NCBI GenBank assembly: GCA_900318115.1
Contig: ONJJ01000010.1
Location: 22,895 to 86,894, forward strand
Length of the DNA: 64,000 bases
DNA from: an uncultured Prevotellaceae bacterium
GTDB lineage: Bacteria; Bacteroidota; Bacteroidia; Bacteroidales; Bacteroidaceae
Reading direction: 5' to 3'
A program made the translations under genes and the position numbers. Of this stretch, positions 1 to 64,000 are shown piece after piece. Below the pieces are notes generated by a model. That model had not been told where the DNA came from. It worked only from the letters and a program-made list of their open reading frames with translations, and did not search any database. Numbering within the stretch: position 1 is the stretch's first letter; every line of letters starts with the position of its first letter.

Positions 1-159
1 TTAAACAATCATAAAGACACTCGTATCATCCCCCTTTTTAACAATTATGCTTTGTCTGACATGCCCTTGATGGCTTCATTTAATCATACACAGATGGACG
101 GAAGTCATGCTGCGTATCTCCTGGAGGAACTGCAAAAGACTATCAAGGCAGTAAAATGA
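1..159 (+). CDS. Chloramphenicol-acetyltransferase-like protein, C-terminal part (cut by window edge)
   Basis: The frame is open from base 1 to a TGA at 157-159 and gives 52 residues. It contains FNHTQMDGSHAA followed by a helix ending LLEELQKTI. This matches the C-terminal catalytic block of type A chloramphenicol acetyltransferases (xHxxxDG, where the His is the general base), followed by the terminal helix. The family transfers acetyl from acetyl-CoA to a hydroxyl group and works as a cytoplasmic trimer. With only the last quarter visible, substrate and true drug resistance cannot be judged; many Bacteroidota homologues are uncharacterised. A more distant CoA acyltransferase with the same HxxxDG motif is the alternative. 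Confidence 0.65.
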   Translation, partial: LNNHKDTRIIPLFNNYALSDMPLMASFNHTQMDGSHAAYLLEELQKTIKAVK

Positions 160-348
160 ATGAATGTTTCTTCAAGAATCCGTTGCTTTTCACGATACAG
201 CGGGGCCTTAGAAGTGTGTTTCCACGTTAATGAACCATAAAAAGGGCGCTTTCGACTGCAAAGAAACACTTTTCTTTTCCTTTTTTAGGAGTGGTTCCAA
301 GAAAAGTTGTACTTTTGCCGCCGAAAGTAATTAAATGTATGACAAACT
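160..348. promoter_or_regulatory. Upstream region and promoter of the toxin-antitoxin pair
   Basis: A TACTTTTG element at 310-317 fits the Bacteroidetes -7 consensus TAnnTTTG and lies 31 bases before the antitoxin ATG at 349. No clear -33 TTTG is visible at the usual ~20-base distance. The rest of this interval holds no recognisable gene. Confidence 0.55.
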
Positions 349-603
349 ATGGCAACAGCAATCGTTCGTAAGCCCGCTTCCTTTCGTCTGCGGGCAGATC
401 TTCTTGAACGCATGAAGCGTAATGCAGCCCGTGAGAACCGGACGTTAAACAACTATGTCGAGTGTGTGCTCCTGGATGCCGTCTATGATGAACCCAATGA
501 GGTCACGAAGGCTGCCATTGAGGAGGCCATGTCGGGCAAGAATCCCAATAAAATATATAGTAGCGTAGAAGAAATGTTCAACGATATCTTGAGCGAAGAA
601 TGA
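349..603 (+). CDS. Ribbon-helix-helix antitoxin of a RelB/DinJ-type module
   Basis: 84 residues. The N-terminal half (about residues 8-45, with SFRLRADLLERMKRNA and TLNNYVECVLL) has the strand-helix-helix pattern of Arc/MetJ-type DNA-binding antitoxins. The acidic C-terminal tail (SSVEEMFNDILSEE) would be the toxin-neutralising part. The gene overlaps the downstream toxin by 4 bases (ATGA), the usual translational coupling of type II modules. Such antitoxins normally bind the operon promoter, here the -7 element at 310-317, as a dimer and repress it together with the toxin. The family call rests on size, pattern and partner. Confidence 0.8.
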   Translation: MATAIVRKPASFRLRADLLERMKRNAARENRTLNNYVECVLLDAVYDEPNEVTKAAIEEAMSGKNPNKIYSSVEEMFNDILSEE

Positions 604-872
604 AACAGCTTCAACCGACTACCCAATATCGGAAGGATTTGAAGCGATACAGAAATAACCCTGTCAAGTTGGCTGCACTCGCCAAGTTATTGGAGAAGCT
701 AAAGAATGAGCAACCCATTCCCGCGCAGTACAAGCCTCACATGCTTCACGGTGACTATAAAGGTTGTATGGAGTGTCATGTGCAAGGGGACTTCCTGCTG
801 GTGTGGTTTGATGAGGCACGGGATGTCATAGAACTGGTGCGCCTTGGCAGCCACAGCGAGCTGTTTGGATAG
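600..872 (+). CDS. YafQ/RelE-family mRNA interferase toxin
   Basis: 90 residues with the YafQ signature: an N-terminal basic helix (QYRKDLKRYRNN), then HMLHGDYKGCMECHVQGDFLLVW and the C-terminal LVRLGSHSELFG. In YafQ the catalytic set includes His residues in the H-x-L-x-GdYkg region and the His before the terminal ELF; both are present, so the toxin looks intact. YafQ proteins cleave mRNA in the ribosomal A site. It is encoded directly behind its antitoxin with a 4-base overlap. It ends facing the convergent M56 gene, and the hairpin at 929-959 lies between them. Confidence 0.88.
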   Translation: MKQLQPTTQYRKDLKRYRNNPVKLAALAKLLEKLKNEQPIPAQYKPHMLHGDYKGCMECHVQGDFLLVWFDEARDVIELVRLGSHSELFG

Positions 873-928
873 AGGAAAGCCACACCGCATCAATTCCCTG
901 GCGAGTCCGTCCGCTCTACTCTTCAAAA

Positions 929-959
929 GCCCCGTTGCATCATCACGATGCGGCGGGGC
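929..959 (-). terminator. Hairpin terminator between yafQ-like toxin and M56 gene
   Basis: A perfect inverted repeat pairs GCCCCG and GCATC at 929-941 with 947-959 (only a TT/GG mismatch-wobble inside) around a 5-base loop. Read on the minus strand it is followed by TTTTG at 928-924, so it suits the M56 operon; it may also stop the toxin transcript from the other side. Confidence 0.6.
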
Positions 960-983
960 AGATGAGTCTATTGACTGTTACGT

Positions 984-2522
984 TTACTTTTGGGGAAACT
1001 TGAATATTATCGGCAGTATGAAGTGAGAGCGGACGGTCTTATTTCCGACCTTGGCAGGGTCCCAGGCGGGCATTTGATTGACGACTCGCAAGGCCTCGTT
1101 CGACAACAGTTCGTCGGGCGATTTTAATACTTTGGCCTGAACAATGCTACCATCTCTCTCCACGACGAACTGGACGAGAACACGCCCTTGGATTTTCTTT
1201 GTCACAGCTTCTTCGGGATAGTGAATGTTTTGTCTTAACCACTCAAAGCAAGCGGCATTTCCGCCAGGGAAGCCGGCCATCACTTCGACAACATCATAGA
1301 TGGAGTCGTTGGCGGCTTTAGAGCGAAGGTCCATCTGTACGATATTGCCCTGTTCGTCCTTGGTCACGGTGACTTTACTAAGGTTGATGTCATTGAGCCA
1401 GTCGCCGCTAAGGGGCAACGTGACGGGCTCGCCATCGATTCTGAGAACGCCATAGAATTCTTTGATGGATACATTGGATTCACTGGGCTTGGTAAAATCA
1501 AGAGTAGAAGTGGATGCACTTAGTTGGTGACTACTTCCCTCGCTCACAGGGAGGGACAGCGGGGTGGGGCTGCTTATTGGCTTGGCAAATGCCACCAGTG
1601 CAAAAGCCATTACGGGTAGCAGGTACAGCACCTTGGCTGCACGCCACTTGTTGGATTTTGGTTTGAACATCATTGTGATACGTTTTTTGATTCTACTTTG
1701 GTTGAATGCGTTCACCACGGGCTGCAGTCCCGGGCGGACGGCTTTGAGAATCAGCAGCTGATTATATTCTCGGATGTCTATTCCAGTTTGTAATACGGCG
1801 CGGTCGGCCTCGAACTCATGTACGTCGCTTAGGTCCTCGCGCAACATCCAGGCGAAAGGCAGGAACCACAGCGTGCGGCAGGTCAGTTCGCAGAGCAACT
1901 TGTCCCACGAATGCCCGAGGCGCACGTGGGCGAGTTCGTGGGTGAGGATGGAGGGGGTGGAGCCGTCTTCGTTTGCCAGCAGCACCCACCTCATCCATGA
2001 GCAGGAGTTCTTCAGCTCAGGGCTACTGAGGATGTGCACTCTGTCCCGTTCCTCAATCAGCGTTGAGCGGCGAATGAGGCGAATGAAGCCAACGAGGGAG
2101 TGGAGATATGTCAGCCAGAAAGCGATGGTCACAAGGGTGTATGTACCCATGAATACGGTTGGCCAATGGAAGGAACCTGGCTTGTTGGATTGCTGCATCG
2201 TGATTGTGCGATTGCACGATGATGATTGTGCAATTGCTGCATCATCATCGTGCAATCGCCTTATCTGGGTTGATTGACCCGAAAGAAAGGTTTCGTCGGG
2301 GGCGGAATCTGCAGCCAAAGCATTCTCCAACCGTTCGAAGCCCTGATTTATCCACGTCTCGTGACCCAAGGGGATATGGAATAACGGCAGCACGGCTGAG
2401 GCAACGAGGATGATGAGCAGCACGGCACGGTTCAGCGTGTGGAACGTCTCGCGGCGAAGGGTAAGTCCGTAGAGCGAGTAGAGGAGGGTGAGGGCAAGCG
2501 CCCATTTGATGAGGTAAATCAT
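984..2522 (-). CDS. BlaR1-like M56 metallopeptidase sensor with C-terminal TonB domain
   Basis: 512 residues. Membrane segments lie at about 2-20, 33-49, 122-150 and 297-313. The cytoplasmic M56 zinc peptidase carries HELAH at 195-199, with a downstream EFEAD (236-240) as likely third ligand. Residues ~420-508 form a TonB C-terminal domain (YPEEAVTKKIQGRVLVQF). In BlaR1/MecR1 systems the sensor peptidase inactivates the paired repressor, here the BlaI-like gene just upstream with a 4-base overlap. The TonB domain replaces the beta-lactam sensor, so the signal is probably envelope-related rather than an antibiotic. Two short inserts are odd: a 19-bp inverted repeat at 2208-2259 encodes the DDDAAIAQ linker, and a palindromic repeat near 1525-1570 encodes the Pro/Ser peptide at 317-333. 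Confidence 0.88.
   Translation of the reverse strand: MIYLIKWALALTLLYSLYGLTLRRETFHTLNRAVLLIILVASAVLPLFHIPLGHETWINQGFERLENALAADSAPDETFLSGQSTQIRRLHDDDAAIAQSSSCNRTITMQQSNKPGSFHWPTVFMGTYTLVTIAFWLTYLHSLVGFIRLIRRSTLIEERDRVHILSSPELKNSCSWMRWVLLANEDGSTPSILTHELAHVRLGHSWDKLLCELTCRTLWFLPFAWMLREDLSDVHEFEADRAVLQTGIDIREYNQLLILKAVRPGLQPVVNAFNQSRIKKRITMMFKPKSNKWRAAKVLYLLPVMAFALVAFAKPISSPTPLSLPVSEGSSHQLSASTSTLDFTKPSESNVSIKEFYGVLRIDGEPVTLPLSGDWLNDINLSKVTVTKDEQGNIVQMDLRSKAANDSIYDVVEVMAGFPGGNAACFEWLRQNIHYPEEAVTKKIQGRVLVQFVVERDGSIVQAKVLKSPDELLSNEALRVVNQMPAWDPAKVGNKTVRSHFILPIIFKFPQK
1525..1570. repeat. Palindromic repeat (CTCCCT-type) inside the M56 gene
   Basis: TCCCTC (1536-1541) and GAGGGA (1551-1556) form a stem. 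On the minus strand the flanks read CACCCCGCTGTCCCTCCC and end GGGAAGTAGTCAC. This resembles the copy at 28431-28464 (CACCCCGGCTCTCCCTTG ... GGGGGTAGTTAC). It encodes the in-frame peptide PTPLSLPVSEGSS just after the last membrane segment. Confidence 0.55.
2208..2259. repeat. 19-bp perfect inverted repeat inside the M56 coding sequence
   Basis: Arms 2208-2226 and 2241-2259 are exact reverse complements (arm starts GCGATTGCACGATGATG). The loop of 14 bases itself contains the palindrome GCAATTGC (2230-2237). It encodes residues ~88-105 in the hydrophilic linker between the membrane segments, so an insertion would be tolerated. Confidence 0.85.
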
Positions 2523-2887
2523 AAGGCACTGTCTTTCATTTTGTCTGCCAGAAACTGCATCAGCTCAGCCTCGCTGACCTTCTCTTCCGAGACGAAGGCC
2601 GAGACGACGCTCATGTATGAATCATCGAAGTACCGTTTGACGAAGGAACTGAGCTTGGAACGCCCGTAATCTTGCTTGCACACGCAAGGTTCATAGATGT
2701 ATCCGCGTCCCTGCGTACGATGTGTGAGGTAGCCTTTCTTCTCCAGGGACTGGAAGGCATTGGCGATGGAGTTGATGTGCGGACGTTCGTCCTCGGGGTA
2801 AAGGGCTACGACATCCTTGGGTGCACAGGCGCCGAGCGTCCAGATGTGCTCCATCACTTCTTCTTCTTTTGCTGTCAGTTTGTACAT
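2519..2887 (-). CDS. BlaI/MecI/CopY-family transcriptional repressor
   Basis: 122 residues when started at the internal ATG 2887 (MYKLTAKEEEVMEHIW), where the family homology begins; a longer 143-residue frame exists but its extra N-terminus is unlike the family. The winged helix occupies ~1-75, with AKEEEVMEHIW, PHINSIANAFQSLEKKGYL and the wing HRTQGRGYIYEP. The C-terminal ~45 residues are the dimerisation helices. The repressor would bind as a dimer upstream of its own operon and be relieved by proteolysis by the M56 protein encoded 4 bases downstream. A near-consensus -7 (TTACTTTG on the minus strand) lies upstream. Confidence 0.88.
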   Translation of the reverse strand: MYKLTAKEEEVMEHIWTLGACAPKDVVALYPEDERPHINSIANAFQSLEKKGYLTHRTQGRGYIYEPCVCKQDYGRSKLSSFVKRYFDDSYMSVVSAFVSEEKVSEAELMQFLADKMKDSAL

Positions 2888-3022
2888 AGTTTCGACCTGT
2901 TTTGGTGTTAAATCTGCTGCAAAGTAAGGCGAAAAATTCCATTTGTGCAAGAATTTGCGGCGATATTTAACGTCATTATATGTTGAATCAATGCTTTTAA
3001 CCTTTCTTTGTGTTGAATCCTG

Positions 3023-5233
3023 CTATTTCGAGAGGATGCCCGTCTCGCGGTCGGTGTGGTTCATGGTGCGCTGGATGTCGCGGTAGCGGCGTCCGTGGTC
3101 CAGGCGGTAGGCGAGGCGGAGGGTGATCATGTTACCGAAGTCACGCTGGTGCTGGACTACGGTCTTCTGGATGTAGCGGCTGAGCAGCTCGGTCTTGTTC
3201 GTGCGAGGATTGCTGCAGAAGGGGTTCTGCGTGAAGAGTGAGATGTGGAGGCCGAACTTGGTACGATAGGAGGCGGTCAGATACCACGTAGCACCCTGAT
3301 GTCCACGATGTTCGCCTTCCATGAAGTTCCACCCATGGTCGGCGTAAGCTCCAAGTGTCCAGCGCCCGAGGTAGGCTTGCAGGGAGTAGCCGCCGTTGTA
3401 GGAGGTGTAGGTGTGAGTGTAGTCCTCGCCGTAGTTGAAGAAGCGGTAGATGCCGCCGTAGGCGGAAAGGCTGAGGCGCTCGGGGATGATGTCCCATTGG
3501 TTGTAGCTCTGGATGTAAAAGAAGTTGCAGGCGTTGTCGGCATTGGTCTGCGTCTGGTAGAACTGGTCGTTCACGCGGATGTACCGCTCCATGTTGCAAT
3601 GGGAGTTCAGTCGGTAGTAGCCTTGCAGGTCGCTGGTGAAGCCGGGACGCGTGTAGGTCAGGTGCAGGTCGTGGCTGGTGACGCGGTTGGGATGGATGTC
3701 GGGGTTGCCCACCAGCGTCTCCATCTGATTCAGCCGGATGCTGACGTCGCTGACGAGAGCTATCTGCGAGACGTGCTGCGATATCTCGAAGGCATATCGT
3801 GCCCGCAGATGGTCGGTGATGGAGTAGGAGAGGGTGAACTTCGGGCGGAAGAGCCAGAAGTGCTGCCGCCGCTCGCCCTGACGGTAGTAGCGCAGACTGG
3901 CGCCCAGACCTCCCATATAGCCGAGGCGCTGCCATCGTCCCTGCAACTGCGCGAAGAGATTGACGTCCGAGGTGTGCATCATGTTGGTGGCATCGACGTC
4001 GCCGCTGTAGAGGTTGTGGCTGCGTCGCAGTCCGAACTGAGTTCCGGTAGTGATGGTGAAGGGTCGCAGACGGTTCTCGTAGAGGGCTTCGCTCCAGAGT
4101 GAGCGGGTGCGGCCGTCGGTGTCGTAGACATAGGCTTCAGCCCCGTCGCGCTCGATTTCGCCCGTGCTCTTGATGAGGGTGCCCACGACGTTGGCCGTCA
4201 GCGACTGGTGGCGACGAAAGTCCTGGTGATAGTAGAGATCCAGCGAGGGTGAGTAGCCGCTTGAGGAGGAGTTGTTGTGATAAGGAACGTTGTCCAGCGC
4301 CATCGTGGCTGTGCTCTCGCTGGGGTGCAGGGTTTGGTTGCCGGCGAGTTTCGCCTGAAAGACGAAGTTGCTGTCGCTGAGGCTGTAGGTCAGTTGTGCA
4401 TTGTGTCCGAGACCGCGGTCCTGCTTGCTGAGGAGTTGGCGGTGGAGGGTGATGGTATTAGAGGTTGAGGAGGGGGATCCGGCGGGAAAATCGCCGGACA
4501 CAGTTTCTAGGTGGTATGTTGCTTGCTCGTCGTACTGCTCGCCACGGAAGCGGTTGTAGTTCAGCCCGTAGCTGAAGGCCAGCTCGCTGCGTCCGCGGTT
4601 CACCTTGCCGAACACGTTCTCGTTGCCGTTCACGGTCGTCAGCGTGTTCGTCAGGTCGCCGCCGAGGGTATATCCGCTCACCGCCTTCTTCACCTTAATA
4701 TTAATTACGTAGGCGATGCCCTCGCCAAAGCGCAGGCTGGGGTTGTCGATGTACTCCACGCGCTGCACGCCCGCCATGTCCAGCGTCAGCAGGTCTTCCT
4801 TCGATGCCGCCACGTCGTTGATGCGCACCTGCACTCCTCCTATGCTGCTCAGTGCCGTGATGCTGCTCATGGCTTCGTCCACGCGGATATGCGGCAGGGA
4901 GAGCTTGGCCAGCAGCGAGTAGCCGTTGGGCGAACTTTCCAACTGCTTCCGTGTCGGGAACAGCCACATGCCGTCGGCCTGCTGCACCGTCCTTGCAGCC
5001 TTCACCGTCACCTCCTTCATCGTGGTTCGTCTCTTTGCCTGCGTTGTGGAATCTGTCTTTTCCTGCTGCACGGCAAGGTCCCTTTTCTCATCCAAACCAG
5101 CCTTTTCTGTTACCTCGCGCAGCGCGACGGAGTCCCTTCTTTCTTTCTGACCAGCCATTTCCTTGTTCTCGCTTTGTGCCGCGGCGTTCATTGCCATCGC
5201 CGCCAGCACCATTGTCAATAGAAGCTTTTTCAT
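3023..5233 (-). CDS. Outer-membrane beta-barrel protein with TonB-receptor-like plug
   Basis: 736 residues from ATG 5233, chosen because it gives a clean signal peptide (KKLLLTMVLAAMAMNAAAQ) just behind a consensus promoter. After a charged spacer comes MKEVTVKAART and a plug-like region (about 75-195: VQVRINDVAASKEDLLTLDM, RVEYIDNPSLRFGEG). The rest alternates aromatic strands typical of the OMP_b-brl_3 barrel found in Bacteroidota. No carboxypeptidase-like N-terminal domain is present and no SusD partner follows, so the substrate is unknown. It lies upstream of the BlaI/M56-TonB pair on the same strand, suggesting an envelope-signalling link. Residues ~245-257 (SGDFPAGSPSST) are encoded by a repeat shared with the B3/B4 gene at 48 kb. 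Confidence 0.85.
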   Translation of the reverse strand: MKKLLLTMVLAAMAMNAAAQSENKEMAGQKERRDSVALREVTEKAGLDEKRDLAVQQEKTDSTTQAKRRTTMKEVTVKAARTVQQADGMWLFPTRKQLESSPNGYSLLAKLSLPHIRVDEAMSSITALSSIGGVQVRINDVAASKEDLLTLDMAGVQRVEYIDNPSLRFGEGIAYVINIKVKKAVSGYTLGGDLTNTLTTVNGNENVFGKVNRGRSELAFSYGLNYNRFRGEQYDEQATYHLETVSGDFPAGSPSSTSNTITLHRQLLSKQDRGLGHNAQLTYSLSDSNFVFQAKLAGNQTLHPSESTATMALDNVPYHNNSSSSGYSPSLDLYYHQDFRRHQSLTANVVGTLIKSTGEIERDGAEAYVYDTDGRTRSLWSEALYENRLRPFTITTGTQFGLRRSHNLYSGDVDATNMMHTSDVNLFAQLQGRWQRLGYMGGLGASLRYYRQGERRQHFWLFRPKFTLSYSITDHLRARYAFEISQHVSQIALVSDVSIRLNQMETLVGNPDIHPNRVTSHDLHLTYTRPGFTSDLQGYYRLNSHCNMERYIRVNDQFYQTQTNADNACNFFYIQSYNQWDIIPERLSLSAYGGIYRFFNYGEDYTHTYTSYNGGYSLQAYLGRWTLGAYADHGWNFMEGEHRGHQGATWYLTASYRTKFGLHISLFTQNPFCSNPRTNKTELLSRYIQKTVVQHQRDFGNMITLRLAYRLDHGRRYRDIQRTMNHTDRETGILSK
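4466..4499. repeat. 34-bp in-frame repeat shared with 48446-48479 (copy 1)
   Basis: It matches 28 of 34 bases with 48446-48479, in the same orientation and the same reading frame (SGDFPAG here, SGDFAAG there). The two host proteins are otherwise unrelated. The copy contains the inverted repeat TCCGGCG/CGCCGGA (4478-4484 and 4492-4498). Confidence 0.8.
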
Positions 5234-5436
5234 CGTCTCTTTCGTTTTTTGCCGCAAAGGTACGCATATTTCTGCTTCTGAGCCAAATAAACTTCCTGAC
5301 ATTTGTCTGACATTTGCCTGACAAGGCCCGTCAGGCGGCCCGTCTGCCCCCGTCCTCACGTAGGAGTTACGCTCGGTCGTTCACTAAAATGTGACATTCA
5401 GTCACATTTTGCCTACGGCCGCTCACTACCTTTTTG
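5234..5436. other. Intergenic, upstream of the receptor
   Basis: Apart from the promoter at 5255-5262 there is one notable feature: AATGTGACATTCAGTCACATT at about 5388-5408, a near-perfect palindrome (TGTGAC ... GTCACA) resembling a binding site of Crp-like proteins. No gene is seen. Confidence 0.4.
5255..5262 (-). promoter_or_regulatory. Promoter -7 element of the beta-barrel gene
   Basis: TACCTTTG on the minus strand, an exact TAnnTTTG match, lies 21 bases before ATG 5233. A TTG at about 21 bases further upstream (TTTGGCTC) can serve as the -33 element. Confidence 0.7.
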
Positions 5437-5791
5437 ATGAGTTTTGTTAAAAAAGCTTCAAGTTTCACCTTTGCCTATTAACAGCATAATAATCAACGAT
5501 CTGCAAGGTGAAACTATATCCGGCGAAGATTCACCAAGCTTCACCTCGTGATTATTTACGAAGATTGATGTGCCTATTTACGAAGATTGACGGCCAAATA
5601 TAGCCTTTCTGATGCTTTTTGCAGTCGTCAATCCGCTTCAATCTAATCGTCAATCGAAAAAAAATCTTTGTCGTGGGGGGTAGGTGAATCTATGGTGAAA
5701 CTTCACGGGATAAAGATTCACCTTGTATCCGGTTAAGATTCAGTGGTTTAAGTTGTAAGGTGAATCTTGAAGCTTTTTTAACAAAATTCAT
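5437..5791. mobile_element. 355-bp non-coding element with 35-bp terminal inverted repeats
   Basis: Arm 5437-5471 and arm 5757-5791 are reverse complements at 33 of 35 positions (core TTTTGTTAAAAAAGCTTCAA). The interior is AT-rich and densely repetitive: several GATTCACC/GGTGAATC motifs, inverted ATTGACG/CGTCAAT motifs, and a direct repeat TATCCGG..AAGATTCA at 5517-5533 and 5726-5742. No reading frame of note lies inside. The layout fits a miniature inverted-repeat element, but no clear target duplication is visible and no transposase is in the window. A folded RNA is an alternative. Confidence 0.6.
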
Positions 5792-5818
5792 TTTTCAGCA
5801 CCAGAACCATCCGCTCCA

Positions 5819-5994
5819 CTTACGTCCCGACCTACCAGCCAACACGTCCCGACGTACCGCTTCACATCAGGCCATACCGCCTCACACATCAGGCCATACC
5901 GTCTCATACATCAGGCCCTATCGCCTCACACATCAGGCCATACCGCCCTCCACACCCAGCTCTTACGCCCTTCACACCCAGCTCCTCCGCGAGT
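5819..5994. repeat. 22-bp-period tandem array, 8 units
   Basis: Eight contiguous units of exactly 22 bp start at 5819, 5841, 5863, 5885, 5907, 5929, 5951 and 5973. Units 3-6 share ACATCAGGCC.TA.CG. Units 1-2 share ACGTCCCGAC.TACC. Units 7-8 share CACACCCAGCTC. The sequence changes in blocks but the register does not. The period is not a multiple of three and no credible gene overlaps it. It starts 27 bases after the inverted-repeat element. Confidence 0.85.
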
Positions 5995-6092
5995 CAGCGG
6001 AGTTGTCTCTATTGTGAGCGCTCCACATGAAAGAGTGTCGGAGCGTTAGTCATATATCAATGTTTCTACATTTCCATTTAGACTAAAGAGGC

Positions 6093-6121
6093 AAAAATCC
6101 CCCTCCTTGATGGGAGGGGGA
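6093..6121 (-). terminator. Rho-independent terminator of the glycogen operon
   Basis: TCCCCCTCC (6098-6106) pairs with GGAGGGGGA (6113-6121) around a 6-base loop. Read on the minus strand the stem is followed by TTTTTGC, 11 bases beyond the GH57 stop codon at 6132. Confidence 0.8.
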
Positions 6122-6131
6122 GTCTGGCAGA

Positions 6132-7649
6132 TTACTTTTTCTTGGGAGCGGCTTTCTTAGCGGGTGCCTTTGGAGCAGCTTCCTTTTTGGTGGCTTCCTT
6201 CTTGGCGGGTGCCTTTGGAGCAGTTTCCTTCTTGGTGGCTTCCTTCTTGGCAGGTGCCTTGGAAGCAGCTTCCTTCTTGGCCGGAGCAGCTTTCTTGGCC
6301 GGTGCTTTCTTTGCGGGAGCGGCTTCCTTCTTCTCTTCTTCCTTCTCGGTGGACTCGAACTTGGAGAGGCGGGCCTGCAGGCGTGCGATTTCGGCGTCCT
6401 TGACCGTGATTTCGTCGGCCTGGTTGCGGATGGTGGTCAGCAGGGCGTTGAGCTCGTCGTTCTCGATGTCGAGGGGATAGAGGGCATTGACGCGGTTGAT
6501 GAAGTCACCAAGGATGTTCATGTAGTTGGTGAAGGCATCGTAGGGGCTGTCGTAGATACCGCGATAGAAGCCTACGCCCATGTTCTTGGTGGTCATGAAG
6601 CGGAAGTTATTGGAGGCTTGGATGCGGTCCCAGTCCTGGGTGATGCGGCGGTCCTTGCAGATGAGCACGCGCTCGGCCACGCTGTAGAGCTTGTTGAATG
6701 CTTCGCGCTGCATGACGTTGCCGAGCCAGCAGCTGGTGTCGCGCTCCTCGTCGTTCCAGCTCATGGGGTAGGGCACTTCGAGGGGTGCCACGGATTTGGA
6801 CTTGGCGATGATCTCGGAGGGGGTGGCGAAGGTGATGCCACGGTCCTTGGCCACGGCGGGCAGAGCCTTGATGAACTCGAGGATGTTGCTGCTCAGGGGC
6901 TGGTAGATGCCGAGTGCGCAGAGTTCCATGAAGATGTTGATGACCTTCTCTGCCTCGGGGAGCTGTGCAATCCAGTCCATGTAGGTGTCGGCGAAGAGGG
7001 GGTACTCGTTCCACGAGGAGTCGTTGAAGCGCAGGGAGATGTCATCGGAGAGCTTGTAGTCGCGCAGCAGGAGTTTGAGGTTGGGGTTGTGGGCGCAGCT
7101 GTAGACGAAGTGGGGTGACTTCCATCCGAGGACGTGCTTGGCGCCTTCGGCAATCATGCCCTTGTAGCCCATGTCTGCCACGAGTCCGCCGATGTCGTCG
7201 CTGTAGATGAGGGAGCTGTTGCGCAGCACGGTGGGTTTCTTGCCGAAGAGTTCCTTCATCTTCTTGGCCTGGCGAGCTACTTCGTCGCGGAAGACGTCCT
7301 CGTTGGCCAGCGAGCTGAGGCCGTGGCTGTAGGGCTCGGCAAGGAACTCCACGCAGCCAGTCTCGTTGAGTTCCTGCAGGAGTTCGATGACCTCGGGAGC
7401 GTACTGCTCCAGGAGTTCGAGGGCGCAGCCGCTGATGGAGAAGGCCACCTTGAAGGCTTTGCCGTAGGTCTTGGCCATCTCGATGAAGGTGCGGATGGCG
7501 GGGATGTAGGAACGCTCAGCGGTCTCGGTGATGCCGCGCTCGTTCTCGTAATCGTCGAAGTAGTAGTGATCCTTGCCGATCTCGAAGAAGCGGTAACGCT
7601 TGAGATGGACGTTCTGGTGGATCTCGAAGTATAAGCAAATTGTTTTCAT
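6132..7649 (-). CDS. GH57-family alpha-amylase/glycogen-acting enzyme with Lys/Ala-rich tail
   Basis: 505 residues. The N-terminus MKTICLYFEIHQNVHLKRYRF carries the HQ-containing first GH57 block, and CVEFLAEPYSHGLSSLANE fits the second block. GH57 enzymes cleave or rearrange alpha-1,4 glucans by a retaining mechanism on a seven-stranded barrel. It lies downstream of a GT4 glycosyltransferase and a debranching enzyme on the same strand, so it probably acts in the cytoplasm on glycogen. A predicted coiled coil (~410-436, VKDAEIARLQARLSKF) precedes a low-complexity tail (433-505) of AAPAKK/ATKKE/KAPAKK motifs with a 15-residue repeat, resembling histone-H1-like tails. The tail is atypical for GH57 and could bind polyanions or the nucleoid. 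Confidence 0.85.
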   Translation of the reverse strand: MKTICLYFEIHQNVHLKRYRFFEIGKDHYYFDDYENERGITETAERSYIPAIRTFIEMAKTYGKAFKVAFSISGCALELLEQYAPEVIELLQELNETGCVEFLAEPYSHGLSSLANEDVFRDEVARQAKKMKELFGKKPTVLRNSSLIYSDDIGGLVADMGYKGMIAEGAKHVLGWKSPHFVYSCAHNPNLKLLLRDYKLSDDISLRFNDSSWNEYPLFADTYMDWIAQLPEAEKVINIFMELCALGIYQPLSSNILEFIKALPAVAKDRGITFATPSEIIAKSKSVAPLEVPYPMSWNDEERDTSCWLGNVMQREAFNKLYSVAERVLICKDRRITQDWDRIQASNNFRFMTTKNMGVGFYRGIYDSPYDAFTNYMNILGDFINRVNALYPLDIENDELNALLTTIRNQADEITVKDAEIARLQARLSKFESTEKEEEKKEAAPAKKAPAKKAAPAKKEAASKAPAKKEATKKETAPKAPAKKEATKKEAAPKAPAKKAAPKKK

Positions 7650-7673
7650 ATTATGAAGACCCGCCCCCTGATT

Positions 7674-7690
7674 CCTCCTGACAAGGGAGG
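7674..7690. repeat. Short palindrome between GH57 and GT4 genes
   Basis: CCTCC (7674-7678) pairs with GGAGG (7686-7690). It belongs to the CTCCCT/AGGGAG palindrome group scattered through the window and lies 25 bases upstream of the GH57 start. Confidence 0.5.
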
Positions 7691-7791
7691 GGAACGGCTG
7701 GCGCGTAGAGGGCTTATAGGGTCATTGTTTTAATAGTTAAAATCTTGTAGTCTTGTAGTATATGAATGTAATTCCATCCCCGCAGGTTCTT

Positions 7792-7850
7792 CCCTCCCTA
7801 TGGGAGGGTTCTCGAAGTGTCGAGCGTCCCTTTGGGCCGAGCGGGGGTTG
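7792..7850. repeat. Palindromic repeat cluster downstream of the GT4 gene
   Basis: CCCTCCC (7792-7798) and GGGAGGG (7802-7808) form a perfect stem with a 3-base loop. It is followed by CTCGA/TCGAG (7811-7824), and then by a CCCTTTGGGCCGAGCG stretch that recurs in reverse inside the adenylation gene near 40270. It probably forms RNA hairpins between the GT4 and GH57 genes. Confidence 0.65.
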
Positions 7851-7856
7851 GGTCTG

Positions 7857-9134
7857 TTAGTACCTCTCTAAGCACTGGTCGTAGAGTTTGCGTATGCGCT
7901 CTCCGACCTTCTCCCAGGTGATGCCATCGACTTCCTTTTTACCCTCGACCTGGAGGTATTCGTGGAGGGAGGCGTTGGTGCAGAGGGAGTACATGGCATC
8001 AGCCATGGCATCGATGTCCCAGTAGTCGGTCTTGATGCACTTGTCGAGGATCTCGGCGCAGCCGCTCTGCTTGGAGATGATGCTGGGCACGCCACTTTGC
8101 ATGGCTTCGAGGGGTGAGATGCCGAAGGGCTCGGAGACGGAGGGCATGACATAGACATCGCTGTCGCGGAAGATCTCGAAGACCTGCTTGCCCTTCATGA
8201 AGCCGGGGAAATGGCAACGGTCGGCGATGCCGTAGGCGGCAGCCATGTCAATCATGGCGTTCATCATGTCGCCGGAGCCTGCGAAGCAGAAGCGCACGTT
8301 CTGGGTGCGTTCGAGCACGCGCTTGGCGGCCTCGATGAAGTACTCGGGACCTTTCTGCATGGTGATGCGGCCGAGGAAGGTGACGACTTTCTCCTTGCGG
8401 TCTTTGTAGGGCAGGCGCTGGTCCACGATCTCCTGCAACTCGGGAGCGAGGGGATAGACGGCGTTGTGCATGGCGAAGCACTTGGCGGGGTCCTGACCGT
8501 AGTGGTTGATGACGGTCTGGCGCGTGAGCTCAGAGACGCACATGATGCAATCGGCGTTGTCCATGCCATTGCGCTCGATGCCGTAAACGGTGGGGTTGAC
8601 GTTGCCGCGGGAACGGTCGAAGTCGGTGGCGTGGACGTGGATGACGAGTGGACGGCCGCTGACCTGCTTGGCGTGGATGCCGGCGGGGTAGGTGAGCCAG
8701 TCGTGGGCGTGAATGATGTCGAACTGCTCCGTGCGAGCCACGACGCCGGCGATGATGGAGTAGTTGTTGATTTCCTCGGTGAGGTTCTTGGGATAGCCAC
8801 CTGCAAACTCCATGCAGCCGAGGTCATTGACGTGCATGTAGTTGAAGTCTGCGTAGAGGTGGTCGCGGTAACGATAGTAGTCATCGGGCGACATGATGTT
8901 GCCGATGCGCTGCTGGACGTAGTCGTAGTTGACGTCGCGCCAGGCGATGGGCACACAGTTCATGCCGATGATCTTGGCAGCAGAGCGGTCCTCGTCGCCG
9001 AAGGGGCGAGGCAGGCACAGCAGGGTCTCGATGTCGCCCTGGGCCTTCAGACCTTGTGAGATGCCGTAGTTAGCGGTGGCGAGTCCGCCAAATACATGAG
9101 GAGGATACTCCCATCCGAACATTAATACTTTCAT
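7857..9134 (-). CDS. GT4-family glycosyltransferase (glycogen synthase-like)
   Basis: 425 residues with a GT-B fold. The N-terminal glycine-rich block MFGWEYPPHVFGGLATA binds the acceptor side, and HAHDWLT lies at 142-148. The C-terminal donor domain has VVTFLGRITMQKGPEYF (~250-266) and the E-x7-E pair in SEPFGISPLEA (335 and 343). In Bacteroidales this gene sits next to GH57 and a debranching enzyme, and it is thought to elongate alpha-1,4 glucan from a nucleotide-glucose donor. It is the middle gene of the minus-strand trio, 156 bases after the debranching gene and 207 bases before GH57, with small hairpin repeats in both gaps. Substrate is inferred from context. Confidence 0.85.
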   Translation of the reverse strand: MKVLMFGWEYPPHVFGGLATANYGISQGLKAQGDIETLLCLPRPFGDEDRSAAKIIGMNCVPIAWRDVNYDYVQQRIGNIMSPDDYYRYRDHLYADFNYMHVNDLGCMEFAGGYPKNLTEEINNYSIIAGVVARTEQFDIIHAHDWLTYPAGIHAKQVSGRPLVIHVHATDFDRSRGNVNPTVYGIERNGMDNADCIMCVSELTRQTVINHYGQDPAKCFAMHNAVYPLAPELQEIVDQRLPYKDRKEKVVTFLGRITMQKGPEYFIEAAKRVLERTQNVRFCFAGSGDMMNAMIDMAAAYGIADRCHFPGFMKGKQVFEIFRDSDVYVMPSVSEPFGISPLEAMQSGVPSIISKQSGCAEILDKCIKTDYWDIDAMADAMYSLCTNASLHEYLQVEGKKEVDGITWEKVGERIRKLYDQCLERY

Positions 9135-9162
9135 AAAGCTATTATAGAACCAGACTCCCTCG

Positions 9163-9180
9163 GCTCCCGATAAAGGGAGC
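9163..9180. repeat. Palindrome between debranching and GT4 genes
   Basis: GCTCCC (9163-9168) and GGGAGC (9175-9180) form a perfect stem with a 6-base loop. A weaker CTCCCTAAGGAGGG stretch follows near 9266-9279. Both belong to the dispersed CTCCCT palindrome group. Confidence 0.6.
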
Positions 9181-9290
9181 GCAGTATGCTGTTGAGAGGT
9201 CGTTATCTGGTTGTCATTGTTAAGAGATGGATGATTCTTTAAATACTTGGAGTCTATTGCTTTCTCCCTAAGGAGGGCGTGGAGGGCCTT

Positions 9291-11234
9291 CTATTCCATA
9301 TTGTACTTGTCCAGAAGCTTGACGACGCGCATGATTTCTGCCACGTTCATGGCGAAGGACATGGCTCCGCGTCCGTGGAAGGGCGGGTTGCCGTCGAAGA
9401 CTTCAGGTAGTGTGCCGATGCAGTGGTAGAAGAGTTCTTCCTCGTAGCCCACGAGCTGGCGCTCGACGAAGCTGACGCGGGAGTATCCGAACACCTTCAG
9501 GCAGGCCTCGAGGTAGAATCCAGCGAGCCAGGGCCAGGCGGTGCCCATGTGGTAGGCGTAGTCTCGCTGTACCTGCGGACCGACGTACATGGGGTTGTAG
9601 CCGCCGCTCTTGGGGGAGAGGGTGCGCAGGCCCTTGGGGGTCAACAGTTCCTTGGTGCACATATCGAGCACGCCTTTCTTCTGCTTGGCGTCGAGCGGGG
9701 AATAGTCGAAGGCGCAGGCGAAAATCATATTCGGACGCACGCTCCAGTCTATCATAGTGCCATCGACGTAGTCGAGAAGGTAGCCGTAGTCGTTGAGGAA
9801 GGTCTCGACGAAACTCTTCTTGGTCTTCTCGGCCTGCTGTTCCAGGGGCTCGGCCTCGGCAGTATCGTTCATAGCGCGGCATACGCTGGCACTGAACATG
9901 AGGGCGTTGTACCAGAGGGCATTGAACTCCACGATGTATCCGGAACGGGGTACGATGGGACGTCCGTTCTGGCTGCTGTTCATCCAAGTGACGGCCTTGT
10001 CGCGCCCGTTGGCATAGACGAGTCCGTTGTCGTGAACGTAGAAGTTGCCGTGCTTGCCGGATTGGAGGAAGTTCATGATGTCGCGCAGGAGCTGGCCGTA
10101 CTTCTGAATGCCTTTCTCCATACCGACGAACTTGCAGTACTGCTGGATGCACCAGACGGCCCAAAGGAGAATGTCGGGGTGCTCCATCTCATAGATGCGC
10201 ACGCTGAGTGGCTTGCCGTCGATAAACTCGCGGATACCTTTCTCTGCGGTCTTCATCACGCGCTCGAAGTGCTCCACTTCGTTGTTGGTCAGCGTCAGGC
10301 CGGGAAGACTGATGAACATATCGCGGGCACGACACTTGAACCATGGGTAGCCGGCGAGCACGTAGGTCTCGCCCTCGCGGTAGTTCAGGAACTGATGGGC
10401 GCTGTTGACAAGGCAGTGGTAGAAGTTGTCGCGAGGCGTGCGGATATTGACTTCGTAGTCGGCCAGTTCTTTGAGCTTGGCGGGGTTGCACTCCTTGGTG
10501 CCGGCGGCGAAGACAACGCTCTCGCCCTTCTTGATGTCGAACTCGAAGTAGCCGGGAACGTAGAGGTCCTCGTTGGAGGCGTAGCCGCGCTCTGTCTCCT
10601 TGGGATAATCCACACCGCGATACCAGTCGGGGCGGAACACCCACTCGGATTTCTTGTTGAGCTGCATGAAGAGTTCGGGATAGCCGGGGTACATGCAGGT
10701 CTTGATGCCATTCTTCACCTCCTGATAGTCGCGGTTGGCGCGAGGGTTCTCATGGGTGAATTCGCGCACGCTTCGGAAGGCCAGCCAGGGTTGCAGACGC
10801 AGCGTCGTCTTGCTGTGGGCGTCGAGCAGGGTGTAGCGCACAAGGACGCGGTCCTCGAAGTGCTGGAACATCAGCTCACGCTTCAAGATGACGCCGCCGA
10901 CGCGATAGATGGTCGTGGGCACTTGCTGGCAGTCGTACTCGCGGATGTACTTGTGGCCGCGAGGACTGAAGTTGTCGCCCTGATACTTGTGGAGGCCGAG
11001 ATTGAATTCGGCGCCGTGCTGGATGACAGTGCAGTCGAGCGAGGAGAGGAGGACGTGGTTCTCATCGTCCAGCTCGGGCACTGGCACCACGAGCATACCG
11101 TGGTACTTGCGCGTGTTGCAATCAAGGATTGTTGAGCACGAGTAAGCACCGGAGCGGTTAGAACGCAGCACCTCTTTCTTCAGAGCTTCCTCCAGATTGG
11201 TCATCAGGGTCTTGTCAAACTGTAAATAGCTCAT
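9291..11234 (-). CDS. Amylo-alpha-1,6-glucosidase (glycogen debranching enzyme)
   Basis: 647 residues. The N-terminal half (~20-240, SNRSGAYSCSTILDCNTRKYHGMLV) matches the archaeal/bacterial GDE N-terminal domain. The C-terminal half is an alpha/alpha barrel (GH133 type: CRARDMFISLPGLTL, YVHDNGLVYANGRDKAVTWM, GTAWPWLAGFYLEAC). The enzyme hydrolyses alpha-1,6 branch points of glycogen in the cytoplasm. It is the first gene of the three-gene glycogen cluster, preceded by a -7 promoter element at 11298-11305, and transcribed divergently from the Crp/Fnr-like regulator at 11420. Confidence 0.9.
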   Translation of the reverse strand: MSYLQFDKTLMTNLEEALKKEVLRSNRSGAYSCSTILDCNTRKYHGMLVVPVPELDDENHVLLSSLDCTVIQHGAEFNLGLHKYQGDNFSPRGHKYIREYDCQQVPTTIYRVGGVILKRELMFQHFEDRVLVRYTLLDAHSKTTLRLQPWLAFRSVREFTHENPRANRDYQEVKNGIKTCMYPGYPELFMQLNKKSEWVFRPDWYRGVDYPKETERGYASNEDLYVPGYFEFDIKKGESVVFAAGTKECNPAKLKELADYEVNIRTPRDNFYHCLVNSAHQFLNYREGETYVLAGYPWFKCRARDMFISLPGLTLTNNEVEHFERVMKTAEKGIREFIDGKPLSVRIYEMEHPDILLWAVWCIQQYCKFVGMEKGIQKYGQLLRDIMNFLQSGKHGNFYVHDNGLVYANGRDKAVTWMNSSQNGRPIVPRSGYIVEFNALWYNALMFSASVCRAMNDTAEAEPLEQQAEKTKKSFVETFLNDYGYLLDYVDGTMIDWSVRPNMIFACAFDYSPLDAKQKKGVLDMCTKELLTPKGLRTLSPKSGGYNPMYVGPQVQRDYAYHMGTAWPWLAGFYLEACLKVFGYSRVSFVERQLVGYEEELFYHCIGTLPEVFDGNPPFHGRGAMSFAMNVAEIMRVVKLLDKYNME

Positions 11235-11297
11235 AAGTTGTTTATGTTAGGTATGATTTTTAGTGCCAAAAAGGGCGAATTTTGCTTTAAGCGTCCC

Positions 11298-11305
11298 CAA
11301 ATATA
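11298..11305 (-). promoter_or_regulatory. Promoter -7 element of the glycogen operon
   Basis: TATATTTG on the minus strand, 63 bases before the debranching-enzyme ATG. No convincing -33 TTTG at ~20 bases was found. It lies between divergent genes, about 75 bases from the regulator's promoter. Confidence 0.55.
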
Positions 11306-11356
11306 GCAAATAATCGGCACCCGCTAAAATTTTTTCGAAGAAAAGTTGCTCCTTAG

Positions 11357-11388
11357 TTTGTCAAAACGAAAACATTTGTGTATTTTTG
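11357..11388 (+). promoter_or_regulatory. Promoter of the Crp/Fnr-family regulator
   Basis: TTTG at 11357-11360 and TATTTTTG at 11381-11388 are separated by exactly 20 bases, the preferred Bacteroidetes sigma-AB spacing. This gives a leader of roughly 25-30 bases. Confidence 0.75.
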
Positions 11389-11419
11389 TGCCGTAAAACA
11401 TAATAATACCCCTTTTCAA

Positions 11420-12121
11420 ATGGCAAGAAAGGCACTAAACATCGTTAATGTGCTCCCCAAACTCGCAGCGATAACAGATTTGCTGACGGAGCAGGAGAAA
11501 GAAACGCTGCTCCAGCAGTCGAATATTCAACTCTATCGGAAGAATGAAGTCATCTATTCCGAGGGTGAGGTGCCACATTACCTCTTTTGTCTGATTTCTG
11601 GAAAGGTGAAGATATACAAGGAGGGTGTGGGCGGACGCGCCCAGATTGTGCGTGTGGTGAAGCCGGTGGAATATTTCGGTTATCGTGCTGCCTTCGCGGG
11701 TGAGGATTATGTGACAAGTGCTGCGGCCTTCGAACCGACAACCATCGTGCGATGTCCCGTGAAGACGGTGACCGCTTTGCTGCAGCAGAATGCCCGACTG
11801 GGATGGTTCTTCATCCAGCGGCTCTCGGCCAACCTGGGACAGGCGGACGAGCGTACAGTGAGCCTCACGCAGAAGCACATCCGCGGTCGACTGGCGGAAT
11901 CGCTACTGTTCCTGAAGCAGAACTACGGAGTGGAGGAGGACGGAAGCACGCTGAGCATCTACCTCAGCCGCGAAGACCTGGCCAACTTGTCAAATATGAC
12001 AACATCAAATGCCATCCGCACACTCTCTATGTTCGCCGCAGAACGTATTGTGGCCATCGACGGACGTAAGATTAAAATCATGGACGAGGTCAAGCTGCAA
12101 AAGATAAGTAGGATAGGGTAG
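11420..12121 (+). CDS. Crp/Fnr-family transcriptional regulator
   Basis: 233 residues from ATG 11420; an upstream GTG frame would start before the promoter's -7 box, so the ATG is preferred. Residues ~15-130 form a cyclic-nucleotide-binding-like barrel (YRKNEVIYSEGEVPHYLFCL, ISGKVKIYKEG), and ~155-220 a winged helix (LSREDLANLSNMTTSNAIRTLSMF). Cysteine spacing of FNR-type iron-sulfur sensors is absent and the phosphate-binding cassette of true Crp is not obvious, so the effector is unknown. It is divergent from the glycogen operon, which makes that operon a plausible target. A strong terminator follows at 12169-12193. Confidence 0.88.
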   Translation: MARKALNIVNVLPKLAAITDLLTEQEKETLLQQSNIQLYRKNEVIYSEGEVPHYLFCLISGKVKIYKEGVGGRAQIVRVVKPVEYFGYRAAFAGEDYVTSAAAFEPTTIVRCPVKTVTALLQQNARLGWFFIQRLSANLGQADERTVSLTQKHIRGRLAESLLFLKQNYGVEEDGSTLSIYLSREDLANLSNMTTSNAIRTLSMFAAERIVAIDGRKIKIMDEVKLQKISRIG

Positions 12122-12168
12122 AGCAGGAACGTTGTGAGTCGGGGGAACAAGGAAAGTGAATAAAAAAG

Positions 12169-12193
12169 AATAGCTGCCTTTTGGGCAGCTATT
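12169..12193. terminator. Bidirectional terminator between regulator and tRNA cluster
   Basis: AATAGCTGCC (12169-12178) pairs with GGCAGCTATT (12184-12193) around TTTTG. It is flanked by an A-run on the left and TTCTTTTT on the right, so it can end the plus-strand regulator transcript and the minus-strand tRNA transcript. Confidence 0.88.
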
Positions 12194-12226
12194 TCTTTTT
12201 CGTCATTGTATTCTGAACATTGTTAG

Positions 12227-12310
12227 TGAAGAGGAGGAGACTCGAACTCCCACGACATAATCGTCACTACCCCCTCAAAGTAGCGCGTCTACCAATTCCG
12301 CCACCTCTCC
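12227..12310 (-). tRNA. tRNA-Leu (GAG)
   Basis: 84 bases folding as a class II tRNA. The acceptor GGAGAGG pairs with CCTCTTC (one G-T). The anticodon loop TTGAGGG on stem CTACT/GGTAG gives GAG. A variable arm (GACGATTATGTCGT) and a T-loop TTCGAGT are present. The discriminator is A and no CCA is encoded. It is the last of three tRNA genes read from one promoter. Confidence 0.95.
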
Positions 12311-12341
12311 ATGCTTGAGGTTTCAAGACTCAGCTTCTCAG

Positions 12342-12422
12342 TGCCCAGAACAGGACTCGAACCTGCACGTCTCTCAACACTCGCACCTGAAACGAGCGCG
12401 TCTACCATTCCGCCACCTGGGC
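12342..12422 (-). tRNA. tRNA-Leu (CAG)
   Basis: 81 bases. The acceptor GCCCAGG pairs with TCTGGGC. The anticodon stem CTCGT/GCGAG carries loop TTCAGGT, giving CAG. It has a short class II variable arm (GTTGAGAGAC) and T-arm GCAGG-TTCGAGT-CCTGT. CCA is not encoded. Confidence 0.95.
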
Positions 12423-12472
12423 ATTGCAGTAGAGACCGCTGTGGTCTTTCACTCTCTTTATTGTTTCATTTG

Positions 12473-12545
<73 letters not shown>

Positions 12546-12601
12546 ATGAAACGTTGTTCAGAATTTCAATGAACTTGTGCAACCTTTCCTGATTGCGGGT
12601 G

Positions 12602-12633
12602 CAAATATAGATGTTTTTCTTGAATTGACCAAA
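12602..12633 (-). promoter_or_regulatory. Promoter of the Gly-Leu-Leu tRNA operon
   Basis: On the minus strand TTTG (12630-12633) and TATATTTG (12602-12609) are spaced by 20 bases, a textbook Bacteroidetes promoter. Confidence 0.8.
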
Positions 12634-12682
12634 GGTTTGGAGCTTTTTTTTCGAAAAAAGAGCCTTTTTTCGCAAAAAGGGG

Positions 12683-13825
12683 TCAATCCATACGGTTTTT
12701 GTAGTCTTCATAGGTGTATTCGCGCAGTATTTCGCGTGTGCCGTCGAGGCGCTCCAGAACGATGCTGGGGTGGTGGACGCCATTGAAGGTGGTGGTCTTG
12801 ACGGTGGTGTAGTGGATCATGTCCTCAAAGATAATCTCGTCGCCTACGGCTAAGGGATGCGGAAATAACCATGTGCCCATGAAGTCGCCTGAAAGGCACG
12901 AGTTGCCGCCAAGGCGATAGGGGAAGGAAGAGAGGGAGGTGCCTGGCGTGGGGGTGGATTCATCTATGAGTTGAGCACCGCGGACGACGGGGTGGTAGGG
13001 CATTTCCAGGCAGTCTGGCATGTGACAAGTGAAGCTGACGTCGAGAATGGCGGTGCGGATGCCATGGTTCTCCACGATATCAACTACACTGGCCACCAAG
13101 GGACCTGTCTGCCAGGCAAAGGCACTGCCGGGCTCCAGGATCATATGCAAATGGGGCCAGCGGGCGTGGAAGTCTCGCAGGGTCTGGATGAGGAGCTCTA
13201 CGTTGTAATCCTTGCGCGTCATGAGGTGGCCGCCGCCGAAATTGATCCACTTCAGGCGGGAGAACCAGGGGGAGAACTTATCTATAATATGTACGAGCGT
13301 GCGCGCGAATGTTTCGGCGGAACTCTCGCAATGGCAGTGGATATGAAATCCTTCGATGTCGCAGGGAAACTCCTCGGGAGAGGGCAGGTCCTCGGCCAAA
13401 ACACCGAAGCGGGAGCCGGGGGCACAGGGGTTGTATAGCTCAGTCTCAATTTCGCTGTACTCGGGGTTTACTCGGAGGCCAAAGGACACGGATTCTCCTC
13501 TAGTTCTGAATCTCCTGTATTGCGACAAGGAGTTGAATGTGATATGCGAGGAGCAACGGAGGATGGTGGGAAAGTCATACTCCGTGTAGGCTGGGCTGTA
13601 GGTGTGGGCGGGCGAACCGAATTCCTCCATGGCCAGTCGTGCTTCATCAGCGCTGGAGGCGGTGGTGTGCTGAATATACTCTCGGAAGATGGGGAACGTC
13701 TTCCACAGCGCAAAGGCCTTGAAGGCCAGGATGATTTCGGCGCCGGATCGATCCGAAACGTCTTTAATGAGAGCGAGGTTGCGGCGCAAGAGCGATTCCT
13801 TGAGGAGATAGTATGGGGTTCGCAT
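12683..13825 (-). CDS. nspC: Carboxynorspermidine decarboxylase
   Basis: 380 residues from ATG 13825 (MRTPYYLLKESLLRRNLALI); an 11-residue longer frame is less likely. It is a group IV, alanine-racemase-fold PLP decarboxylase. The Schiff-base lysine is in ILAFKAFALWK (~K36), followed by TTASSADEARLAMEEFG and the glycine-rich phosphate site WINFGGGHLMTRKDYN; the second-subunit active-site segment is near CHMPDCLEMPYHP. It makes norspermidine or spermidine from the carboxylated precursor, completing the alternative polyamine route. The carboxynorspermidine synthase partner is not in this window. It lies downstream of the pfp-GH25-PCMD set on the same strand. Confidence 0.9.
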   Translation of the reverse strand: MRTPYYLLKESLLRRNLALIKDVSDRSGAEIILAFKAFALWKTFPIFREYIQHTTASSADEARLAMEEFGSPAHTYSPAYTEYDFPTILRCSSHITFNSLSQYRRFRTRGESVSFGLRVNPEYSEIETELYNPCAPGSRFGVLAEDLPSPEEFPCDIEGFHIHCHCESSAETFARTLVHIIDKFSPWFSRLKWINFGGGHLMTRKDYNVELLIQTLRDFHARWPHLHMILEPGSAFAWQTGPLVASVVDIVENHGIRTAILDVSFTCHMPDCLEMPYHPVVRGAQLIDESTPTPGTSLSSFPYRLGGNSCLSGDFMGTWLFPHPLAVGDEIIFEDMIHYTTVKTTTFNGVHHPSIVLERLDGTREILREYTYEDYKNRMD

Positions 13826-13929
13826 GGAGGTGGAAGTCGGTTGTGAAGGATAAAACAATGATAAGAATAAGGGCTCGAAGTATTGAAATCTCGAAGTGTC
13901 GGACTGTCACAATCTCATGATTGCGAAGG

Positions 13930-14892
13930 TCAATAGACGAACTTCACGTTGTCGAGCCAGAATGTGGTGCCGACGGCGCCCACGTAGGCCGTGCCGAAGC
14001 TGCTGGCAAACTGAAGGCAGAGGTGGGTGGGTGTCTCGTCTGGATTGCCCCAGGAAACTTCCTTGACGGGGACAATCTTGCCACGGCTGTTCATGGCATA
14101 CTTCAGGTTTTCGCCATCCTGTATGAGTCCCATGTGGGGTTGGAAGAAAGACTCCTTGGTTATGTCGCCGTAGTGGATTTCGAACTTGGCGCTGTTAACC
14201 CAGTCGGTGTTTTTATTAAAGCGGTGTATGATGGTGCCGATGCGGCTGGCGAAGAGGTTTCCTTCGGAGTCCTCCCAACGGCGCTGCAGCAGGAGAATCA
14301 TGCCTGGCATGTCTTTGCCGGGAATCGTCTTTACGCGGCTGAAACCTGTCCGGCGAATACGGTCGGGTTCGTCGGAGAGTCTGACTTTGTAGTCGAACTG
14401 AATGGCGCGGGGCTTGTCGGTAAACGGAATGCCGTAGTCGAGCTTGCCGAAGGGGTTGGAACTGGACGTGATGGGTTCTATCATCCTGCCGACGTAGATG
14501 GATCCTGCCGCCAGGACGTGGATGTTTACAAGTCCGAGTACTTTTACTCCCACAATGTGGCTTACGAGCTTGACACACTTGCCGTTGCCGCGCTGTTCGG
14601 GGTAAACGCTCACATTGGTTTTTACTACACCGGCCACCTTGGCCATAATGTTGCTGCTGGCCCAAGGAGAGCCGCCCTGGTTGACATAGGGCTTTTTGCC
14701 GTCCCAGGTGCCGGTGGGGCCGATTTCGTAAAGTGTTTGGGTGTTGCCGCCAATGATGGCACTCTCTTTGACATGGCGCGTAATCCATTGGTCGAAGTTG
14801 GAGTATTTCAGCTGTGTCTGGGCCAGGAGGGAGCCACAGAAAGGCAGGAGGAGTGCGAGGCATAGGAGACCTCGGAGGTTCGTGGATTTCAT
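13930..14892 (-). CDS. Secreted PCMD-domain protein (putative carbohydrate metabolism)
   Basis: 320 residues from ATG 14892, which gives a signal peptide (LRGLLCLALLLPFCGSLLAQ) and overlaps the upstream lysozyme stop by 4 bases. The body has the PCMD pattern: PFGKLDYGIPFTDKPRAIQF, FDYKVRLSD, then FEIHYGDITKESFF and a C-terminal AYVGAVGTTFWLDNVKFVY. These domains are lectin-like sandwiches frequent in surface polysaccharide systems of Bacteroidota. Its exact role is unknown. Translational coupling with the GH25 gene points to an envelope or cell-wall function. Confidence 0.78.
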   Translation of the reverse strand: MKSTNLRGLLCLALLLPFCGSLLAQTQLKYSNFDQWITRHVKESAIIGGNTQTLYEIGPTGTWDGKKPYVNQGGSPWASSNIMAKVAGVVKTNVSVYPEQRGNGKCVKLVSHIVGVKVLGLVNIHVLAAGSIYVGRMIEPITSSSNPFGKLDYGIPFTDKPRAIQFDYKVRLSDEPDRIRRTGFSRVKTIPGKDMPGMILLLQRRWEDSEGNLFASRIGTIIHRFNKNTDWVNSAKFEIHYGDITKESFFQPHMGLIQDGENLKYAMNSRGKIVPVKEVSWGNPDETPTHLCLQFASSFGTAYVGAVGTTFWLDNVKFVY

Positions 14893-15764
14893 ATGTCTAT
14901 GTTTTCGAGCTGTTCCTCTCGGATAGTGAGGTCGAGCAACTCTTGTAGGGTTCCGTTGAAAATGTTGCAATCGACGACGTCTTCCTGACGTGTGCCGATG
15001 CCGTCGACGTGTCCTACGTCTGTGTACTGCCAGAAGGTCCATTTTCCGGTGTACTTGAGCTCCTCGACGTAGTAGTGTGCAATCCAATAGGGGTAGGAGT
15101 TGAAGATGGAGTCGTTGAGGTTTTCCATCTTAAAGCTGTAGCCCGTGTAGATGATGGGCTTCACGCCATAGTGCTGTTCCACTACGTCCAGCCATTTCTT
15201 GACGCCGGCCTGAAGCTCTTTCCTGGAGAGGTTGCCGCGTGTTTCCACATCAAGCACGGGGGGCAGATCGCCAGCCTCGAGGTGTACTTGGCGGAGAAAG
15301 AAACGTGCTTGCTGACGAGCGTCAGTTCGAGGGCTGAAGAAGTGGTAAGCACCTCGTAGAATGTCGTTTTTGCGTGCTTGGTAAAAGTTCTCATTAAAGT
15401 AGGGGTCAATGAGATCTGTGCCTTCTGTGGCCTTGATGAAGGCGAAACGTACGGGCTGACCGTTGATGTTGGCATTGCGCAGCGTGGTCCAGTCGATGCG
15501 TTCCTGATAGCGACTGACGTCTATGCCGCGCACCTCGAAACCGTCGGGGTTTACACCCTCCCCGTAGATGGCGTTCCAACGGAAGGAGAAAGGGTCAACG
15601 AAGAAGGTAATGAGGACGAATATGTAGATGGCGATGGCTATCAGCACGCCCGCGGCAATACCCCAAAGGGGCACACGCCGCACAAGGGCAGAAGACTTCT
15701 TCTTCGGTTGTCTTCTGCCCTTGGTAGCTGTTTTCCTCTTGCGAGTGTTATTTGCCTTGTTCAA
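14889..15764 (-). CDS. Membrane-anchored GH25 lysozyme
   Basis: About 291 residues if it starts at TTG 15764, 17 bases inside the end of pfp; no ATG sits at a better place, and an ATG at 15860 would need a long overlap. A basic N-terminus ([15 protein letters not shown]) precedes one membrane segment (~34-56), so the enzyme faces the periplasm. The GH25 core has GIDVSRYQ (catalytic Asp ~82), [18 protein letters not shown] and LPPVLDVE (Asp/Glu ~172-174), ending [15 protein letters not shown]. It cleaves the MurNAc-GlcNAc bond of peptidoglycan. Start choice is the weak point. Confidence 0.88.
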
Positions 15765-17397
15765 GCTGCAGGGTCTTGGTGGGCTGGTCGCATACCTCGG
15801 TGGGGCCGAAGTATTGGATGGGACCGGGATAGACGTAGCAGGTGTTCTTGGCCCACTCATCGCGGTGAGCTGCAAAGTACTTGAAGGGAGCACCGTCGAG
15901 TTCTACAAGAGCTTTGCGGATAACAGGCTTGTCGGCACCATTGCGGCGCTCGATGTTCATCATCATAGTGATGGGCACGCCGCCGGCAATCCACTCTGCA
16001 GCCGGAGCTGTAGTGTTCTTGATGATGCTCATGTAGCCAGTCTTGCCAGAGGCGATGAGGCGACTGGCGTTGAAGCCCAGGCTGTAGCAGTAGTCTGCAT
16101 CGTAGTTGGAGGGAGCGGCGCAGCGGCCTTCGTAGCCGAAAAAGTGGTGCTGAGTGCTGAACTTGCCGTTGTACTTGCCCTGCTTCTTCCATTCGGCCAG
16201 ACGCTTGGCGACCATACGGCTGAGCAGTTTCTCGGTCTCGATGAGGCTAACCTGAACGTTGCCGTGGGGGTCGCGGTCAAGGCAGAGCTGGCGTGCCACG
16301 TCCTCGGGCAGGCTCTTCAGCACGGCCAGATTATCTTTGGCAATGTTGCCTTCGACGAAGGCGATTTGCTCGTCGGCGCTCTGGAATTCGCGCGGTTCGC
16401 CGGTGGCGGGGTCTGTGAGTACTTCGTTGAGCTCGCGGATGAGCTTCTTGATGGCGGGAATGAATTCAATGAGGCCTTCGGGAATAAGGACCGTGCCGAA
16501 GTTGTTGCCCTCGGCAGCGCGGACGCATACTGCGTTGGCGATGTAGTCCACCACTTGATCGAGGCTCATTTCCTTGGCTTCCACTTCCTCGCTGACGAGG
16601 CAGACGTTGGGCTGGGTCTGCAGGGCGCACTCCAGGGCGATGTGACTGGCACTGCGGCCCATGAGCTTGATGAAATGCCAATACTTGCGAGCGCTGTTGC
16701 AGTCACGCTGGATGTTGCCGATGAGCTCGCTGTAGGTCTTGCAGGCGGTGTCGAAGCCAAAACTGGTCTCAATCTGCTCGTTTTTCAAGTCGCCGTCGAT
16801 AGTCTTTGGGCAACCTATGACTTGCACGCCGTACTTCTTGGCTGCATAGTACTCAGCCAGCACGCAGGCGTTGGTGTTGGAATCGTCGCCACCGATGATT
16901 ACGAGGGCCTTGATGTTCAGCTTGCGCAGGATCTCAATACCTTTCTCGAACTGTTCCACTTTCTCCAGCTTCGTGCGGCCGCTGCCGATGATGTCGAAGC
17001 CGCCTGTGTTGCGGTATTCATCGATGATGTCGGAGGTCAGCTCCATGTAGTTGTGGTCCACCAGTCCGCCGGGGCCGAGAATAAATCCATAGAGTTTGCT
17101 TTCGGAGTTAATGCTCTTCACGCCGTCAAAAAGGCCGCTGATGACATTGTGACCGCCAGGAGCCTGGCCGCCGCTGAGGATAACGCCAACGTTGATGGGC
17201 TCGTAGGCCTTTTGCTCGCCAGCCACGAATTCGATGACGGGCAGTCCGTAAGTGTTGGGAAATAGTTCTTTGATTTTGGCTTGGTCGCCAACGCTTTGGG
17301 TGGCAGCACCTTCCTTGGCGGTGACGGGGCCCTGAAGGGCCTTCGGGAGTTTGGGCTGGTAGGCAGCCCTTGCAATTTGCAATGCGCTCTTGGTCAT
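15748..17397 (-). CDS. pfp: Diphosphate--fructose-6-phosphate 1-phosphotransferase
   Basis: 549 residues, the length of the long PPi-PFK type. Motifs: [15 protein letters not shown] (~70-84), IIGGDDSN (167-174, where the second Asp marks pyrophosphate rather than ATP use), and [11 protein letters not shown] (196-206, catalytic TIDGD). It phosphorylates fructose 6-phosphate with PPi reversibly in glycolysis/gluconeogenesis, in the cytoplasm. It has a strong promoter (17482-17513) and heads an operon with GH25 and PCMD genes. It is divergent from tcdA. Confidence 0.93.
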
Positions 17398-17481
17398 TTT
17401 TCTTGTTGGATTTTATGTTTTAGTTAAAATTGGAATCTAAATATGAATGCGTGCGAGGCGAAAGCCGCCCGAAAACGTGTG

Positions 17482-17513
17482 CAAAGGTACGGCTTTTCTT
17501 CGGGAAACGCAAA
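17482..17513 (-). promoter_or_regulatory. Promoter of pfp
   Basis: On the minus strand TTTG (17510-17513) and TACCTTTG (17482-17489) are separated by exactly 20 bases. The leader is about 80 bases. Confidence 0.8.
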
Positions 17514-17529
17514 TTTAAGGCTCGATTTC

Positions 17530-17560
17530 TTGGCGGAATCAGACAAAAGGAGTACTTTTG
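17530..17560 (+). promoter_or_regulatory. Promoter of tcdA
   Basis: TTG at 17530-17532 and TACTTTTG at 17553-17560 are spaced 20 bases. The -7 box ends only 8 bases before ATG 17569, so the mRNA would be almost leaderless. Confidence 0.7.
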
Positions 17561-17568
17561 TGGCCGAA

Positions 17569-18336
17569 ATGAAAAGTGAATATGCCATTTTTAATCGGAC
17601 GGAACGTCTGGTGGGTTCCGGCGGGATGCAGGCCATCTCGGCGGCGAGAGTCATCATTTTTGGAGTGGGGGGCGTCGGCAGCTGGGTAGCCGAAGGATTG
17701 GTGCGAAGTGGGGTGGCCCGCATCACGCTGGTGGACAGCGACCGAGTCAGTATCACCAATGTGAATCGTCAATGCCCTGCAACGACGAAAACCATCGGTG
17801 AAGTAAAGGTGAATGCGATGAAAAGCAGGTTGTTGGAGATAAATCCTGATGCGAAAATTGAAGCTGTTGAAGGTGTTTATGATAGCACTACCTGCGACAC
17901 CTTTAACCTGGAGTCCTACGATTACGTCATTGATGCTATCGACTCCTTGGAATGTAAGGCATTACTCATCCTTAAGGCTACTTCTTTACCTCGAAGTGTA
18001 AAATTCTTTTCTTCAATGGGGGCTGCGCTGAAGATGGATCCTACTAAAATCCGTGTTGCGGAGTTCTGGCAGGTGGAGGGTTGTCCGTTGGCTCGTGCCT
18101 TGCGGCAGCGATTCAAACGCAACCACCTCTTCCCGGCCCGCAAGTTTCAGGTGGTTTACTCACCCGAGGTTCTTCCAAATCGTGGCAACGTCATACCCCT
18201 GGAGGACGATGTCCGGCAGCACGTGGACTGGAATGCCCGAAAGGCGCAGGTTAATGGTACCGTGGCCCATATCACCGCCATCTTCGGCTTTACCCTTGCA
18301 GGTCTTGTCCTGCAGGATATCTGTGCCGGCTCTTAG
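17569..18336 (+). CDS. tcdA: tRNA threonylcarbamoyladenosine dehydratase (TcdA/ThiF family)
   Basis: 255 residues from ATG 17569 (MKSEYAIFNRTERLVG); the upstream extension would run through the promoter. It has an E1-like Rossmann fold with IFGVGGVGSWVAEGL (~31-45), the Asp-containing LVDSDRVSITNVNRQ and an Arg/Lys set typical of MoeB/ThiF adenylation. The YDYVIDAIDSLECKALLI block is the conserved VDAIDxxxxK region. TcdA dehydrates t6A at tRNA position 37 to the cyclic form using ATP. The last ~20 residues (ITAIFGFTLAGLVLQDI) are hydrophobic, as in E. coli TcdA. Confidence 0.9.
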   Translation: MKSEYAIFNRTERLVGSGGMQAISAARVIIFGVGGVGSWVAEGLVRSGVARITLVDSDRVSITNVNRQCPATTKTIGEVKVNAMKSRLLEINPDAKIEAVEGVYDSTTCDTFNLESYDYVIDAIDSLECKALLILKATSLPRSVKFFSSMGAALKMDPTKIRVAEFWQVEGCPLARALRQRFKRNHLFPARKFQVVYSPEVLPNRGNVIPLEDDVRQHVDWNARKAQVNGTVAHITAIFGFTLAGLVLQDICAGS

Positions 18337-18477
18337 CAGTTTACCTCACTCCCTTCCTCTCATTCCCCCTCTCCTCTCTTCATTCTTCACATTTCACGTT
18401 AAACTTTTCCCTGCGCCAATTTTTATCTTTTAATTCATTTTTCTCTTTTCTCTTTTAATTTTTAATTTCCTTTTTCA
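18337..18477. other. Convergent intergenic, pyrimidine-rich
   Basis: Between convergent tcdA and GH43. The stretch is almost all C and T on the plus strand, with repeated CTCTTTTAATT motifs. No clear hairpin or gene is seen. Confidence 0.4.
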
Positions 18478-19554
18478 CTATTTCAGCACCGGCCATCCTT
18501 GTTCGTCCCACTCCACTGTCCGCTGGATGAGAATTGCTTGTCCATGGTGGTGTGTGCTGTAGCCGTGGCAGATGAATAGGTCTTCATGCAGCATGTTGCC
18601 CTGTGTATCCACCCCTGAAGGCACGTGGTAGAATGCGCTATGTCCGGCGGCTTCGAACTCCACCTTATCGCCTTCTATGACCAGCGTACCTCCGCCCTGA
18701 GCCATATCTCGTCCCTTACGGTCGAGGTAAGGACCTTCGACAGAGCGGCTTCGGCCTACCACTACCTTGTAGTTGCTCTGCATACCGCGGCAACAATAAT
18801 CATGGCTGGCAAAGAGGTAGAAATATCCGCCGTGACGAATGATAAAGGGAGCTTCGATGGCGTTGCGGCCAGCGTGACGCGATGTGGGGTTGGGTTCGGC
18901 ACTGAGCGTATCGCGAAGAGCTATGCGGCGGGCGATGGTCTTGGGGGCGCAGCCCTCAGCCACGTGCATCGTCTCGGGATCCAGACGTACTAACTGGATA
19001 CCGTCCCAGAACGACCCCCAGGTGAGCCAAGGACTGCCCTGTTCATCTAGAATGAACGCGGGGTCGATAGCGTTCCACTGGTCGCGGTGCTCGCGTGAGC
19101 AAACCAGACAACCCTCATCCTGCCAGTGGTACAGCAGCGTGTCGGCGAAGTTGAGGGTAGGGGATGAGGCGAGGCCGATGGCCGACGTGTTCCGGCCAAA
19201 GGTGGAGCAACTATAGGCCATCCACCAGCGACCACGGTAGTTGATGACATCGGGTGCCCAGACGTGACCGCGGAAGCCCGGCACGCTGTCACGGGTCCAG
19301 GCCGGAATGTCCAGTATCTTAACTTCAGGATGCACTGTCCATGTCTTGCGATCCTTACTAGTAGCCAACTGAAGTCCTGTGGAATAGAGGTAGAAGGTGC
19401 CATTCTCCCAGGCCATGACGGGGTCGTGAACCATGGGGGTGTCCACTTGGAAAGCCTCTCGGCGGGGCCAACGCCGACGTTGTGGAGCGTCTTGGGCGCA
19501 AACAAAGATTGCTGATAGACAAAGCAAAATGGCTGAAAATAAGAAGTGCCTCAT
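18478..19554 (-). CDS. Secreted GH43-family arabinan hydrolase
   Basis: 358 residues with a signal peptide (HFLFSAILLCLSAIFVCAQ). The five-bladed propeller carries the GH43 catalytic set: base Asp in MVHDPVMAW (~44), modulator Asp in WNAIDPAFI (~164) and acid Glu in AIEAPFIIR (~234). Internal motifs (GHVWAPDVIN, YYLFASHDYCCRG-like) resemble endo-alpha-1,5-L-arabinanases. Being inverting and exported, it would trim arabinan side chains in the periplasm or at the surface. It stands alone, without SusCD genes. Beta-xylosidase activity cannot be excluded. Confidence 0.87.
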   Translation of the reverse strand: MRHFLFSAILLCLSAIFVCAQDAPQRRRWPRREAFQVDTPMVHDPVMAWENGTFYLYSTGLQLATSKDRKTWTVHPEVKILDIPAWTRDSVPGFRGHVWAPDVINYRGRWWMAYSCSTFGRNTSAIGLASSPTLNFADTLLYHWQDEGCLVCSREHRDQWNAIDPAFILDEQGSPWLTWGSFWDGIQLVRLDPETMHVAEGCAPKTIARRIALRDTLSAEPNPTSRHAGRNAIEAPFIIRHGGYFYLFASHDYCCRGMQSNYKVVVGRSRSVEGPYLDRKGRDMAQGGGTLVIEGDKVEFEAAGHSAFYHVPSGVDTQGNMLHEDLFICHGYSTHHHGQAILIQRTVEWDEQGWPVLK

Positions 19555-21547
<1,993 letters not shown>

Positions 21548-21757
21548 CAACTCCGCTTCCCTTTAGACTCTCCCTTTTAATCATGGGTCCCGGTGCTTTG
21601 CCGCCGGGTTCCCTTCACTTGCTTCCGCCTCCGTTCTTTCTACTCCTCCATCGTTTTTTTCCTCCTTCCATTCGTTCGACGATTAAAATCTTCCCTTCAA
21701 GCTCCGCTTTGGCACGCTCTTTGCAGGAGCTCTTAATGAATATAAACTTTAGTAAAT

Positions 21758-22447
21758 ATGACAGAAGAACAGAAAGATAAAGAATTCCTCAATTCAGAAG
21801 ACCAGCATTCAACCAACTCCGCTTTTGAATCTCAGTCGACTGAAGGCTCAACGGCAGGTGATACGTCTGCCGACACAACAGTTTCTCCTTCTGATTCCCC
21901 ATCAGAAGGTGCCAGTTCCCCCAATTCAACCTCCTCCTTGGATGGCTCTGCCGCCGGCGGTTCGTCCGTCGGTGAAGATTCCGAGCTCTCCCCCGAGGAG
22001 CTCCTGGCTCAGGCCCGCTCAGAAATCGAAGAACTGAAGACTCAGGCCCTTTACCGTCAGGCCGAATTCGAGAACTATCGTCGCCGCACCATCAAGGAGA
22101 AAACTGATCTTATCCTAAACGGCTCTAAATCAGCAGTGACAGCTATTCTTCCTATCGTTGACGACCTCGAGCGTGCACTTCCTTCCATGAAGAATGCCGA
22201 CGATGTGGCCGCTGTGGCAGAGGGAGTGGAACTCATTCTCCAAAAATTCTTAAAAGCCTTGGCCGGACTTGGAGTAAAGCAGATAGAGACTGAAGGTAAG
22301 GACTTTGACGTTGATCTACACGAAGCCATAGCGCAAGTACCCGGAGTTCCCGACGAGCAGAAAGGACGCGTCATAGACTGCGTAGAGAAAGGTTACACAC
22401 TTAACGACCAAGTCATCAGACACGCCAAAGTGGCAGTCGGCATGTAA
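21758..22447 (+). CDS. grpE: Nucleotide exchange factor GrpE
   Basis: 229 residues. A long Ser/Thr/Glu-rich disordered N-terminus (1-85) is followed by the coiled-coil helix (ELKTQALYRQAEFENYRRRT) and the beta domain with VDLHEAIAQVPGVPDEQKGRVIDCVEKGYTL and KVAVGM at the end, the GrpE signature. It releases ADP from DnaK in the cytoplasm. It lies 63 bases before dnaJ on the same strand, the standard grpE-dnaJ pair; dnaK is not in the window. Confidence 0.93.
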   Translation: MTEEQKDKEFLNSEDQHSTNSAFESQSTEGSTAGDTSADTTVSPSDSPSEGASSPNSTSSLDGSAAGGSSVGEDSELSPEELLAQARSEIEELKTQALYRQAEFENYRRRTIKEKTDLILNGSKSAVTAILPIVDDLERALPSMKNADDVAAVAEGVELILQKFLKALAGLGVKQIETEGKDFDVDLHEAIAQVPGVPDEQKGRVIDCVEKGYTLNDQVIRHAKVAVGM

Positions 22448-22510
22448 TTTTGTCATACAGTATTGCATTAAACAATAAACATTAAACTACGGGTCCAGCC
22501 CGCGTCCAAT

Positions 22511-23716
22511 ATGTCAGAACAGAAACGTGATTACTATGAGGTCCTTGGAGTCGCCAAGAATGCCACAGAGCAGGAGATAAAGGCGGCGTACAAGAAAATG
22601 GCCATCAAATATCATCCCGATCGTCAGGGCGATAAGTCCGAGGCCGAGAAGAAAGAAGCGGAAGCCAAGTTCAAGGAGGCAGCAGAAGCCTATGATGTAC
22701 TCCACGACCCACAGAAGCGCCAGCGCTACGACCAGTTCGGATTTGCAGGTGTCGGTGGTGCAGGAGGATTCGACGGACAAGGAATGTCTATGGACGACAT
22801 CTTCAGTCAGTTCGGCGATATCTTCAGCGATCTCTTTGGCGGAGGAGCTTCCTTCGGCGGAGGATTTGGTGGCGGGTTCGGAGGCTTTGGCGGACGTGCA
22901 GGAGCGCGCCGCCAGCAGCATCGCGGAGGTGACCTTCGACTCAAGGTGCGGCTCACCCTGAAGGAATGTGCCACGGGCGTCACCAAGAAATTCAAGGTGC
23001 GCAAGAAGGTTACTTGCTCACACTGCCACGGCAGTGGGGCTGAGAATGGTAAGGGAGACACGCAGACGTGTCAGACCTGCCATGGCAATGGTTATGTCCT
23101 TCGTTCCCAGCGCTCCGTCTTCGGCATGATGCAGACCCAGAGTGTCTGCCCTGATTGCCAGGGCGAAGGCCAGATTATCAAGAACAAATGTCATCAGTGC
23201 GGAGGCACGGGCGTGCAGTCGGGCGACGAAGTTGTGGAGGTGAAGATTCCGGCTGGCGTGCAGGACGGTATGGTGCTCAACGTTCCCGGCAAGGGCGATG
23301 CCGCCATCCACAATGGAGTTCCCGGCGACATTCAGGTCTTCATAGAGGTGGAGCAAGACAAGGACTTTGTACGTCAGGACAACGACCTCATTTACAACCT
23401 CCTCATCGATGTGCCCACGGCTGTCCTCGGCGGACAGGTCGAGGTGCCTACTTTGGACGGGAAGGTCATGATTAAAATCGATCCTGGAACTCAGCCTGGA
23501 AAGGTGCTCCGTTTGCGCGGGAAGGGACTTCCTGCCCTGCAGAGCTACGGATATGGCAATGGTGACCTCATCGTCAACGTCTCTGTTTACATTCCAGAAA
23601 CCCTCAGCCGCGAGGAACGCGAAGCCTTTGAACGCATGCGTGAGAGCGACAGCATGAAGCCCAGCCAAAGCGTGCGTCAGCGTCTTTTCAATCACTTCAA
23701 GAAGTTGTTTGAATAA
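22511..23716 (+). CDS. dnaJ: Chaperone DnaJ
   Basis: 401 residues. The J domain covers 5-75 with HPD at 35-37. A Gly/Phe region (~80-135, [15 protein letters not shown]) follows. Four CxxCxGxG zinc repeats are [24 protein letters not shown] and CHQCGGTG. The C-terminal substrate-binding domains end at [18 protein letters not shown]. It stimulates DnaK ATP hydrolysis and delivers clients. The folC start codon directly abuts its TAA. Confidence 0.95.
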
Positions 23717-25072
23717 ATGAACTATCAGCAGACCATCGACTACCTCTACCACGCAGCCCCGTTGTTTCAGAACGTCGGGGCTGGTGCGTATAAGGAGGGC
23801 CTCTCGACTACCCGTGCCCTGGACGAACACTTTGGGCACCCTCACACCCTCTACCACACCATTCACGTCGCAGGCACCAACGGCAAGGGCAGTGTTTCTT
23901 CCTCCCTTGCTGCCATTCTTCAGTCGGCAGGCTACCGCGTGGGGCTCTATACCTCCCCACACCTCATAGATTTCCGCGAGCGCATCCGAGTGAATGGTGA
24001 GATGATTCCCGAGCAGCGTGTAGTGGATTTTGTGGAGCAGGAGCGACCCTTCTTCGAGCCCCTTCATCCCTCGTTCTTTGAACTCACCACCGCCCTTGCC
24101 TTCCTATATTTCGCAGAGCAACAGGTGGATGTGGCAGTCATCGAAGTGGGTCTCGGTGGCCGTTTGGACTGCACCAATATCATCACCCCTGACCTCGCCA
24201 TCATCACCAACATCAGCTTCGACCACCAGCAGTTCCTCGGCGACACCCTGCCTGCCATCGCAGCCGAGAAGGCTGGTATCATCAAGCCTGGTATTCCCGT
24301 CATCATCGGCGAAACCAATAATCACTCCTCTGTCCGCGCCACCTTCCTTCGTGCCTTCCACAGCGCCAATTCCTCCCTCGCTTCCTCTCCCTCACTTCGC
24401 TTTGCCGATGAGGAGCCCCTTCCTCCTGCTTCCTCCCTTCCTCCCTTCCAGCTACGTGGCAGCTATCAGGCGGCCAACCTTCGCACGATTCTCTGTGCCC
24501 TCTCCGAACTTCGCCGTCAGTCCTTCTACTCCCGCATCACTTCCGCTGCCATAACCCACGGCCTTGCCCACGTTATGGAACTTACCGGTTTACGTGGCCG
24601 TTGGCAGCAGTTGCAAGAGCATCCCACCCTCGTCTGCGATGCCGGTCACAATGCCGCCGGCATCCAGTATGTCGTCCGTCAGCTCGCCGAGCAAACCGCT
24701 CCCCACCTTCATATCATCCTCGGCATGGTCAGCGACAAAGACTATCAGGCCGCGGCTTCTGCCTTCACTCACCTCGCAGCCGTCCGTCATTCCCGTGGCC
24801 TTCAGACCACCTTCTACTTGACGCAACCCTCCTGTGCGCGTGCTCTCCCCGTCTCATCCCTCCACTCGGCCTTCGTCACGCACCGCTCCGCCCCCTCTTC
24901 GCCTTCTTCCATATTGGATTCTGATTTTTCCCTGAATTCTTCCTCCCTTCAGTCCTTTCCCTCCGTCCCGGCCGCCCTTTCCGCCGCGCTCTCTGCCGCC
25001 TCTGCCTCCGACTTCATTTTTGTTGGCGGCAGCTGCTATATCCTTGCAGATTTCTTCGCGGCTCTGCGCTGA
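23717..25072 (+). CDS. folC: Bifunctional folylpolyglutamate/dihydrofolate synthase
   Basis: 451 residues. The P-loop is HVAGTNGKGSVSS (51-63). The omega-loop/Mur-ligase middle block includes YTSPHLIDFRERIRVNGE, VAVIEVGLGGRLDCTNI and ITNISFDHQQFLGDTL. The C-terminal domain starts with GRWQQLQEHPTLVCDAGHN. It adds glutamate to folates using ATP in the cytoplasm. Its ATG follows the dnaJ stop with zero spacing, implying coupling. Two Ser/Pro-rich stretches (around 215-245 and 385-415) look like expanded loops. It ends convergent to prmA. Confidence 0.93.
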   Translation: MNYQQTIDYLYHAAPLFQNVGAGAYKEGLSTTRALDEHFGHPHTLYHTIHVAGTNGKGSVSSSLAAILQSAGYRVGLYTSPHLIDFRERIRVNGEMIPEQRVVDFVEQERPFFEPLHPSFFELTTALAFLYFAEQQVDVAVIEVGLGGRLDCTNIITPDLAIITNISFDHQQFLGDTLPAIAAEKAGIIKPGIPVIIGETNNHSSVRATFLRAFHSANSSLASSPSLRFADEEPLPPASSLPPFQLRGSYQAANLRTILCALSELRRQSFYSRITSAAITHGLAHVMELTGLRGRWQQLQEHPTLVCDAGHNAAGIQYVVRQLAEQTAPHLHIILGMVSDKDYQAAASAFTHLAAVRHSRGLQTTFYLTQPSCARALPVSSLHSAFVTHRSAPSSPSSILDSDFSLNSSSLQSFPSVPAALSAALSAASASDFIFVGGSCYILADFFAALR

Positions 25073-25117
25073 TATTGATTCCTGAATTTCCAGTTTGGGA
25101 AATCCCTTTTCTGCGCT

Positions 25118-25924
25118 TCAGGAGACGATGAATTCCAAGGCTCGCCAGTCGCCGTCGGAATAGGTGCCGGTGTGTGTGAGTCCCAGGTCGGCGGCTTTCT
25201 GGACGAGGAAAGGGATGTCGTCTTCGAGGAAACCGGAGAGCAGTAGACGCGAGCGGGGCCGCAGTTTGGCGACGAAAGCGGGCAGGTCGGCCAGCAGGAT
25301 GTTGCGATTTATGTTTGCCAGAAGTATGTCGGCCTGAGGTGCTTGGGTGAGGATGCTGGCATCGCCTTCCACGATTTCACCTTCGACATCGTTGAGGGCA
25401 AAATTTGCTTGGGCGTTCTCCACGCTCCATTCATCGATGTCGTAGGCGAAGACACGCTTGGCACCGAGCTTCAGTGCCGCGATGCTCAGTACTCCCGTTC
25501 CACAACCAGCATCAATAACGGTTTTTCCTGCAAGGGGCTGCTCGGCCAGCATGGAGAGCATCATACGCGTGGTGGCATGTTCGCCACTGCCGAAGGCTTG
25601 TCGGGGCAGGATTTGGAACTGCTGTCCGTTGGGCAGAGTGATGGGCTCGAAGTGATGTTCCTCCTCCCAGGTGGCGTTCCAATTCTCGTCTGGTGCTTCG
25701 CTGCAGGTGAATGTGGCGGTGTGGCCGGGTAGGAGGGAGGCGAGGGAATCTGTGGCTTCCTGGATGACCGTTTCGTCATAAGCACTCTGTAGCACATAGG
25801 CCGTCAGCCCCTCGTCCGTAGGTACAAAGGTGTCGCAGCCGGCATCGGCCAACAAGGCGGCCAGCACATCGCTAGCCGCCTCGTCGTTGGGACTTATCGT
25901 GAATTGTAGTTCGAAGTATTTCAT
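25118..25924 (-). CDS. prmA: Ribosomal protein L11 methyltransferase
   Basis: 268 residues. The N-terminal substrate domain is followed by a class I methyltransferase: AFGSGEHATTRMML, then the SAM-binding loop VIDAGCGTGVLSIAALKLGA, the acidic AYDIDEWSVENAQANF and the NPPY-like catalytic-side motif ILLANINRNILLADL. It trimethylates L11 in the cytoplasm. It is followed 12 bases upstream on the same strand by the OmpH/Skp-like gene, so both may be cotranscribed. Confidence 0.93.
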   Translation of the reverse strand: MKYFELQFTISPNDEAASDVLAALLADAGCDTFVPTDEGLTAYVLQSAYDETVIQEATDSLASLLPGHTATFTCSEAPDENWNATWEEEHHFEPITLPNGQQFQILPRQAFGSGEHATTRMMLSMLAEQPLAGKTVIDAGCGTGVLSIAALKLGAKRVFAYDIDEWSVENAQANFALNDVEGEIVEGDASILTQAPQADILLANINRNILLADLPAFVAKLRPRSRLLLSGFLEDDIPFLVQKAADLGLTHTGTYSDGDWRALEFIVS

Positions 25925-25936
25925 GAGCGCGAGCCC

Positions 25937-26542
25937 TTACTTTCCTCCGATGGCCTGTTTCACTTCGGGCTTGGCCTTGTAGCGCTTGTTGAGGCCGGCC
26001 ACGACGTCGCGTGTGATGTCGAACTTGGGGTTGACGAGGAGGATGTTGTCGCCGGAGCGTGAGAAGATGTAGTCGTACTTCTTGGCCTTGTTGTAGGTCT
26101 TGAGGAATGCTTGAATACTATCCCGCATCTCCATATTCAGCTGTTCCTGCTCCTTGGCGAGTTCGCTCATGAGACGCTGCTCCAGTTCTGCGAGGTCCTG
26201 CTGTTCGCGGGCGAGCTGGTTCTGAGCGCGCTCCAGTTCATCGCGTGTGGTGAATCCGTTGCTCTCGTACTTTTTCTGGAGGGCAGAAGCGTGGTTCTGC
26301 AGTGCCCTCTGCTTCTCGGCGAGTGTCTTCTGAGCGTTCTCGCCTTTCTGGTTGAGCAGCAGGTTGTAGTCCTTGACGAATTCGTACTGGGACATCAGGC
26401 TGTCGACTTCTACATAAGCCACCTTCAGTCCTGTGACTTCGGCTTCAGCGGCGTCGCCCTTGGCTTCGTTTTCTGCGGCTTTGTTGCTGCAGGCGGTCAG
26501 TGCGGCGATGGCGCTGAGCGCGATGATAAAGATTTTCTTCAT
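25937..26542 (-). CDS. OmpH/Skp-family periplasmic chaperone-like lipoprotein
   Basis: 201 residues from ATG 26542. The signal peptide ends in a lipobox (ALTAC), so it is predicted to be a lipoprotein, unlike classic soluble Skp. The central region (~60-165) is a long coiled coil rich in Gln/Glu (KTLAEKQRALQNHASALQKK, ERAQNQLAREQQDLAELEQR), typical of Skp tentacles. VAYVEVDSLMSQY at ~38-50 matches the family's start strand and YDYIFSRSGDNILLVNP the conserved end. It probably helps outer-membrane protein transit. Confidence 0.87.
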   Translation of the reverse strand: MKKIFIIALSAIAALTACSNKAAENEAKGDAAEAEVTGLKVAYVEVDSLMSQYEFVKDYNLLLNQKGENAQKTLAEKQRALQNHASALQKKYESNGFTTRDELERAQNQLAREQQDLAELEQRLMSELAKEQEQLNMEMRDSIQAFLKTYNKAKKYDYIFSRSGDNILLVNPKFDITRDVVAGLNKRYKAKPEVKQAIGGK

Positions 26543-26603
26543 TTCTTTGCTTGTATTGTTTTTAAGAGTTATGGTCTTGATGGGTTTACTTGGCTTATTA
26601 GGT

Positions 26604-26831
26604 TTATTTGCGGCGAGGGCTGTGCTCGGCCGCATGAGGTCGGTTGGCAATCTGATGGCGCTCGATGGCATCCATGCTTTCCACGCAGTGGATTCCACGC
26701 TGGCGCATGGCCTTGGAGGCTCCTATGTGGGTCATGGGACCGCGTGCATCGCCTTTCAAAAGCAGTTTCAGCGATAGCAGGAGCACCGCAGCAGCGACAA
26801 TTCCGAGCGTAAAGAGCAATAATTTGACCAT
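26604..26831 (-). CDS. Small single-pass membrane protein, conserved in Bacteroidales
   Basis: 75 residues: one N-terminal membrane helix (VKLLLFTLGIVAAAVLLLSLKLLL) and a short hydrophilic tail with KAMRQRGIHCVESMDA. From memory, Bacteroidales genomes have small membrane proteins with a similar helix and a RGIGC-QSQD-type tail, but this could not be checked. Function is unknown. It lies upstream of the OmpH-like gene on the same strand and has its own -7 box (26905-26912). The conserved cysteine in RGIHC deserves attention. Confidence 0.7.
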   Translation of the reverse strand: MVKLLLFTLGIVAAAVLLLSLKLLLKGDARGPMTHIGASKAMRQRGIHCVESMDAIERHQIANRPHAAEHSPRRK

Positions 26832-26857
26832 TTCTTGCGTTATTTTTATGATAATCC

Positions 26858-26888
26858 TTGGAAGAATACATCGTTTGATGTACCTTTG
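26858..26888 (+). promoter_or_regulatory. Promoter of pepD
   Basis: TTG (26858-26860) and TACCTTTG (26881-26888) are 20 bases apart on the plus strand. The leader to ATG 26973 is ~80 bases. It faces the minus-strand box at 26905-26912, so the two transcripts would overlap head-on at their starts. Confidence 0.65.
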
Positions 26889-26904
26889 TGGCTGAAAAAC
26901 GGTG

Positions 26905-26912
26905 CAAAGATA
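26905..26912 (-). promoter_or_regulatory. Promoter -7 element of the small membrane protein gene
   Basis: TATCTTTG on the minus strand, 74 bases before ATG 26831. No good -33 element is visible. Confidence 0.5.
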
Positions 26913-26972
26913 AGCAATCTTGCTCTCGCGCGCTACTTTTCTTGCCTACTTTAACCTAATTTAGCAGTATAA

Positions 26973-28418
26973 ATGGAAAAGATTGAACTAAAACCCGCTC
27001 ATGTGTTCGAGATGTTCGCTCGAATTAATGCTGTTCCGCGTCCTTCGAAGCGCGAAGAGAAGATGATTGACTTCCTTCGTCGGTTCGGAGAAGACCTCGG
27101 ATTGGAGACCAAGGTTGACGAAACCGGCAATGTCCTCATCCGCAAACCTGCCACTCCAGGTATGGAGGGGAAACCCACCATCATTCTCCAGAGTCACATG
27201 GACATGGTTTGCGAGAAGAACAACGATGTGGACTTCGACTTCGACCGCGACGCTATCCAGACCTACATCGACGGCGAATGGATGAAGGCCAAGGGCACCA
27301 CTCTGGGGGCGGACGACGGTATCGGTTGCGCAATGGAGATGGCCATCTTGGCCGACAATACCATCAAGCACGGTCCCATTGAGTGCGTGTTCACTCGCGA
27401 CGAGGAGACGGGACTGACGGGTGCCGAGGGTATGCAACCTGGTTTCATGACCGGTCAGATGCTCATCAACCTCGATTCGGAGGACGAAGGGGAACTGTTC
27501 GTCAGCTGTGCTGGCGGTTGCCGCACAGAGGCCACATTCCGTTTCTCGCCAGAGGCAGCGCCCGAAGGCGCTTTCTTCCTCCGCCTGACTATCAAGGGCC
27601 TGACGGGTGGTCACAGCGGAGATGATATTGACAAGAAACGTGCCAACGCCAACAAGTTGCTGGCGCGCTACCTCTATGATGGCATGAAAGAGTGGGGACT
27701 GCGCCTGAGCGATATTCAGGCCGGCGGTCTGCACAACGCCATCCCTCGCGAAGCCAGTTGTCTGGTGGCAATCCCTAATAAATATAAGGAACAGGCGCGC
27801 GTGAAGTGGAACGTCTTTGCCGCCGAGGTGCAGGAGGAGTTCTGCACGACAGAACCCACGATGGAGTTCCTGCTGGAGAGTGCCGAGGCTGCTGCCACCG
27901 TGCTGCCGGCGGACGTCAACTGCCGACTTATCAGCGCCCTGCAGGCTGTGGACAATGGCGTCTATGCCATGAGTCAAGACATTGCTCTTGTGGAGACAAG
28001 CAGCAACCTGGCCAGTATCAAGCAGACAGAACCGGGTGTCATCCGCATCAACAGCAGCCAGCGTAGCTCCCTGCTTTCGAACCGACTGAATATGGCTCAC
28101 ACAGTGGCCGCCGTGTTCGAACTGGCAGGTGCCGAAGTGGAGATTGGCGAAGGATATCCTGGTTGGGCCATGAATCCGAAGAGTGAGATCCTGCGCATCG
28201 CCCGCGAGCAGTATGTGCGTCTGTTCCAGAAGGAACCCGTGGTGCGTGGCATCCATGCTGGATTGGAGTGCGGACTGTTCTCCGAGAAGTATCCCGGACT
28301 GGACATGGTCAGCTTTGGTCCCACACTGCGTGGTGTGCATTCGCCCGACGAGCGCCTGCTGATTCCCACCGTGGATATGGTGTGGCGCCACCTGCTTGCC
28401 ATTCTGGAGAATGTGTAA
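26973..28418 (+). CDS. pepD: Aminoacyl-histidine dipeptidase (PepD, M20 family)
   Basis: 481 residues, matching PepD. Zinc-ligand and catalytic blocks are ILQSHMDMVCE (His ~75), TLGADDGIGCAME (Asp ~114), FTRDEETGLTGAEG (Glu 144-145), LINLDSEDEGELFVSCAGG, and a C-terminal GIHAGLECGLFSEKYPGLD that supplies the last His/Glu. It hydrolyses a range of dipeptides including X-His in the cytoplasm. It is expressed from the promoter at 26858-26888 and followed by the palindromic repeat at 28437-28455. Confidence 0.93.
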   Translation: MEKIELKPAHVFEMFARINAVPRPSKREEKMIDFLRRFGEDLGLETKVDETGNVLIRKPATPGMEGKPTIILQSHMDMVCEKNNDVDFDFDRDAIQTYIDGEWMKAKGTTLGADDGIGCAMEMAILADNTIKHGPIECVFTRDEETGLTGAEGMQPGFMTGQMLINLDSEDEGELFVSCAGGCRTEATFRFSPEAAPEGAFFLRLTIKGLTGGHSGDDIDKKRANANKLLARYLYDGMKEWGLRLSDIQAGGLHNAIPREASCLVAIPNKYKEQARVKWNVFAAEVQEEFCTTEPTMEFLLESAEAAATVLPADVNCRLISALQAVDNGVYAMSQDIALVETSSNLASIKQTEPGVIRINSSQRSSLLSNRLNMAHTVAAVFELAGAEVEIGEGYPGWAMNPKSEILRIAREQYVRLFQKEPVVRGIHAGLECGLFSEKYPGLDMVSFGPTLRGVHSPDERLLIPTVDMVWRHLLAILENV

Positions 28419-28430
28419 AGAGCAGACTCA

Positions 28431-28464
28431 CCCCGGCTCTCCCTTGTAGGGAGGGGGTAGTTAC
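28431..28464. repeat. CTCCCT palindromic repeat downstream of pepD (copy A)
   Basis: CTCCCT (28439-28444), loop TGT, AGGGAG (28448-28453). The 15-base core CTCCCTTGTAGGGAG recurs exactly, inverted, at 28530-28546, and the flank GTTACTTT is also shared. It could act as pepD's terminator hairpin. Confidence 0.8.
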
Positions 28465-28480
28465 TTTCAAGATTAGGAAT

Positions 28481-30082
28481 ATGTCGAAGATTATCAAGCC
28501 AAAAGAATTATTATCAAAAGTAACCATTCCCTCCCTACAAGGGAGGGCGGGGGAAGTGTCTGTCCTTTTTCTGTTTCTTTTTCTTCCTCTTTTCTTCTCC
28601 TGCGACGACTACGACTCGTTCACCACAGACCGCAACGCCACGCTGAGCTTCAGCCGTGACACCCTGCAGTTCGATACCTTGCTGACCACTGTGCCCTCGT
28701 CCACGCTGACGCTGGCCGTGTACAATCATGGTGACAAGGGTCTGCGTATCAGTGAGGTGTGGCTGGAACAAGGTACCAACAGCCCTTTCCGCGTCAATAT
28801 CGACGGTCAGGACATGAGCCGCTCGGCGGCGAATCATGTGGAAGACTTCGAGGTGCGCAGGCGTGACAGTATTATCGTGCGTGCCGAGGTCACCCTGCCT
28901 GAGTTCCAGTCGGATGCCCCCCGCGAGGTCAAGGACGCCTTGGTCTTCCGATTGGAGAGTGGCATAGAGGCGCGCGTGCCGCTTATCGTGGTGGGACGCA
29001 ATGCCTTCTTCATGCGTGCGCGTACCTTATTAAATGATACCGTGCTCACGGCTCGCCGACCCATAGTTGTCTACGACAGCCTGGTTGTCGGCCCGTTGGC
29101 AACTCTGACGCTGCAGGCTGGTACTCAGCTCCTGTTCCACAACGATGCCAACATGATTGTCCGCGGACGTCTGCTGGCCGAGGGCACGCTGGATGCACCT
29201 GTGGTGCTTCGTGGCGACCGGACGGATCGAATGTTCGACAACCTCCCCTACGACAACCTGCCCAACCGATGGGGCGGGGTAGTGCTCACCGCAGAAAGTA
29301 AGGACCACGAACTCAATTACTTGGACTTGCACAGCGGCGGCTTTGGCATTCGTTGTGACAGTTCCTCGCTGGACGAGCGTAAGCTCCTGCTGACCAATAG
29401 CATCATCCATAACATTGGCGGCCATGGCCTGGATCTGATGCACAGCCGGGTGGAAGTCGCCAACACGCAGATTTCCAACACCCAAGGTTGCTGCGTCAAC
29501 CAGTTGGGCGGCAGTTCGTCCTTCGTCCATTGCACGTTGGCTCAGTTCAATTCCATCTCGGTCTTAGGACGGACGGCGCTGAAAGTAACCTGCTGGAATG
29601 AAGAATCGTATGTCCCGTTGGAGCGTGCGGACTTCATCAACTGTGTGGTCACGGGCTACGAAGACGATGTCATCCTCGTGGATCCTTTGGAGCCTGATTC
29701 TGTGCTTCCCCAGGTGGATGACCCGCAAGTTAATTATTCCTTTTCCAACTGCTTCCTTGCCACAGAGATACCCGACTTGGAAATCTACACCTCTCGCTTC
29801 TCGCAAATCGTCTATGACTTGAAGACCAGTACCGATGTGTGGGGTTCTTCGTCCTCATCGGACGACTCGGAGACGCCTCGCCACGAGAAGAACTTCACCC
29901 TCTTCGACACCAAGAATTTCCTCTATGACTTCACGCCTGTGGAGAATTCTCCCATCCGTGGCATCGCGGATCCGGCCTACAGTGCAGCCTGGACTCTGGA
30001 CCGCCTCGGCCGCAGTCGTATGGCGGACGGTGCGCCCGATGCGGGGTGCTACGAGTACACAAATTCTGCGAAAAACGATTGA
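28481..30082 (+). CDS. Beta-helix repeat lipoprotein of unknown function
   Basis: 533 residues. The lipobox is unusual in place: LFLFLFLPLFFSCDDYD, with Cys ~42, preceded by a 25-residue N-region (MSKIIKPKELLSKVTIPSLQ...). Residues ~17-25 (IPSLQGRAGE) are encoded by an inverted copy of the CTCCCT repeat. The middle third has parallel beta-helix spacing (GGVVLTAESKDHELNYLDL, LLLTNSIIHNIGGHGLDLMH, VANTQISNTQGCCVNQLGG, SFVHCTLAQF). The C-terminus GRSRMADGAPDAGCYEY resembles choice-of-anchor beta-helix proteins. It is predicted to sit in the outer membrane or periplasm. Homologues often lie by thrS in relatives (recalled, not checked). Confidence 0.75.
   Translation: MSKIIKPKELLSKVTIPSLQGRAGEVSVLFLFLFLPLFFSCDDYDSFTTDRNATLSFSRDTLQFDTLLTTVPSSTLTLAVYNHGDKGLRISEVWLEQGTNSPFRVNIDGQDMSRSAANHVEDFEVRRRDSIIVRAEVTLPEFQSDAPREVKDALVFRLESGIEARVPLIVVGRNAFFMRARTLLNDTVLTARRPIVVYDSLVVGPLATLTLQAGTQLLFHNDANMIVRGRLLAEGTLDAPVVLRGDRTDRMFDNLPYDNLPNRWGGVVLTAESKDHELNYLDLHSGGFGIRCDSSSLDERKLLLTNSIIHNIGGHGLDLMHSRVEVANTQISNTQGCCVNQLGGSSSFVHCTLAQFNSISVLGRTALKVTCWNEESYVPLERADFINCVVTGYEDDVILVDPLEPDSVLPQVDDPQVNYSFSNCFLATEIPDLEIYTSRFSQIVYDLKTSTDVWGSSSSSDDSETPRHEKNFTLFDTKNFLYDFTPVENSPIRGIADPAYSAAWTLDRLGRSRMADGAPDAGCYEYTNSAKND
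28511..28557. repeat. CTCCCT palindromic repeat inside the lipoprotein signal region (copy B)
   Basis: CCCTCCCT (28529-28536), loop ACA, AGGGAGGG (28540-28547), a perfect 8-bp stem, inverted relative to the copy at 28431-28464. It is translated in frame as PSLQGRAGE ahead of the hydrophobic signal segment. Confidence 0.85.
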
Positions 30083-30136
30083 TTTGTGTCGAAAAAAACT
30101 CTTTTTGATTCATTTAGCGGAGAAAATGTCAATTTC

Positions 30137-30170
30137 TTTGCGGTCATTCGGAAAGAAAGTTGTAATTTTG
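30137..30170 (+). promoter_or_regulatory. Promoter of the thrS operon
   Basis: TTTG (30137-30140) and TAATTTTG (30163-30170) with a 22-base spacer. The leader to ATG 30214 is ~40 bases, too short for a T-box. Confidence 0.7.
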
Positions 30171-30213
30171 CGGCCGTTATTGTGAATTTATAAAAAAAGA
30201 AAAAGATACAAGC

Positions 30214-32166
30214 ATGATTAAGATTACGCTTCCCGATGGCTCCGTTCTCGAACGCGAGGCTGGCGTCACGGGTTATGAAATCGCTCAGAGTATTTCACCG
30301 CGTCTGGCTGCCGAGGTCCTCTCGTGCAGCGTTAATGGCGAGACGGTGGAACTGAACCACCCCATCATGGAGGATGCCCAGCTGGTGCTCTTCAAGTGGG
30401 ACGACGAACAGGGCAAGCACACCTTCTGGCACACCAGTGCCCACTTGCTGGCCGAGGCGCTGCAGGAACTCTATCCCGGCGTCCAGTTCGGATTTGGTCC
30501 TGCCATCGAGAACGGCTTCTATTATGATGTCGTGCTGCCCGAAGGCAAGCAGATCAGCGAAGGCGATTTCACCACCATTGAAGAGAAGATGAAGGAACTG
30601 GCTTCGAAGAAGGAGCCCGTGGTCCGCCACGATATTTCCAAGGCCGATGCCCTCAAGCTCTTTGCTGCCGATGGCCAGACGTTTAAGTGTGAACACATCG
30701 ACCAGGACCTCGCTGACGGTACCATCACCACTTATACTCAGGGCAACTTTACAGATCTCTGCCGCGGTCCCCACTTGGTCAACACCGGCGACATCAAGGT
30801 CGTCAAGCTCACCAGCGTGGCCGGTTGCTTCTGGCGCGGCGATGCAGCCCGCGAGAGCATGCAGCGCCTCTATGGCATCAGCTTCCCCAAGAAAAAGATG
30901 CTCGACGAATACCTGCTCATGCTGGAGGAAGCCAAAAAGCGCGACCACCGCAAGATTGGCAAGGAAATGGAACTCTTCATGTTCAGCGAGCGTGTAGGTA
31001 AGGGCCTGCCCATCTGGCTTCCCAAAGGCACCGACCTTCGCCTGCGATTGCAGGAGATGCTGCGCAAGATTCAGAAGCAGTACGGTTACCAGGAGGTCAT
31101 CACTCCTAACATTGGTGGCAAGATCCTCTATCAGACCTCTGGTCACTGGGATCACTACGGCAAGGACAGCTTCCAGCCCATTCAGACACCTGAGGAGGGT
31201 GAGGAATACCTGCTGAAGCCCATGAACTGCCCCCACCACTGCGAGATTTTCGCCAACCGTCCTCGTTCCTACAAGGAGCTGCCCTTCCGCTGCGCCGAGT
31301 TCGGCACGGTCTATCGTTATGAGATGAGCGGCGAACTGCACGGACTCACCCGTGTGCGCTGCTTCACTCAGGACGACGCTCACATCTTCTGCCGCCCCGA
31401 CCAGGTGAAGCAGGAGTTCACCAATGTCATCGACATCATCCAGCGTGTGTTCTCCACCTTCAACTTCAGCGACGACAACGTCGAGGTGCAGATTTCCCTG
31501 CGTGACCCCAACGACAAGGAGAAATACATCGGTTCCGATGAGGACTGGGCCAGTGCCGAGCAGGCCATCGTCGACGCTTGCGCCGAGAAGGGCATGAAGG
31601 CTCGCAAGGAAATCGGTGAGGCCGCTTTCTATGGCCCCAAGCTCGACTTCATGGTTAAGGACGCCATCGGCCGCCGTTGGCAGCTGGGTACGATCCAGGT
31701 CGACTATCAGTTGCCCCAGCGCTTCCAGCTGGAGTACACCGGCGAGGACAACCAGAAGCATCGCCCCGTCATGATCCACCGTGCACCCTTCGGAAGCATG
31801 GAACGTTTCGTGGCTGTGCTCATTGAGCACACGGCTGGTCAGTTCCCCCTCTGGCTCACACCTGACCAGGTGGTTCTGCTGCCCATCAGCGACAAGTACA
31901 TCGACTACGCCAAGAAAGTTCAGCAGTACCTCGACAAGAACAACGTCCGCACCATCATTGACGACCGTGCGGAGAAGATTGGTCGCAAGATCCGCGACAA
32001 CGAGATGAAACACATCCCCTATCTGCTTATCGTGGGCGAAAAAGAGGAAGCAGAAGGCACCGTAAGTGTACGTCGACAGGGTCAAGGAGACCAAGGAAGC
32101 ATGAAATTCGAGGATTTTGCAAAGAAAATCAACGAAGAAGTGCGTAGTATGACAGAAAAGTATTAA
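30214..32166 (+). CDS. thrS: Threonyl-tRNA synthetase
   Basis: 650 residues with the full class II architecture: TGS domain (1-62), editing domain (~70-235, [12 protein letters not shown] with the HxxxH zinc-like motif and [10 protein letters not shown]), catalytic core (~245-540: [10 protein letters not shown] with a zinc Cys, [44 protein letters not shown]) and anticodon-binding domain (~545-650). It charges tRNA-Thr in the cytoplasm and hydrolyses Ser-tRNA-Thr. It heads thrS-infC-rpmI-rplT. Confidence 0.96.
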
Positions 32167-32225
32167 CTTTGCGCCCGAAATACGAAACAACATACACTAA
32201 CATTCGTCCCGAGAGGGCGACCTGA

Positions 32226-32906
32226 ATGAAGAAAGACAACATCAAGAGCCAGTACCGTGTCAACGAACAGATACGCGTACGTGAAGTCCGAATCGTAGGC
32301 GATGACATTGAGTCCACCGTCATGAACACACGCGACGCCATCCGACTTGCAGAGCAGAAGGGTGTGGACCTCGTGGAGATTTCTCCCAATGCCACGCCTC
32401 CTGTGTGCCGACTCATCGATTACTCCAAGTTCCTCTATCAGCAGAAGAAGCGCCAGAAGGAGATGAAGGCCAAGCAAGTCAAGATTGAAGTTAAGGAAAT
32501 CCGTTTCGGACCACAGACCGACGACCACGACTACAACTTCAAGCTGAAGCATGCCCAAGGTTTCCTTTCCGATGGCGACAAGGTGAAGGCCTATGTCTTC
32601 TTCCGCGGTCGCAGCATCCTTTTCAAGGAACAGGGTGAGGTGCTCCTCCTCCGTTTCGCTCAGGATCTGGAGGAATACGGCAAGGTGGAATCTATGCCTG
32701 TGCTCGAGGGCAAGCGTATGACCATGTTCATCGCACCCAAGAAAACGGCACCCAAGAAGGTCGAACTGCCCGAGGACGACGAAGATGACGTCGAGGAAGG
32801 GCTGGACGAAGAGGACGTGCAGGAGCCCGCTCGCAAGAAACCCCAGCAGAAGGCCCAGAAGGAATACACTGGTCCCAAGGTGGAAGGCGAGGACTTCGAC
32901 GACTGA
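32226..32906 (+). CDS. infC: Translation initiation factor IF-3 with acidic/basic C-terminal extension
   Basis: 226 residues. The N-domain is [19 protein letters not shown], the linker helix [20 protein letters not shown], and the C-domain [35 protein letters not shown], and [18 protein letters not shown]. Residues ~175-226 are an extra tail with an acidic block ([18 protein letters not shown]) and a basic block; IF-3 is normally ~170-180 residues, so this is an extension. It prevents subunit joining and checks the start codon. The initiator appears to be a plain ATG at 32226 rather than the rare codon used for autoregulation in E. coli. Confidence 0.94.
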
Positions 32907-33018
32907 CGTCCCGAAGGATTTTAGTGATAGAAGATGAATGGACCCAGGATTGCTCGCGCAGCCTAATCCTATTTATCTGAAATCATGAAGTCATCAAGTA
33001 GTAAAAGACGGATTGCGC

Positions 33019-33041
33019 GCTGCGCCCGGTATATGCGCAGC
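33019..33041 (+). promoter_or_regulatory. Possible regulatory hairpin before rpmI
   Basis: GCTGCGC (33019-33025) pairs with GCGCAGC (33035-33041) in the 176-base gap between infC and rpmI. In many bacteria ribosomal protein L20 represses this operon through RNA structures here. The match to an L20 site is not shown by sequence alone. Confidence 0.35.
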
Positions 33042-33082
33042 CGCGTCCTTGCATTAAATAACAATTTAAACCAAACAAAAAA

Positions 33083-33280
33083 ATGCCAAAAGTAAAGACT
33101 AATTCCGCAGCAAAGAAGAGATTCGTGCTCACCGGAACGGGTAAGATCAAGCGTCACCACGCTTATCACAGCCACATCCTGACAAAGAAAACCAAGAAGC
33201 AGAAGCGCAACCTGCAGCACGCTGACCTCGTCGTCACCGCCAACCGCAAGCAGGTCCGCGAACTCCTCCTCCTTCGCTAA
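33083..33280 (+). CDS. rpmI: 50S ribosomal protein L35
   Basis: 65 residues, starting [31 protein letters not shown] in pieces of the L35 signature (PKxKTxxxAxKRF, GKIKRxxAxxSH). It is very basic, as expected. It lies between infC and rplT in the conserved order. Confidence 0.95.
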
Positions 33281-33406
33281 TCCCAAATCAGGTAACGAGT
33301 TAAACAAGTATTTCTCTAAAGAAGAAATCACCCAAAGTCAAATCGAACGCTGAGCAACAAAGAAATTTATCCGTAAATTCGCTTACGTTCACAAACAAAC
33401 AAAATT

Positions 33407-33751
33407 ATGCCAAGATCAGTAAATCACGTTGCTTCACGTGCAAAGAGAAAGAGAATCCTGAAGCTCACCCGCGGCTACTTCGGTGCCCGCAAGAACGTCT
33501 GGACCGTTGCCAAGAACACTTGGGAGAAGGGTCTGACCTATGCCTATCGCGACCGCAAGAACAAGAAGCGCAGCTTCCGCGCCTTGTGGATTCAGCGTAT
33601 CAATGCAGCTGCTCGCATGGAAGGCATGAGCTACAGCCAGCTGATGGGTGCCCTGCACAAGGCAGGTGTCGAGATCAACCGCAAGGTGCTCGCCGACCTC
33701 GCCATGAACCACTTCGAAGCCTTCAAGGCTATCGTCGACAAGGTGAAGTAA
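33407..33751 (+). CDS. rplT: 50S ribosomal protein L20
   Basis: 114 residues with the L20 signature: [19 protein letters not shown], then [35 protein letters not shown] and [19 protein letters not shown]. It binds 23S rRNA early in assembly and may repress its own operon. It is the last gene of thrS-infC-rpmI-rplT and is followed by a terminator. Confidence 0.96.
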
Positions 33752-33783
33752 GGCATTGTCCTCTGTCCTTTGACTGAAAGAAA

Positions 33784-33812
33784 GAAGCCCCGCCAGTTTT
33801 TGGTGGGGCTTC
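33784..33812 (+). terminator. Terminator of the thrS-infC-rpmI-rplT operon
   Basis: GAAGCCCCGCC (33784-33794) pairs with GGTGGGGCTTC (33802-33812, one G-T) around AGTTTTT. The 3' side has few Ts (TCTGTGG), so it may work with Rho. Confidence 0.75.
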
Positions 33813-33830
33813 TCTGTGGTTGGGGGGGCC

Positions 33831-33970
33831 GGTTCTCTCGGTTCTCTCGGTTCTCCTGGAAGTCCTGGCTTCTCCTGGAAGTCCTGAATTCTCTTGGAAG
33901 TCCTGGCTTCTCTGGAAGTCCTGAATTCTCCTGGAAGTCCTGGCTTCTCTGGAAGTCTAGGAAGTCCTGA
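33831..33970. repeat. Tandem repeat, 10-bp then 18/19-bp units
   Basis: Three GGTTCTC(TC/CT)G units of 10 bp are followed from 33854 by five units of 19, 19, 19, 18 and 19 bp that alternate TGGAAGTCCTGGCTTC and TGGAAGTCCTGAATTC, and then a decayed sixth. It sits between the rplT terminator and the end of the convergent GH97 gene. Frames over it encode only repeats. Confidence 0.85.
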
Positions 33971-33986
33971 GGTCCCGCGGTTTGTT

Positions 33987-36900
33987 TTATTGCGCGGTGA
34001 CTTGCATCACGAATCCTCCTCCGCTGGCGAGGTGTAAGTGCAGTGGCTTGCCGTCGAAGGCTGGTTGAGAGACGGCGTAGTCCTCAGCGTTGTTGTCGGC
34101 GTTAGGACCGTCGGCATAGAGAGTGATATGTGGGTTGCCGCTGATGCCGAGAGCCGCGGCGAGGTCGAGGGTGAGGTCGCGGGCATCCCAGTTCGTCTGT
34201 CCGCCCACCCACCAGGTACTTCCCTTGCGGCGGGCTACGACAATGTATTCTCCCATCTTGGCGCTGATGACGCGCGTCTCGTCCATATCATTGGGGATGG
34301 AGGCGAGGAAGCGGGTGTAGTCCGGTTCGGCTTCGTAGGCTGTGGCGGCATCGGCCAGCATGGTCAGCGGCGAGTCGTGGATGACATAGGTGGCGAGTTG
34401 GTGACAACGTGTGCCCATGGAGACAGGCTGCGTGTAAACGACTGCATAGGTGGAGCGTGTGCCGTTGCGCATGGCGCCGGGTGTGTAGTCCACGAAGCCT
34501 GCCATGCCGCGGATGAAGGGGAAGGTGACATCGTACAGCGGCATGTCCTTCTTGTCGGAGTTCCACTTCACTTCTTCCATGCCGAACACGCTCTCGATGT
34601 TCACCAGGTTGGGGTAGGTGCGGTTCATGCCCGTAGGCTTCCAGAAACCGTGATAGTCCAGCAGGAGGTGGTGGCGTGCGCAGACTTCGGCAATGCGATA
34701 GGCCATCTCCACGGCCGTCTGGTCATCGCGGTCGAGGAAATCGACCTTGAATCCCTTGACTCCCATGGCGGCGTACTTCTTGCAGGCCTCTTCAAGGTGC
34801 TCGTCCAGCACATTGAACACCGTCCAGAGGATGATGCCCACACCTTTCTGGCGGCCATAGTCCACCAGCGCCTGCACGTCAATCTCTGGAATGCTCTGCA
34901 TCAGTTCGCCCTTGTTGGAGTCGTACCAACCCTCGTCGAGAATGGCATATTGCAGGCCGTACTGGGCGGCGAAGTCGATGTAATACTTGTAAGTGTCCAT
35001 ATTGATGCCTGCTTTGAAGGGAACGCCCTTGAGGTTCCATGCGTGCCACCAATCCCAGGCGCTCTTGCCCGTGTGAATCCATGAGGTGTCGCCGATTCGG
35101 TTGGGCGAGGCCAGGGCATAGACGAGGTTGGATGTGGGCATCTGCCGGTCGTCGGTGGTCACGCACATCACGCGCCAGGGCAGTGTGCGTGCCCCCTGTG
35201 TCTTGGCGATGTAGTTCTCCGTTTCGGTCACGTGGCTCATGCCCCGATAGCTGTAGTATTCCATCTTCTTCGGGTAGCGTGCGAGTGCGCTTTGCAACTT
35301 GCCTTCCACAGGACGCAGGAACATACCGGGGTAGGCTTCGAGGTCAGATTCCAGAATGGTCACCTTGGCACGACCGAAATCCATGGTGATGGGCATGAAC
35401 GCCCATTGGTCCTGAAGCTTCGACAGTTGGTCGGTGGTGTAGATGTTCTGGAAGGCCATGGCCTCGGGTTTCTTGGGATTGGTCGTGTAGGCCAGGTAGG
35501 TCACGGGGTCTCCTTCGGGAGCGAAGACTGCTACTTCGTCAGCAATGACCAGAGGCTGCTTGGCCGTCTGAATGAAGCGGTAGGCCACGCCGTCGTCGTA
35601 AGCCCTGAATTCTATGCTCAGGTCGGACGTGAGGCGGAAGGTCTGTGCGTTCCAGGTGGCATCGAAACTCTTCTGGCGGTAGGCGAAGGCGTCGATGTGC
35701 TCCTTCCGACTCTCTTGCTTCGTGAGTTTCAGTTTCAGGGATTCGTCTTTGCCATCAATGTCGAGGGCGGCGCGGCCATCCGTGAGCAGGGGCTGGCCAT
35801 CGAGCTCTATGCTGTAGGTCACTTGGTTGTCTTTCAGGCCGATTGTTGTTGCGAGACGGCCATTGGGGGAGGTCAGATGCCGACTTGCAGAGACCTGAAG
35901 ATTGTAGGGAAAGGTGCGTGCCTGCTCCTCTGCATGGCGGCGTCCACGACCGCGTTCGCCGGATTGGTGACGCTGTGTGGGAGCCCCCATCACCACTAAA
36001 TACAATTCCTTCACGTCGTGATCGCGGGGAGCTGTGTAGCTCACGCGCGCGCGTTCCTTATTATATATGGGGCTGTACTGGCAGTTTCCGTTGTCCAACA
36101 AGGCAACGAATCCATAGCGCCAGCCTGCATCAGCCTCTGAGCTATTGCCCTGGAATTCGACGTCTATGCGTTCTCCGCGAAGTGGTCTGGGCATCATTCG
36201 TGCATCGAATCCTCCGGCCTCGGGAGCTCCGGCCGTTGGCAGCTGCGGCCAGTGCCCTGCATAGGGGCGGGTCTCCTGGCGGGCATGCTTGAAGTCCAGG
36301 AAGATGGTATGGCGATTGGCCTCGAAGAGGTCGTCGTTGAACTGCGCGGTTGTCATGTGGGCGAGTCGGATGAAGGCATCGGCGGGGTCTTCGGGATTCT
36401 GGGCGGTCTTGTAGATATCGCCGATGATGTCCAGTCCATGGTTCTGCGACCACCATTCGAGCACGTAGGGCGAATGGTAGATGTTCTCCCAGTGAAGGAA
36501 CGCCTTGTGTGGCGTGCGCTGGTAGGCCTGCCAGTGATAGAGCTCATCGCGCACCCAGTAGGGGTTTACGTGCCAGAGCATCCATTGTGATGTCATCTCG
36601 AAAAATCCACCGCCGAACCATCGTCCTTGCTCAGGCTTGTCGGAATCCTGGGTGTCTATGAACTGGTCTGTGGCAGATGAGGCTCGGCGCTGCTCGGACT
36701 GTGCCTTCTTGTCGCAGTGTACCTGCATCTGGAAGCTGTGGCCGAGTTCGTGGGCCACGCAGTTCAGCGAGCGATCCTGCAGGCGGTTGGGCGCCACCCA
36801 GAAGGCGCCGATGAACTCATCGTAGTCGCCGCCGTAGGCTGTGCCCTCGAGCGAGTAGTTGAGCATGACCATCATGCGGTACTTCTCTGCGTTGGAGCCT

Positions 36901-37217
36901 GCGCCGATGAAGTGCAGCGTGTCGCGGTAGAACGTGTAGAAGCGTTCCAGTTTCTGCTTCAGGTTCTCGAGGTCGATGCGCATGGGGCGCCCTTCGAGTT
37001 GGGGCGGATTGCTGAGGTCGGCTCCGAAGCCGCGTTCCCAGAAAATGGCGAAGTTGGGCGTGAGTGCCATGCGGCTGTAGCTCCAGCGGGCGGTGTCGCT
37101 TTCGAAGTTGTTTTGGCGCAGTTCCTCGGGAATGTAGATTTGCTTGCCGGGAATGTCGATTGCCAGGGCTGAGAGGCAGAGCCCGAAGGCGAGTAGGGTA
37201 GAGAAGTGACGTTTCAT
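33987..37217 (-). CDS. Secreted fusion of a HELGH metallopeptidase-like domain and a GH97 glycosidase
   Basis: 1076 residues with a signal peptide (~1-19). Part 1 (~20-330) has VAHELGHSF (HELGH 156-160), a gluzincin-style zinc site with a plausible Glu ligand in GGGFFEMTSQW (~207); it resembles DUF6055-type domains. A beta-rich linker spans ~340-435. Part 2 (~446-1076) is GH97: LTSPNGRLATTIGL start, AILDEGWYDSNKG, VKGFKVDFLDRDDQ and ESVFGMEEVKW. The Asp in KVDF fits the nucleophile of the retaining alpha-galactosidase subgroup rather than the Glu pair of inverting SusB. This pairing suggests attack on a glycoprotein or proteoglycan-like substrate. It has its own -7 box at 37257-37264. Confidence 0.83.
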   Translation of the reverse strand: MKRHFSTLLAFGLCLSALAIDIPGKQIYIPEELRQNNFESDTARWSYSRMALTPNFAIFWERGFGADLSNPPQLEGRPMRIDLENLKQKLERFYTFYRDTLHFIGAGSNAEKYRMMVMLNYSLEGTAYGGDYDEFIGAFWVAPNRLQDRSLNCVAHELGHSFQMQVHCDKKAQSEQRRASSATDQFIDTQDSDKPEQGRWFGGGFFEMTSQWMLWHVNPYWVRDELYHWQAYQRTPHKAFLHWENIYHSPYVLEWWSQNHGLDIIGDIYKTAQNPEDPADAFIRLAHMTTAQFNDDLFEANRHTIFLDFKHARQETRPYAGHWPQLPTAGAPEAGGFDARMMPRPLRGERIDVEFQGNSSEADAGWRYGFVALLDNGNCQYSPIYNKERARVSYTAPRDHDVKELYLVVMGAPTQRHQSGERGRGRRHAEEQARTFPYNLQVSASRHLTSPNGRLATTIGLKDNQVTYSIELDGQPLLTDGRAALDIDGKDESLKLKLTKQESRKEHIDAFAYRQKSFDATWNAQTFRLTSDLSIEFRAYDDGVAYRFIQTAKQPLVIADEVAVFAPEGDPVTYLAYTTNPKKPEAMAFQNIYTTDQLSKLQDQWAFMPITMDFGRAKVTILESDLEAYPGMFLRPVEGKLQSALARYPKKMEYYSYRGMSHVTETENYIAKTQGARTLPWRVMCVTTDDRQMPTSNLVYALASPNRIGDTSWIHTGKSAWDWWHAWNLKGVPFKAGINMDTYKYYIDFAAQYGLQYAILDEGWYDSNKGELMQSIPEIDVQALVDYGRQKGVGIILWTVFNVLDEHLEEACKKYAAMGVKGFKVDFLDRDDQTAVEMAYRIAEVCARHHLLLDYHGFWKPTGMNRTYPNLVNIESVFGMEEVKWNSDKKDMPLYDVTFPFIRGMAGFVDYTPGAMRNGTRSTYAVVYTQPVSMGTRCHQLATYVIHDSPLTMLADAATAYEAEPDYTRFLASIPNDMDETRVISAKMGEYIVVARRKGSTWWVGGQTNWDARDLTLDLAAALGISGNPHITLYADGPNADNNAEDYAVSQPAFDGKPLHLHLASGGGFVMQVTAQ

Positions 37218-37256
37218 GAGGGAAGGATTATATGTGTGTTATGCTAATTCTGCTTG

Positions 37257-37264
37257 CAAAATTA
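37257..37264 (-). promoter_or_regulatory. Promoter -7 element of the GH97 fusion gene
   Basis: TAATTTTG on the minus strand, 39 bases before ATG 37217. No clear -33. Confidence 0.5.
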
Positions 37265-37476
37265 ACAAATCCTCTTGACTTGACACTCGTTTTGCACTTT
37301 TTTCTTGCAGAAAGGGCTCATTTTTATTGTAGATTAAGGTAGAAATGCTCCCAGAATCCCCATTTCTTGTCACAAATGTAAGCAGTACGTCTGGATTTCA
37401 ATGTCAGATTGCCTATTCTCTCGCAATAGCGTTCCAACCTCCATCAACCCTAACCATCCATCCTGATGCAAACTTC

Positions 37477-37539
37477 AGACGCAAGTTGCGTCCGTACAGA
37501 CGCAGCTTGCGTCTGTACGGACGCAGCCTGCGTCTGAAC
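37477..37539. repeat. Three tandem 21-bp palindromic units
   Basis: Units of 21 bp begin at 37477, 37498 and 37519. Each is a near-palindrome GACGCA..TGCGTC separated by GTAC-type spacers (CGTAC, GTACG). They lie at the 5' edge of the AraC remnant and probably interrupt it. Confidence 0.8.
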
Positions 37540-37760
37540 TATGTACTTATCTTTCCAGTTTCAAACGCGACTTCCAGAGCATCTATGGCGAGACGCCTGC
37601 CAGATGAATTCGTGAGAAGCGATTGTCGAAAGCCCATCAGATGCTCCAGTCGTCGCAGATGTCCGTGGCTGATGTGGCCTACAGTCTCGGTTTCGAGAAT
37701 CCCACGCACTTCAGCCGTATCTTCAAGCAGCAATATGGTGTGGCGCCATCAGCACTGTGA
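37530..37760 (+). pseudogene. AraC-family regulator remnant, C-terminal DNA-binding part with in-frame TGA
   Basis: Reading 37530-37760 gives SSFKRDFQSIYGETPAR, then TGA (37605-37607) where AraC proteins have Trp, then IREKRLSKAHQMLQSSQMSV and SLGFENPTHFSRIFKQQYGV, ending at TGA 37758. Both helix-turn-helices of an AraC/XylS C-terminal domain are recognisable. The N-terminal effector domain is gone, and the three 21-bp repeats sit at the break. A single G-to-A change explains the stop. The rest of 37265-37476 shows no gene. Confidence 0.85.
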
Positions 37761-37764
37761 CTGC

Positions 37765-38637
37765 TTATTTCCCTCTGTTCACTATCTCCTCGTGGAAGAA
37801 ATAGTTTACCACCACGGGCGGTTCGCCATGACGCGAGCGCACGGAGTCGTCGTTGCGGACGTAGGGTAGTCCCTCAGCCTCGCAGAAGGCCCGCATCTGC
37901 ATATCGAGTTGCATCCAGTAGGAGCGGTCTTTTTTCGTATAGATGTCGTGGTAGAGCTGATCCAGTTCGGGATGGTGCTCATGAACCCATGCGAGAATCT
38001 TTCCCTTGTAGTCGCCGCGCAGGTTCAGGTTCTCTAACCATACGAGGTTGCAGCAGTCCTTGGCCTTGCGGATGATGGCCTCGACATCAGTGATGCCGGG
38101 GAAGATGGGCGAGATGAAACAGGTAGTCTCAACGCCTGCCTCATAGAACTGGCGCATAGCCTCCAGGCGACGCTCGATGCTGACGGCTACGTCCATCTCG
38201 CGGCGGAACGACTCGTCGAGCGTGTTGATACTCCACGACACACGGGCATGCGGAAAGGTCTTGATGAGGTCCAGGTCGCGCAGCACAAGGTCCGACTTCG
38301 TGGCGATGCTCACGCTGATGCCGCTACCCTGCAATTGTTCGAGCAAAGCTCGGGTGCGCTTGTATTTAGCCTCGTGCGGCTGGTAGCAGTCGGTCACGGA
38401 ACCGAAGAAGGCTTCCTTGCCCGCATACCGCTTGGCATTCTTAATCTCAGGCCAGTATTTCACGTCGATGAACTCGCCCCACGGCTCCGGATGATTCGTA
38501 AAACGCTTCATGAACGAGGCGTAGCAGTACTTGCAGCCGTGCAGACAGCCCACGTAGGGATTCACCGAGAAGTCGGCCACCGGCAGGTTCGACTTAGTCA
38601 TCACCGACTTCACTTCAATTTCTTGTATCTTCACCAT
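37765..38637 (-). CDS. Radical SAM protein of the spore-photolyase-like (SPL) family
   Basis: 290 residues. The iron-sulfur motif is CLHGCKYCYA (C31-x3-C35-x2-C38), preceded by FSVNPYVG as in the SPL/Rv2578c group. VSWSINTLDESFRREM and CFISPIFPGITD are the SAM-binding strands. No C-terminal SPASM cluster is visible. The family is widespread and its substrate unknown; repair of DNA photoproducts is only a family-name inference. It is the last gene of a same-strand set with an esterase, GNAT and adenylation enzyme (gaps of 17-47 bases). Confidence 0.85.
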   Translation of the reverse strand: MVKIQEIEVKSVMTKSNLPVADFSVNPYVGCLHGCKYCYASFMKRFTNHPEPWGEFIDVKYWPEIKNAKRYAGKEAFFGSVTDCYQPHEAKYKRTRALLEQLQGSGISVSIATKSDLVLRDLDLIKTFPHARVSWSINTLDESFRREMDVAVSIERRLEAMRQFYEAGVETTCFISPIFPGITDVEAIIRKAKDCCNLVWLENLNLRGDYKGKILAWVHEHHPELDQLYHDIYTKKDRSYWMQLDMQMRAFCEAEGLPYVRNDDSVRSRHGEPPVVVNYFFHEEIVNRGK

Positions 38638-38654
38638 GATAATTTTCGATTTTA

Positions 38655-39347
38655 CTATTTTCGATTTACTATTTTATTGATGCACCACGCAAAGCCCTTG
38701 GCGGTACGGCGGGCACCATCCACGAAATGATTGCCCGTGTTCCATTCCAGTGTCGTGTTGTCGGAACCGAGTGTCTGCTTCAAGTGCTCATGCTCCCAAC
38801 GGATGTTATTGCCAACCTGCGCAATGGCCTTGTTACGTGTATGCTCCTCGCGGTCGCCAAGGCTGAGATAGACGTAATGTGTCTTGACGGGATGCTGACG
38901 GGCATAGTCCTGCCATCCGGCAATCCATACCGAGGGTGACATGGCTGCAATGGCGGTAAAACAATCGGACTCAGAGCCTGACCAAAGGGAAAAGAGACCG
39001 CCAAGGCTGTAGCCGCCTAAGACAATTGGGAGCTCACCATATTCCTGATGCAAAGAGGGAATCAACTCGTCTGTGATAAAACGGAGTGTCTCTCCCGCAT
39101 GTTCACCCACGGCCTGACGTTTCGAAATGGCAGGGTCGTGCCACGGAGTGAGTTCCACTTCCCAGTCGCCGATAGCAGAGGCTGCCATGACGAACGGCAC
39201 GTCTATAGCCTCTCTAATCATCGCCACTTCGTTGTCTATGCTCCCACGTTCCTGAGCGCCCAGTGTCTGGACGAGCAATGCTTTCGGCTTCTCGCCTTCG
39301 TTATAGAGCAGGCACTCACGCCCGCCAATCTGTAATGTCTGTTTCAT
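38655..39347 (-). CDS. Alpha/beta-hydrolase, esterase D-like
   Basis: 230 residues. The nucleophile elbow is VLGGYSLGGLFS (Ser ~114); the acid may be Asp in VYLSLGDREEHT and the base His in NTGNHFVDG, giving a complete triad. There is no signal peptide, so it is cytoplasmic. Neighbours suggest it acts on a small acyl compound; family members range from carboxylesterases to siderophore-ester hydrolases. A TAATTTTG box at 39356-39363 lies just upstream, so an extra promoter is possible. Confidence 0.78.
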   Translation of the reverse strand: MKQTLQIGGRECLLYNEGEKPKALLVQTLGAQERGSIDNEVAMIREAIDVPFVMAASAIGDWEVELTPWHDPAISKRQAVGEHAGETLRFITDELIPSLHQEYGELPIVLGGYSLGGLFSLWSGSESDCFTAIAAMSPSVWIAGWQDYARQHPVKTHYVYLSLGDREEHTRNKAIAQVGNNIRWEHEHLKQTLGSDNTTLEWNTGNHFVDGARRTAKGFAWCINKIVNRK

Positions 39348-39368
39348 ATTGATTGCAAAATTACATTT

Positions 39369-39854
39369 TTATTCCGAAAATGACAAATGCATCATATCTT
39401 TCATGTCGCAGAAGCCAAGGACGGAATATAACAGACGACCGGCTTCGGAGGTTTCGAGATAGATCTTCTTGATGCCACGGGAGAGTGCTGCGCCTACCAG
39501 CCAGCGGACAATGCGTTTTCCCGTGCCGTGTCCCTGATGCTCGGGGCGCACGTAGATGTTCATCAGATAAGCGCAGTGCCCTGTGGGGTTGTCGGGCGAC
39601 GGCATCTCATCGTAGAGGCACAGACCGCCACAGCCGACAATTTCTCCATCTTCCTCGGCGAAGCAAGCTATATGACTGCCATTCGCTAAAGCCTTGCGGT
39701 AGTAGTCGAGGTTCTGCTGACGGAGTGCGGCGGTTTCTGCATCGGCGGGGATGGAGAACACGCAATGCAGCACCTCCATACGCCAATGTATCAGCAGGTC
39801 AAGGTCATCAAGTGATGCCTGACGGATCACGATATCTGTTTCTTTTTCCATCAT
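39369..39854 (-). CDS. GNAT-family N-acetyltransferase
   Basis: 161 residues with the GNAT core: IRQASLDDLDLLIHWRMEVL (motif C), CFAEEDGEIVGCGGLCLY, YLMNIYVRPEHQGHGTGKRI (acetyl-CoA-binding motif A, Q/RxxGxG/A) and IYLETSEAGRLLYSVLGF (motif B). It acetylates an unknown amine in the cytoplasm. It is 47 bases downstream of the adenylation gene and 21 bases upstream of the esterase gene. Confidence 0.87.
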   Translation of the reverse strand: MMEKETDIVIRQASLDDLDLLIHWRMEVLHCVFSIPADAETAALRQQNLDYYRKALANGSHIACFAEEDGEIVGCGGLCLYDEMPSPDNPTGHCAYLMNIYVRPEHQGHGTGKRIVRWLVGAALSRGIKKIYLETSEAGRLLYSVLGFCDMKDMMHLSFSE

Positions 39855-39901
39855 GCGGTAGCAGATTATTTACTTTTCACTTTTCACTATTCTCTTTTCA
39901 C

Positions 39902-41347
39902 TTAGGCGTAAAGTCGTCCCTCCTTTCTGACGATTGGCAGTGCCCGGCGGTCCACCTTGCCGTTGGGAGTCATCGGCAGCGAGGGCATGGTGACAAAGAA
40001 CTCAGGAATCATAAACGACGTGAGATGGTCGGCCAACGAACGCTTCAACGTATTCAGACTGAATCTCTTACTGCGAGGCACAATGTAAGCCACAAGGTAT
40101 GACAACCCGTCGGTGTCGGTCTGTGGACACACCACGGCGGTCTCCACCTCCTGCTGGTCGCACAGCACGTTCTCCACCTCGTCGCTCTCCACGCGCTTAC
40201 CCATAATCATCACCTGCTTGTCCTTGCGGTGGAGGAATGCCAGATTCTTGCTTTGACAAGCCTCCCCTTGGGCCGAGCGACCGTCGGGCAACACATAGCC
40301 GAGGTCACCACTGCGATAGACGCGGCGGCCATCGGGCATCGTAGTGAAATTGGCATTTTCAGGCACATCGCCCTGATAGCCGAGGGAGATACCATCGCCG
40401 AAAATACAGATTTCGCCCGTCTCGCCATCCTTCACGGGTTGTAGGTGGTCGTCGAGAATTTCGATGCTCGTGCCGAGGACGGCCTTGCCGATGGGGAATG
40501 TTCCGTCAGCCAGTGGCTGGGCATTATCCACACGGAAGTAGGAGGCGCAGACGGTGGTTTCGCTGGGGCCGTAGGTGTTGTAGATCATCACATCCTGCGT
40601 GCGCAGACGGTCGATGTATTTGGCACGAATCACGTCACCGCCGCTAATCAGCAAGCGCAGCGAACGGGGGATCCGGGGAAGCTTGTTCATCTCTAATAGT
40701 AAATAAGGAAAACTGCTGAGCATCGTCACCTGGTTGCGGTCGATGTACTCCATCAGTCGGCGGATGTCGGCCTTGGTCTCTTCAGAGGGGATGCAGAGCG
40801 TGGCACCGCTGAGCAACGTAGTAAAGACCTCCTCCACGAAGATGTCGAACGAGCAGACGGAGTGCTGCAGCATATGGTCGTCCGGCAGGGGATGAAATTC
40901 GTGCTGGAAAGCACGGACGTAGTGCAGCACATTCTTGTTTGTCACCATCACGCCCTTGGGCTTGCCCGTCGTACCACTGGTGTAGAGAATATAGGCGAGG
41001 TCGTTCACCTTATTTATATTATTATGTATATCCTGTATGCCTTCGTCCTTCACCACAAAGTCGCAGCCCTCCATCATATACTTGATGCGCTCCTTGGGGA
41101 ACGAGGGTTCGGCAGGCACATACGCTGCTCCCGACTTCAATGCTGCCAGGATGGTGGCAATCATCTCCACCGAATGGCTCATCACGATGCCCACCTTGGC
41201 TGGCTGCTTCACGGGGAAACCACCAGCGATTTCGGTTGCCAATGCGTCCAGTTCGCCATACGTCAGGCACTTCTTTTCGTCCATCACGGCCACTGCATCG
41301 GGACGCATCGTCACTTGCTGTTTGAATACATCATAAATCGTTTCCAT
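39902..41347 (-). CDS. Stand-alone amino-acid adenylation (AMP-binding) enzyme
   Basis: 481 residues from ATG 41347. ANL-superfamily core motifs: A3 AYILYTSGTTGKPKGVMV, A5 NTYGPSETTVCAS, A7 YRSGDLGYVLPDG, A8 KQVMIMGKRVESDEVE and A10 TPNGKVDRRALP. The signature is that of NRPS-like or DltA-like A domains, yet no carrier-protein or condensation domain is fused or adjacent. It would activate a carboxylic acid as its adenylate. Between A7 and A8 a ~13-residue insert (RSAQGEACQSK) is encoded by a palindromic repeat-like sequence near 40252-40284. It is preceded by a promoter at 41384-41391 and an AraC regulator. Confidence 0.85.
   Translation of the reverse strand: METIYDVFKQQVTMRPDAVAVMDEKKCLTYGELDALATEIAGGFPVKQPAKVGIVMSHSVEMIATILAALKSGAAYVPAEPSFPKERIKYMMEGCDFVVKDEGIQDIHNNINKVNDLAYILYTSGTTGKPKGVMVTNKNVLHYVRAFQHEFHPLPDDHMLQHSVCSFDIFVEEVFTTLLSGATLCIPSEETKADIRRLMEYIDRNQVTMLSSFPYLLLEMNKLPRIPRSLRLLISGGDVIRAKYIDRLRTQDVMIYNTYGPSETTVCASYFRVDNAQPLADGTFPIGKAVLGTSIEILDDHLQPVKDGETGEICIFGDGISLGYQGDVPENANFTTMPDGRRVYRSGDLGYVLPDGRSAQGEACQSKNLAFLHRKDKQVMIMGKRVESDEVENVLCDQQEVETAVVCPQTDTDGLSYLVAYIVPRSKRFSLNTLKRSLADHLTSFMIPEFFVTMPSLPMTPNGKVDRRALPIVRKEGRLYA
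40252..40284. repeat. Repeat-like insert inside the adenylation gene
   Basis: CTTGGGCCGAGCGACC here matches CTTTGGGCCGAGCGG at 7830-7845 and shares the flanking TGACAAGCC/TGTCGAGCG pattern. It is read in frame as DGRSAQGEACQSK, between conserved blocks where homologues have a short turn. Confidence 0.55.
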
Positions 41348-41383
41348 ATTTGTCTTGCTTTTATTGTTTCTTGTTTTCGGGTG

Positions 41384-41391
41384 CAAAGGTA
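41384..41391 (-). promoter_or_regulatory. Promoter of the adenylation gene set
   Basis: TACCTTTG on the minus strand, 37 bases before ATG 41347; TTG at 41414-41416 gives a 22-base spacer. Confidence 0.65.
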
Positions 41392-41449
41392 CGGACTTTT
41401 TCCCAATGCATTGCAAGACAAATAACGACGGAAATGTCACTTTTCGGGA

Positions 41450-42331
41450 CTATCCTTTTTCTCTATACTCTAAGGGTGTCATCGCCATGTGTTTCTTGAA
41501 CAGGCGGACGAAGTAGGTGGCGGTATCGAAGTGCAGCTTTGCGGCGATGTCAGCAACCGGGAGTGTGGTGTATTTCAGTTGTCTGCAGGCTTCGGCCAAT
41601 ATCTGGTCGAGGATGTAGGTCTTGGCCGACTTGCCGAGCGACTGGCGCACGATCTTGTTCAGGTAGTTGGGCGTGATGCAGAGGCGGTCGGCATAGAATT
41701 CCGTGCCGTGTTCCTCGCGGAAGTGGTCACTTACCAACTGCACGAAGTCATCCATGTAGCGGCTCACGGGGATGTCCTGCAGACTGCGCTGAACGGGTTC
41801 CACATGCTGTGCATCCACCATCGGCACCCGTTGCAGAAGCATCATCGTCTCGTAGAGCATGGCCCGCAGGATGTGCTGGTCTTTCTGGGCATAGTCTGTT
41901 ATCTCGCCGCGCATCTCCTGATAGAGCGTGAGGATGCGGCCGAAGGCGGCTTCGTCCGTCATCAGGAACGGACTGCTGCGGTCTGCCTTTAGATAGCTGA
42001 AGCGGTCGAGAAAGTGCGGGTCGCTGAAGAACGAGAGCAGGAATTCCTTCTCGAATATCAGGTTCAGGGCCTCTATCTGCGGTTCTGCCTCGAACGACCA
42101 CACCTCGCCTGGAATGGAGCAGATAATCAGCCCCTTCTCCAGCCGACGCGATTTTCCATTGACTGCAATCACGTCAGAGCCGTCCAGCACCAGCGTGATG
42201 CTGTAGAAGGTCTCACTGAACACGAGCGTGCGCCTGATGTCGGGCATCATCTTCTCGTAGCTGATGACATCCACCAACAGCTCGTCGCCATATTTGTGTT
42301 TATAGAATTTATATACTGGTATTTTCTTCAT
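41450..42331 (-). CDS. AraC-family transcriptional regulator
   Basis: 293 residues. The N-terminal cupin-like region spans ~30-150 (ITLVLDGSDVIAVNGKSRRL). The C-terminal double helix-turn-helix (~190-290) has FYADRLCITPNYLNKIVRQ and PVADIAAKLHFDTATYFVRLFKKHMAMTP in pieces. It lies directly upstream of the adenylation-GNAT-esterase-radical SAM set on the same strand and is the best candidate to control it. A TATCTTTG -7 box at 42375-42382 precedes it. Confidence 0.88.
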   Translation of the reverse strand: MKKIPVYKFYKHKYGDELLVDVISYEKMMPDIRRTLVFSETFYSITLVLDGSDVIAVNGKSRRLEKGLIICSIPGEVWSFEAEPQIEALNLIFEKEFLLSFFSDPHFLDRFSYLKADRSSPFLMTDEAAFGRILTLYQEMRGEITDYAQKDQHILRAMLYETMMLLQRVPMVDAQHVEPVQRSLQDIPVSRYMDDFVQLVSDHFREEHGTEFYADRLCITPNYLNKIVRQSLGKSAKTYILDQILAEACRQLKYTTLPVADIAAKLHFDTATYFVRLFKKHMAMTPLEYREKG

Positions 42332-42382
42332 TTTAGTATTTCTGCCAGGAACTGTAACATCGCAAATCTTGCGACAAAGATA

Positions 42383-42757
42383 CTGGATTAATGTTGAATA
42401 GCCAAATAAACTACAAAATAGCGTATATTATGCGACGTTTTTTCAAGAAAATCGTCTGAATCCAACGTGTAATTGGAAAAATTGATGATTTTGGGTCACG
42501 TTCATAACCTCTTGAGAGGCTAAAGGACAACGAGACAAAGGCTGAGTTGCTCATGCGCAGTACGTACCTGCTTGAATACTCTTTGAACTATATCCTGACA
42601 TTGAGACTATATACAATCTGACACACTCTCTGAGGATGAACTTTGCCCAGAAGTGCGACAAGGAAGCTGGACGTAAGAGCATCAAGAGGGATTTTCAAAT
42701 AATCTCTACTCTTTAATATCAAAGGAGCATCCGGACAGGTTTGGGTGCTCTTTTTTT
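42383..42757 (+). pseudogene. Decayed intergenic region ending in an intact terminator
   Basis: Short open stretches (RLKDNETKAELLMRSTYLL near 42523; MNFAQKCDKEAGRKSIKR near 42635-42712) end at stops a few codons apart, as in a degraded plus-strand gene. It finishes with a good terminator: GAGCATCC (42725-42732), GGGTGCTC (42743-42750), then seven Ts (42751-42757). I cannot name the original gene. Confidence 0.45.
42725..42757 (+). terminator. Rho-independent terminator of a lost gene
   Basis: An 8-bp stem (one T-G) GAGCATCC/GGGTGCTC with a 10-base loop is followed by TTTTTTT. No intact gene precedes it on this strand. Confidence 0.85.
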
Positions 42758-42844
42758 CTTAGCCTATTTCGTAAATACAGTTAAAAAAGCAATACCACGT
42801 TGCTTTTTTTGTCAATTTTGCGCATACATCCTGTACAATTTGAC

Positions 42845-42852
42845 TATCTTTG
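42845..42852 (+). promoter_or_regulatory. Promoter -7 element of the GH3 gene
   Basis: TATCTTTG, 58 bases before ATG 42910; TTTG at 42817-42820 is 24 bases upstream, slightly long. Confidence 0.55.
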
Positions 42853-42909
42853 TCGCCGCTAAAAAAATTGAGCCACTTGGAACATACAAATATATCATAA
42901 TAACAAAAG

Positions 42910-44076
42910 ATGAAAAAGAAAATTTTGCAGATGCTGGCCGCCATCCTCTCCTGCGGCTTTGTCTTGACATCATGTACCGACGACGACACCACTGCTCCCA
43001 TGCCAGAGGACGAGGTAGAAGCGCAGTTGCAGCAGATGACGCTCCGCGAAAAAGTCGGGCAGATGTTCTTTGCCCGCATGGAATCGCTCGATAGCACCAT
43101 CCATTGGACCAACTATGCCGACCTGCAAGAGAACCCGATGACCGAGTTGAACAGCAACATTCGCAACATCAACAAAGACTACCCTGTCGGCGGTATCATT
43201 CTCTATGCATGGAACATTCAGGACGAACCCCAACTGGCCAGCCTCATATCCGACATCCGGTCGCTCAACGGCCAGCCCCTGCTCTGCATCGACGAAGAGG
43301 GCGGGCGCATTGCCCGTATTGCCAACAACCCCAACTTCAACGTCGAGGTGATAAGTCCGATGAGTGAAATCGGCAAGACCGGTGACCCCGCGAATGCCTA
43401 TCACGCAGGCAATGTCATCGGCCAATACCTGACGAAATACGGTTTCGACATCAACTTCGCTCCCGTAGCCGACGTAAACACCAATCCCGATAACATCATC
43501 ATTGGCAACCGTGCGTTCTCCGATGATCCGCAGGTGGCCGCCCCGATGGTGGTCAACTACCTGCAAGGACTGAAAGATGCCGGCATCACCGGGTGCATCA
43601 AGCACTTCCCCGGTCATGGCGACGTGAAGACCGACACCCATTATGGATATGCCAGCACGCAGAAGACATGGGACGAGATGCTGGGATGCGAGATGATCAC
43701 CTTCAAGGCTGGCATACAATGGGGCTGCCAGCTCATCATGACTGCCCATATCGGCACCCCCGGCATCACCGGCAACGACGTGCCCGCCACGATGTCGTCT
43801 GTTGTACTGCAAGACAAGCTGCGCCGCGAATTAGGCTATCAGAACATCATCATCACCGACGGCATGGAGATGGGAGCCATCACCCAGCAGTACACCAGTG
43901 GTCAGGCTGCCGTTGGCAGCATCCAGGCGGGCGTCGATATTGTGCTGGGACCCAAGAACTACGTGGAGGCTTTCGATGCTGTGGTCAAAGCTGTGGAAAA
44001 TGGCACCATTACCGAGGAACGCATCAACCAGAGCGTGCGCCGCATACTGAAACTGAAGAAGCAAATCAGACGCTGA
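42910..44076 (+). CDS. GH3-family beta-N-acetylhexosaminidase-like lipoprotein
   Basis: 388 residues with a lipobox (VLTSC, Cys 22). This is a single GH3 N-terminal barrel without the C-terminal sandwich, like NagZ. Motifs: LCIDEEGGRIARI (~125-137), GCIKHFPGHGDVKTDTH (~228-244, the His/Asp dyad loop of NagZ) and IIITDGMEMGAI (nucleophile Asp ~317). NagZ enzymes are cytoplasmic, but this one is exported and anchored, so it probably acts on peptidoglycan fragments or host glycans outside the inner membrane. Confidence 0.88.
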   Translation: MKKKILQMLAAILSCGFVLTSCTDDDTTAPMPEDEVEAQLQQMTLREKVGQMFFARMESLDSTIHWTNYADLQENPMTELNSNIRNINKDYPVGGIILYAWNIQDEPQLASLISDIRSLNGQPLLCIDEEGGRIARIANNPNFNVEVISPMSEIGKTGDPANAYHAGNVIGQYLTKYGFDINFAPVADVNTNPDNIIIGNRAFSDDPQVAAPMVVNYLQGLKDAGITGCIKHFPGHGDVKTDTHYGYASTQKTWDEMLGCEMITFKAGIQWGCQLIMTAHIGTPGITGNDVPATMSSVVLQDKLRRELGYQNIIITDGMEMGAITQQYTSGQAAVGSIQAGVDIVLGPKNYVEAFDAVVKAVENGTITEERINQSVRRILKLKKQIRR

Positions 44077-44139
44077 CTCCACGGGTGGGCCTGCAGCGCT
44101 ACAAGTCCTACTTATCAATCGTTGGAACGGTGTTGCACT

Positions 44140-44580
44140 CTATGATGTTGGATTAAGCTTCTGTACCCTTTGTTTGTTGAATATCAGTTTCATGGTCTCT
44201 GGGTCGAGGGGCTTCATAGTGGGTAGTTTCAGACTCTTCACCATGTGCATGGTGCCCTGTTTGTACTTCAGGAAGTGCTCCGTCTTGATGTGGCTCTGAT
44301 AGGCTTCCTCAGAGGCATAGATTTCGAGGATGCGAATCTGCGTGGAGTCCTCGGCAATCTGCATGGGAAAGAGGCAGATGACTCCCGGCTCGCGCTCCAC
44401 GCTCAGTCGGTCCACCTCGTTGGCAAACTTCAGGCATTCCTGCAGATGCTCCGGATAGACTTCGATTTCGGCCAGTCGCACGAGCATTGCCTCGTTATTT
44501 ACTGACGCCGCTTTCCCTTGTGCCATAGCCATGACGGATAGCACAAGGGCGAACAACATAAGAAAGAGTTTCTGTTTCAT
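44140..44580 (-). CDS. Exported antibiotic-biosynthesis-monooxygenase (ABM) domain protein
   Basis: 146 residues with a signal peptide (KLFLMLFALVLSVMAMAQG). The mature part is one ferredoxin-like ABM domain (LVRLAEIEVYPEHLQECLKF, REPGVICLFPM, ILEIYASEEAYQSHIKTEHF). YgiN-type relatives act on quinols as dimers. It is downstream of aldo-keto reductase genes on the same strand. Confidence 0.8.
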   Translation of the reverse strand: MKQKLFLMLFALVLSVMAMAQGKAASVNNEAMLVRLAEIEVYPEHLQECLKFANEVDRLSVEREPGVICLFPMQIAEDSTQIRILEIYASEEAYQSHIKTEHFLKYKQGTMHMVKSLKLPTMKPLDPETMKLIFNKQRVQKLNPTS

Positions 44581-44590
44581 TTACACTAAA

Positions 44591-44776
44591 TTATTTGTTT
44601 TTGCTTGCCGATACCCATACAGGTTCCTCGTTCATCACGGGCTTGTTCACTGCCATCACGCCAGAGAGGTTGTGTGGTATGTATGGCTCCTCCAGATAGC
44701 GGATATCATCGGTAGTGAGGTGGACGTCGAGCGACTTTACGGCTCCCTCGATGTGGGCGGCATTCTTTATCTCCAA
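44591..44776 (-). pseudogene. C-terminal fragment of a second aldo/keto reductase
   Basis: 61 residues: AAHIEGAVKSLDVHLTTDDI and YLEEPYIPHNLSGVMAVN match the last helix and C-terminal tail of aldo/keto reductases. The catalytic barrel is missing. It overlaps the end of the intact reductase gene by 10 bases in another frame. A deletion that joined two adjacent reductase genes would produce this. Confidence 0.7.
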
Positions 44777-45678
44777 CCCATGAACATCTTCGTGGCCTCT
44801 GCATCGTGATGGTCGAAGAACAGGCTTTTGCCCGTGTCGAGGGTCTGAATCTGAGCCATATCATCGGCACTCAGTTCGAAGTCAAGGATGTCAAGGTTCT
44901 GAGCCATGCGCTCTTTATGCGTTGACTTCGGGATGATAATCACACCGCGCTGTAACAGCCAGCGCAGAGCTACCTGCGGAATGGTCTTGCCATACTTCTT
45001 GCCGATCTCGCCCAGCAATTCGTTTGTGAAGAAACCGTTTCGTCCTTCGGCCAGCGGTCCCCACGACATAATGCGGCAGTCCAGTTCGTCCATGTATTTC
45101 TTGGCCTCTATCTGCTGGTCAAACACATGAGTCTCTACCTGGTTCACCATTGGCTTCACCTCTACATTCGAGGCCAGGTCGATGAGGTGGTCGGGATAGA
45201 AGTTCGACACGCCGATGCTGCGCAGCTTACCTTCCTTATAGGCTTCTTCCAAGGCACGATAGGCTCCGTAACGGTCGCAGAAAGGTTGGTGCAGCAGCAT
45301 CAGGTCGATATAATCTGTCTGCAACTTGCGCAGGCTCTCGTCAATCGAGGCTTTCGCCTTCTCGTAGCCATAGTTGGAAATCCATATCTTCGTCACAAGG
45401 AAGATGTCCTCGCGCCGGATGCCGCTCTTTTTCCAGGCGCGGCCCACGCCCTCTTCATTGGCGTAAGCCTGTGCCGTGTCTATCATCCGATAGCCCACCT
45501 CCAGGGCGTCGCTCACGCAACGTTCACACTCATCAGGTGTCACCTGATACACTCCATAACCAATCTGTGGCATTTCCACGCCGTTGTTTAACACGATACT
45601 CGGTTGCACTCGGCCATTTGAGAGCAAGCTTTCATGGCTCTCGTTGGCACGAGCATTGTAAAGTTTGATTGTATTCAT
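44767..45678 (-). CDS. Aldo/keto reductase
   Basis: 303 residues with an (alpha/beta)8 barrel and NADPH use. The catalytic tetrad is visible: Asp ~67 and Tyr ~72 (MIDTAQAYANEEGVG), Lys ~97 (LVTKIWIS), His ~130 (LMLLHQPF). The cofactor motif IIIPKSTHKERMAQN is near the end. The first 25 residues are an extension. It belongs to the prostaglandin-synthase/2,5-diketogluconate-reductase-like group. It lies 11 bases after the SDR gene in a minus-strand redox cluster. Confidence 0.88.
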   Translation of the reverse strand: MNTIKLYNARANESHESLLSNGRVQPSIVLNNGVEMPQIGYGVYQVTPDECERCVSDALEVGYRMIDTAQAYANEEGVGRAWKKSGIRREDIFLVTKIWISNYGYEKAKASIDESLRKLQTDYIDLMLLHQPFCDRYGAYRALEEAYKEGKLRSIGVSNFYPDHLIDLASNVEVKPMVNQVETHVFDQQIEAKKYMDELDCRIMSWGPLAEGRNGFFTNELLGEIGKKYGKTIPQVALRWLLQRGVIIIPKSTHKERMAQNLDILDFELSADDMAQIQTLDTGKSLFFDHHDAEATKMFMGWR

Positions 45679-45689
45679 CTTTTTATTTT

Positions 45690-46523
45690 TTAATGTGTTG
45701 CTTTAAGATATTGCAAGTCGCCGTACCAATAAGAGGCCGTGCAACCACCGTCGATGAGGAAGTCGGCACCGCTGATGAAGCGACCACGGCTCGACATCAG
45801 GAACTCGGCGAGGTCGCCCACTTCATCGGGTGTCCCGGCACGACGTGCTGGCATGCCCTCAATCATCTTCAGGTAGCCATCCTTGCGAGGCCCGTGCAAC
45901 TCGTCATTTGCCAGCGGGGTGATGATGATGCCGGGGGAAATCGAGTTGATGGTGGCACCGCGACGCCCCCAACGAGTAGCCTCGTACATTACGCGGAGCA
46001 CATTACACCGCTTAGAGTACTGATAGGCTTTCAGCGTGTCGTTGATTTCCTTCAGGAACGGCAGTTCCAACAGTTCATCTACAGAAGTCATAGCCAATGC
46101 CTCGTTCTGCTCCTGGGGCAATGCTGGCAGACGATGGCCGCTCTGCGAGGAGATAATCACGCCCGAACCTCCCTCGGCTATCACCTTGCCGAACTCCTCC
46201 AACAATACGCTTGTGCCATAAAGGTCAACGCGCAGAATCTCAGCTACGGGAGCCTGTGAGGGGGACACGCCAGCGGCATTCACCAGGTTCGTCACCTCGC
46301 CTTTGCTGGTGGCGTACTCCACCAACTTCACGATGTCAGCCTTTGAACCAAGGTTACACTTGATGGTTGAGCACTCGAAACCAGCGTTTTCCAATGTCTT
46401 TGCAGCCTGCTCTGCATGTTCCAAACTATAGTCTGCCAACACAATGTGCTTACCAGCCGACACGCGGCGGATGATGGCCTGTCCGATGCTGCCAGCACCA
46501 ACCAATACTGCTACCTGCTTCAT
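45690..46523 (-). CDS. Short-chain dehydrogenase/reductase
   Basis: 277 residues. The NAD(P) motif is LVGAGSIGQAI (GxGxxG instead of the common TGxxxGxG), with an acidic LADYS at the second strand. NAG is NAAGVSP, and the catalytic Ser/Tyr/Lys set includes Tyr167-x3-Lys171 (AYQYSKRC). A long insertion (~135-160) precedes the Tyr. It ends GADFLIDGGCTASYWYG as in classical SDRs. Substrate unknown. Confidence 0.87.
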   Translation of the reverse strand: MKQVAVLVGAGSIGQAIIRRVSAGKHIVLADYSLEHAEQAAKTLENAGFECSTIKCNLGSKADIVKLVEYATSKGEVTNLVNAAGVSPSQAPVAEILRVDLYGTSVLLEEFGKVIAEGGSGVIISSQSGHRLPALPQEQNEALAMTSVDELLELPFLKEINDTLKAYQYSKRCNVLRVMYEATRWGRRGATINSISPGIIITPLANDELHGPRKDGYLKMIEGMPARRAGTPDEVGDLAEFLMSSRGRFISGADFLIDGGCTASYWYGDLQYLKATH

Positions 46524-46550
46524 TTGACAACTTGAGAATTTACGATTAAA

Positions 46551-47108
46551 CTATCTACTCCCCTCGCCCTTTGGAGAGGGGCTGGGGGTGAGGCTCCTAT
46601 CTGCTATTTCTCTTGCCTCTCTGTCGGCATAGGCTGCTTCGGCTCCGTGAATGGGAGTGCCATCCTCGACCGTTGCCCCTGGGCAGAGTTTCTTGATAAA
46701 GCGCACGCTACTGCCCATGCCCGAGCCTTCGTTGGTGCAGAAGGGGATGATGGTCTTGCCCGTGAAGTCATACGACTCCAGGAACGTGTAGCACACCATC
46801 GGCATCGTACCCCACCAGTTGGGATAGCCGAGGATGATGGTGTCGTACTCATCTATCGACTCCAGCGGGTTCTTCACCTCAGGGCGTGCCTGGTCGTGCA
46901 GTTCCTGCTTGGCTTCCTCAATGCAGGTCATATAGGATTGGGAGTATTCGTAGGTCGTGTCAATCTGGAACATGTCTGCATCAGGCAGCAATGCCTTGAT
47001 CTTCTGGGCAACCACCTCGGTATTTCCCAACTTAAGGTTCTTGATACTTCCGTTCACATAGTTCTCTCCGCGACGAGAGTAGTACGCAATCAATACATTC
47101 TTTGCCAT
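46551..47108 (-). CDS. Flavodoxin-like protein
   Basis: 185 residues from ATG 47108 (MAKNVLIAYYSRRGENYVNG). FMN-binding loops are AYYSRRGENY, LGYPNWWGTMP and CTNEGSGMGSS. This type (flavodoxin_4) is often controlled by AraC regulators near AKR and SDR genes. The last ~13 residues (LTPSPSPKGEGSR) are encoded by a palindromic repeat at 46558-46595, so the natural stop seems to have been replaced by repeat sequence. The promoter is at 47136-47143. Confidence 0.85.
   Translation of the reverse strand: MAKNVLIAYYSRRGENYVNGSIKNLKLGNTEVVAQKIKALLPDADMFQIDTTYEYSQSYMTCIEEAKQELHDQARPEVKNPLESIDEYDTIILGYPNWWGTMPMVCYTFLESYDFTGKTIIPFCTNEGSGMGSSVRFIKKLCPGATVEDGTPIHGAEAAYADREAREIADRSLTPSPSPKGEGSR
46558..46595. 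repeat. Palindromic repeat forming the 3' end of the flavodoxin gene
   Basis: CCCCTC (46560-46565) and GAGGGG (46576-46581) form a stem, followed by CTGGGGGTGAGGCTC. This pattern is common in Bacteroidota intergenic DNA and gives LTPSPSPKGEG when translated, as here. Confidence 0.75.
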
Positions 47109-47135
47109 AATTTCGTGAATTAAAGTTTTCGGCTG

Positions 47136-47143
47136 CAAAGGTA
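47136..47143 (-). promoter_or_regulatory. Promoter of the flavodoxin-SDR-AKR set
   Basis: TACCTTTG on the minus strand, 28 bases before ATG 47108. Confidence 0.65.
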
Positions 47144-47234
47144 CGGCAATCCCCCGAAACTGCATTAACACAAATTTCGGGGGATTTTACCAATTTCGGA
47201 AAATCGTTCATCCGGTGATGCTTGTCTGGTGCAT

Positions 47235-48044
47235 TTACTCCCTGAAATCAGAGGGCTTTGCACCCAGGTTTGTCTGTACATATCGACTGAAATGTGACAG
47301 CGAGGAGAAGCCAAACATATCGCTGATGTCAGTAAATGTGAGGCGGCGGTCACGCAACAGTCGGCTAATGTCGAGTGCCGTGTAGCGGGTGATCCAGAAC
47401 GCTGCAGGCAAGCCGCTCACTTTCTTGCAGACCTCGCTTAGGTATTTCGATGTGACGCAGAGCTTGTCGGCATAATAGCCGATGTCACGGTTCTGGCGGA
47501 AGTCACCTCGTTCCAGCATCGCCATAAACTCCTCCATCAGCTGATGTTGCTGCGAACTAATCTTGTCTGCCGGATATAATCGTGCATGGAAGTCGAAGAA
47601 GTCAATGATCATGCACTCCACGGCATTCATCAGTGCATCATGGCGGAAGCGGTGCTCGGTCTGCTCCAACCGTCGTTTCACGGCCTCGAAATTCAGACGG
47701 CATATCTCCTGCTGCTCGGGCGTCAACTTCATGATGGGATTCTGAAACAAAAAGAGCTGGCCGCGCATGCCGTAGTTGCTCTGGGGTGTGGACAGCTCGA
47801 TGAACTTCTGCGTCACGTAGATGACATCCACGCGGAAATCCTCGCTCTCCATCAGGTTCACTACCAAGTCCCCTCGACGAGCTATAATCAGGCAATCGCC
47901 AGCCTCGAAGCGGAATGCCTGCCCGTTGCGCTCGAACGTGCAATACCCGCTGTGGCAATAGGCATGGCAGAGATAGTCGGTGAACTGTGGCTCACCGATT
48001 CTCTTCAATGTATCATCTATGATGATATGTTGAATCGTTTCCAT
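47235..48044 (-). CDS. AraC-family transcriptional regulator
   Basis: 269 residues. The N-terminal cupin-like part (YCTFERNGQAFRFEAGDCLI) and the C-terminal AraC domain (~175-269: YYADKLCVTSKYLSEVCKK, FTDISDMFGFSSLSHFSRYV) are clear. It is just upstream of the flavodoxin-SDR-AKR-ABM genes and probably controls them, perhaps in response to reactive aldehydes or quinones (inference). Confidence 0.88.
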   Translation of the reverse strand: METIQHIIIDDTLKRIGEPQFTDYLCHAYCHSGYCTFERNGQAFRFEAGDCLIIARRGDLVVNLMESEDFRVDVIYVTQKFIELSTPQSNYGMRGQLFLFQNPIMKLTPEQQEICRLNFEAVKRRLEQTEHRFRHDALMNAVECMIIDFFDFHARLYPADKISSQQHQLMEEFMAMLERGDFRQNRDIGYYADKLCVTSKYLSEVCKKVSGLPAAFWITRYTALDISRLLRDRRLTFTDISDMFGFSSLSHFSRYVQTNLGAKPSDFRE

Positions 48045-48118
48045 AGTGCAGATAAGTTCTTCTCGTTTTCTGCGGAACTAAATAAAAGTCCGTTCGTGGG
48101 TGGGCACGGGGGCGGCCG

Positions 48119-48886
48119 TCAGAACTGGATGAGCTGGCCGCCGTCGGATGCAGCATAGGAGCGGAGGAGCTGTTGGATGTAAGTGGCGCAGGCGGTGGTG
48201 CCCTGACGGTTGCCATCGTAGCCATTGACAATGGCGAGGAGATGAGTGGTCCGAAGGGTGAGTTTGGTGCGCTCGTGGTCGCTGGTGGGGGTGCCGATAC
48301 CACCCAGCGCATCGCGGTAAACGGGAAGTCCGGCGATGTTCAAGGGGCCGCGTCCGATGCCCTCGTAGGGTTCGTTCTCGCGTCCGATGCCGAGGAATAG
48401 GTGAGGGCTTTTGGGGGAGGGCTCCTCGGACTGGCTGATGGTGGCTGAGGGAGGGACTCCCGCGGCAAAATCGCCGGACGTACTCGCGGGAGCGGAGTGG
48501 ACAGTGGAAGAGGCAATTTTGTCGGCATCGAAGCCGCCGATGCTGTAGCCGAAGGCGATGGAGGCGAGGTTGATGAGGTCCACAAGGGTGTCCACGCGAT
48601 AGAGGTCCTTGCCTTGCAGGGTCCGCCGGACGAGTGCTTCGCCGCTGGGGCGGTAGCGGCTGGGATCCTTGCCGCAGCGGCGATAGGCTTCGCGGGTGGC
48701 CTGAATGGAAGGCATCAGTTTCAGACTATCCACGGTATAACGCTGTCGGTAGTCGGCGATGAAGCGGTCGATTTCCTGCCAGAGGGCAGGGGAGGAGTCG
48801 CTGTTACAGACGGATGCAACGACAGCGGTGCCCACAAAGTCGGGGCACCGCTGTCGGAGTTCTGGGGTGACGGTGATTTGGATCAT
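48119..48886 (-). CDS. B3/B4 tRNA-binding-domain protein with repeat insertion
   Basis: 255 residues. It matches stand-alone B3/4 domains of PheRS beta: AYRRCGKDPSRYRPSGEALV, LYRVDTLVDLINLASI, GYSIGGFDADKI, EPYEGIGRGPLNIAGLPVYRD. Such proteins may edit or bind charged tRNA; function is unproven. Residues ~122-160 (ASSTVHSAPASTSGDFAAGV..) are a Ser/Pro-rich insertion between conserved strands, and its centre is the 34-bp repeat at 48446-48479. The ATG shares one base with the stop of the upstream lipoprotein gene, so they are translationally coupled. Confidence 0.82.
   Translation of the reverse strand: MIQITVTPELRQRCPDFVGTAVVASVCNSDSSPALWQEIDRFIADYRQRYTVDSLKLMPSIQATREAYRRCGKDPSRYRPSGEALVRRTLQGKDLYRVDTLVDLINLASIAFGYSIGGFDADKIASSTVHSAPASTSGDFAAGVPPSATISQSEEPSPKSPHLFLGIGRENEPYEGIGRGPLNIAGLPVYRDALGGIGTPTSDHERTKLTLRTTHLLAIVNGYDGNRQGTTACATYIQQLLRSYAASDGGQLIQF
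48446..48479. repeat. 34-bp in-frame repeat shared with 4466-4499 (copy 2)
   Basis: It matches 28 of 34 bases with the copy in the outer-membrane receptor, in the same orientation and frame (SGDFAAGVPPSA). An extra inverted pair, CTCCCGCGG...CGCGGGAG, surrounds it (48456-48495). Confidence 0.8.
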
Positions 48887-49464
48887 TATTTCTTCATGTT
48901 CACGCCACGGATGCCGTGGTAGGTGGTGGTGGCTGTGCTGTCGGAGACTGCGAAGGTGCTGTCGGCTTCGGCACGGGTCTGCCCCTTGACGTAGTAGTCA
49001 TAGTAGTCGTAGTAGCCGTAGCCATAGCTATCCCAGTAGCGGTCGTAGCTGCGAAGGTCAAAGTAGGTGACGTTCTCAAGTGTGTAGTAGTCGGCGATGT
49101 AGCCCCGGAAGTAGTCGTATCCGATGGTGTAGTCCACAATGGCGCAGTCGAGGTTGGGGTCTTCACGGAAAGTGAGGTAGATGACCCGTCCTTGCACGCG
49201 CCAATCGAAGTGAGAGGTTACGGCGTGGCGACGGTAGTAGTCGACCTGCACACCGGTGCCGCGGTCGTAGCCCCATCCGTTGTTGTAGAACTCGATCTCA
49301 GAGCCCTGGGCTCGTTCTCCGTCGAAGAACATGTCCATGTCTCCGAACCAGTGGCCGCCGATATTGTTGCCGATGCGGTCGTCTTCGTTCATGCAGCTGC
49401 AGAGGGCGAAGAATGCTGCGCAGAGGATGCCAAGCACCCGGATATTCTTGTAGAAACGCTTCAT
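48886..49464 (-). CDS. Lipoprotein with Tyr/Asp-rich C-terminus, function unknown
   Basis: 192 residues. The lipobox is FALCSC (Cys ~24). The body (HWFGDMDMFFDGERAQGSEI, RVIYLTFREDPNLDCAIVD) looks like a small beta domain of envelope lipoproteins. Residues ~140-165 are extremely rich in Tyr and Asp (YWDSYGYGYYDYYDYY). It is coupled with the B3/B4 gene by a one-base stop/start overlap. The promoter is at 49494-49501. No known family is recognised with certainty. Confidence 0.7.
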   Translation of the reverse strand: MKRFYKNIRVLGILCAAFFALCSCMNEDDRIGNNIGGHWFGDMDMFFDGERAQGSEIEFYNNGWGYDRGTGVQVDYYRRHAVTSHFDWRVQGRVIYLTFREDPNLDCAIVDYTIGYDYFRGYIADYYTLENVTYFDLRSYDRYWDSYGYGYYDYYDYYVKGQTRAEADSTFAVSDSTATTTYHGIRGVNMKK

Positions 49465-49493
49465 AATGGTAGGTTTTTATTGTTTGACTGCTG

Positions 49494-49501
49494 CAAAGGT
49501 A
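49494..49501 (-). promoter_or_regulatory. Promoter -7 element of the lipoprotein-B3/B4 pair
   Basis: TACCTTTG on the minus strand, 30 bases before ATG 49464. Confidence 0.6.
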
Positions 49502-49556
49502 GAGGAAAGCAGCGAGCTGCACAACATATTTTTCCTAAACGTAGAGGGGAAATTCC

Positions 49557-51158
49557 CTACCGTTGGAGGCGTTTTACTACGCGTCCGTCCGGCATACGTG
49601 TGATAGTCAGCCCTTTATGCTGCTTGGCGACGGGCCGTCCGGTGAGGTCGAACTGCTGGCCAGCGGTGCCGGGTACTGCGGTTGCGGAGCCTATGCCGGC
49701 AGGTATGATATCGTAGTAACCGATTTCGGAGCTGTGTTCCTCTCCTCCGCCACGATAGATGGTCTGCACTCCGATGCGGTCGAATCCTTTCTGGAAGATG
49801 TAGATGGCATAGCCGCGCTCATAGATATAGGAACGCGAGTAGGCTTCCACCTTGTCTTCAGGGAAGAAGTAGGGCACTTCCTCCATGGGCTCGGTGAGTC
49901 CTTTGTACTCGTCGGGATAGAGAATGTAGGGTTCGTCGTCGTCGATGTAGAGGCGATAGGAGAGCTTGGCGGGGTCGATGAAGTTGCCGTTGGTGTCCTG
50001 GAGCGGGAGGTTCAGCATGACGATGGTGAAGGCATTCATGTCCTGGTAGTATCCGATGCTGGGCTTGGCGGGGGTGGCAGCTTTCTCTGTGAATGGACGG
50101 AATACGGGCTGGAGGTATGCCTCGATGCGGTCGACGTGGTCGTCGGCGCTGTTGGTGGCCAGCATGCCGTCTGTGCGGAAACTCATGTTGCGCTGGTCGA
50201 AGGCAAAGGTGGCGCTGCCGTCGCCGAGGACGTATTTCCATGCATAGGCCTGGCTGTCGTAGTAGGCTTCGCCGCCGCAGAAGTAGAGCATGAAGCTGGA
50301 CATGTGGCCGGCATACTGCATGGGGAAGACGATCTTGTTGCCCTTGACGTTGCCCTTCATCCACGCATCGGGCAGGTTGTCGTGGCTGACGCCGCGGATG
50401 TAGACATCCTGGTCGTAGAAACCTACATCGACGAGGTTGCCCGTCTGGAAGCCGTTGGTGCTCTGGTATTCCATGGAATAAGGCTTGGTGGTGAGGTCTG
50501 CGGGCGGCGTGACGGGGGTGACATCCTTGAAGTGGTAGATGGTGTTGTAGTCGAGGTAGTATGCCCACTCGCCTGCGGGCTGCATGTTCCCGTTCTCATC
50601 CTTATATTCGGTATAGACGAGGCCGATGCCGTCGTAGGTGGAAGTCTCAGGGTCGCCGCTGGTGTCCTGCAGGTAGAGGTCGTTGCCCTTGATGAGGAAG
50701 GTGATTTCTCCCTTGATGGACACGGACGGTGTGCGTATGTTGCCGTTCACCTTGACGCGAGCCAGCTTCATGCCGTAGTTGTCGTTTTCAAACCAATAGA
50801 CCGTCTGGCCGAGGGGGACTGTGATCTTGTCGCCTTCGATGGTTCCCTTGACCCAGGTGCCGGTGGCGGCGTGGGAGAGGATGTTCTTGAACCAGGCGGT
50901 GGTGCCGTCCTCGGAGAAGACGACTTCGCCAAGGATGCCGTCCTGCGGGTCGTCCTTGAAATAGAGGTTCACATAGGTGGCCTTGCCCTCGCGGACGTAT
51001 AGGCGGTGGGTGCCTTGGGGCTGGTCGTAGATGATGCCGTGGTCATCCGCAGCGGCTGCAGGTGCAAAGGCCGGGAAACGCTTGACGGGTGACTCGCTCT
51101 GGGCGAAGGAGGTTGCAGCACAGAACAGTACTGCAAGGAGGAGAGAATAGTATTTCAT
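49557..51158 (-). CDS. Large secreted protein with sorting-tail-like C-terminus
   Basis: 533 residues with a signal peptide (YYSLLLAVLFCAATSFAQ). The body is beta-rich with repeated modules such as KGTIEGDKITVPLGQ, KGEITFLIKGNDLYL and KGNVKGNKIVFPMQY, typical of secreted Prevotella proteins without assigned function. The end (GQQFDLTGRPVAKQHKGLTI..RVVKRL) resembles the C-terminal tails used for type IX export or surface sorting. It is followed by a second such gene on the same strand. Confidence 0.72.
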   Translation of the reverse strand: MKYYSLLLAVLFCAATSFAQSESPVKRFPAFAPAAAADDHGIIYDQPQGTHRLYVREGKATYVNLYFKDDPQDGILGEVVFSEDGTTAWFKNILSHAATGTWVKGTIEGDKITVPLGQTVYWFENDNYGMKLARVKVNGNIRTPSVSIKGEITFLIKGNDLYLQDTSGDPETSTYDGIGLVYTEYKDENGNMQPAGEWAYYLDYNTIYHFKDVTPVTPPADLTTKPYSMEYQSTNGFQTGNLVDVGFYDQDVYIRGVSHDNLPDAWMKGNVKGNKIVFPMQYAGHMSSFMLYFCGGEAYYDSQAYAWKYVLGDGSATFAFDQRNMSFRTDGMLATNSADDHVDRIEAYLQPVFRPFTEKAATPAKPSIGYYQDMNAFTIVMLNLPLQDTNGNFIDPAKLSYRLYIDDDEPYILYPDEYKGLTEPMEEVPYFFPEDKVEAYSRSYIYERGYAIYIFQKGFDRIGVQTIYRGGGEEHSSEIGYYDIIPAGIGSATAVPGTAGQQFDLTGRPVAKQHKGLTITRMPDGRVVKRLQR

Positions 51159-51244
51159 TGAGTCGGATTTTGAGTTCTGGGGTAGGGGAGTTTGGGTGTT
51201 CTTGATGTCGCAAGCGGGCGGGCTTGCAGGGGATGGGGAGTGGA

Positions 51245-53146
51245 CTAGCGGCGGACGACCTTGGTGGTGGTGACGCTGCCGTCGGGGTTCGTGGTAGCCT
51301 GGATGTAGATGCCCTGTCCGAGGGAGGTGACGGCCCGGCCGCTGAGGTCATAGTAGCGGACACCGACTTCGCGCGGATCAACGGCCAGCGAGCGGATGTC
51401 CGTGGAGGCTCCCACCTGGGCCTTCTCTGCCTGGGCGACCTCTGAGGTCTGGGTGTTGACGAGGACGGCTACTACGCGCAGCATGGAAGGATCCTGCACA
51501 AGCTTGTTGGTCGAGAGATCCACGTTGATTTCATGCACCACGGGCTCGGCACTCTTGACTTCAGAGGGGAGGCTGTTCTCGATGGCTTGCTTGCCAGGGG
51601 AAGTGGCATAGATGACGACATCCTTGTACTTGATATCGACGATGGGGCTTCCCATTCTAGTGAGTGGTCCAAGGTATTTGTCGCCGGAATAGCTCGACTG
51701 TCCGGACAGGTAGTTGACTTGTGCCCAGCTCTTGCGTGTGTCCTTGTCGGAATTAGGCGGGCAGGCGAGGTCATCGGCAACCACCAGATAAGTCAGGCGG
51801 TAGGGGCTGTTCGTGAAGTCGCGGATGAACTGCGTCTTCGAGGTGATTCGCAGCATCCTGTTCTCCAGGCTGGCCCATTCGGCCGTCAGTTCTATGGTGG
51901 CGGGAGCTACTACTTTGGAGCGTGCCTGCCAGTCCTGCTGTATGCCCAGCGATGCACCGGAATTGCCGTAGAAGGGATCCTGTCCCTTCTCGGCTCCCTG
52001 CTCGTCGTAGCCATTCACCACGCGGTCGATGAACGAGTGTGGATAGCCCGAGACGTTGTTGGGATAGTTGTAGGTAATTTGCATAGGGTCGCCGTTGTGG
52101 AATGCCACGCCGATGAAGTCGTCGCCGTAGAGTTTTGCCAGGGCTTCCATGGCCGCCATTCCTCGCGGACACCATCCGCACCAGGTTCCCGTGTACTCCT
52201 CCATCAGCGGTTTGTGCTTGGGGAAGGAGGCGATATAGGCCATCGTGCAGGTGGTGGTGGGCTCGTCGTCCTCATTAGCCTCGCCATTGACCTTGGTGAT
52301 GGTGAAGCGGATGTCGTGTGTGCCGGCCTTCTTCACGGCAGGTACGGTGGCTTTCACGGATGCCGTGCTGCCGTAGTACTTACCTGCCACCTTGACGTTG
52401 GCCGTCTTCTCCACGATGGTGTCGGCAACGGCTATGGTATAGGTGATTTTCGTGATGGCCTCGACGCCGTGGTTGAGTACCGTGAGGGGTACCGAAACCG
52501 TCTTCCCTACCAACGTGTAGGCATTCAGGTCGTCGGGAGTGTCGAAGCGGGCTGCACGCCCCTTGACCTTGCTTCCGCTCAGGCGTACCACAAAGGCAAA
52601 GGCTCCGCTGGCCATACTCGTCTGGCCGAGAGGGGTCCATTTGCGGTAGGTGCGGCTGGTGTGAACGTACAGGTCGCTGATGGCGTCGCTCTTGATGCAC
52701 ATCAGAGGTGTCTTGTTCGGATCGGTGTTATTGCTCACGTCCACCGAGGAAACGGTGAGGGAATAGCCCACATAGATGCCGCCTTCGGGGATGACGTAGG
52801 GCTGCTCGAACGTCACTTCTGCCCACTTGCCGTCGGGTGTGAAGTCCACGCTGGCGACGTCTGCAGCATTCGCGCCGCTCTCCAGAGCCAGTTCTTTGGA
52901 AATCCAAGCCTTGTAGTCGGCGGCATTGTCGGCTCCCGTGTTGACGGGAACATTGATACCGCGAATCTCCATGCCCACCAGATAAGGATCTGTGAGGTGC
53001 ATGGCCACGTCGTAGGTCTCTGCCTTCTGGGTGCCGGCGCCGGAGAGCGTGCCGGAACCCTGATAGATGCCATAGAGCATCTCGTTGTCTGCCTTTGCCA
53101 GCACAGAGGTCAGCAGGGCAATTGCGATGAGTAGCGTTTTCTTCAT
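51245..53146 (-). CDS. Secreted Omp28-like protein with thioredoxin-type CxxC and sorting-tail-like C-terminus
   Basis: 633 residues with a signal peptide (1-19). N-terminal beta domains precede a thioredoxin-like part: KPLMEEYTGTWCGWCPRG (CGWC ~322-325) as in Omp28-family proteins. The end is VRYYDLSGRAVTSLGQGIYI..KVVRR, again a sorting-tail-like pattern. It may be a surface redox protein or only structurally related. It lies 86 bases upstream of the previous gene. Confidence 0.78.
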   Translation of the reverse strand: MKKTLLIAIALLTSVLAKADNEMLYGIYQGSGTLSGAGTQKAETYDVAMHLTDPYLVGMEIRGINVPVNTGADNAADYKAWISKELALESGANAADVASVDFTPDGKWAEVTFEQPYVIPEGGIYVGYSLTVSSVDVSNNTDPNKTPLMCIKSDAISDLYVHTSRTYRKWTPLGQTSMASGAFAFVVRLSGSKVKGRAARFDTPDDLNAYTLVGKTVSVPLTVLNHGVEAITKITYTIAVADTIVEKTANVKVAGKYYGSTASVKATVPAVKKAGTHDIRFTITKVNGEANEDDEPTTTCTMAYIASFPKHKPLMEEYTGTWCGWCPRGMAAMEALAKLYGDDFIGVAFHNGDPMQITYNYPNNVSGYPHSFIDRVVNGYDEQGAEKGQDPFYGNSGASLGIQQDWQARSKVVAPATIELTAEWASLENRMLRITSKTQFIRDFTNSPYRLTYLVVADDLACPPNSDKDTRKSWAQVNYLSGQSSYSGDKYLGPLTRMGSPIVDIKYKDVVIYATSPGKQAIENSLPSEVKSAEPVVHEINVDLSTNKLVQDPSMLRVVAVLVNTQTSEVAQAEKAQVGASTDIRSLAVDPREVGVRYYDLSGRAVTSLGQGIYIQATTNPDGSVTTTKVVRR

Positions 53147-53170
53147 ATGCAGTTTGTATTATTAGTCACC

Positions 53171-53243
53171 TTAAACTCTAAACTTAAAAACTTTAAACTC
53201 TAAACTTAAAAACTACTCTAAACTCTAAACTCTCAACTCTCAA
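53171..53243. repeat. Two identical 22-bp units followed by 7-bp units
   Basis: 53171-53192 and 53193-53214 are identical 22-mers (TTAAACTCTAAACTTAAAAA.. start). After them come ~7-bp units TCTAAAC and TCTCAAC up to about 53243. It lies between the Omp28-like and DjlA-like genes. Confidence 0.85.
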
Positions 53244-54050
53244 CTACATCCCCCTTGCCTTGTAGATGAGTTCCTTGGCCTCGTTGATCTCTCGCATCTT
53301 CTTCTCTGCAGCTGCCTTGACGTCTTCGCCCAGCGATGCTACTCGGTCGGGATGATGCTTGATGACCATGTGCTTGAAGGCCTGTCGTACCTCGTCATCG
53401 GTGGCGGACTCGCTGATTTCCAACACGGCGTAGGCGTCCTTCAAGGTGGTGCTGCCCAAATTCAGCATGGAGTTCAGTTCTGCCTCCGAGAGTCCCAGCT
53501 GAATGGACACTTCCCGCAGGGCGTTGATTTCCTCTGTGGCCACGTTGCCGTCGGCCTTGGCGAGCATTGCCAGCAGGGACAGGAGCTGCAGGCGCTGGGG
53601 CTCAGTGAGCACCCTGCGCAGCTGTGCGCAACATTCGTAGATGGTCTGTCGGTAGGCCCCAGGCTGCTCGGCGTCCATCTGCTTTTGGCGGTCAAACAGA
53701 CGCAACATCACCTGCTCCCCTTGTACCACAGAGATCTCGCCGAAATTGGTGCGCAGGAACTGCCGCATGGCCTCCATCTCGCTGTGCATGATCTTGCCGT
53801 CGGCCTTGATGATGTAGCTGGCCAGCGTCAGCAGCGAGAAAAGGAAACCGTTGCGTGTGCCCTCCTCGGTGCTCCTCGCGGAGTTGCTATAGCTGCCGCC
53901 GCCGTTTTGGGAGTAGATTTTGTCGGTCAACTGCGCGCCGTCTTCGTTGACGACATCGAAAAGCGCGCCCAGGACGAAGCCCGCCAGGGCACCCAACGGG
54001 CCTCCTGAGAGCAACCCCAGGAAGCCACCAAACCATTTTGATTTTGCCAT
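53244..54050 (-). CDS. DjlA-like co-chaperone (TerB + J domain)
   Basis: 268 residues. The glycine-rich hydrophobic N-terminus (KWFGGFLGLLSGGPLGALAGFVLGALFD) is a membrane-anchor-like segment. A TerB-type helical domain follows (~65-190: ASYIIKADGKIMHSEMEAMR, LLAMLAKADGNVATEEINAL). A C-terminal J domain (~205-268) has HPD in IKHHPDRVA. This is the DjlA order, so it should stimulate DnaK at the membrane. A TATCTTTG -7 box at 54078-54085 lies just upstream. Confidence 0.87.
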   Translation of the reverse strand: MAKSKWFGGFLGLLSGGPLGALAGFVLGALFDVVNEDGAQLTDKIYSQNGGGSYSNSARSTEEGTRNGFLFSLLTLASYIIKADGKIMHSEMEAMRQFLRTNFGEISVVQGEQVMLRLFDRQKQMDAEQPGAYRQTIYECCAQLRRVLTEPQRLQLLSLLAMLAKADGNVATEEINALREVSIQLGLSEAELNSMLNLGSTTLKDAYAVLEISESATDDEVRQAFKHMVIKHHPDRVASLGEDVKAAAEKKMREINEAKELIYKARGM

Positions 54051-54077
54051 TTTATGTTGTTGCGTTTATTTTCGGTG

Positions 54078-54085
54078 CAAAGATA
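54078..54085 (-). promoter_or_regulatory. Promoter -7 element of the DjlA-like gene
   Basis: TATCTTTG on the minus strand, 28 bases before ATG 54050. Confidence 0.55.
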
Positions 54086-54222
54086 CGTAAAAGTTGAAAG
54101 TTTATGGATTAAAGACTGAAGTTTTTGCGCTCGGTGCGCGTTTTTCCTACTTTTTGCTCCTATTTTATGCTCTCCGACGCATTTTTCATCTCTCTTTAAT
54201 CGGCAAAATCTAAACTTTTTTC

Positions 54223-54230
54223 TACCTTTG
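54223..54230 (+). promoter_or_regulatory. Promoter -7 element of the WbuC-like gene
   Basis: TACCTTTG, 25 bases before ATG 54255. No TTTG at the expected -33 position. Confidence 0.55.
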
Positions 54231-54254
54231 CCCCGAACTTAAAACGATAATGTA

Positions 54255-54641
54255 ATGGAACTGAACGACCAACTACTGAATGAACTGGCGCAGCGGGCTT
54301 GTGCCTCCGAACGCTTGCGCATGAACTTAGACCTCCGCACCTCCGCGGCCGACCAGTCGCAGCGAATGTTGAATGCTCTGGAACCCGACACCGTGCTGCC
54401 CATCCATCGCCACATGAAGAGCACGGAGGTTGTCGTCGTCCTGCGTGGTCGCATGGACGAAATCTTCTACGATGACCAACGGCGAGAGACGGCTCGCTAT
54501 CACCTCGACCCCAAGCAAGGTGTTTATGGACTCTCCATTCCCGTGGGACAGTGGCACGGAATCGAGGTCTTCGAACCCACCGTCATCCTCGAGTGCAAGG
54601 ATGGAGCCTATGAACCACTCGCTCCTGAAGACGTTCTTTAA
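54255..54641 (+). CDS. WbuC-family cupin-fold metalloprotein
   Basis: 128 residues, a single cupin. Metal-ligand block 1 is LPIHRHMKSTEVVVVLRGR (two His and a Glu), block 2 IPVGQWHGIEVFEP (His). The N-terminal RLRMNLDLRTSAADQSQRMLN is typical of WbuC, a family found near O-antigen and polysaccharide genes. Reaction unknown. It is followed 35 bases later by the fucosidase pseudogene. Confidence 0.85.
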   Translation: MELNDQLLNELAQRACASERLRMNLDLRTSAADQSQRMLNALEPDTVLPIHRHMKSTEVVVVLRGRMDEIFYDDQRRETARYHLDPKQGVYGLSIPVGQWHGIEVFEPTVILECKDGAYEPLAPEDVL

Positions 54642-54676
54642 TCTCATAATTCTAAAATACTGCTTACCAGAAATCT

Positions 54677-55974
54677 ATGAAATACCTTCGTCTGCTTATC
54701 CTCTTCTTGTCTTTCAATTTCCCACTTTCAAATTCCTACTCTCACGCTCAGTACGTTCCCTCGGACGACAATCTGGCAGCCCGTCGGGAGTTCGAAGGCT
54801 TCCGCTTCGGCATCTTTCTCCATTGGGGCATCTACAGCACGTTTGCCCAGTTCGCTTCGATGCCGAGGCGTGGGCACGAGCCTTCAAGGATTCAGGCGCC
54901 CGCTACATCACCTTCACCAGCCGTCACCACGACGGATTCTCGATGTTCCATACGCGCGCGAGTACTTATAATATTGTTGATGCAACGCCCTTCAAACGAG
55001 ATGTCCTCCGCGAGCTTGCCGAGGCATGCCAGCATCAGGGGTTGCGACTGCATCTCTACTACAGCATCCTTGATTGGATGCGAACGGACTATCCCCTCGG
55101 TCGCACTGGGTTGAAGACGGGACGTCAGTCACGACCCGACTACGACAGCTACTTCAACTTCATGAAGACCCAGGTGCGTGAATTGCTGACGGACTACCCG
55201 AAGGTCGAGGGACTCTGGTTCGACGGCTACTGGGATCACGATGGCGACAGCATCCCCTTCGACTGGCGCATGCCGGAGTTCTACCGATATATCCACTCGC
55301 TGAAGCCCGCCTGCCTCATCGGCAACAACCACCACATCACTCCCATCGAGGGTGAGGACTTCCAGATGTTTGAACGCGATCTGCCCGGCGAGAACACGGC
55401 AGGACTCTCTGGACAGGAAATCAGCCATCTGCCCCTGGAGATGTGCCAGACCATGAACGGTATGTGGGGCTACAAGGTGGCCGATCAGAACTATAAATCC
55501 ACCTCCGAACTCATCCGCCTCATCGCCCGCGCTGCCGCCAAGAACAGTAATCTCCTCCTGAATATCGGTCCGCAACCCAACGGCGAACTGCCCGCCACTG
55601 CCCTCGACCGCCTGCAGGGCATCGGGCGCTGGATGCGTAAGAATGGCGAGAGCATCTACGGCACCACCGCCACGTCCTTAGGCGAACAACCCTGGGGCGT
55701 CACCACCCAGAAGGACAACCGCCTCTTCCTCCATGTGTTCGGGGGTGAAGGGGCTAAGGGAACTTCCGGGGTTGATGGGGCTTCCGGCGTTGATGGGACT
55801 TCTGGGGCTGTTATCACGCTCCCTTGGCCTGCGAAGAAGCCTAAGAGCGTGCGTGCACTGAGCACGTCCGTGCCTCTCACATTCTCCTTCGACAAGCGCG
55901 CCAAGGTCCTCACCATCCAGCTCCCTGCCGACCTCGACGAGGCTGACTTTGTGATTGAAGTCCTGAAACAATAA
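54677..55974 (+). pseudogene. GH29 alpha-L-fucosidase broken by a frameshifting deletion
   Basis: The first frame (from ATG 54677) gives a signal peptide and FEGFRFGIFLHWGIYSTFAQ. The second frame resumes with CPVRFDAEAWARAFKDSGAR and runs to TAA 55974, with SRHHDGFSMF, the nucleophile region GLWFDGYWDHDG and GQEISHLPLEMCQTMNGMWG. GH29 enzymes need about 20-25 more residues between STFAQ and RFDAEAW (the EWY loop). So a short block is missing and the frame has shifted at 54842-54850 (TTTGCCCAG). Near the C-terminus a 6-residue repeat (TSGVDGA type, 18 bp) is inserted. The intact enzyme would be secreted and release L-fucose. Confidence 0.85.
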
Positions 55975-55984
55975 TCTTTAGGAA

Positions 55985-56752
55985 ATGAATACACTCGAAG
56001 TATGCTGCGGAAGCCTTGCCTCTGCGGTCGCTGCCGTCGAAGGCGGAGCCCGGCGCATAGAACTCTGCTCGGCGCTCTCGCTGGATGGACTCACACCTTC
56101 CATCGGTCTCATCCGTGAGTTGCGCCACATCTATCCCGACCTGCTCATCCACGTCTTCATCCGTCCTCGTGAAGGCGACTTTGTCTATACCGAGGCGGAG
56201 GTGCGCGTCATGGAACGCGACATCCACGAGGCCGTGGCCGCTGGTGCGTCCGCCATCGTCAGTGGTGCCCTCACGCCCGATGGCGACATCGACGTCAAGA
56301 CCACCCTTCGTCTTCTTCTCGCCTCCGAGGATCTCCCCTTCACCTTCCATCGTGCCTTCGACCAAGTGAGATTTCCTTCGCTCTCACTTCGTCAGCTCGA
56401 AGCAATAGGTGTCCGTCGCATCCTCACCTCTGGCGGAGCCCCCACCGCCGAAGCCGGCATCCCTCAGCTTCGTGCCCTCGTCCAGCTCGCTACCTCAATC
56501 GGTGCGCAGACAACTCCCCTGCCTGGCGGTAGCTATGAAGAAGCAGCAGGGTGTCCTGGCTTGAAGAACTATTCTCGCGAGCACCTGTCCATCCTTCCGG
56601 GAGGCGGCGTCGCCAGCGCCAACGCCCATCGCATCCTTGCCGAAACAGGAGCCACGGAAATCCACGGCTCCTGCTCCCGCCTCCTCCCTGACGGCCTCCG
56701 TCAGACCTCAGCTGACGAAGTCCGTGCCGTCCTCGCCGCCATCGCTTCCTAA
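55985..56752 (+). CDS. cutC: CutC-family protein (copper homeostasis)
   Basis: 255 residues, a TIM barrel. Motifs: MNTLEVCCGSLASAVAAVEGGA, RRIELCSALSLDGLTPS, HVFIRPREGDFVYTE, LPFTFHRAFDQV, RRILTSGGAPTA and ILPGGGVASANA. Its link to copper is historical and debated; recent views favour a broader metabolic role. It starts 10 bases after the fucosidase stop and ends the plus-strand run before the long repeat locus. Confidence 0.92.
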   Translation: MNTLEVCCGSLASAVAAVEGGARRIELCSALSLDGLTPSIGLIRELRHIYPDLLIHVFIRPREGDFVYTEAEVRVMERDIHEAVAAGASAIVSGALTPDGDIDVKTTLRLLLASEDLPFTFHRAFDQVRFPSLSLRQLEAIGVRRILTSGGAPTAEAGIPQLRALVQLATSIGAQTTPLPGGSYEEAAGCPGLKNYSREHLSILPGGGVASANAHRILAETGATEIHGSCSRLLPDGLRQTSADEVRAVLAAIAS

Positions 56753-56866
56753 CCCGTTTTGGTTATCCCTTGACTCTCGACAAGCTATAGTTCATCATCG
56801 TAGCAAATAGTAGTTTGTGATATACGACTCATTTAGTAAGATTGACGTTAAGATTGACGTAAGATT

Positions 56867-56913
56867 GACGTCCAAAAGAACCATGATACGTAGAATTCCA
56901 TGATTCGTCGTCA
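56867..56913. repeat. 47-bp direct repeat, left copy
   Basis: Matches 58013-58059 at 43 of 47 positions in the same orientation (core GAATTCCATGATTCGTCG). The pair brackets the arrays and the AT-rich block, 1.19 kb outer distance. Confidence 0.88.
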
Positions 56914-56950
56914 CTCTGAGCGTCAATCATTAGGTCAATGTAATCGTTCA

Positions 56951-57214
56951 GCCGCGGCCTTATGGTGATTCCGCCGCGGCCTTATGGTGATTCCGCCGCG
57001 GTCTTATGATGGCTCCGTCGCGGCCTTATGATGGCTCGAGCGTGACCTTATGATCATTCCACCATGGCCGAATGATAATTCCACCGTGGCCGAATGATGA
57101 TTCCACCATGGCCGAATGATTATTCCATCGTGGTCTTATGATGGTTCGATGGCGATGGAACAATGGTTCCATCACCATTGAACAATGGTTCCATCGCCAT
57201 GGTACAACGAAAAC
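56951..57214. repeat. 22-bp-period tandem array, 12 units in block mosaic
   Basis: Units of exactly 22 bp start at 56951 and every 22 bases to 57193. Units 1-5 share CG.GGCCTTATG, units 6-8 share ACC.TGGCCGAATGAT, unit 9 returns to the first type, and units 10-12 share ATGG-AACAATGG-type sequence, the last one decayed. Many units centre on CCGCGG or CCATGG and are imperfect palindromes. Confidence 0.9.
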
Positions 57215-57245
57215 GTAAGCCTTCGATTTCTAACAGGCCCTGATA

Positions 57246-57355
57246 GTTCGTCGGTTTCGCCTTGGAAGTTCGTCGGTTTCGCTTTGGCAGGCAGTCTCTT
57301 CCGTCTTATCAGGCAGTCTCTTCCGTCTTGCCAGGCAGTCTCTTCCGTCTTGGCC
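57246..57355. repeat. 22-bp-period tandem array, 5 units of two types
   Basis: Units start at 57246, 57268, 57290, 57312 and 57334, each exactly 22 bp. The first two share GTTCGTCGGTTTCGC, the last three GGCAGTCTCTTCCGTCTT. The period is the same as in the arrays at 5819 and 56951 but the sequence is unrelated. Confidence 0.9.
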
Positions 57356-57435
57356 GGCCGAGTCCAAGAGCATAGAGAGAAGGATTTTTGGATTTGTCCA
57401 AAGTTTTTATTGTATTATAAAATTGTTGTAAAATC

Positions 57436-57877
57436 ACAGCACTTTAGCACTTTTGTGGCTTAATACGCTGAACATAAGCGCCTTAAAAGAGTGCTTTTAT
57501 GGTGCTTTATGAGTGCTAAAGTGCTTTTTTGCATCAGAAAGTGACGTTTTCCTGCATTTGCGCCACTTTTTTAAGTAGGTGAACGAAATTAGTTATTAAA
57601 GCGAAACTTGAGTTAAATAATTTTGTTTACCTACTTATCTATAATTGCCTACTAAATCGCCTCCTTTACTATTTAAACGGTCTCTTCTGTCTATCTATGT
57701 TGCTTTATACCTTGATGATTTTGTTATAAATCCGATGCCCTTTTGATACATTTTTGAGCGGATTTGTGTCCATTCTCTGCTTAACACAGCACTTTAGCAC
57801 TCATAAAGCACTCATAAAGCACCATTTCATATCGTTGATTATCAATGAAAAACTATAGAAAAGTGCTAAAGTGCTGT
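57436..57877. repeat. AT-rich block with nested inverted repeats of AGCACTTTAGCACT
   Basis: AGCACTTTAGCACT at 57438-57451 and 57788-57801 faces its reverse complement at 57512-57525 and 57862-57875. Extra half-copies (CATAAAGCAC / GTGCTTTATG) flank the inner pair. Two hairpins, or one large cruciform, are possible. About 250 unrelated AT-rich bases lie between. Confidence 0.85.
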
Positions 57878-58012
57878 TGTTTTATAGTGAATTTTTATTT
57901 CGGTAAAAAAGTATGACAGGTACAAGGCAGCGTGATAAACGAATTATTTATTGAGATTGAAGTAAGGATTGACGATGATTCTTGAAGGGTCAAGCGTAGT
58001 TAGCGCCGAGCG

Positions 58013-58059
58013 GACGTCCAAGAGAACCATGATACACTGAATTCCATGATTCGTCGTCA
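58013..58059. repeat. 47-bp direct repeat, right copy
   Basis: Same orientation as 56867-56913; followed by CGTCAATC-type repeats to about 58095. Confidence 0.88.
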
Positions 58060-58167
58060 ATCATCGTCAATTTGAACCTCAATCGTCGTTAATCGATATA
58101 TCCATATGCTATAGTTGTTCTCGTATTCTTTATTCTTGAAGTCCTATAGAATGGCCAACATCTAGTC

Positions 58168-61100
58168 CTACTGTACTGAACGAATGGGCAAACCAAAATA
58201 TTTTTCATATTCTATAATTGTTTTATCCTTAAAACATTTTGCTTTTTTAGAACTCCCATTATTCGCAGTCCAATACATACATGAACCTAAATATACAGCG
58301 CTAGTTTCTTTCCTACCAGCAGATGGGAGGAAAATATGATTCCCATTTTTTCCTTCAATGAAGTATCCGACAACTCCGTTGTAAGTGGATTCTCTCCAAG
58401 TGCAATAAGTAATGAGTTCTTCAAAGTCAGCTGCAGTTGGAATTCTTCCTTTTCCAGCCATAAATGCTGCATCATAGTCAGTTCCAGCAATACTGCTACT
58501 TAAATCTTTATTCGAATGCTTATAATTATATTCGTTGAAATTGGATTTTGTAGTAGTCTCTCCCCAAGCATAATATGTTCCTCTAGATGAAGGATTTTCT
58601 GCTCCGATATTTTGAGAAGCCCATTTAGTTCCTGATGGCAGACCGAGGTCAATAAAACCAAGTGGTAATTCTACCTCCTTTGTTTGAAACTCTCTAGTGT
58701 CGCTGACAATGGTTTGTTCTTCAATAATTGCTACAAATCTATAATAATAAGTCGTATAACTTGACAAGCCATATAGTTTGGCAGAAAGGGAACTTCCGTT
58801 TACTGAAACGCTAGCTGTTCCAGGAAGCGAAAAGTCTTTCTTTTGTGAATAATTGACGGAATACTTTATCGTGGAATTTCCTTTGTATATTGATGTTATC
58901 GTGGAACTGCCATTAATTGTGGCAGAATTCACAGTAATATCGGAAGCCTCTCCAGCTAAGATGTGGTCTGTTCCAGCTAAGGTTTTGAAACTTTTTACTT
59001 CACCGCTATATTCTATGCCATTCAACTCTGTAAAACAATAATAATAGTAGGTCTGGTTAATAAGAAGATTTGTAATGACTGCCGATAAGCTATTATTATT
59101 CAATGTGGCTGTCGCTGTTTTCGCGTTAGAGAAGTTTTGATTAGGCGAATATTTAATAGCGAATTTAAGCGTTTTGGAAAGCTCAACGGAGAACGAAGTT
59201 GTCCCATTAATCTTTGCTGTAGTGAGCGTGATGTCAGAAGCATCATTTGTTTGAATACCTCCTTCAGCTTTTAGTGTCTTGAAATTCTTAATCCTGCCAA
59301 TAATTTCAGAACCTTCAACCTTTGCCATGCAGCAATAATAGTATGTTGTATTTAAAGAGAGTCCAGAAAGTGATGCAAATAGTTGGTTCCCTTCAATTTT
59401 CGCTGGAATGGAATTAGAGGTCTTCATATTTTGATCTGTCGAATACTTTATAAAGTACTCAATGGCATTTGGATTGGAGGTGAGGGCGGGCAATGTGGTA
59501 CTTCCAGCAATATCTGCGGTGGTGAAAGTTATATTCGAAGCATTTCCTGTTTCAATAGCTCCTTCTGCCGATAGTGTCTTAAAACTCTTTATGTCTCCAT
59601 AAAACTCTGCGCCACCGGCATTCGCGAAACAACAATAAAAGTAGGTTGTATTAATGGCCAGTCCTGTGAGAGTCGTTTCCAACTTTATTTTATCCAAAGG
59701 TGCTGTAATAGAACTTGCAGTCTTTACATTTTCTTTGTTTGTGGAATATTGAACTCTATAGCTGATAGCATCAGCAGGATATAAAGAAGAAAGACTGCTT
59801 ATAGCGTGAATCTTGGCTGTCGTCAGAGTTATGTTTCCAGCATCGCCGGTTGAGAAATAGTCCGCGTCGCCTTTTGTTATAAAAGACTTGACTTCTCCCC
59901 TAATTTCTAATCTGTCAATTATCGCAGCTATGCAATAGTAATATGTGGTTTCTTTTGAAAGATCAGATATTTCAGCCTGTAAATTATTTCCGGCCTTCAC
60001 GCATTGTTTTGTTAGGATTGATGTCATATTCTGGTATTTAGAGTAATATATATAGTATGTTATTGAAGATTGGTAAAGGCTCTCTAAATTTCCCTTCCCA
60101 TTAACTACAGCAGTTGTTGTCGTAACATCGGTTGCATCTTCTGTTTTCAGGTAATCGGTCTTCCTATAGGTCGAGAATGATTTCAGTTGACTGTAAATAG
60201 TTTGGCCTGTTTTCATAGTCATGGCTAAACAATAATAGTACGTTGTGTTGTCTTGCAGATGATCAATGTCGGTTTGAATTTGAATTTTATTGTTCTCTAC
60301 TTTAAAAGTCGCATTGATTCGATTTGATGAAGAGGTAACGTTTGAATTATCTTTGGAGATGTGGAATGCAAAGTGTGTGTCATCGCCACAATTCTTATTG
60401 ACTGTAGCTGTCAGCTTTGCGGAATTCAAAGTGATATTCGTAGCATCAAGTTTTTCGATAGACGAATCAATAGCCTGAGTCGTAAAACTCATTATCTCTC
60501 CCACAAGGTGAGTTCCATCAATATTGGCCTCAACACAATAATAATAGGTAGTATTGTCTTTCAAATTATTTATTGAAGCTACTAGAGAATTACCATTCTG
60601 ACTTGGGGATACGGAAGCATAGTTGCTGGAATAATAAGATTCTTGGGTTAACGAATTTTTATTCGTAGAATATCGAAAATTGTAGCTAATCTGTTTCGTT
60701 CCATTTTTATAAACGTTGGATAAATTTGTCGTTCCATTTAATGTTGCAGAATTGAATGTTATTTCAGTTGCAGGTTTAGTTATCAGCACATTATCGGTGG
60801 AACTGGTAGTGAACATTTTTACCTGTCCTTTCAAGGTCGTGTTGTCTATTGTCGCATAGACGCAATAATAATAAGTACTATTAGGTTGTAGTTCTTTTAT
60901 TTCGGCTGTCAAAACATTACCCTTTACCACTGCATCAATCGTTTTAATTCCACTCCAATAATTATTGCCATTTATTAAATCGTCTTCGTTTGATGAGTAT
61001 AGAAAACCTTGGCGTATGGTATAATTAAGTGGGTATAGATTAACAATTTCACTAATACCATTAAGAGTGGCAGAGGTCAAGGTGATGTCAGTAGCTTCAC

Positions 61101-61854
61101 CTGTAATTAGGCCTGAATCAATATCTCTTGTACTAAAACTTTTTATCTGCCCGGTTTTGTATTTTTTTCCCATCTTCATGTAAGAACAATAGTAATAAGT
61201 AGTACTATTTTGTAGGTCGGTCAAATTGATGGAATAGAGTTCGTCTTTTACGTTATTAATAGGACACTCTCGTAGACTTGTGTATTTAATGCTGTCAGGC
61301 ACCAATTTGCTTTTAATTTTAGAATATGCGAAGCCTATTGTAAAATTTTCTTCTTCATCGACAGAGCCTATATTAGCGATACCATTTAATGTGACTGAGG
61401 TAAAAGTCAGGTTCGTTGCGTCACTGGTTGATGTAACATTATTAAAATCTTTTGTGTTAAAAGAACGAATTTCACCATTGTATACAATATCATTCAACTT
61501 TACATAAGTCCTATAATAGTATTTTGTATTAGCTGTAAGCGTATCTACATGAACAGTAAGTTTGTTGCCTGTTAATTCCTTGGTGGTTGCCCGACCAGAG
61601 AACTTTAAATCTTCATTCATAGAGAATTCTACACCAATCTCTTGTTTGCTATAATTTGCAGTTATTAAATTGAGGTTTACGTACCCGTCAATTGTAGCGA
61701 AGGAGACACCGACCTTTGTGGGATTACTTGTTACGGCAACGTCAGTAGTGTTATGGCTGCCATCATTGACTAATGCATCATCTCCACTGCAAGAAGTCGA
61801 ACAAACCAAAAGAATGATGTAACCCAAGATGTTTAATAAAGTTCCGTTTTTCAT
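58168..61854 (-). CDS. Giant lipoprotein with ten fibronectin-III-like repeats and a Fib_succ_major-type C-terminal domain
   Basis: 1228 residues from ATG 61854; the lipobox is CSTSCSG (Cys 22). Ten tandem ~85-100-residue modules follow, each with an ITLTSATLNG-like start, a YSxN strand, and an NTTYYYC..KSFxT end. The last ~150 residues (GFIDLGLPSGTKWASQNIGA, YYAWGETTTKSNFNEYNY, FLPSAGRK) match the Fibrobacter-succinogenes-major paralogous domain found in Bacteroidota surface proteins. It is markedly more AT-rich than the core genes, which suggests acquisition by transfer. A surface adhesin or matrix-binding role is inferred. The leader contains nested inverted repeats. Confidence 0.85.
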   Translation of the reverse strand: MKNGTLLNILGYIILLVCSTSCSGDDALVNDGSHNTTDVAVTSNPTKVGVSFATIDGYVNLNLITANYSKQEIGVEFSMNEDLKFSGRATTKELTGNKLTVHVDTLTANTKYYYRTYVKLNDIVYNGEIRSFNTKDFNNVTSTSDATNLTFTSVTLNGIANIGSVDEEENFTIGFAYSKIKSKLVPDSIKYTSLRECPINNVKDELYSINLTDLQNSTTYYYCSYMKMGKKYKTGQIKSFSTRDIDSGLITGEATDITLTSATLNGISEIVNLYPLNYTIRQGFLYSSNEDDLINGNNYWSGIKTIDAVVKGNVLTAEIKELQPNSTYYYCVYATIDNTTLKGQVKMFTTSSTDNVLITKPATEITFNSATLNGTTNLSNVYKNGTKQISYNFRYSTNKNSLTQESYYSSNYASVSPSQNGNSLVASINNLKDNTTYYYCVEANIDGTHLVGEIMSFTTQAIDSSIEKLDATNITLNSAKLTATVNKNCGDDTHFAFHISKDNSNVTSSSNRINATFKVENNKIQIQTDIDHLQDNTTYYYCLAMTMKTGQTIYSQLKSFSTYRKTDYLKTEDATDVTTTTAVVNGKGNLESLYQSSITYYIYYSKYQNMTSILTKQCVKAGNNLQAEISDLSKETTYYYCIAAIIDRLEIRGEVKSFITKGDADYFSTGDAGNITLTTAKIHAISSLSSLYPADAISYRVQYSTNKENVKTASSITAPLDKIKLETTLTGLAINTTYFYCCFANAGGAEFYGDIKSFKTLSAEGAIETGNASNITFTTADIAGSTTLPALTSNPNAIEYFIKYSTDQNMKTSNSIPAKIEGNQLFASLSGLSLNTTYYYCCMAKVEGSEIIGRIKNFKTLKAEGGIQTNDASDITLTTAKINGTTSFSVELSKTLKFAIKYSPNQNFSNAKTATATLNNNSLSAVITNLLINQTYYYYCFTELNGIEYSGEVKSFKTLAGTDHILAGEASDITVNSATINGSSTITSIYKGNSTIKYSVNYSQKKDFSLPGTASVSVNGSSLSAKLYGLSSYTTYYYRFVAIIEEQTIVSDTREFQTKEVELPLGFIDLGLPSGTKWASQNIGAENPSSRGTYYAWGETTTKSNFNEYNYKHSNKDLSSSIAGTDYDAAFMAGKGRIPTAADFEELITYCTWRESTYNGVVGYFIEGKNGNHIFLPSAGRKETSAVYLGSCMYWTANNGSSKKAKCFKDKTIIEYEKYFGLPIRSVQ

Positions 61855-62158
61855 ATTGAATTCTATTTGCGACAGGGCAAAAAGAAAGGTGTGAAACCAC
61901 TCTGTTGTCATCTCGAGGTATCGGCAAACACCTATGTACATACAACAATGAAGCTCACACCTAACGGCGAGAGCATTCACTTTTACTGCTGATGTACATC
62001 TTGTTAATTTGCCGATTTTCGAGATGCATCAAGTAGAAGCAAACACTTCCTTTATGTCTATGTCTAGTTAAACGTTAATTATCTAAATCATTGTTGGTTA
62101 TTGAGGGTTAAACATATTGATTGCAATACTTTATCACATTATAAAATCTGATTTTGCA
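61855..62158. other. AT-rich leader of the giant lipoprotein gene with nested inverted repeats
   Basis: AGGTGTGA (61887-61894) faces TCACACCT (61955-61962). An outer imperfect pair, CATCTCGA..ATCGGCAAA..ATGTACAT (61909-61940), faces its complement at 61992-62026. These could form a structured 5' leader. No clear TAnnTTTG promoter was found. The remaining bases to 62158 hold nothing recognisable. Confidence 0.5.
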
Positions 62159-62572
62159 TTACTCTTTGTCGTTAGATAGAAGTGCTTCGACTTCTTCTAT
62201 GAATCTTTTGGCTTTCGGGTAGAGTTCTTCTACTTCTTCCTTGGAGGAATAATAGTAGTCATCATAGTCTCCACGCTGGCGGCAATCGAATATATTTGTA
62301 AAGGCTCGACCGCTTTCCTTTGAAATTCTGCCTGTAGCTACAAAATGAAGTCCGAGTTTTGACTTTACTCCAGCGTGTGTCTCTGTCGTGATGCGATTCT
62401 TCAGCAACAATGCCACTGCTGCATAGTAGCATGCATAATAGAGTCGATTCGTAGCCGTGTTGAAGAAACCTTGCTCTTTAAGGAAAGGTACTTCTGCAAG
62501 AGTCTCATGAGAACGTTGCATTCGATAGTTGACTAATGCATCATAATTTTCGTCTGTCAATCCTTGCTTCAT
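62159..62572 (-). CDS. HEPN-domain protein, partner of MNT nucleotidyltransferase
   Basis: 137 residues from ATG 62572, where it overlaps the MNT stop by 4 bases. All-helical HEPN pattern: NTATNRLYYACYYAAVALLL, HAGVKSKLGLHFVATG, DCRQRGDYDDYYYSSKEEVE. The RxxxDY block fits the PF05168-type HEPN; the Rx4-6H motif of RNase-type HEPN toxins is not seen. In known HEPN/MNT modules the HEPN protein is the toxin and MNT adds AMP to it. Whether this version is toxic is open. Confidence 0.83.
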   Translation of the reverse strand: MKQGLTDENYDALVNYRMQRSHETLAEVPFLKEQGFFNTATNRLYYACYYAAVALLLKNRITTETHAGVKSKLGLHFVATGRISKESGRAFTNIFDCRQRGDYDDYYYSSKEEVEELYPKAKRFIEEVEALLSNDKE

Positions 62573-62883
62573 AATGTTATACCTTCTCGTTGTACATTCG
62601 TTTGGAAAGGGGTGGTGAAGGGACGGTTTTCCCATTCGCTTCTAGGAAGGATCATGGTGCTTATGTCGGCTCCAGTCTCTAACTCAATGTCATAGAGAGG
62701 TGCCTTTATCGCATCCTTCTCACTATAAGTGAGCCTGTCGGTATCCACCAGAATCAGCAAATCGAAATCAGAATCGGGGCGCGCGTCGCCACGTGCCTCC
62801 GAGCCATAGAGTATCACTTGCGTCGCAGGAAATCTGCGATGCATGGTCTCTCTTATCTGATTGACAACTTGTGCTCGTTCCAT
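62569..62883 (-). CDS. Minimal nucleotidyltransferase (MNT) of a HEPN/MNT module
   Basis: 104 residues. The pol-beta-type motif is ILYGSEARGDARPDSDFDLLI (GSxxRG, then SDxD), with a third acidic residue in LYDIELETGADIS. It is complete. In HEPN/MNT pairs this enzyme AMPylates the HEPN partner as antitoxin. The order is MNT first, then HEPN, overlapping by 4 bases. The promoter at 62906-62913 lies in a ~97-bp segment duplicated at 63588-63685. Confidence 0.87.
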   Translation of the reverse strand: MERAQVVNQIRETMHRRFPATQVILYGSEARGDARPDSDFDLLILVDTDRLTYSEKDAIKAPLYDIELETGADISTMILPRSEWENRPFTTPFQTNVQREGITL

Positions 62884-62895
62884 ACCTTATATAAG

Positions 62896-62992
62896 TTTTC
62901 GGCGGCAAATATAGCGATTATTTTTCAACACGCGGCAACGAACCATTGAAAAAAGCGTCATCGATGAGAAAAAAAAGGCGTTTTGTAGGATA
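62896..62992. repeat. ~97-bp direct repeat carrying a promoter, copy 1
   Basis: Near-identical over most of its length to 63588-63685 (for example GCGATTATTTTTCAACACG and CAACGAACCATTGAAAAA in both). It contains the minus-strand -7 box TATATTTG at 62906-62913, just upstream of the MNT gene. Confidence 0.9.
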
Positions 62993-63032
62993 TAAAGTTA
63001 TAAATGATGCATTTCTCTTCACCAAACTTTCT

Positions 63033-63236
63033 TCATTTTACTGCTTTCCTCACATACAGATACTTCGGATACTCACCGAGCACAAACAGTGTTACGGGAC
63101 AGAGCCAGATGGAGCCGGTGAAGGTGGGGAGATTGGTGACTTGGTAGGTGCTGCCGCCGGCGAGGGAGGACTGGAGTTGGGTGAGCTGGACGTAGTCGGG
63201 GAGGTCGCGCTCGGTGGAGGAGGGGATGATAACCTT
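63033..63236 (-). pseudogene. Decayed C-terminal gene fragment
   Basis: A 67-codon frame without a start, preceded by TAG, reads TERDLPDYVQLTQLQSSLAG, then STYQVTNLPTFTGSIWLCPV and LFVLGEYPKYLYVRKAVK, stop at 63033. It is GC-rich unlike its surroundings and looks like the tail of a core-genome protein; family not recognised. It sits where a toxin partner of the 82-residue gene upstream would be expected. Confidence 0.55.
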
Positions 63237-63323
63237 CTATTTTGCGAATAGGGTATTTCAGTTTAGCACTAATTATTTGGACGTTCGATATAGTCTGGTG
63301 TATAGGGCATGAGTTTCGGGTCG

Positions 63324-63572
63324 TTATTCTGTTGCGAGTTGTAGTTGTCTGACAGTTAAGGGGGTACGCATGTGTTCCTCTTGCCAAGAAGCGACTTTCT
63401 GTTCATTCAGCGTTCCTTCCTGCCAAAGTCGCTCTATCTCGTTCTGAAGTCGGCTATTCAAGAACTGGACAATTACTGCCTTTAACTCCTTGAGGTCGTC
63501 TTCGTTGTTTATAACTGACAGCATATTCAGGACTTCATACTGTGCAGGGGTTATTTGAGTTGTAGCGGTCAT
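63324..63572 (-). CDS. Orphan antitoxin-like small protein
   Basis: 82 residues: TPAQYEVLNMLSVINNEDDL, LKELKAVIVQFLNSRLQNEI, ERLWQEGTLNEQKVASWQEE. Similar small helical proteins in Bacteroidales (recalled, not checked) precede PIN-domain toxin genes and are called antitoxins. Here no PIN gene follows; the space holds a decayed fragment. Its promoter is the second copy of the duplicated segment (TATATTTG at 63598-63605). Confidence 0.65.
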   Translation of the reverse strand: MTATTQITPAQYEVLNMLSVINNEDDLKELKAVIVQFLNSRLQNEIERLWQEGTLNEQKVASWQEEHMRTPLTVRQLQLATE

Positions 63573-63587
63573 ATTTGTATTCTTTTA

Positions 63588-63685
63588 TTTTCGGCTGCAA
63601 ATATAGCGATTATTTTTCAACACGCCGCAACGAACCATTGAAAAATGCGACATTGATGAGTAGATAGAATCGTTTTGTAGGATAT
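63588..63685. repeat. ~97-bp direct repeat carrying a promoter, copy 2
   Basis: The partner of 62896-62992, in the same orientation. The minus-strand TATATTTG at 63598-63605 lies 26 bases before ATG 63572. Beyond 63685 to 63808 no gene is visible. Confidence 0.9.
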
Positions 63686-63808
63686 TGCATTCTTTTTTTG
63701 TTCTTATACGCCGCAAATGTAGCAACTTTCCCTGATTCGGCCAAGGAAATCTGCAACTTCTTCACATTTAGGTCCCAAAAAGTCTCTTGGAGATAGGTGG
63801 AAAGGTGA

Positions 63809-64000
63809 CTTCTACCTTGTCCGTTCACAGGCCAACTACTTTTGCCCAATGCTCTATATATGCAGCTTGTCGCTCCGTCCTTGGCTGCAGCCACGGATCC
63901 TTCCCCCCTGTTCATCATCAACCTCTGCGTCTTCATCGAACAGTTCGGCTACGGCTTCGGCTTCACCGCCTACATGCTCTACCTCGTCTATTTCTCTCAG
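63809..64000 (+). pseudogene. AmpG-like MFS permease, 5'-truncated internal part running off the window
   Basis: The frame opens after a TGA (63806-63808) and continues to the window end: LLLPNALYMQLVAPSLAA, then PLFIINLCVFIEQFGYGFGF and TAYMLYLVYFSQ. This is the conserved EQFGYGFGFTAYM region near the C-terminal third of AmpG-type muropeptide permeases. At least 300 N-terminal residues are absent upstream, where the repeat and toxin-antitoxin-like genes lie. Either the accessory segment cut the gene or the fragment is an internal remnant. An ATG at 63860 could only start a short protein. Confidence 0.65.

What the first reader, a model, noticed from the sequence alone, without database searches (positions are those of the whole stretch)
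56951..57355. Block-mosaic arrays with an invariant 22-bp period
Seventeen contiguous units of exactly 22 bp lie in two runs (12 + 5). Unit sequence changes in blocks (CGCGGCCTTATG type, CCATGGCCGAATGAT type, GGAACAATGG type, TTCGTCGGTTTCGC type, GCAGTCTCTTCCGTC type), yet the register never slips within a run. Simple slippage gives homogeneous repeats; here period is conserved and sequence is not. 22 bp is close to two helical turns, many units are imperfect palindromes, and it is not a coding period. This looks like an array built or read by a length-measuring mechanism (a nucleoid or partition protein, or a duplication machinery). I know of no described element of this kind.
Basis: partly seen in the sequence, partly recalled or inferred. 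Interest (0 to 1): 0.8.

Follow-up and report, generated by a model that had tools for sequence, protein, structure and literature searches.

The report
Minisatellites locked to 22-bp units
A stretch of repeats between two genes belongs to a whole class of non-coding repeats in related Bacteroidales bacteria whose unit is mostly exactly 22 base pairs whatever its sequence, which hints at an unknown protein or process that measures DNA length.

Summary
The array is real and slightly longer than stated: lag-22 similarity runs over 56947-57358, two runs in one register, no slip. It is non-coding, between cutC and a convergent gene. In sampled non-coding DNA, leaving out stretches chosen because of a match, repeats pile up at exactly 22 bp: own genome 10 segments (21 bp: 2; 23 bp: 1), 15 genomes of its genus 34 (2; 2), 10 genomes of other genera 6 (2; 0). 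Unit sequences differ widely. In 18 genomes of other Bacteroidales families there was one, plus three at 23 bp. Units often hold an imperfect palindrome. Some families are dispersed elements, organised like the 23-nt BrickBuilt element of Porphyromonas gingivalis; two tested arrays are single-locus. The same array in a related rumen genome aligns over 258 bp at 80% identity without a gap. Tests for covariation, wobble asymmetry, gene orientation and a shared motif were negative or weak, so I favour a DNA-level cause: a lineage-specific DNA-binding protein or recombinase with a 22-bp ruler. That step is inferred. I rate it a new variant of a known kind; the length lock across dissimilar sequences is the new point.

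The parts
56951..57214 (.). run 1: twelve 22-bp units (four CCGCGGCCTTATG-type, one transitional, three CCATGGCCGAATGAT-type, one transitional, three of GATGGAACAATGGTTCC type)
   Evidence: rows of 22, lag identities; TRF
57215..57236 (.). one diverged 22-bp row that keeps the register; lies in the stretch best conserved against RUG11694 (21 of 22 in the row from 57205, 18 of 22 in the row from 57227)
57237..57358 (.). run 2: five 22-bp units (TTCGTCGGTTTCGC x2, GCAGTCTCTTCCGTC x3) plus a partial one
57199..57209 (+). ATGGTACAACG: differs by one base from ATGGAACAACG, the right end of most dispersed copies of the GGTTCCATGGCGATGGAACAAT family
   Evidence: (L004, L006, L206-L209 printed side by side)
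56867..56916 (+). repeat to the left of the array; second copy at 58013-58062 (90%); 56879-56928 aligns with RUG11694 at 86%
57395..57531 (+). AGCACTTTAGCACT hairpin module; related copies on contigs C38, C62, C28 and C20, the first two and the last a few hundred bases from arrays of the window family
57788..57884 (-). second (inverted) copy of part of the AGCACTTTAGCACT module
5863..5990 (.). another 22-bp array in the window (nearly six units, CACATCAGGCCATACCGCCTCA), no second match in this genome
2182..2259 (.). another 22-bp array with a dyad, inside a predicted ORF
55985..56752 (+). cutC (PF03932), upstream neighbour; anchors the orthologous array in RUG11694

Best explanation
The array is one of several dozen to more than a hundred non-coding minisatellites per genome (extrapolated) in this clade whose unit is 22 bp whatever its sequence. 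Shown: the sharp 22-bp line; widely differing unit sequences; imperfect dyads of about 16-18 bp inside many units; gain or loss of whole units at the ends of the one orthologous pair compared; some families dispersed. Inferred: new copies arise by ordinary local tandem duplication, and copies in a 22-bp register are amplified or kept because a lineage-specific DNA-binding protein, either a nucleoid-type protein or the transposase/recombinase that moves the dispersed forms, binds side by side with a 22-bp footprint and reads dyad and spacing more than exact sequence.
For: Sharp line at lag 22 in non-coding DNA. All sampled stretches: own genome 15 (21:3, 23:1), 16 genus genomes 39 (21:2, 23:2), other genera of the family 6 (21:2, 23:0). 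Without the window and stretches chosen because of a match: own 10 (2, 1), 15 genus genomes 34 (2, 2), family 6 (2, 0). TRF gives 58 of 143 non-coding arrays at 22, 11 at 21, 4 at 23. 51 arrays of two or more units reduce to 39 by profile similarity, from 18 genomes, 10 of them from this genome. The lock is lineage-specific: one lag-22 segment in 112 kb of non-coding DNA from 18 genomes of other Bacteroidales families, three at 23 bp; none in 200 kb of E. coli K-12. As far as I know slippage alone would not pick 22 over 21 or 23 in one family only. Dyads: 23 of 58 against 7 of 35. Among lags 18-26 the share of 22 rises from 6 of 14 repeats under 2.1 copies to 52 of 66 with more, p=0.01 (counts, test), which fits selective amplification or retention. 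The orthologous array in RUG11694 aligns gap-free over 258 bp at 80% identity, with about 3.5 more units here on the left and three on the right. One dispersed family has about 40 places in genome G018 by my count of the list (65 candidates, 40 scored).
Against: No protein was identified and no stable shared motif was found: after removal of similar arrays the information gain over column shuffles is small (z near 3.9 at three widths) and the consensus changes with width. The 39 are not all unrelated: they include the window array and its RUG11694 orthologue. Within arrays, changes in dyad arms are not compensatory (47 extra pair types, 56.2 expected). 22-bp arrays are not poorer in indels than other arrays. 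Lag 22 is already raised under 2.1 copies (6, against 1 or 2 at each of seven neighbouring lags), which also fits a birth mechanism. At p<=0.05, 35 of 58 arrays show no dyad. Five of ten genomes of other genera had no lag-22 segment in up to 40 kb each, and a sixth gave only 1 kb.
Confidence: 0.42

Rival explanations
1. Common descent: the arrays are relics of one old dispersed BrickBuilt-like element family with a 22-bp unit. The period is inherited, whole-unit slippage preserves it, and substitutions have erased sequence similarity. No ruler acts today.
For: Some families are dispersed with conserved ends or flanks. Most blocks of the window array share unit edges and look like diverged copies. 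The profile filter left at least one pair that is known to be orthologous, so relatedness can escape it. A 23-nt counterpart exists in P. gingivalis (PMC4596501).
Against: Widely differing unit sequences. Two long own-genome arrays tested have no second match in the genome. Indels occur in these arrays at about a tenth of the mismatches under the usual TRF penalties (1.26% against 12.7%; the ratio depends on the penalties), so an inherited period should have spread to 21 and 23 by the time that sequence similarity is lost.
Confidence: 0.3
2. A duplication machine with a fixed step of 22 bp (a nicking recombinase, transposase or repair process) makes new copies; the resulting DNA has no function.
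For: The line is sharp to one base pair. Lag 22 is already raised among repeats under 2.1 copies, 6 of 14 for lags 18-26. No gene-orientation preference.
Against: The share of 22 rises with copy number. Dyads would be unexplained unless they are the enzyme's target.
Confidence: 0.2
3. RNA-level elements: tandem hairpins in transcripts (terminators, 3' ends, sRNA).
For: The array folds better than shuffles as RNA (z -3.6, 1 of 100 shuffles as good), and the region with the AGCAC modules far better (z -11.6).
Against: No terminator-like site in 56700-58200. No Rfam match over threshold at the array or in eight loci with arrays other than a 5S rRNA and a tRNA. No G.U against A.C asymmetry on the sense strand in co-directional gaps (22 against 19; on the arbitrary plus strand of all 40 arrays used it is 90 against 56). 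No compensatory change. Gene context close to what intergenic length predicts: convergent 13, co-directional 21, divergent 12 of 46 placed arrays, null 23/53/24% (8 edge and 4 coding arrays left out).
Confidence: 0.08

Closest known systems
BrickBuilt minisatellite/MITE of Porphyromonas gingivalis (PMC4596501)
   Same: Intergenic, imperfect tandem units without spacers, dispersed copies with leader and tail, predicted stem-loops, Bacteroidales
   Different: Unit 23 nt, one family in P. gingivalis and P. gulae, terminal repeats like those of IS5-family elements. Here the unit is 22 bp, many sequence families, and no such terminal repeat near the array
22-, 23- and 41-nt direct repeats of P. gingivalis W83 (mentioned in PMC4596501 section 7; the original paper was not seen)
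   Same: Fixed-length tandem repeats in a Bacteroidales genome
   Different: Only mentioned; the passage that I read reports no lock over many families or genomes
REP/BIME palindromic elements with RAYT transposases (recalled)
   Same: Short dispersed intergenic palindromes
   Different: Recalled as not strict 22-bp head-to-tail arrays. Y1 transposase genes occur in 46 of 60 genomes of the order, mostly from families in which I saw no 22-bp line
Iterons, and the 22-bp transposase sites at Tn7/Mu ends (recalled, no call)
   Same: About 22-bp protein-binding sites repeated in register
   Different: Recalled as one conserved site sequence per replicon or element next to its own gene; here sequence differs from array to array

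Membership tests
BrickBuilt | 23-nt unit | tested here: not met
   22 bp in the window array
BrickBuilt | intergenic tandem units without spacers | tested here: met
   one row (57215-57236) is diverged beyond recognition
BrickBuilt | leader and tail flanking the array in dispersed copies | tested here: inconclusive
   Seen in most of the eight G018 copies printed. For the window family, dispersed copies share the array ends and, at some loci, the AGCAC module, but not one constant leader
BrickBuilt | terminal inverted repeat GAGACCTTTGCA-like | tested here: not met
   no match with up to 2 mismatches near the array; 5 in the window, 6.35 expected by chance
CRISPR array | identical repeats with unique spacers | tested here: not met
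   units contiguous, no constant repeat
protein repeat | open frame through the array | tested here: not met
   3 to 7 stops in each of six frames of 56951-57358; one of six frames of the RUG11694 array has none
structured RNA | compensatory changes in paired arms | tested here: not met
   47 against 56.2 in shuffles, 47 arrays; no Rfam match over threshold at the array
plasmid or phage iteron | similar arrays on plasmids or phages | tested here: not met
   no match of the window array in either collection at E<=1e-5
protein-bound phased array | a protein that needs 22-bp spacing | not testable with these tools
   needs binding experiments

The most novel reading that the evidence does not exclude
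This family of Bacteroidales carries a molecular ruler, a DNA-binding protein or recombinase with a 22-bp step, that creates or maintains dozens to over a hundred non-coding arrays per genome almost independently of their sequence; other families may use another step (23 bp), so the step is an evolved property of the protein.
Probability: 0.33. Interest if true: 0.85.

Novelty: new variant of a known kind. Interest (0 to 1): 0.6.

Why it matters
Tandem repeats are usually explained by slippage, which is not known to prefer one unit length to the base pair over many dissimilar sequences. A 22-bp lock across a bacterial family says that something reads length, or that one old element left a far larger imprint than recognised. 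If it is a protein, it is an unknown and abundant chromosome-organising or DNA-mobilising factor. The claim is cheap to test in complete genomes and in Prevotella or Bacteroides laboratory strains.

Tried and rejected
Coding repeat: rejected. RNA hairpins and terminators: not supported by covariation, wobble asymmetry, gene context, Rfam and terminator scans. Shared protein-binding motif: a consensus TTnCAaCgTG seen did not hold after removal of similar arrays. Special indel resistance of 22-bp arrays: not supported (15 of 55 arrays of period 22 and 11 of 29 of other periods have some indel; with penalties 2,7,7 the shares are 3.33% and 3.80%). An earlier TRF run with a lax indel penalty inflates indels in all classes and was not used. 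Inverted repeats just outside array ends as a general rule: not supported (mean 4.56, null 4.32, sd 0.15; 50 of 58 arrays had enough flank). RAYT/IS200 as the driver: distribution does not match. A second orthologous array: a 3.5-kb stretch around the L103 array had no DNA match in RUG11694. The 23-bp line in G157: two segments in its first 40 kb, none in 60 kb more, nor in 20 kb more of G020, so a 23-bp lock in other families is only a hint.

Sampling and method caveats. My stretches of the own genome stop short of the other known copies of the window family. Stretches of G018 lie on contigs chosen because they carry copies, and three of its five arrays are such copies; the stretch L192 of G055 holds the orthologue itself; the window was chosen by the finding. 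One search recounts without these. Counts are segments; merged, all stretches give 58 arrays (12 own, 40 genus, 6 family), and without the chosen stretches 7, 34 and 6. Low-complexity repeats were filtered before counting. Gene calls are my own codon-usage ORF calls; a few lag-22 segments fall in called ORFs (1 own, 3 genus). In one search, six duplicate loci were dropped by hand. The family name Bacteroidaceae is inferred from record titles ('Bacteroidaceae bacterium') of two contigs whose lengths equal those of genus members; kinship of the named Prevotella genomes to the window was not told.

Full report
What is there. Between cutC (55985-56752, PF03932) and a convergent gene for a large protein with fn3-like and phosphatase-N-type domains (58168-61980, minus strand) lies 1.4 kb of repeat-rich non-coding DNA. 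Its first part, 56947-57358, is a 22-bp array in one register: twelve units, one diverged row, five units and a partial one. Identity at lag 22 is 0.73, at 44 0.61, at 66 0.53, the fall expected of units copied locally and then diverged. The blocks are variants with a common edge in most units (TTCC or TTTC, then purine-pyrimidine-C). Nothing like it appears in shuffled windows (score 114 against at most 13.5 in 20 shuffles). No frame is open through it, and no Rfam family reaches its threshold there.

It is one of a class. I measured self-similarity at every lag from 10 to 60 in non-coding DNA, by my own gene calls. In all sampled stretches, lag 22 gives 15 segments in the own genome (454 kb; 3 at 21, 1 at 23), 39 in 16 genomes of the genus (797 kb; 2, 2) and 6 in ten genomes of other genera of the family (359 kb; 2, 0); repeats inside called genes sit mostly at multiples of three. 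Without the window and the stretches chosen because of a match, the counts are 10 (390 kb; 2, 1), 34 in 15 genomes (660 kb; 2, 2) and 6 (2, 0). TRF with usual penalties agrees: 58 of 143 non-coding arrays at 22, 11 at 21, 5 at 20, 4 at 23. In 18 genomes from 18 other Bacteroidales families (634 kb, 112 kb non-coding) there is one segment at 22, two at 21 and three at 23, the latter in two genomes; 80 kb more from those two genomes gave neither 22 nor 23. 200 kb of E. coli K-12 gave five segments, none at 22. Among named genomes, Prevotella bivia shows two lag-22 repeats and no other lag from 12 to 60 in 40 kb, and P. falsenii one array. Extrapolated from the unchosen stretches, the own genome holds about sixty arrays (7 in 390 kb of 3.33 Mb) and genus members more (34 in 660 kb).

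Different sequences, one length. Of 51 arrays with at least two units, 39 remain after removal of those with similar profiles, from 18 genomes, ten of them from the own genome. The filter is coarse: it kept both the window array and its RUG11694 orthologue. Two long own-genome arrays, window 5863-5990 and the one in L103, have no second match in the genome. Other families are dispersed. Five copies of the GGTTCCATGGCGATGGAACAAT family in this genome and in RUG11694 begin with CGTTGTTCCATGG, and four of the five end with ATGGAACAACG (the fifth with ATGGAACAACA). A family in G018 has about 40 places (my count of the list; 65 candidates, 40 scored), with three to four units at the 17 loci looked at, several of them the same place fetched twice; junction dyads there are 22 bp apart except for one extra match at 18 bp in L016. 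Most of the eight copies printed have common flanks on both sides. That is the layout of BrickBuilt, the 23-nt minisatellite of P. gingivalis (PMC4596501: abstract, sections 5 and 8, part 1 of section 7 read), whose terminal repeat is not found near the window array.

Palindromes. 23 of 58 lag-22 arrays have a dyad at p<=0.05 against column-shuffled versions, and 7 of 35 arrays of other periods (one-sided Fisher p 0.04); at p<=0.25 the sets do not differ (34 of 58, 18 of 35). Averaged over 47 arrays, complementarity is high at the second to eighth pair from the centre and low at the centre and the rim, so the dyad covers about 16-18 of 22 bp. Within arrays the arms do not change together (47 extra pair types, 56.2 in shuffles), and there is no G.U excess on the sense strand in co-directional gaps (22 against 19). 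Array positions follow intergenic length without a clear preference for convergent or divergent gaps. These results speak against RNA hairpins and for a DNA-level cause, although the array as RNA does fold better than shuffles (z -3.6), as tandem palindromes must.

Evolution. The orthologous array behind cutC in RUG11694 aligns with the window array over 258 bp, 80% identity, no gap, including the diverged row. This genome has about 3.5 more units on the left and three more on the right. Of the flanks only a 50-bp piece on the left aligns. However, over all arrays the indel share is the same for 22-bp and other periods, so gap-freeness of one array is not the key point; the choice of 22 is. 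Among lags 18-26 the share of 22 grows from 6 of 14 repeats under 2.1 copies to 52 of 66 longer ones (p 0.01). That suggests that copies in this register are amplified or kept, though 22 is already raised in the short class.

Interpretation. Slippage or unequal exchange explains block mosaics and whole-unit changes. It does not explain one exact length over dissimilar sequences in one bacterial family. Either an old element with this unit spread and decayed (common descent), or a machine duplicates 22-bp steps, or a protein with a 22-bp footprint keeps arrays in register. I favour the last (0.42), chiefly because descent without a force should have spread to 21 and 23 at the observed indel rate. 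This is inference; no protein is shown. Papers: two were opened (PMC4596501 in the parts named; PMC5771137 in six passages). Ten searches of the open-access library listed no report of a 22-bp lock; some lists were cut to the top 10 to 20, and subscription journals are mostly not covered.

Noticed in passing
window 57395-57531 and 57788-57884: Inverted AGCACTTTAGCACT modules; the region 57380-57900 folds very strongly (z -11.6). Related copies lie a few hundred bases from arrays of the window family on contigs C38, C62 and C20, and another is on C28.
   Followed up: partly
window 56831-56916 and 57942-58062: Direct repeat (50 bp, 90%) on both sides of the array region; the neighbouring GATTGACG-rich stretches have partial copies on several other contigs.
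   Followed up: no
window 54430-55974: Alpha-L-fucosidase gene (Pfam match from profile position 91) whose likely start lies in another frame (ORF 54677-55114), so it looks broken or mis-assembled; described only.
   Followed up: no
L220 8230-8298 and 9646-9751; L140 163-231: 23-bp arrays in two genomes of other Bacteroidales families, with palindrome-like units by eye.
   Followed up: partly
window 37476-37536: 21-bp array with a strong palindrome (CAGACGCAGCCTGCGTCTGTA), one of few 21-bp arrays.
   Followed up: no
L117 183-282: 22-bp dyad array about 50 bp after a 5S rRNA gene.
   Followed up: no
L055 5742-5815: A 22-bp array of quite different sequence also lies directly behind cutC in a roe-deer rumen genome (RGIG4948).
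   Followed up: no
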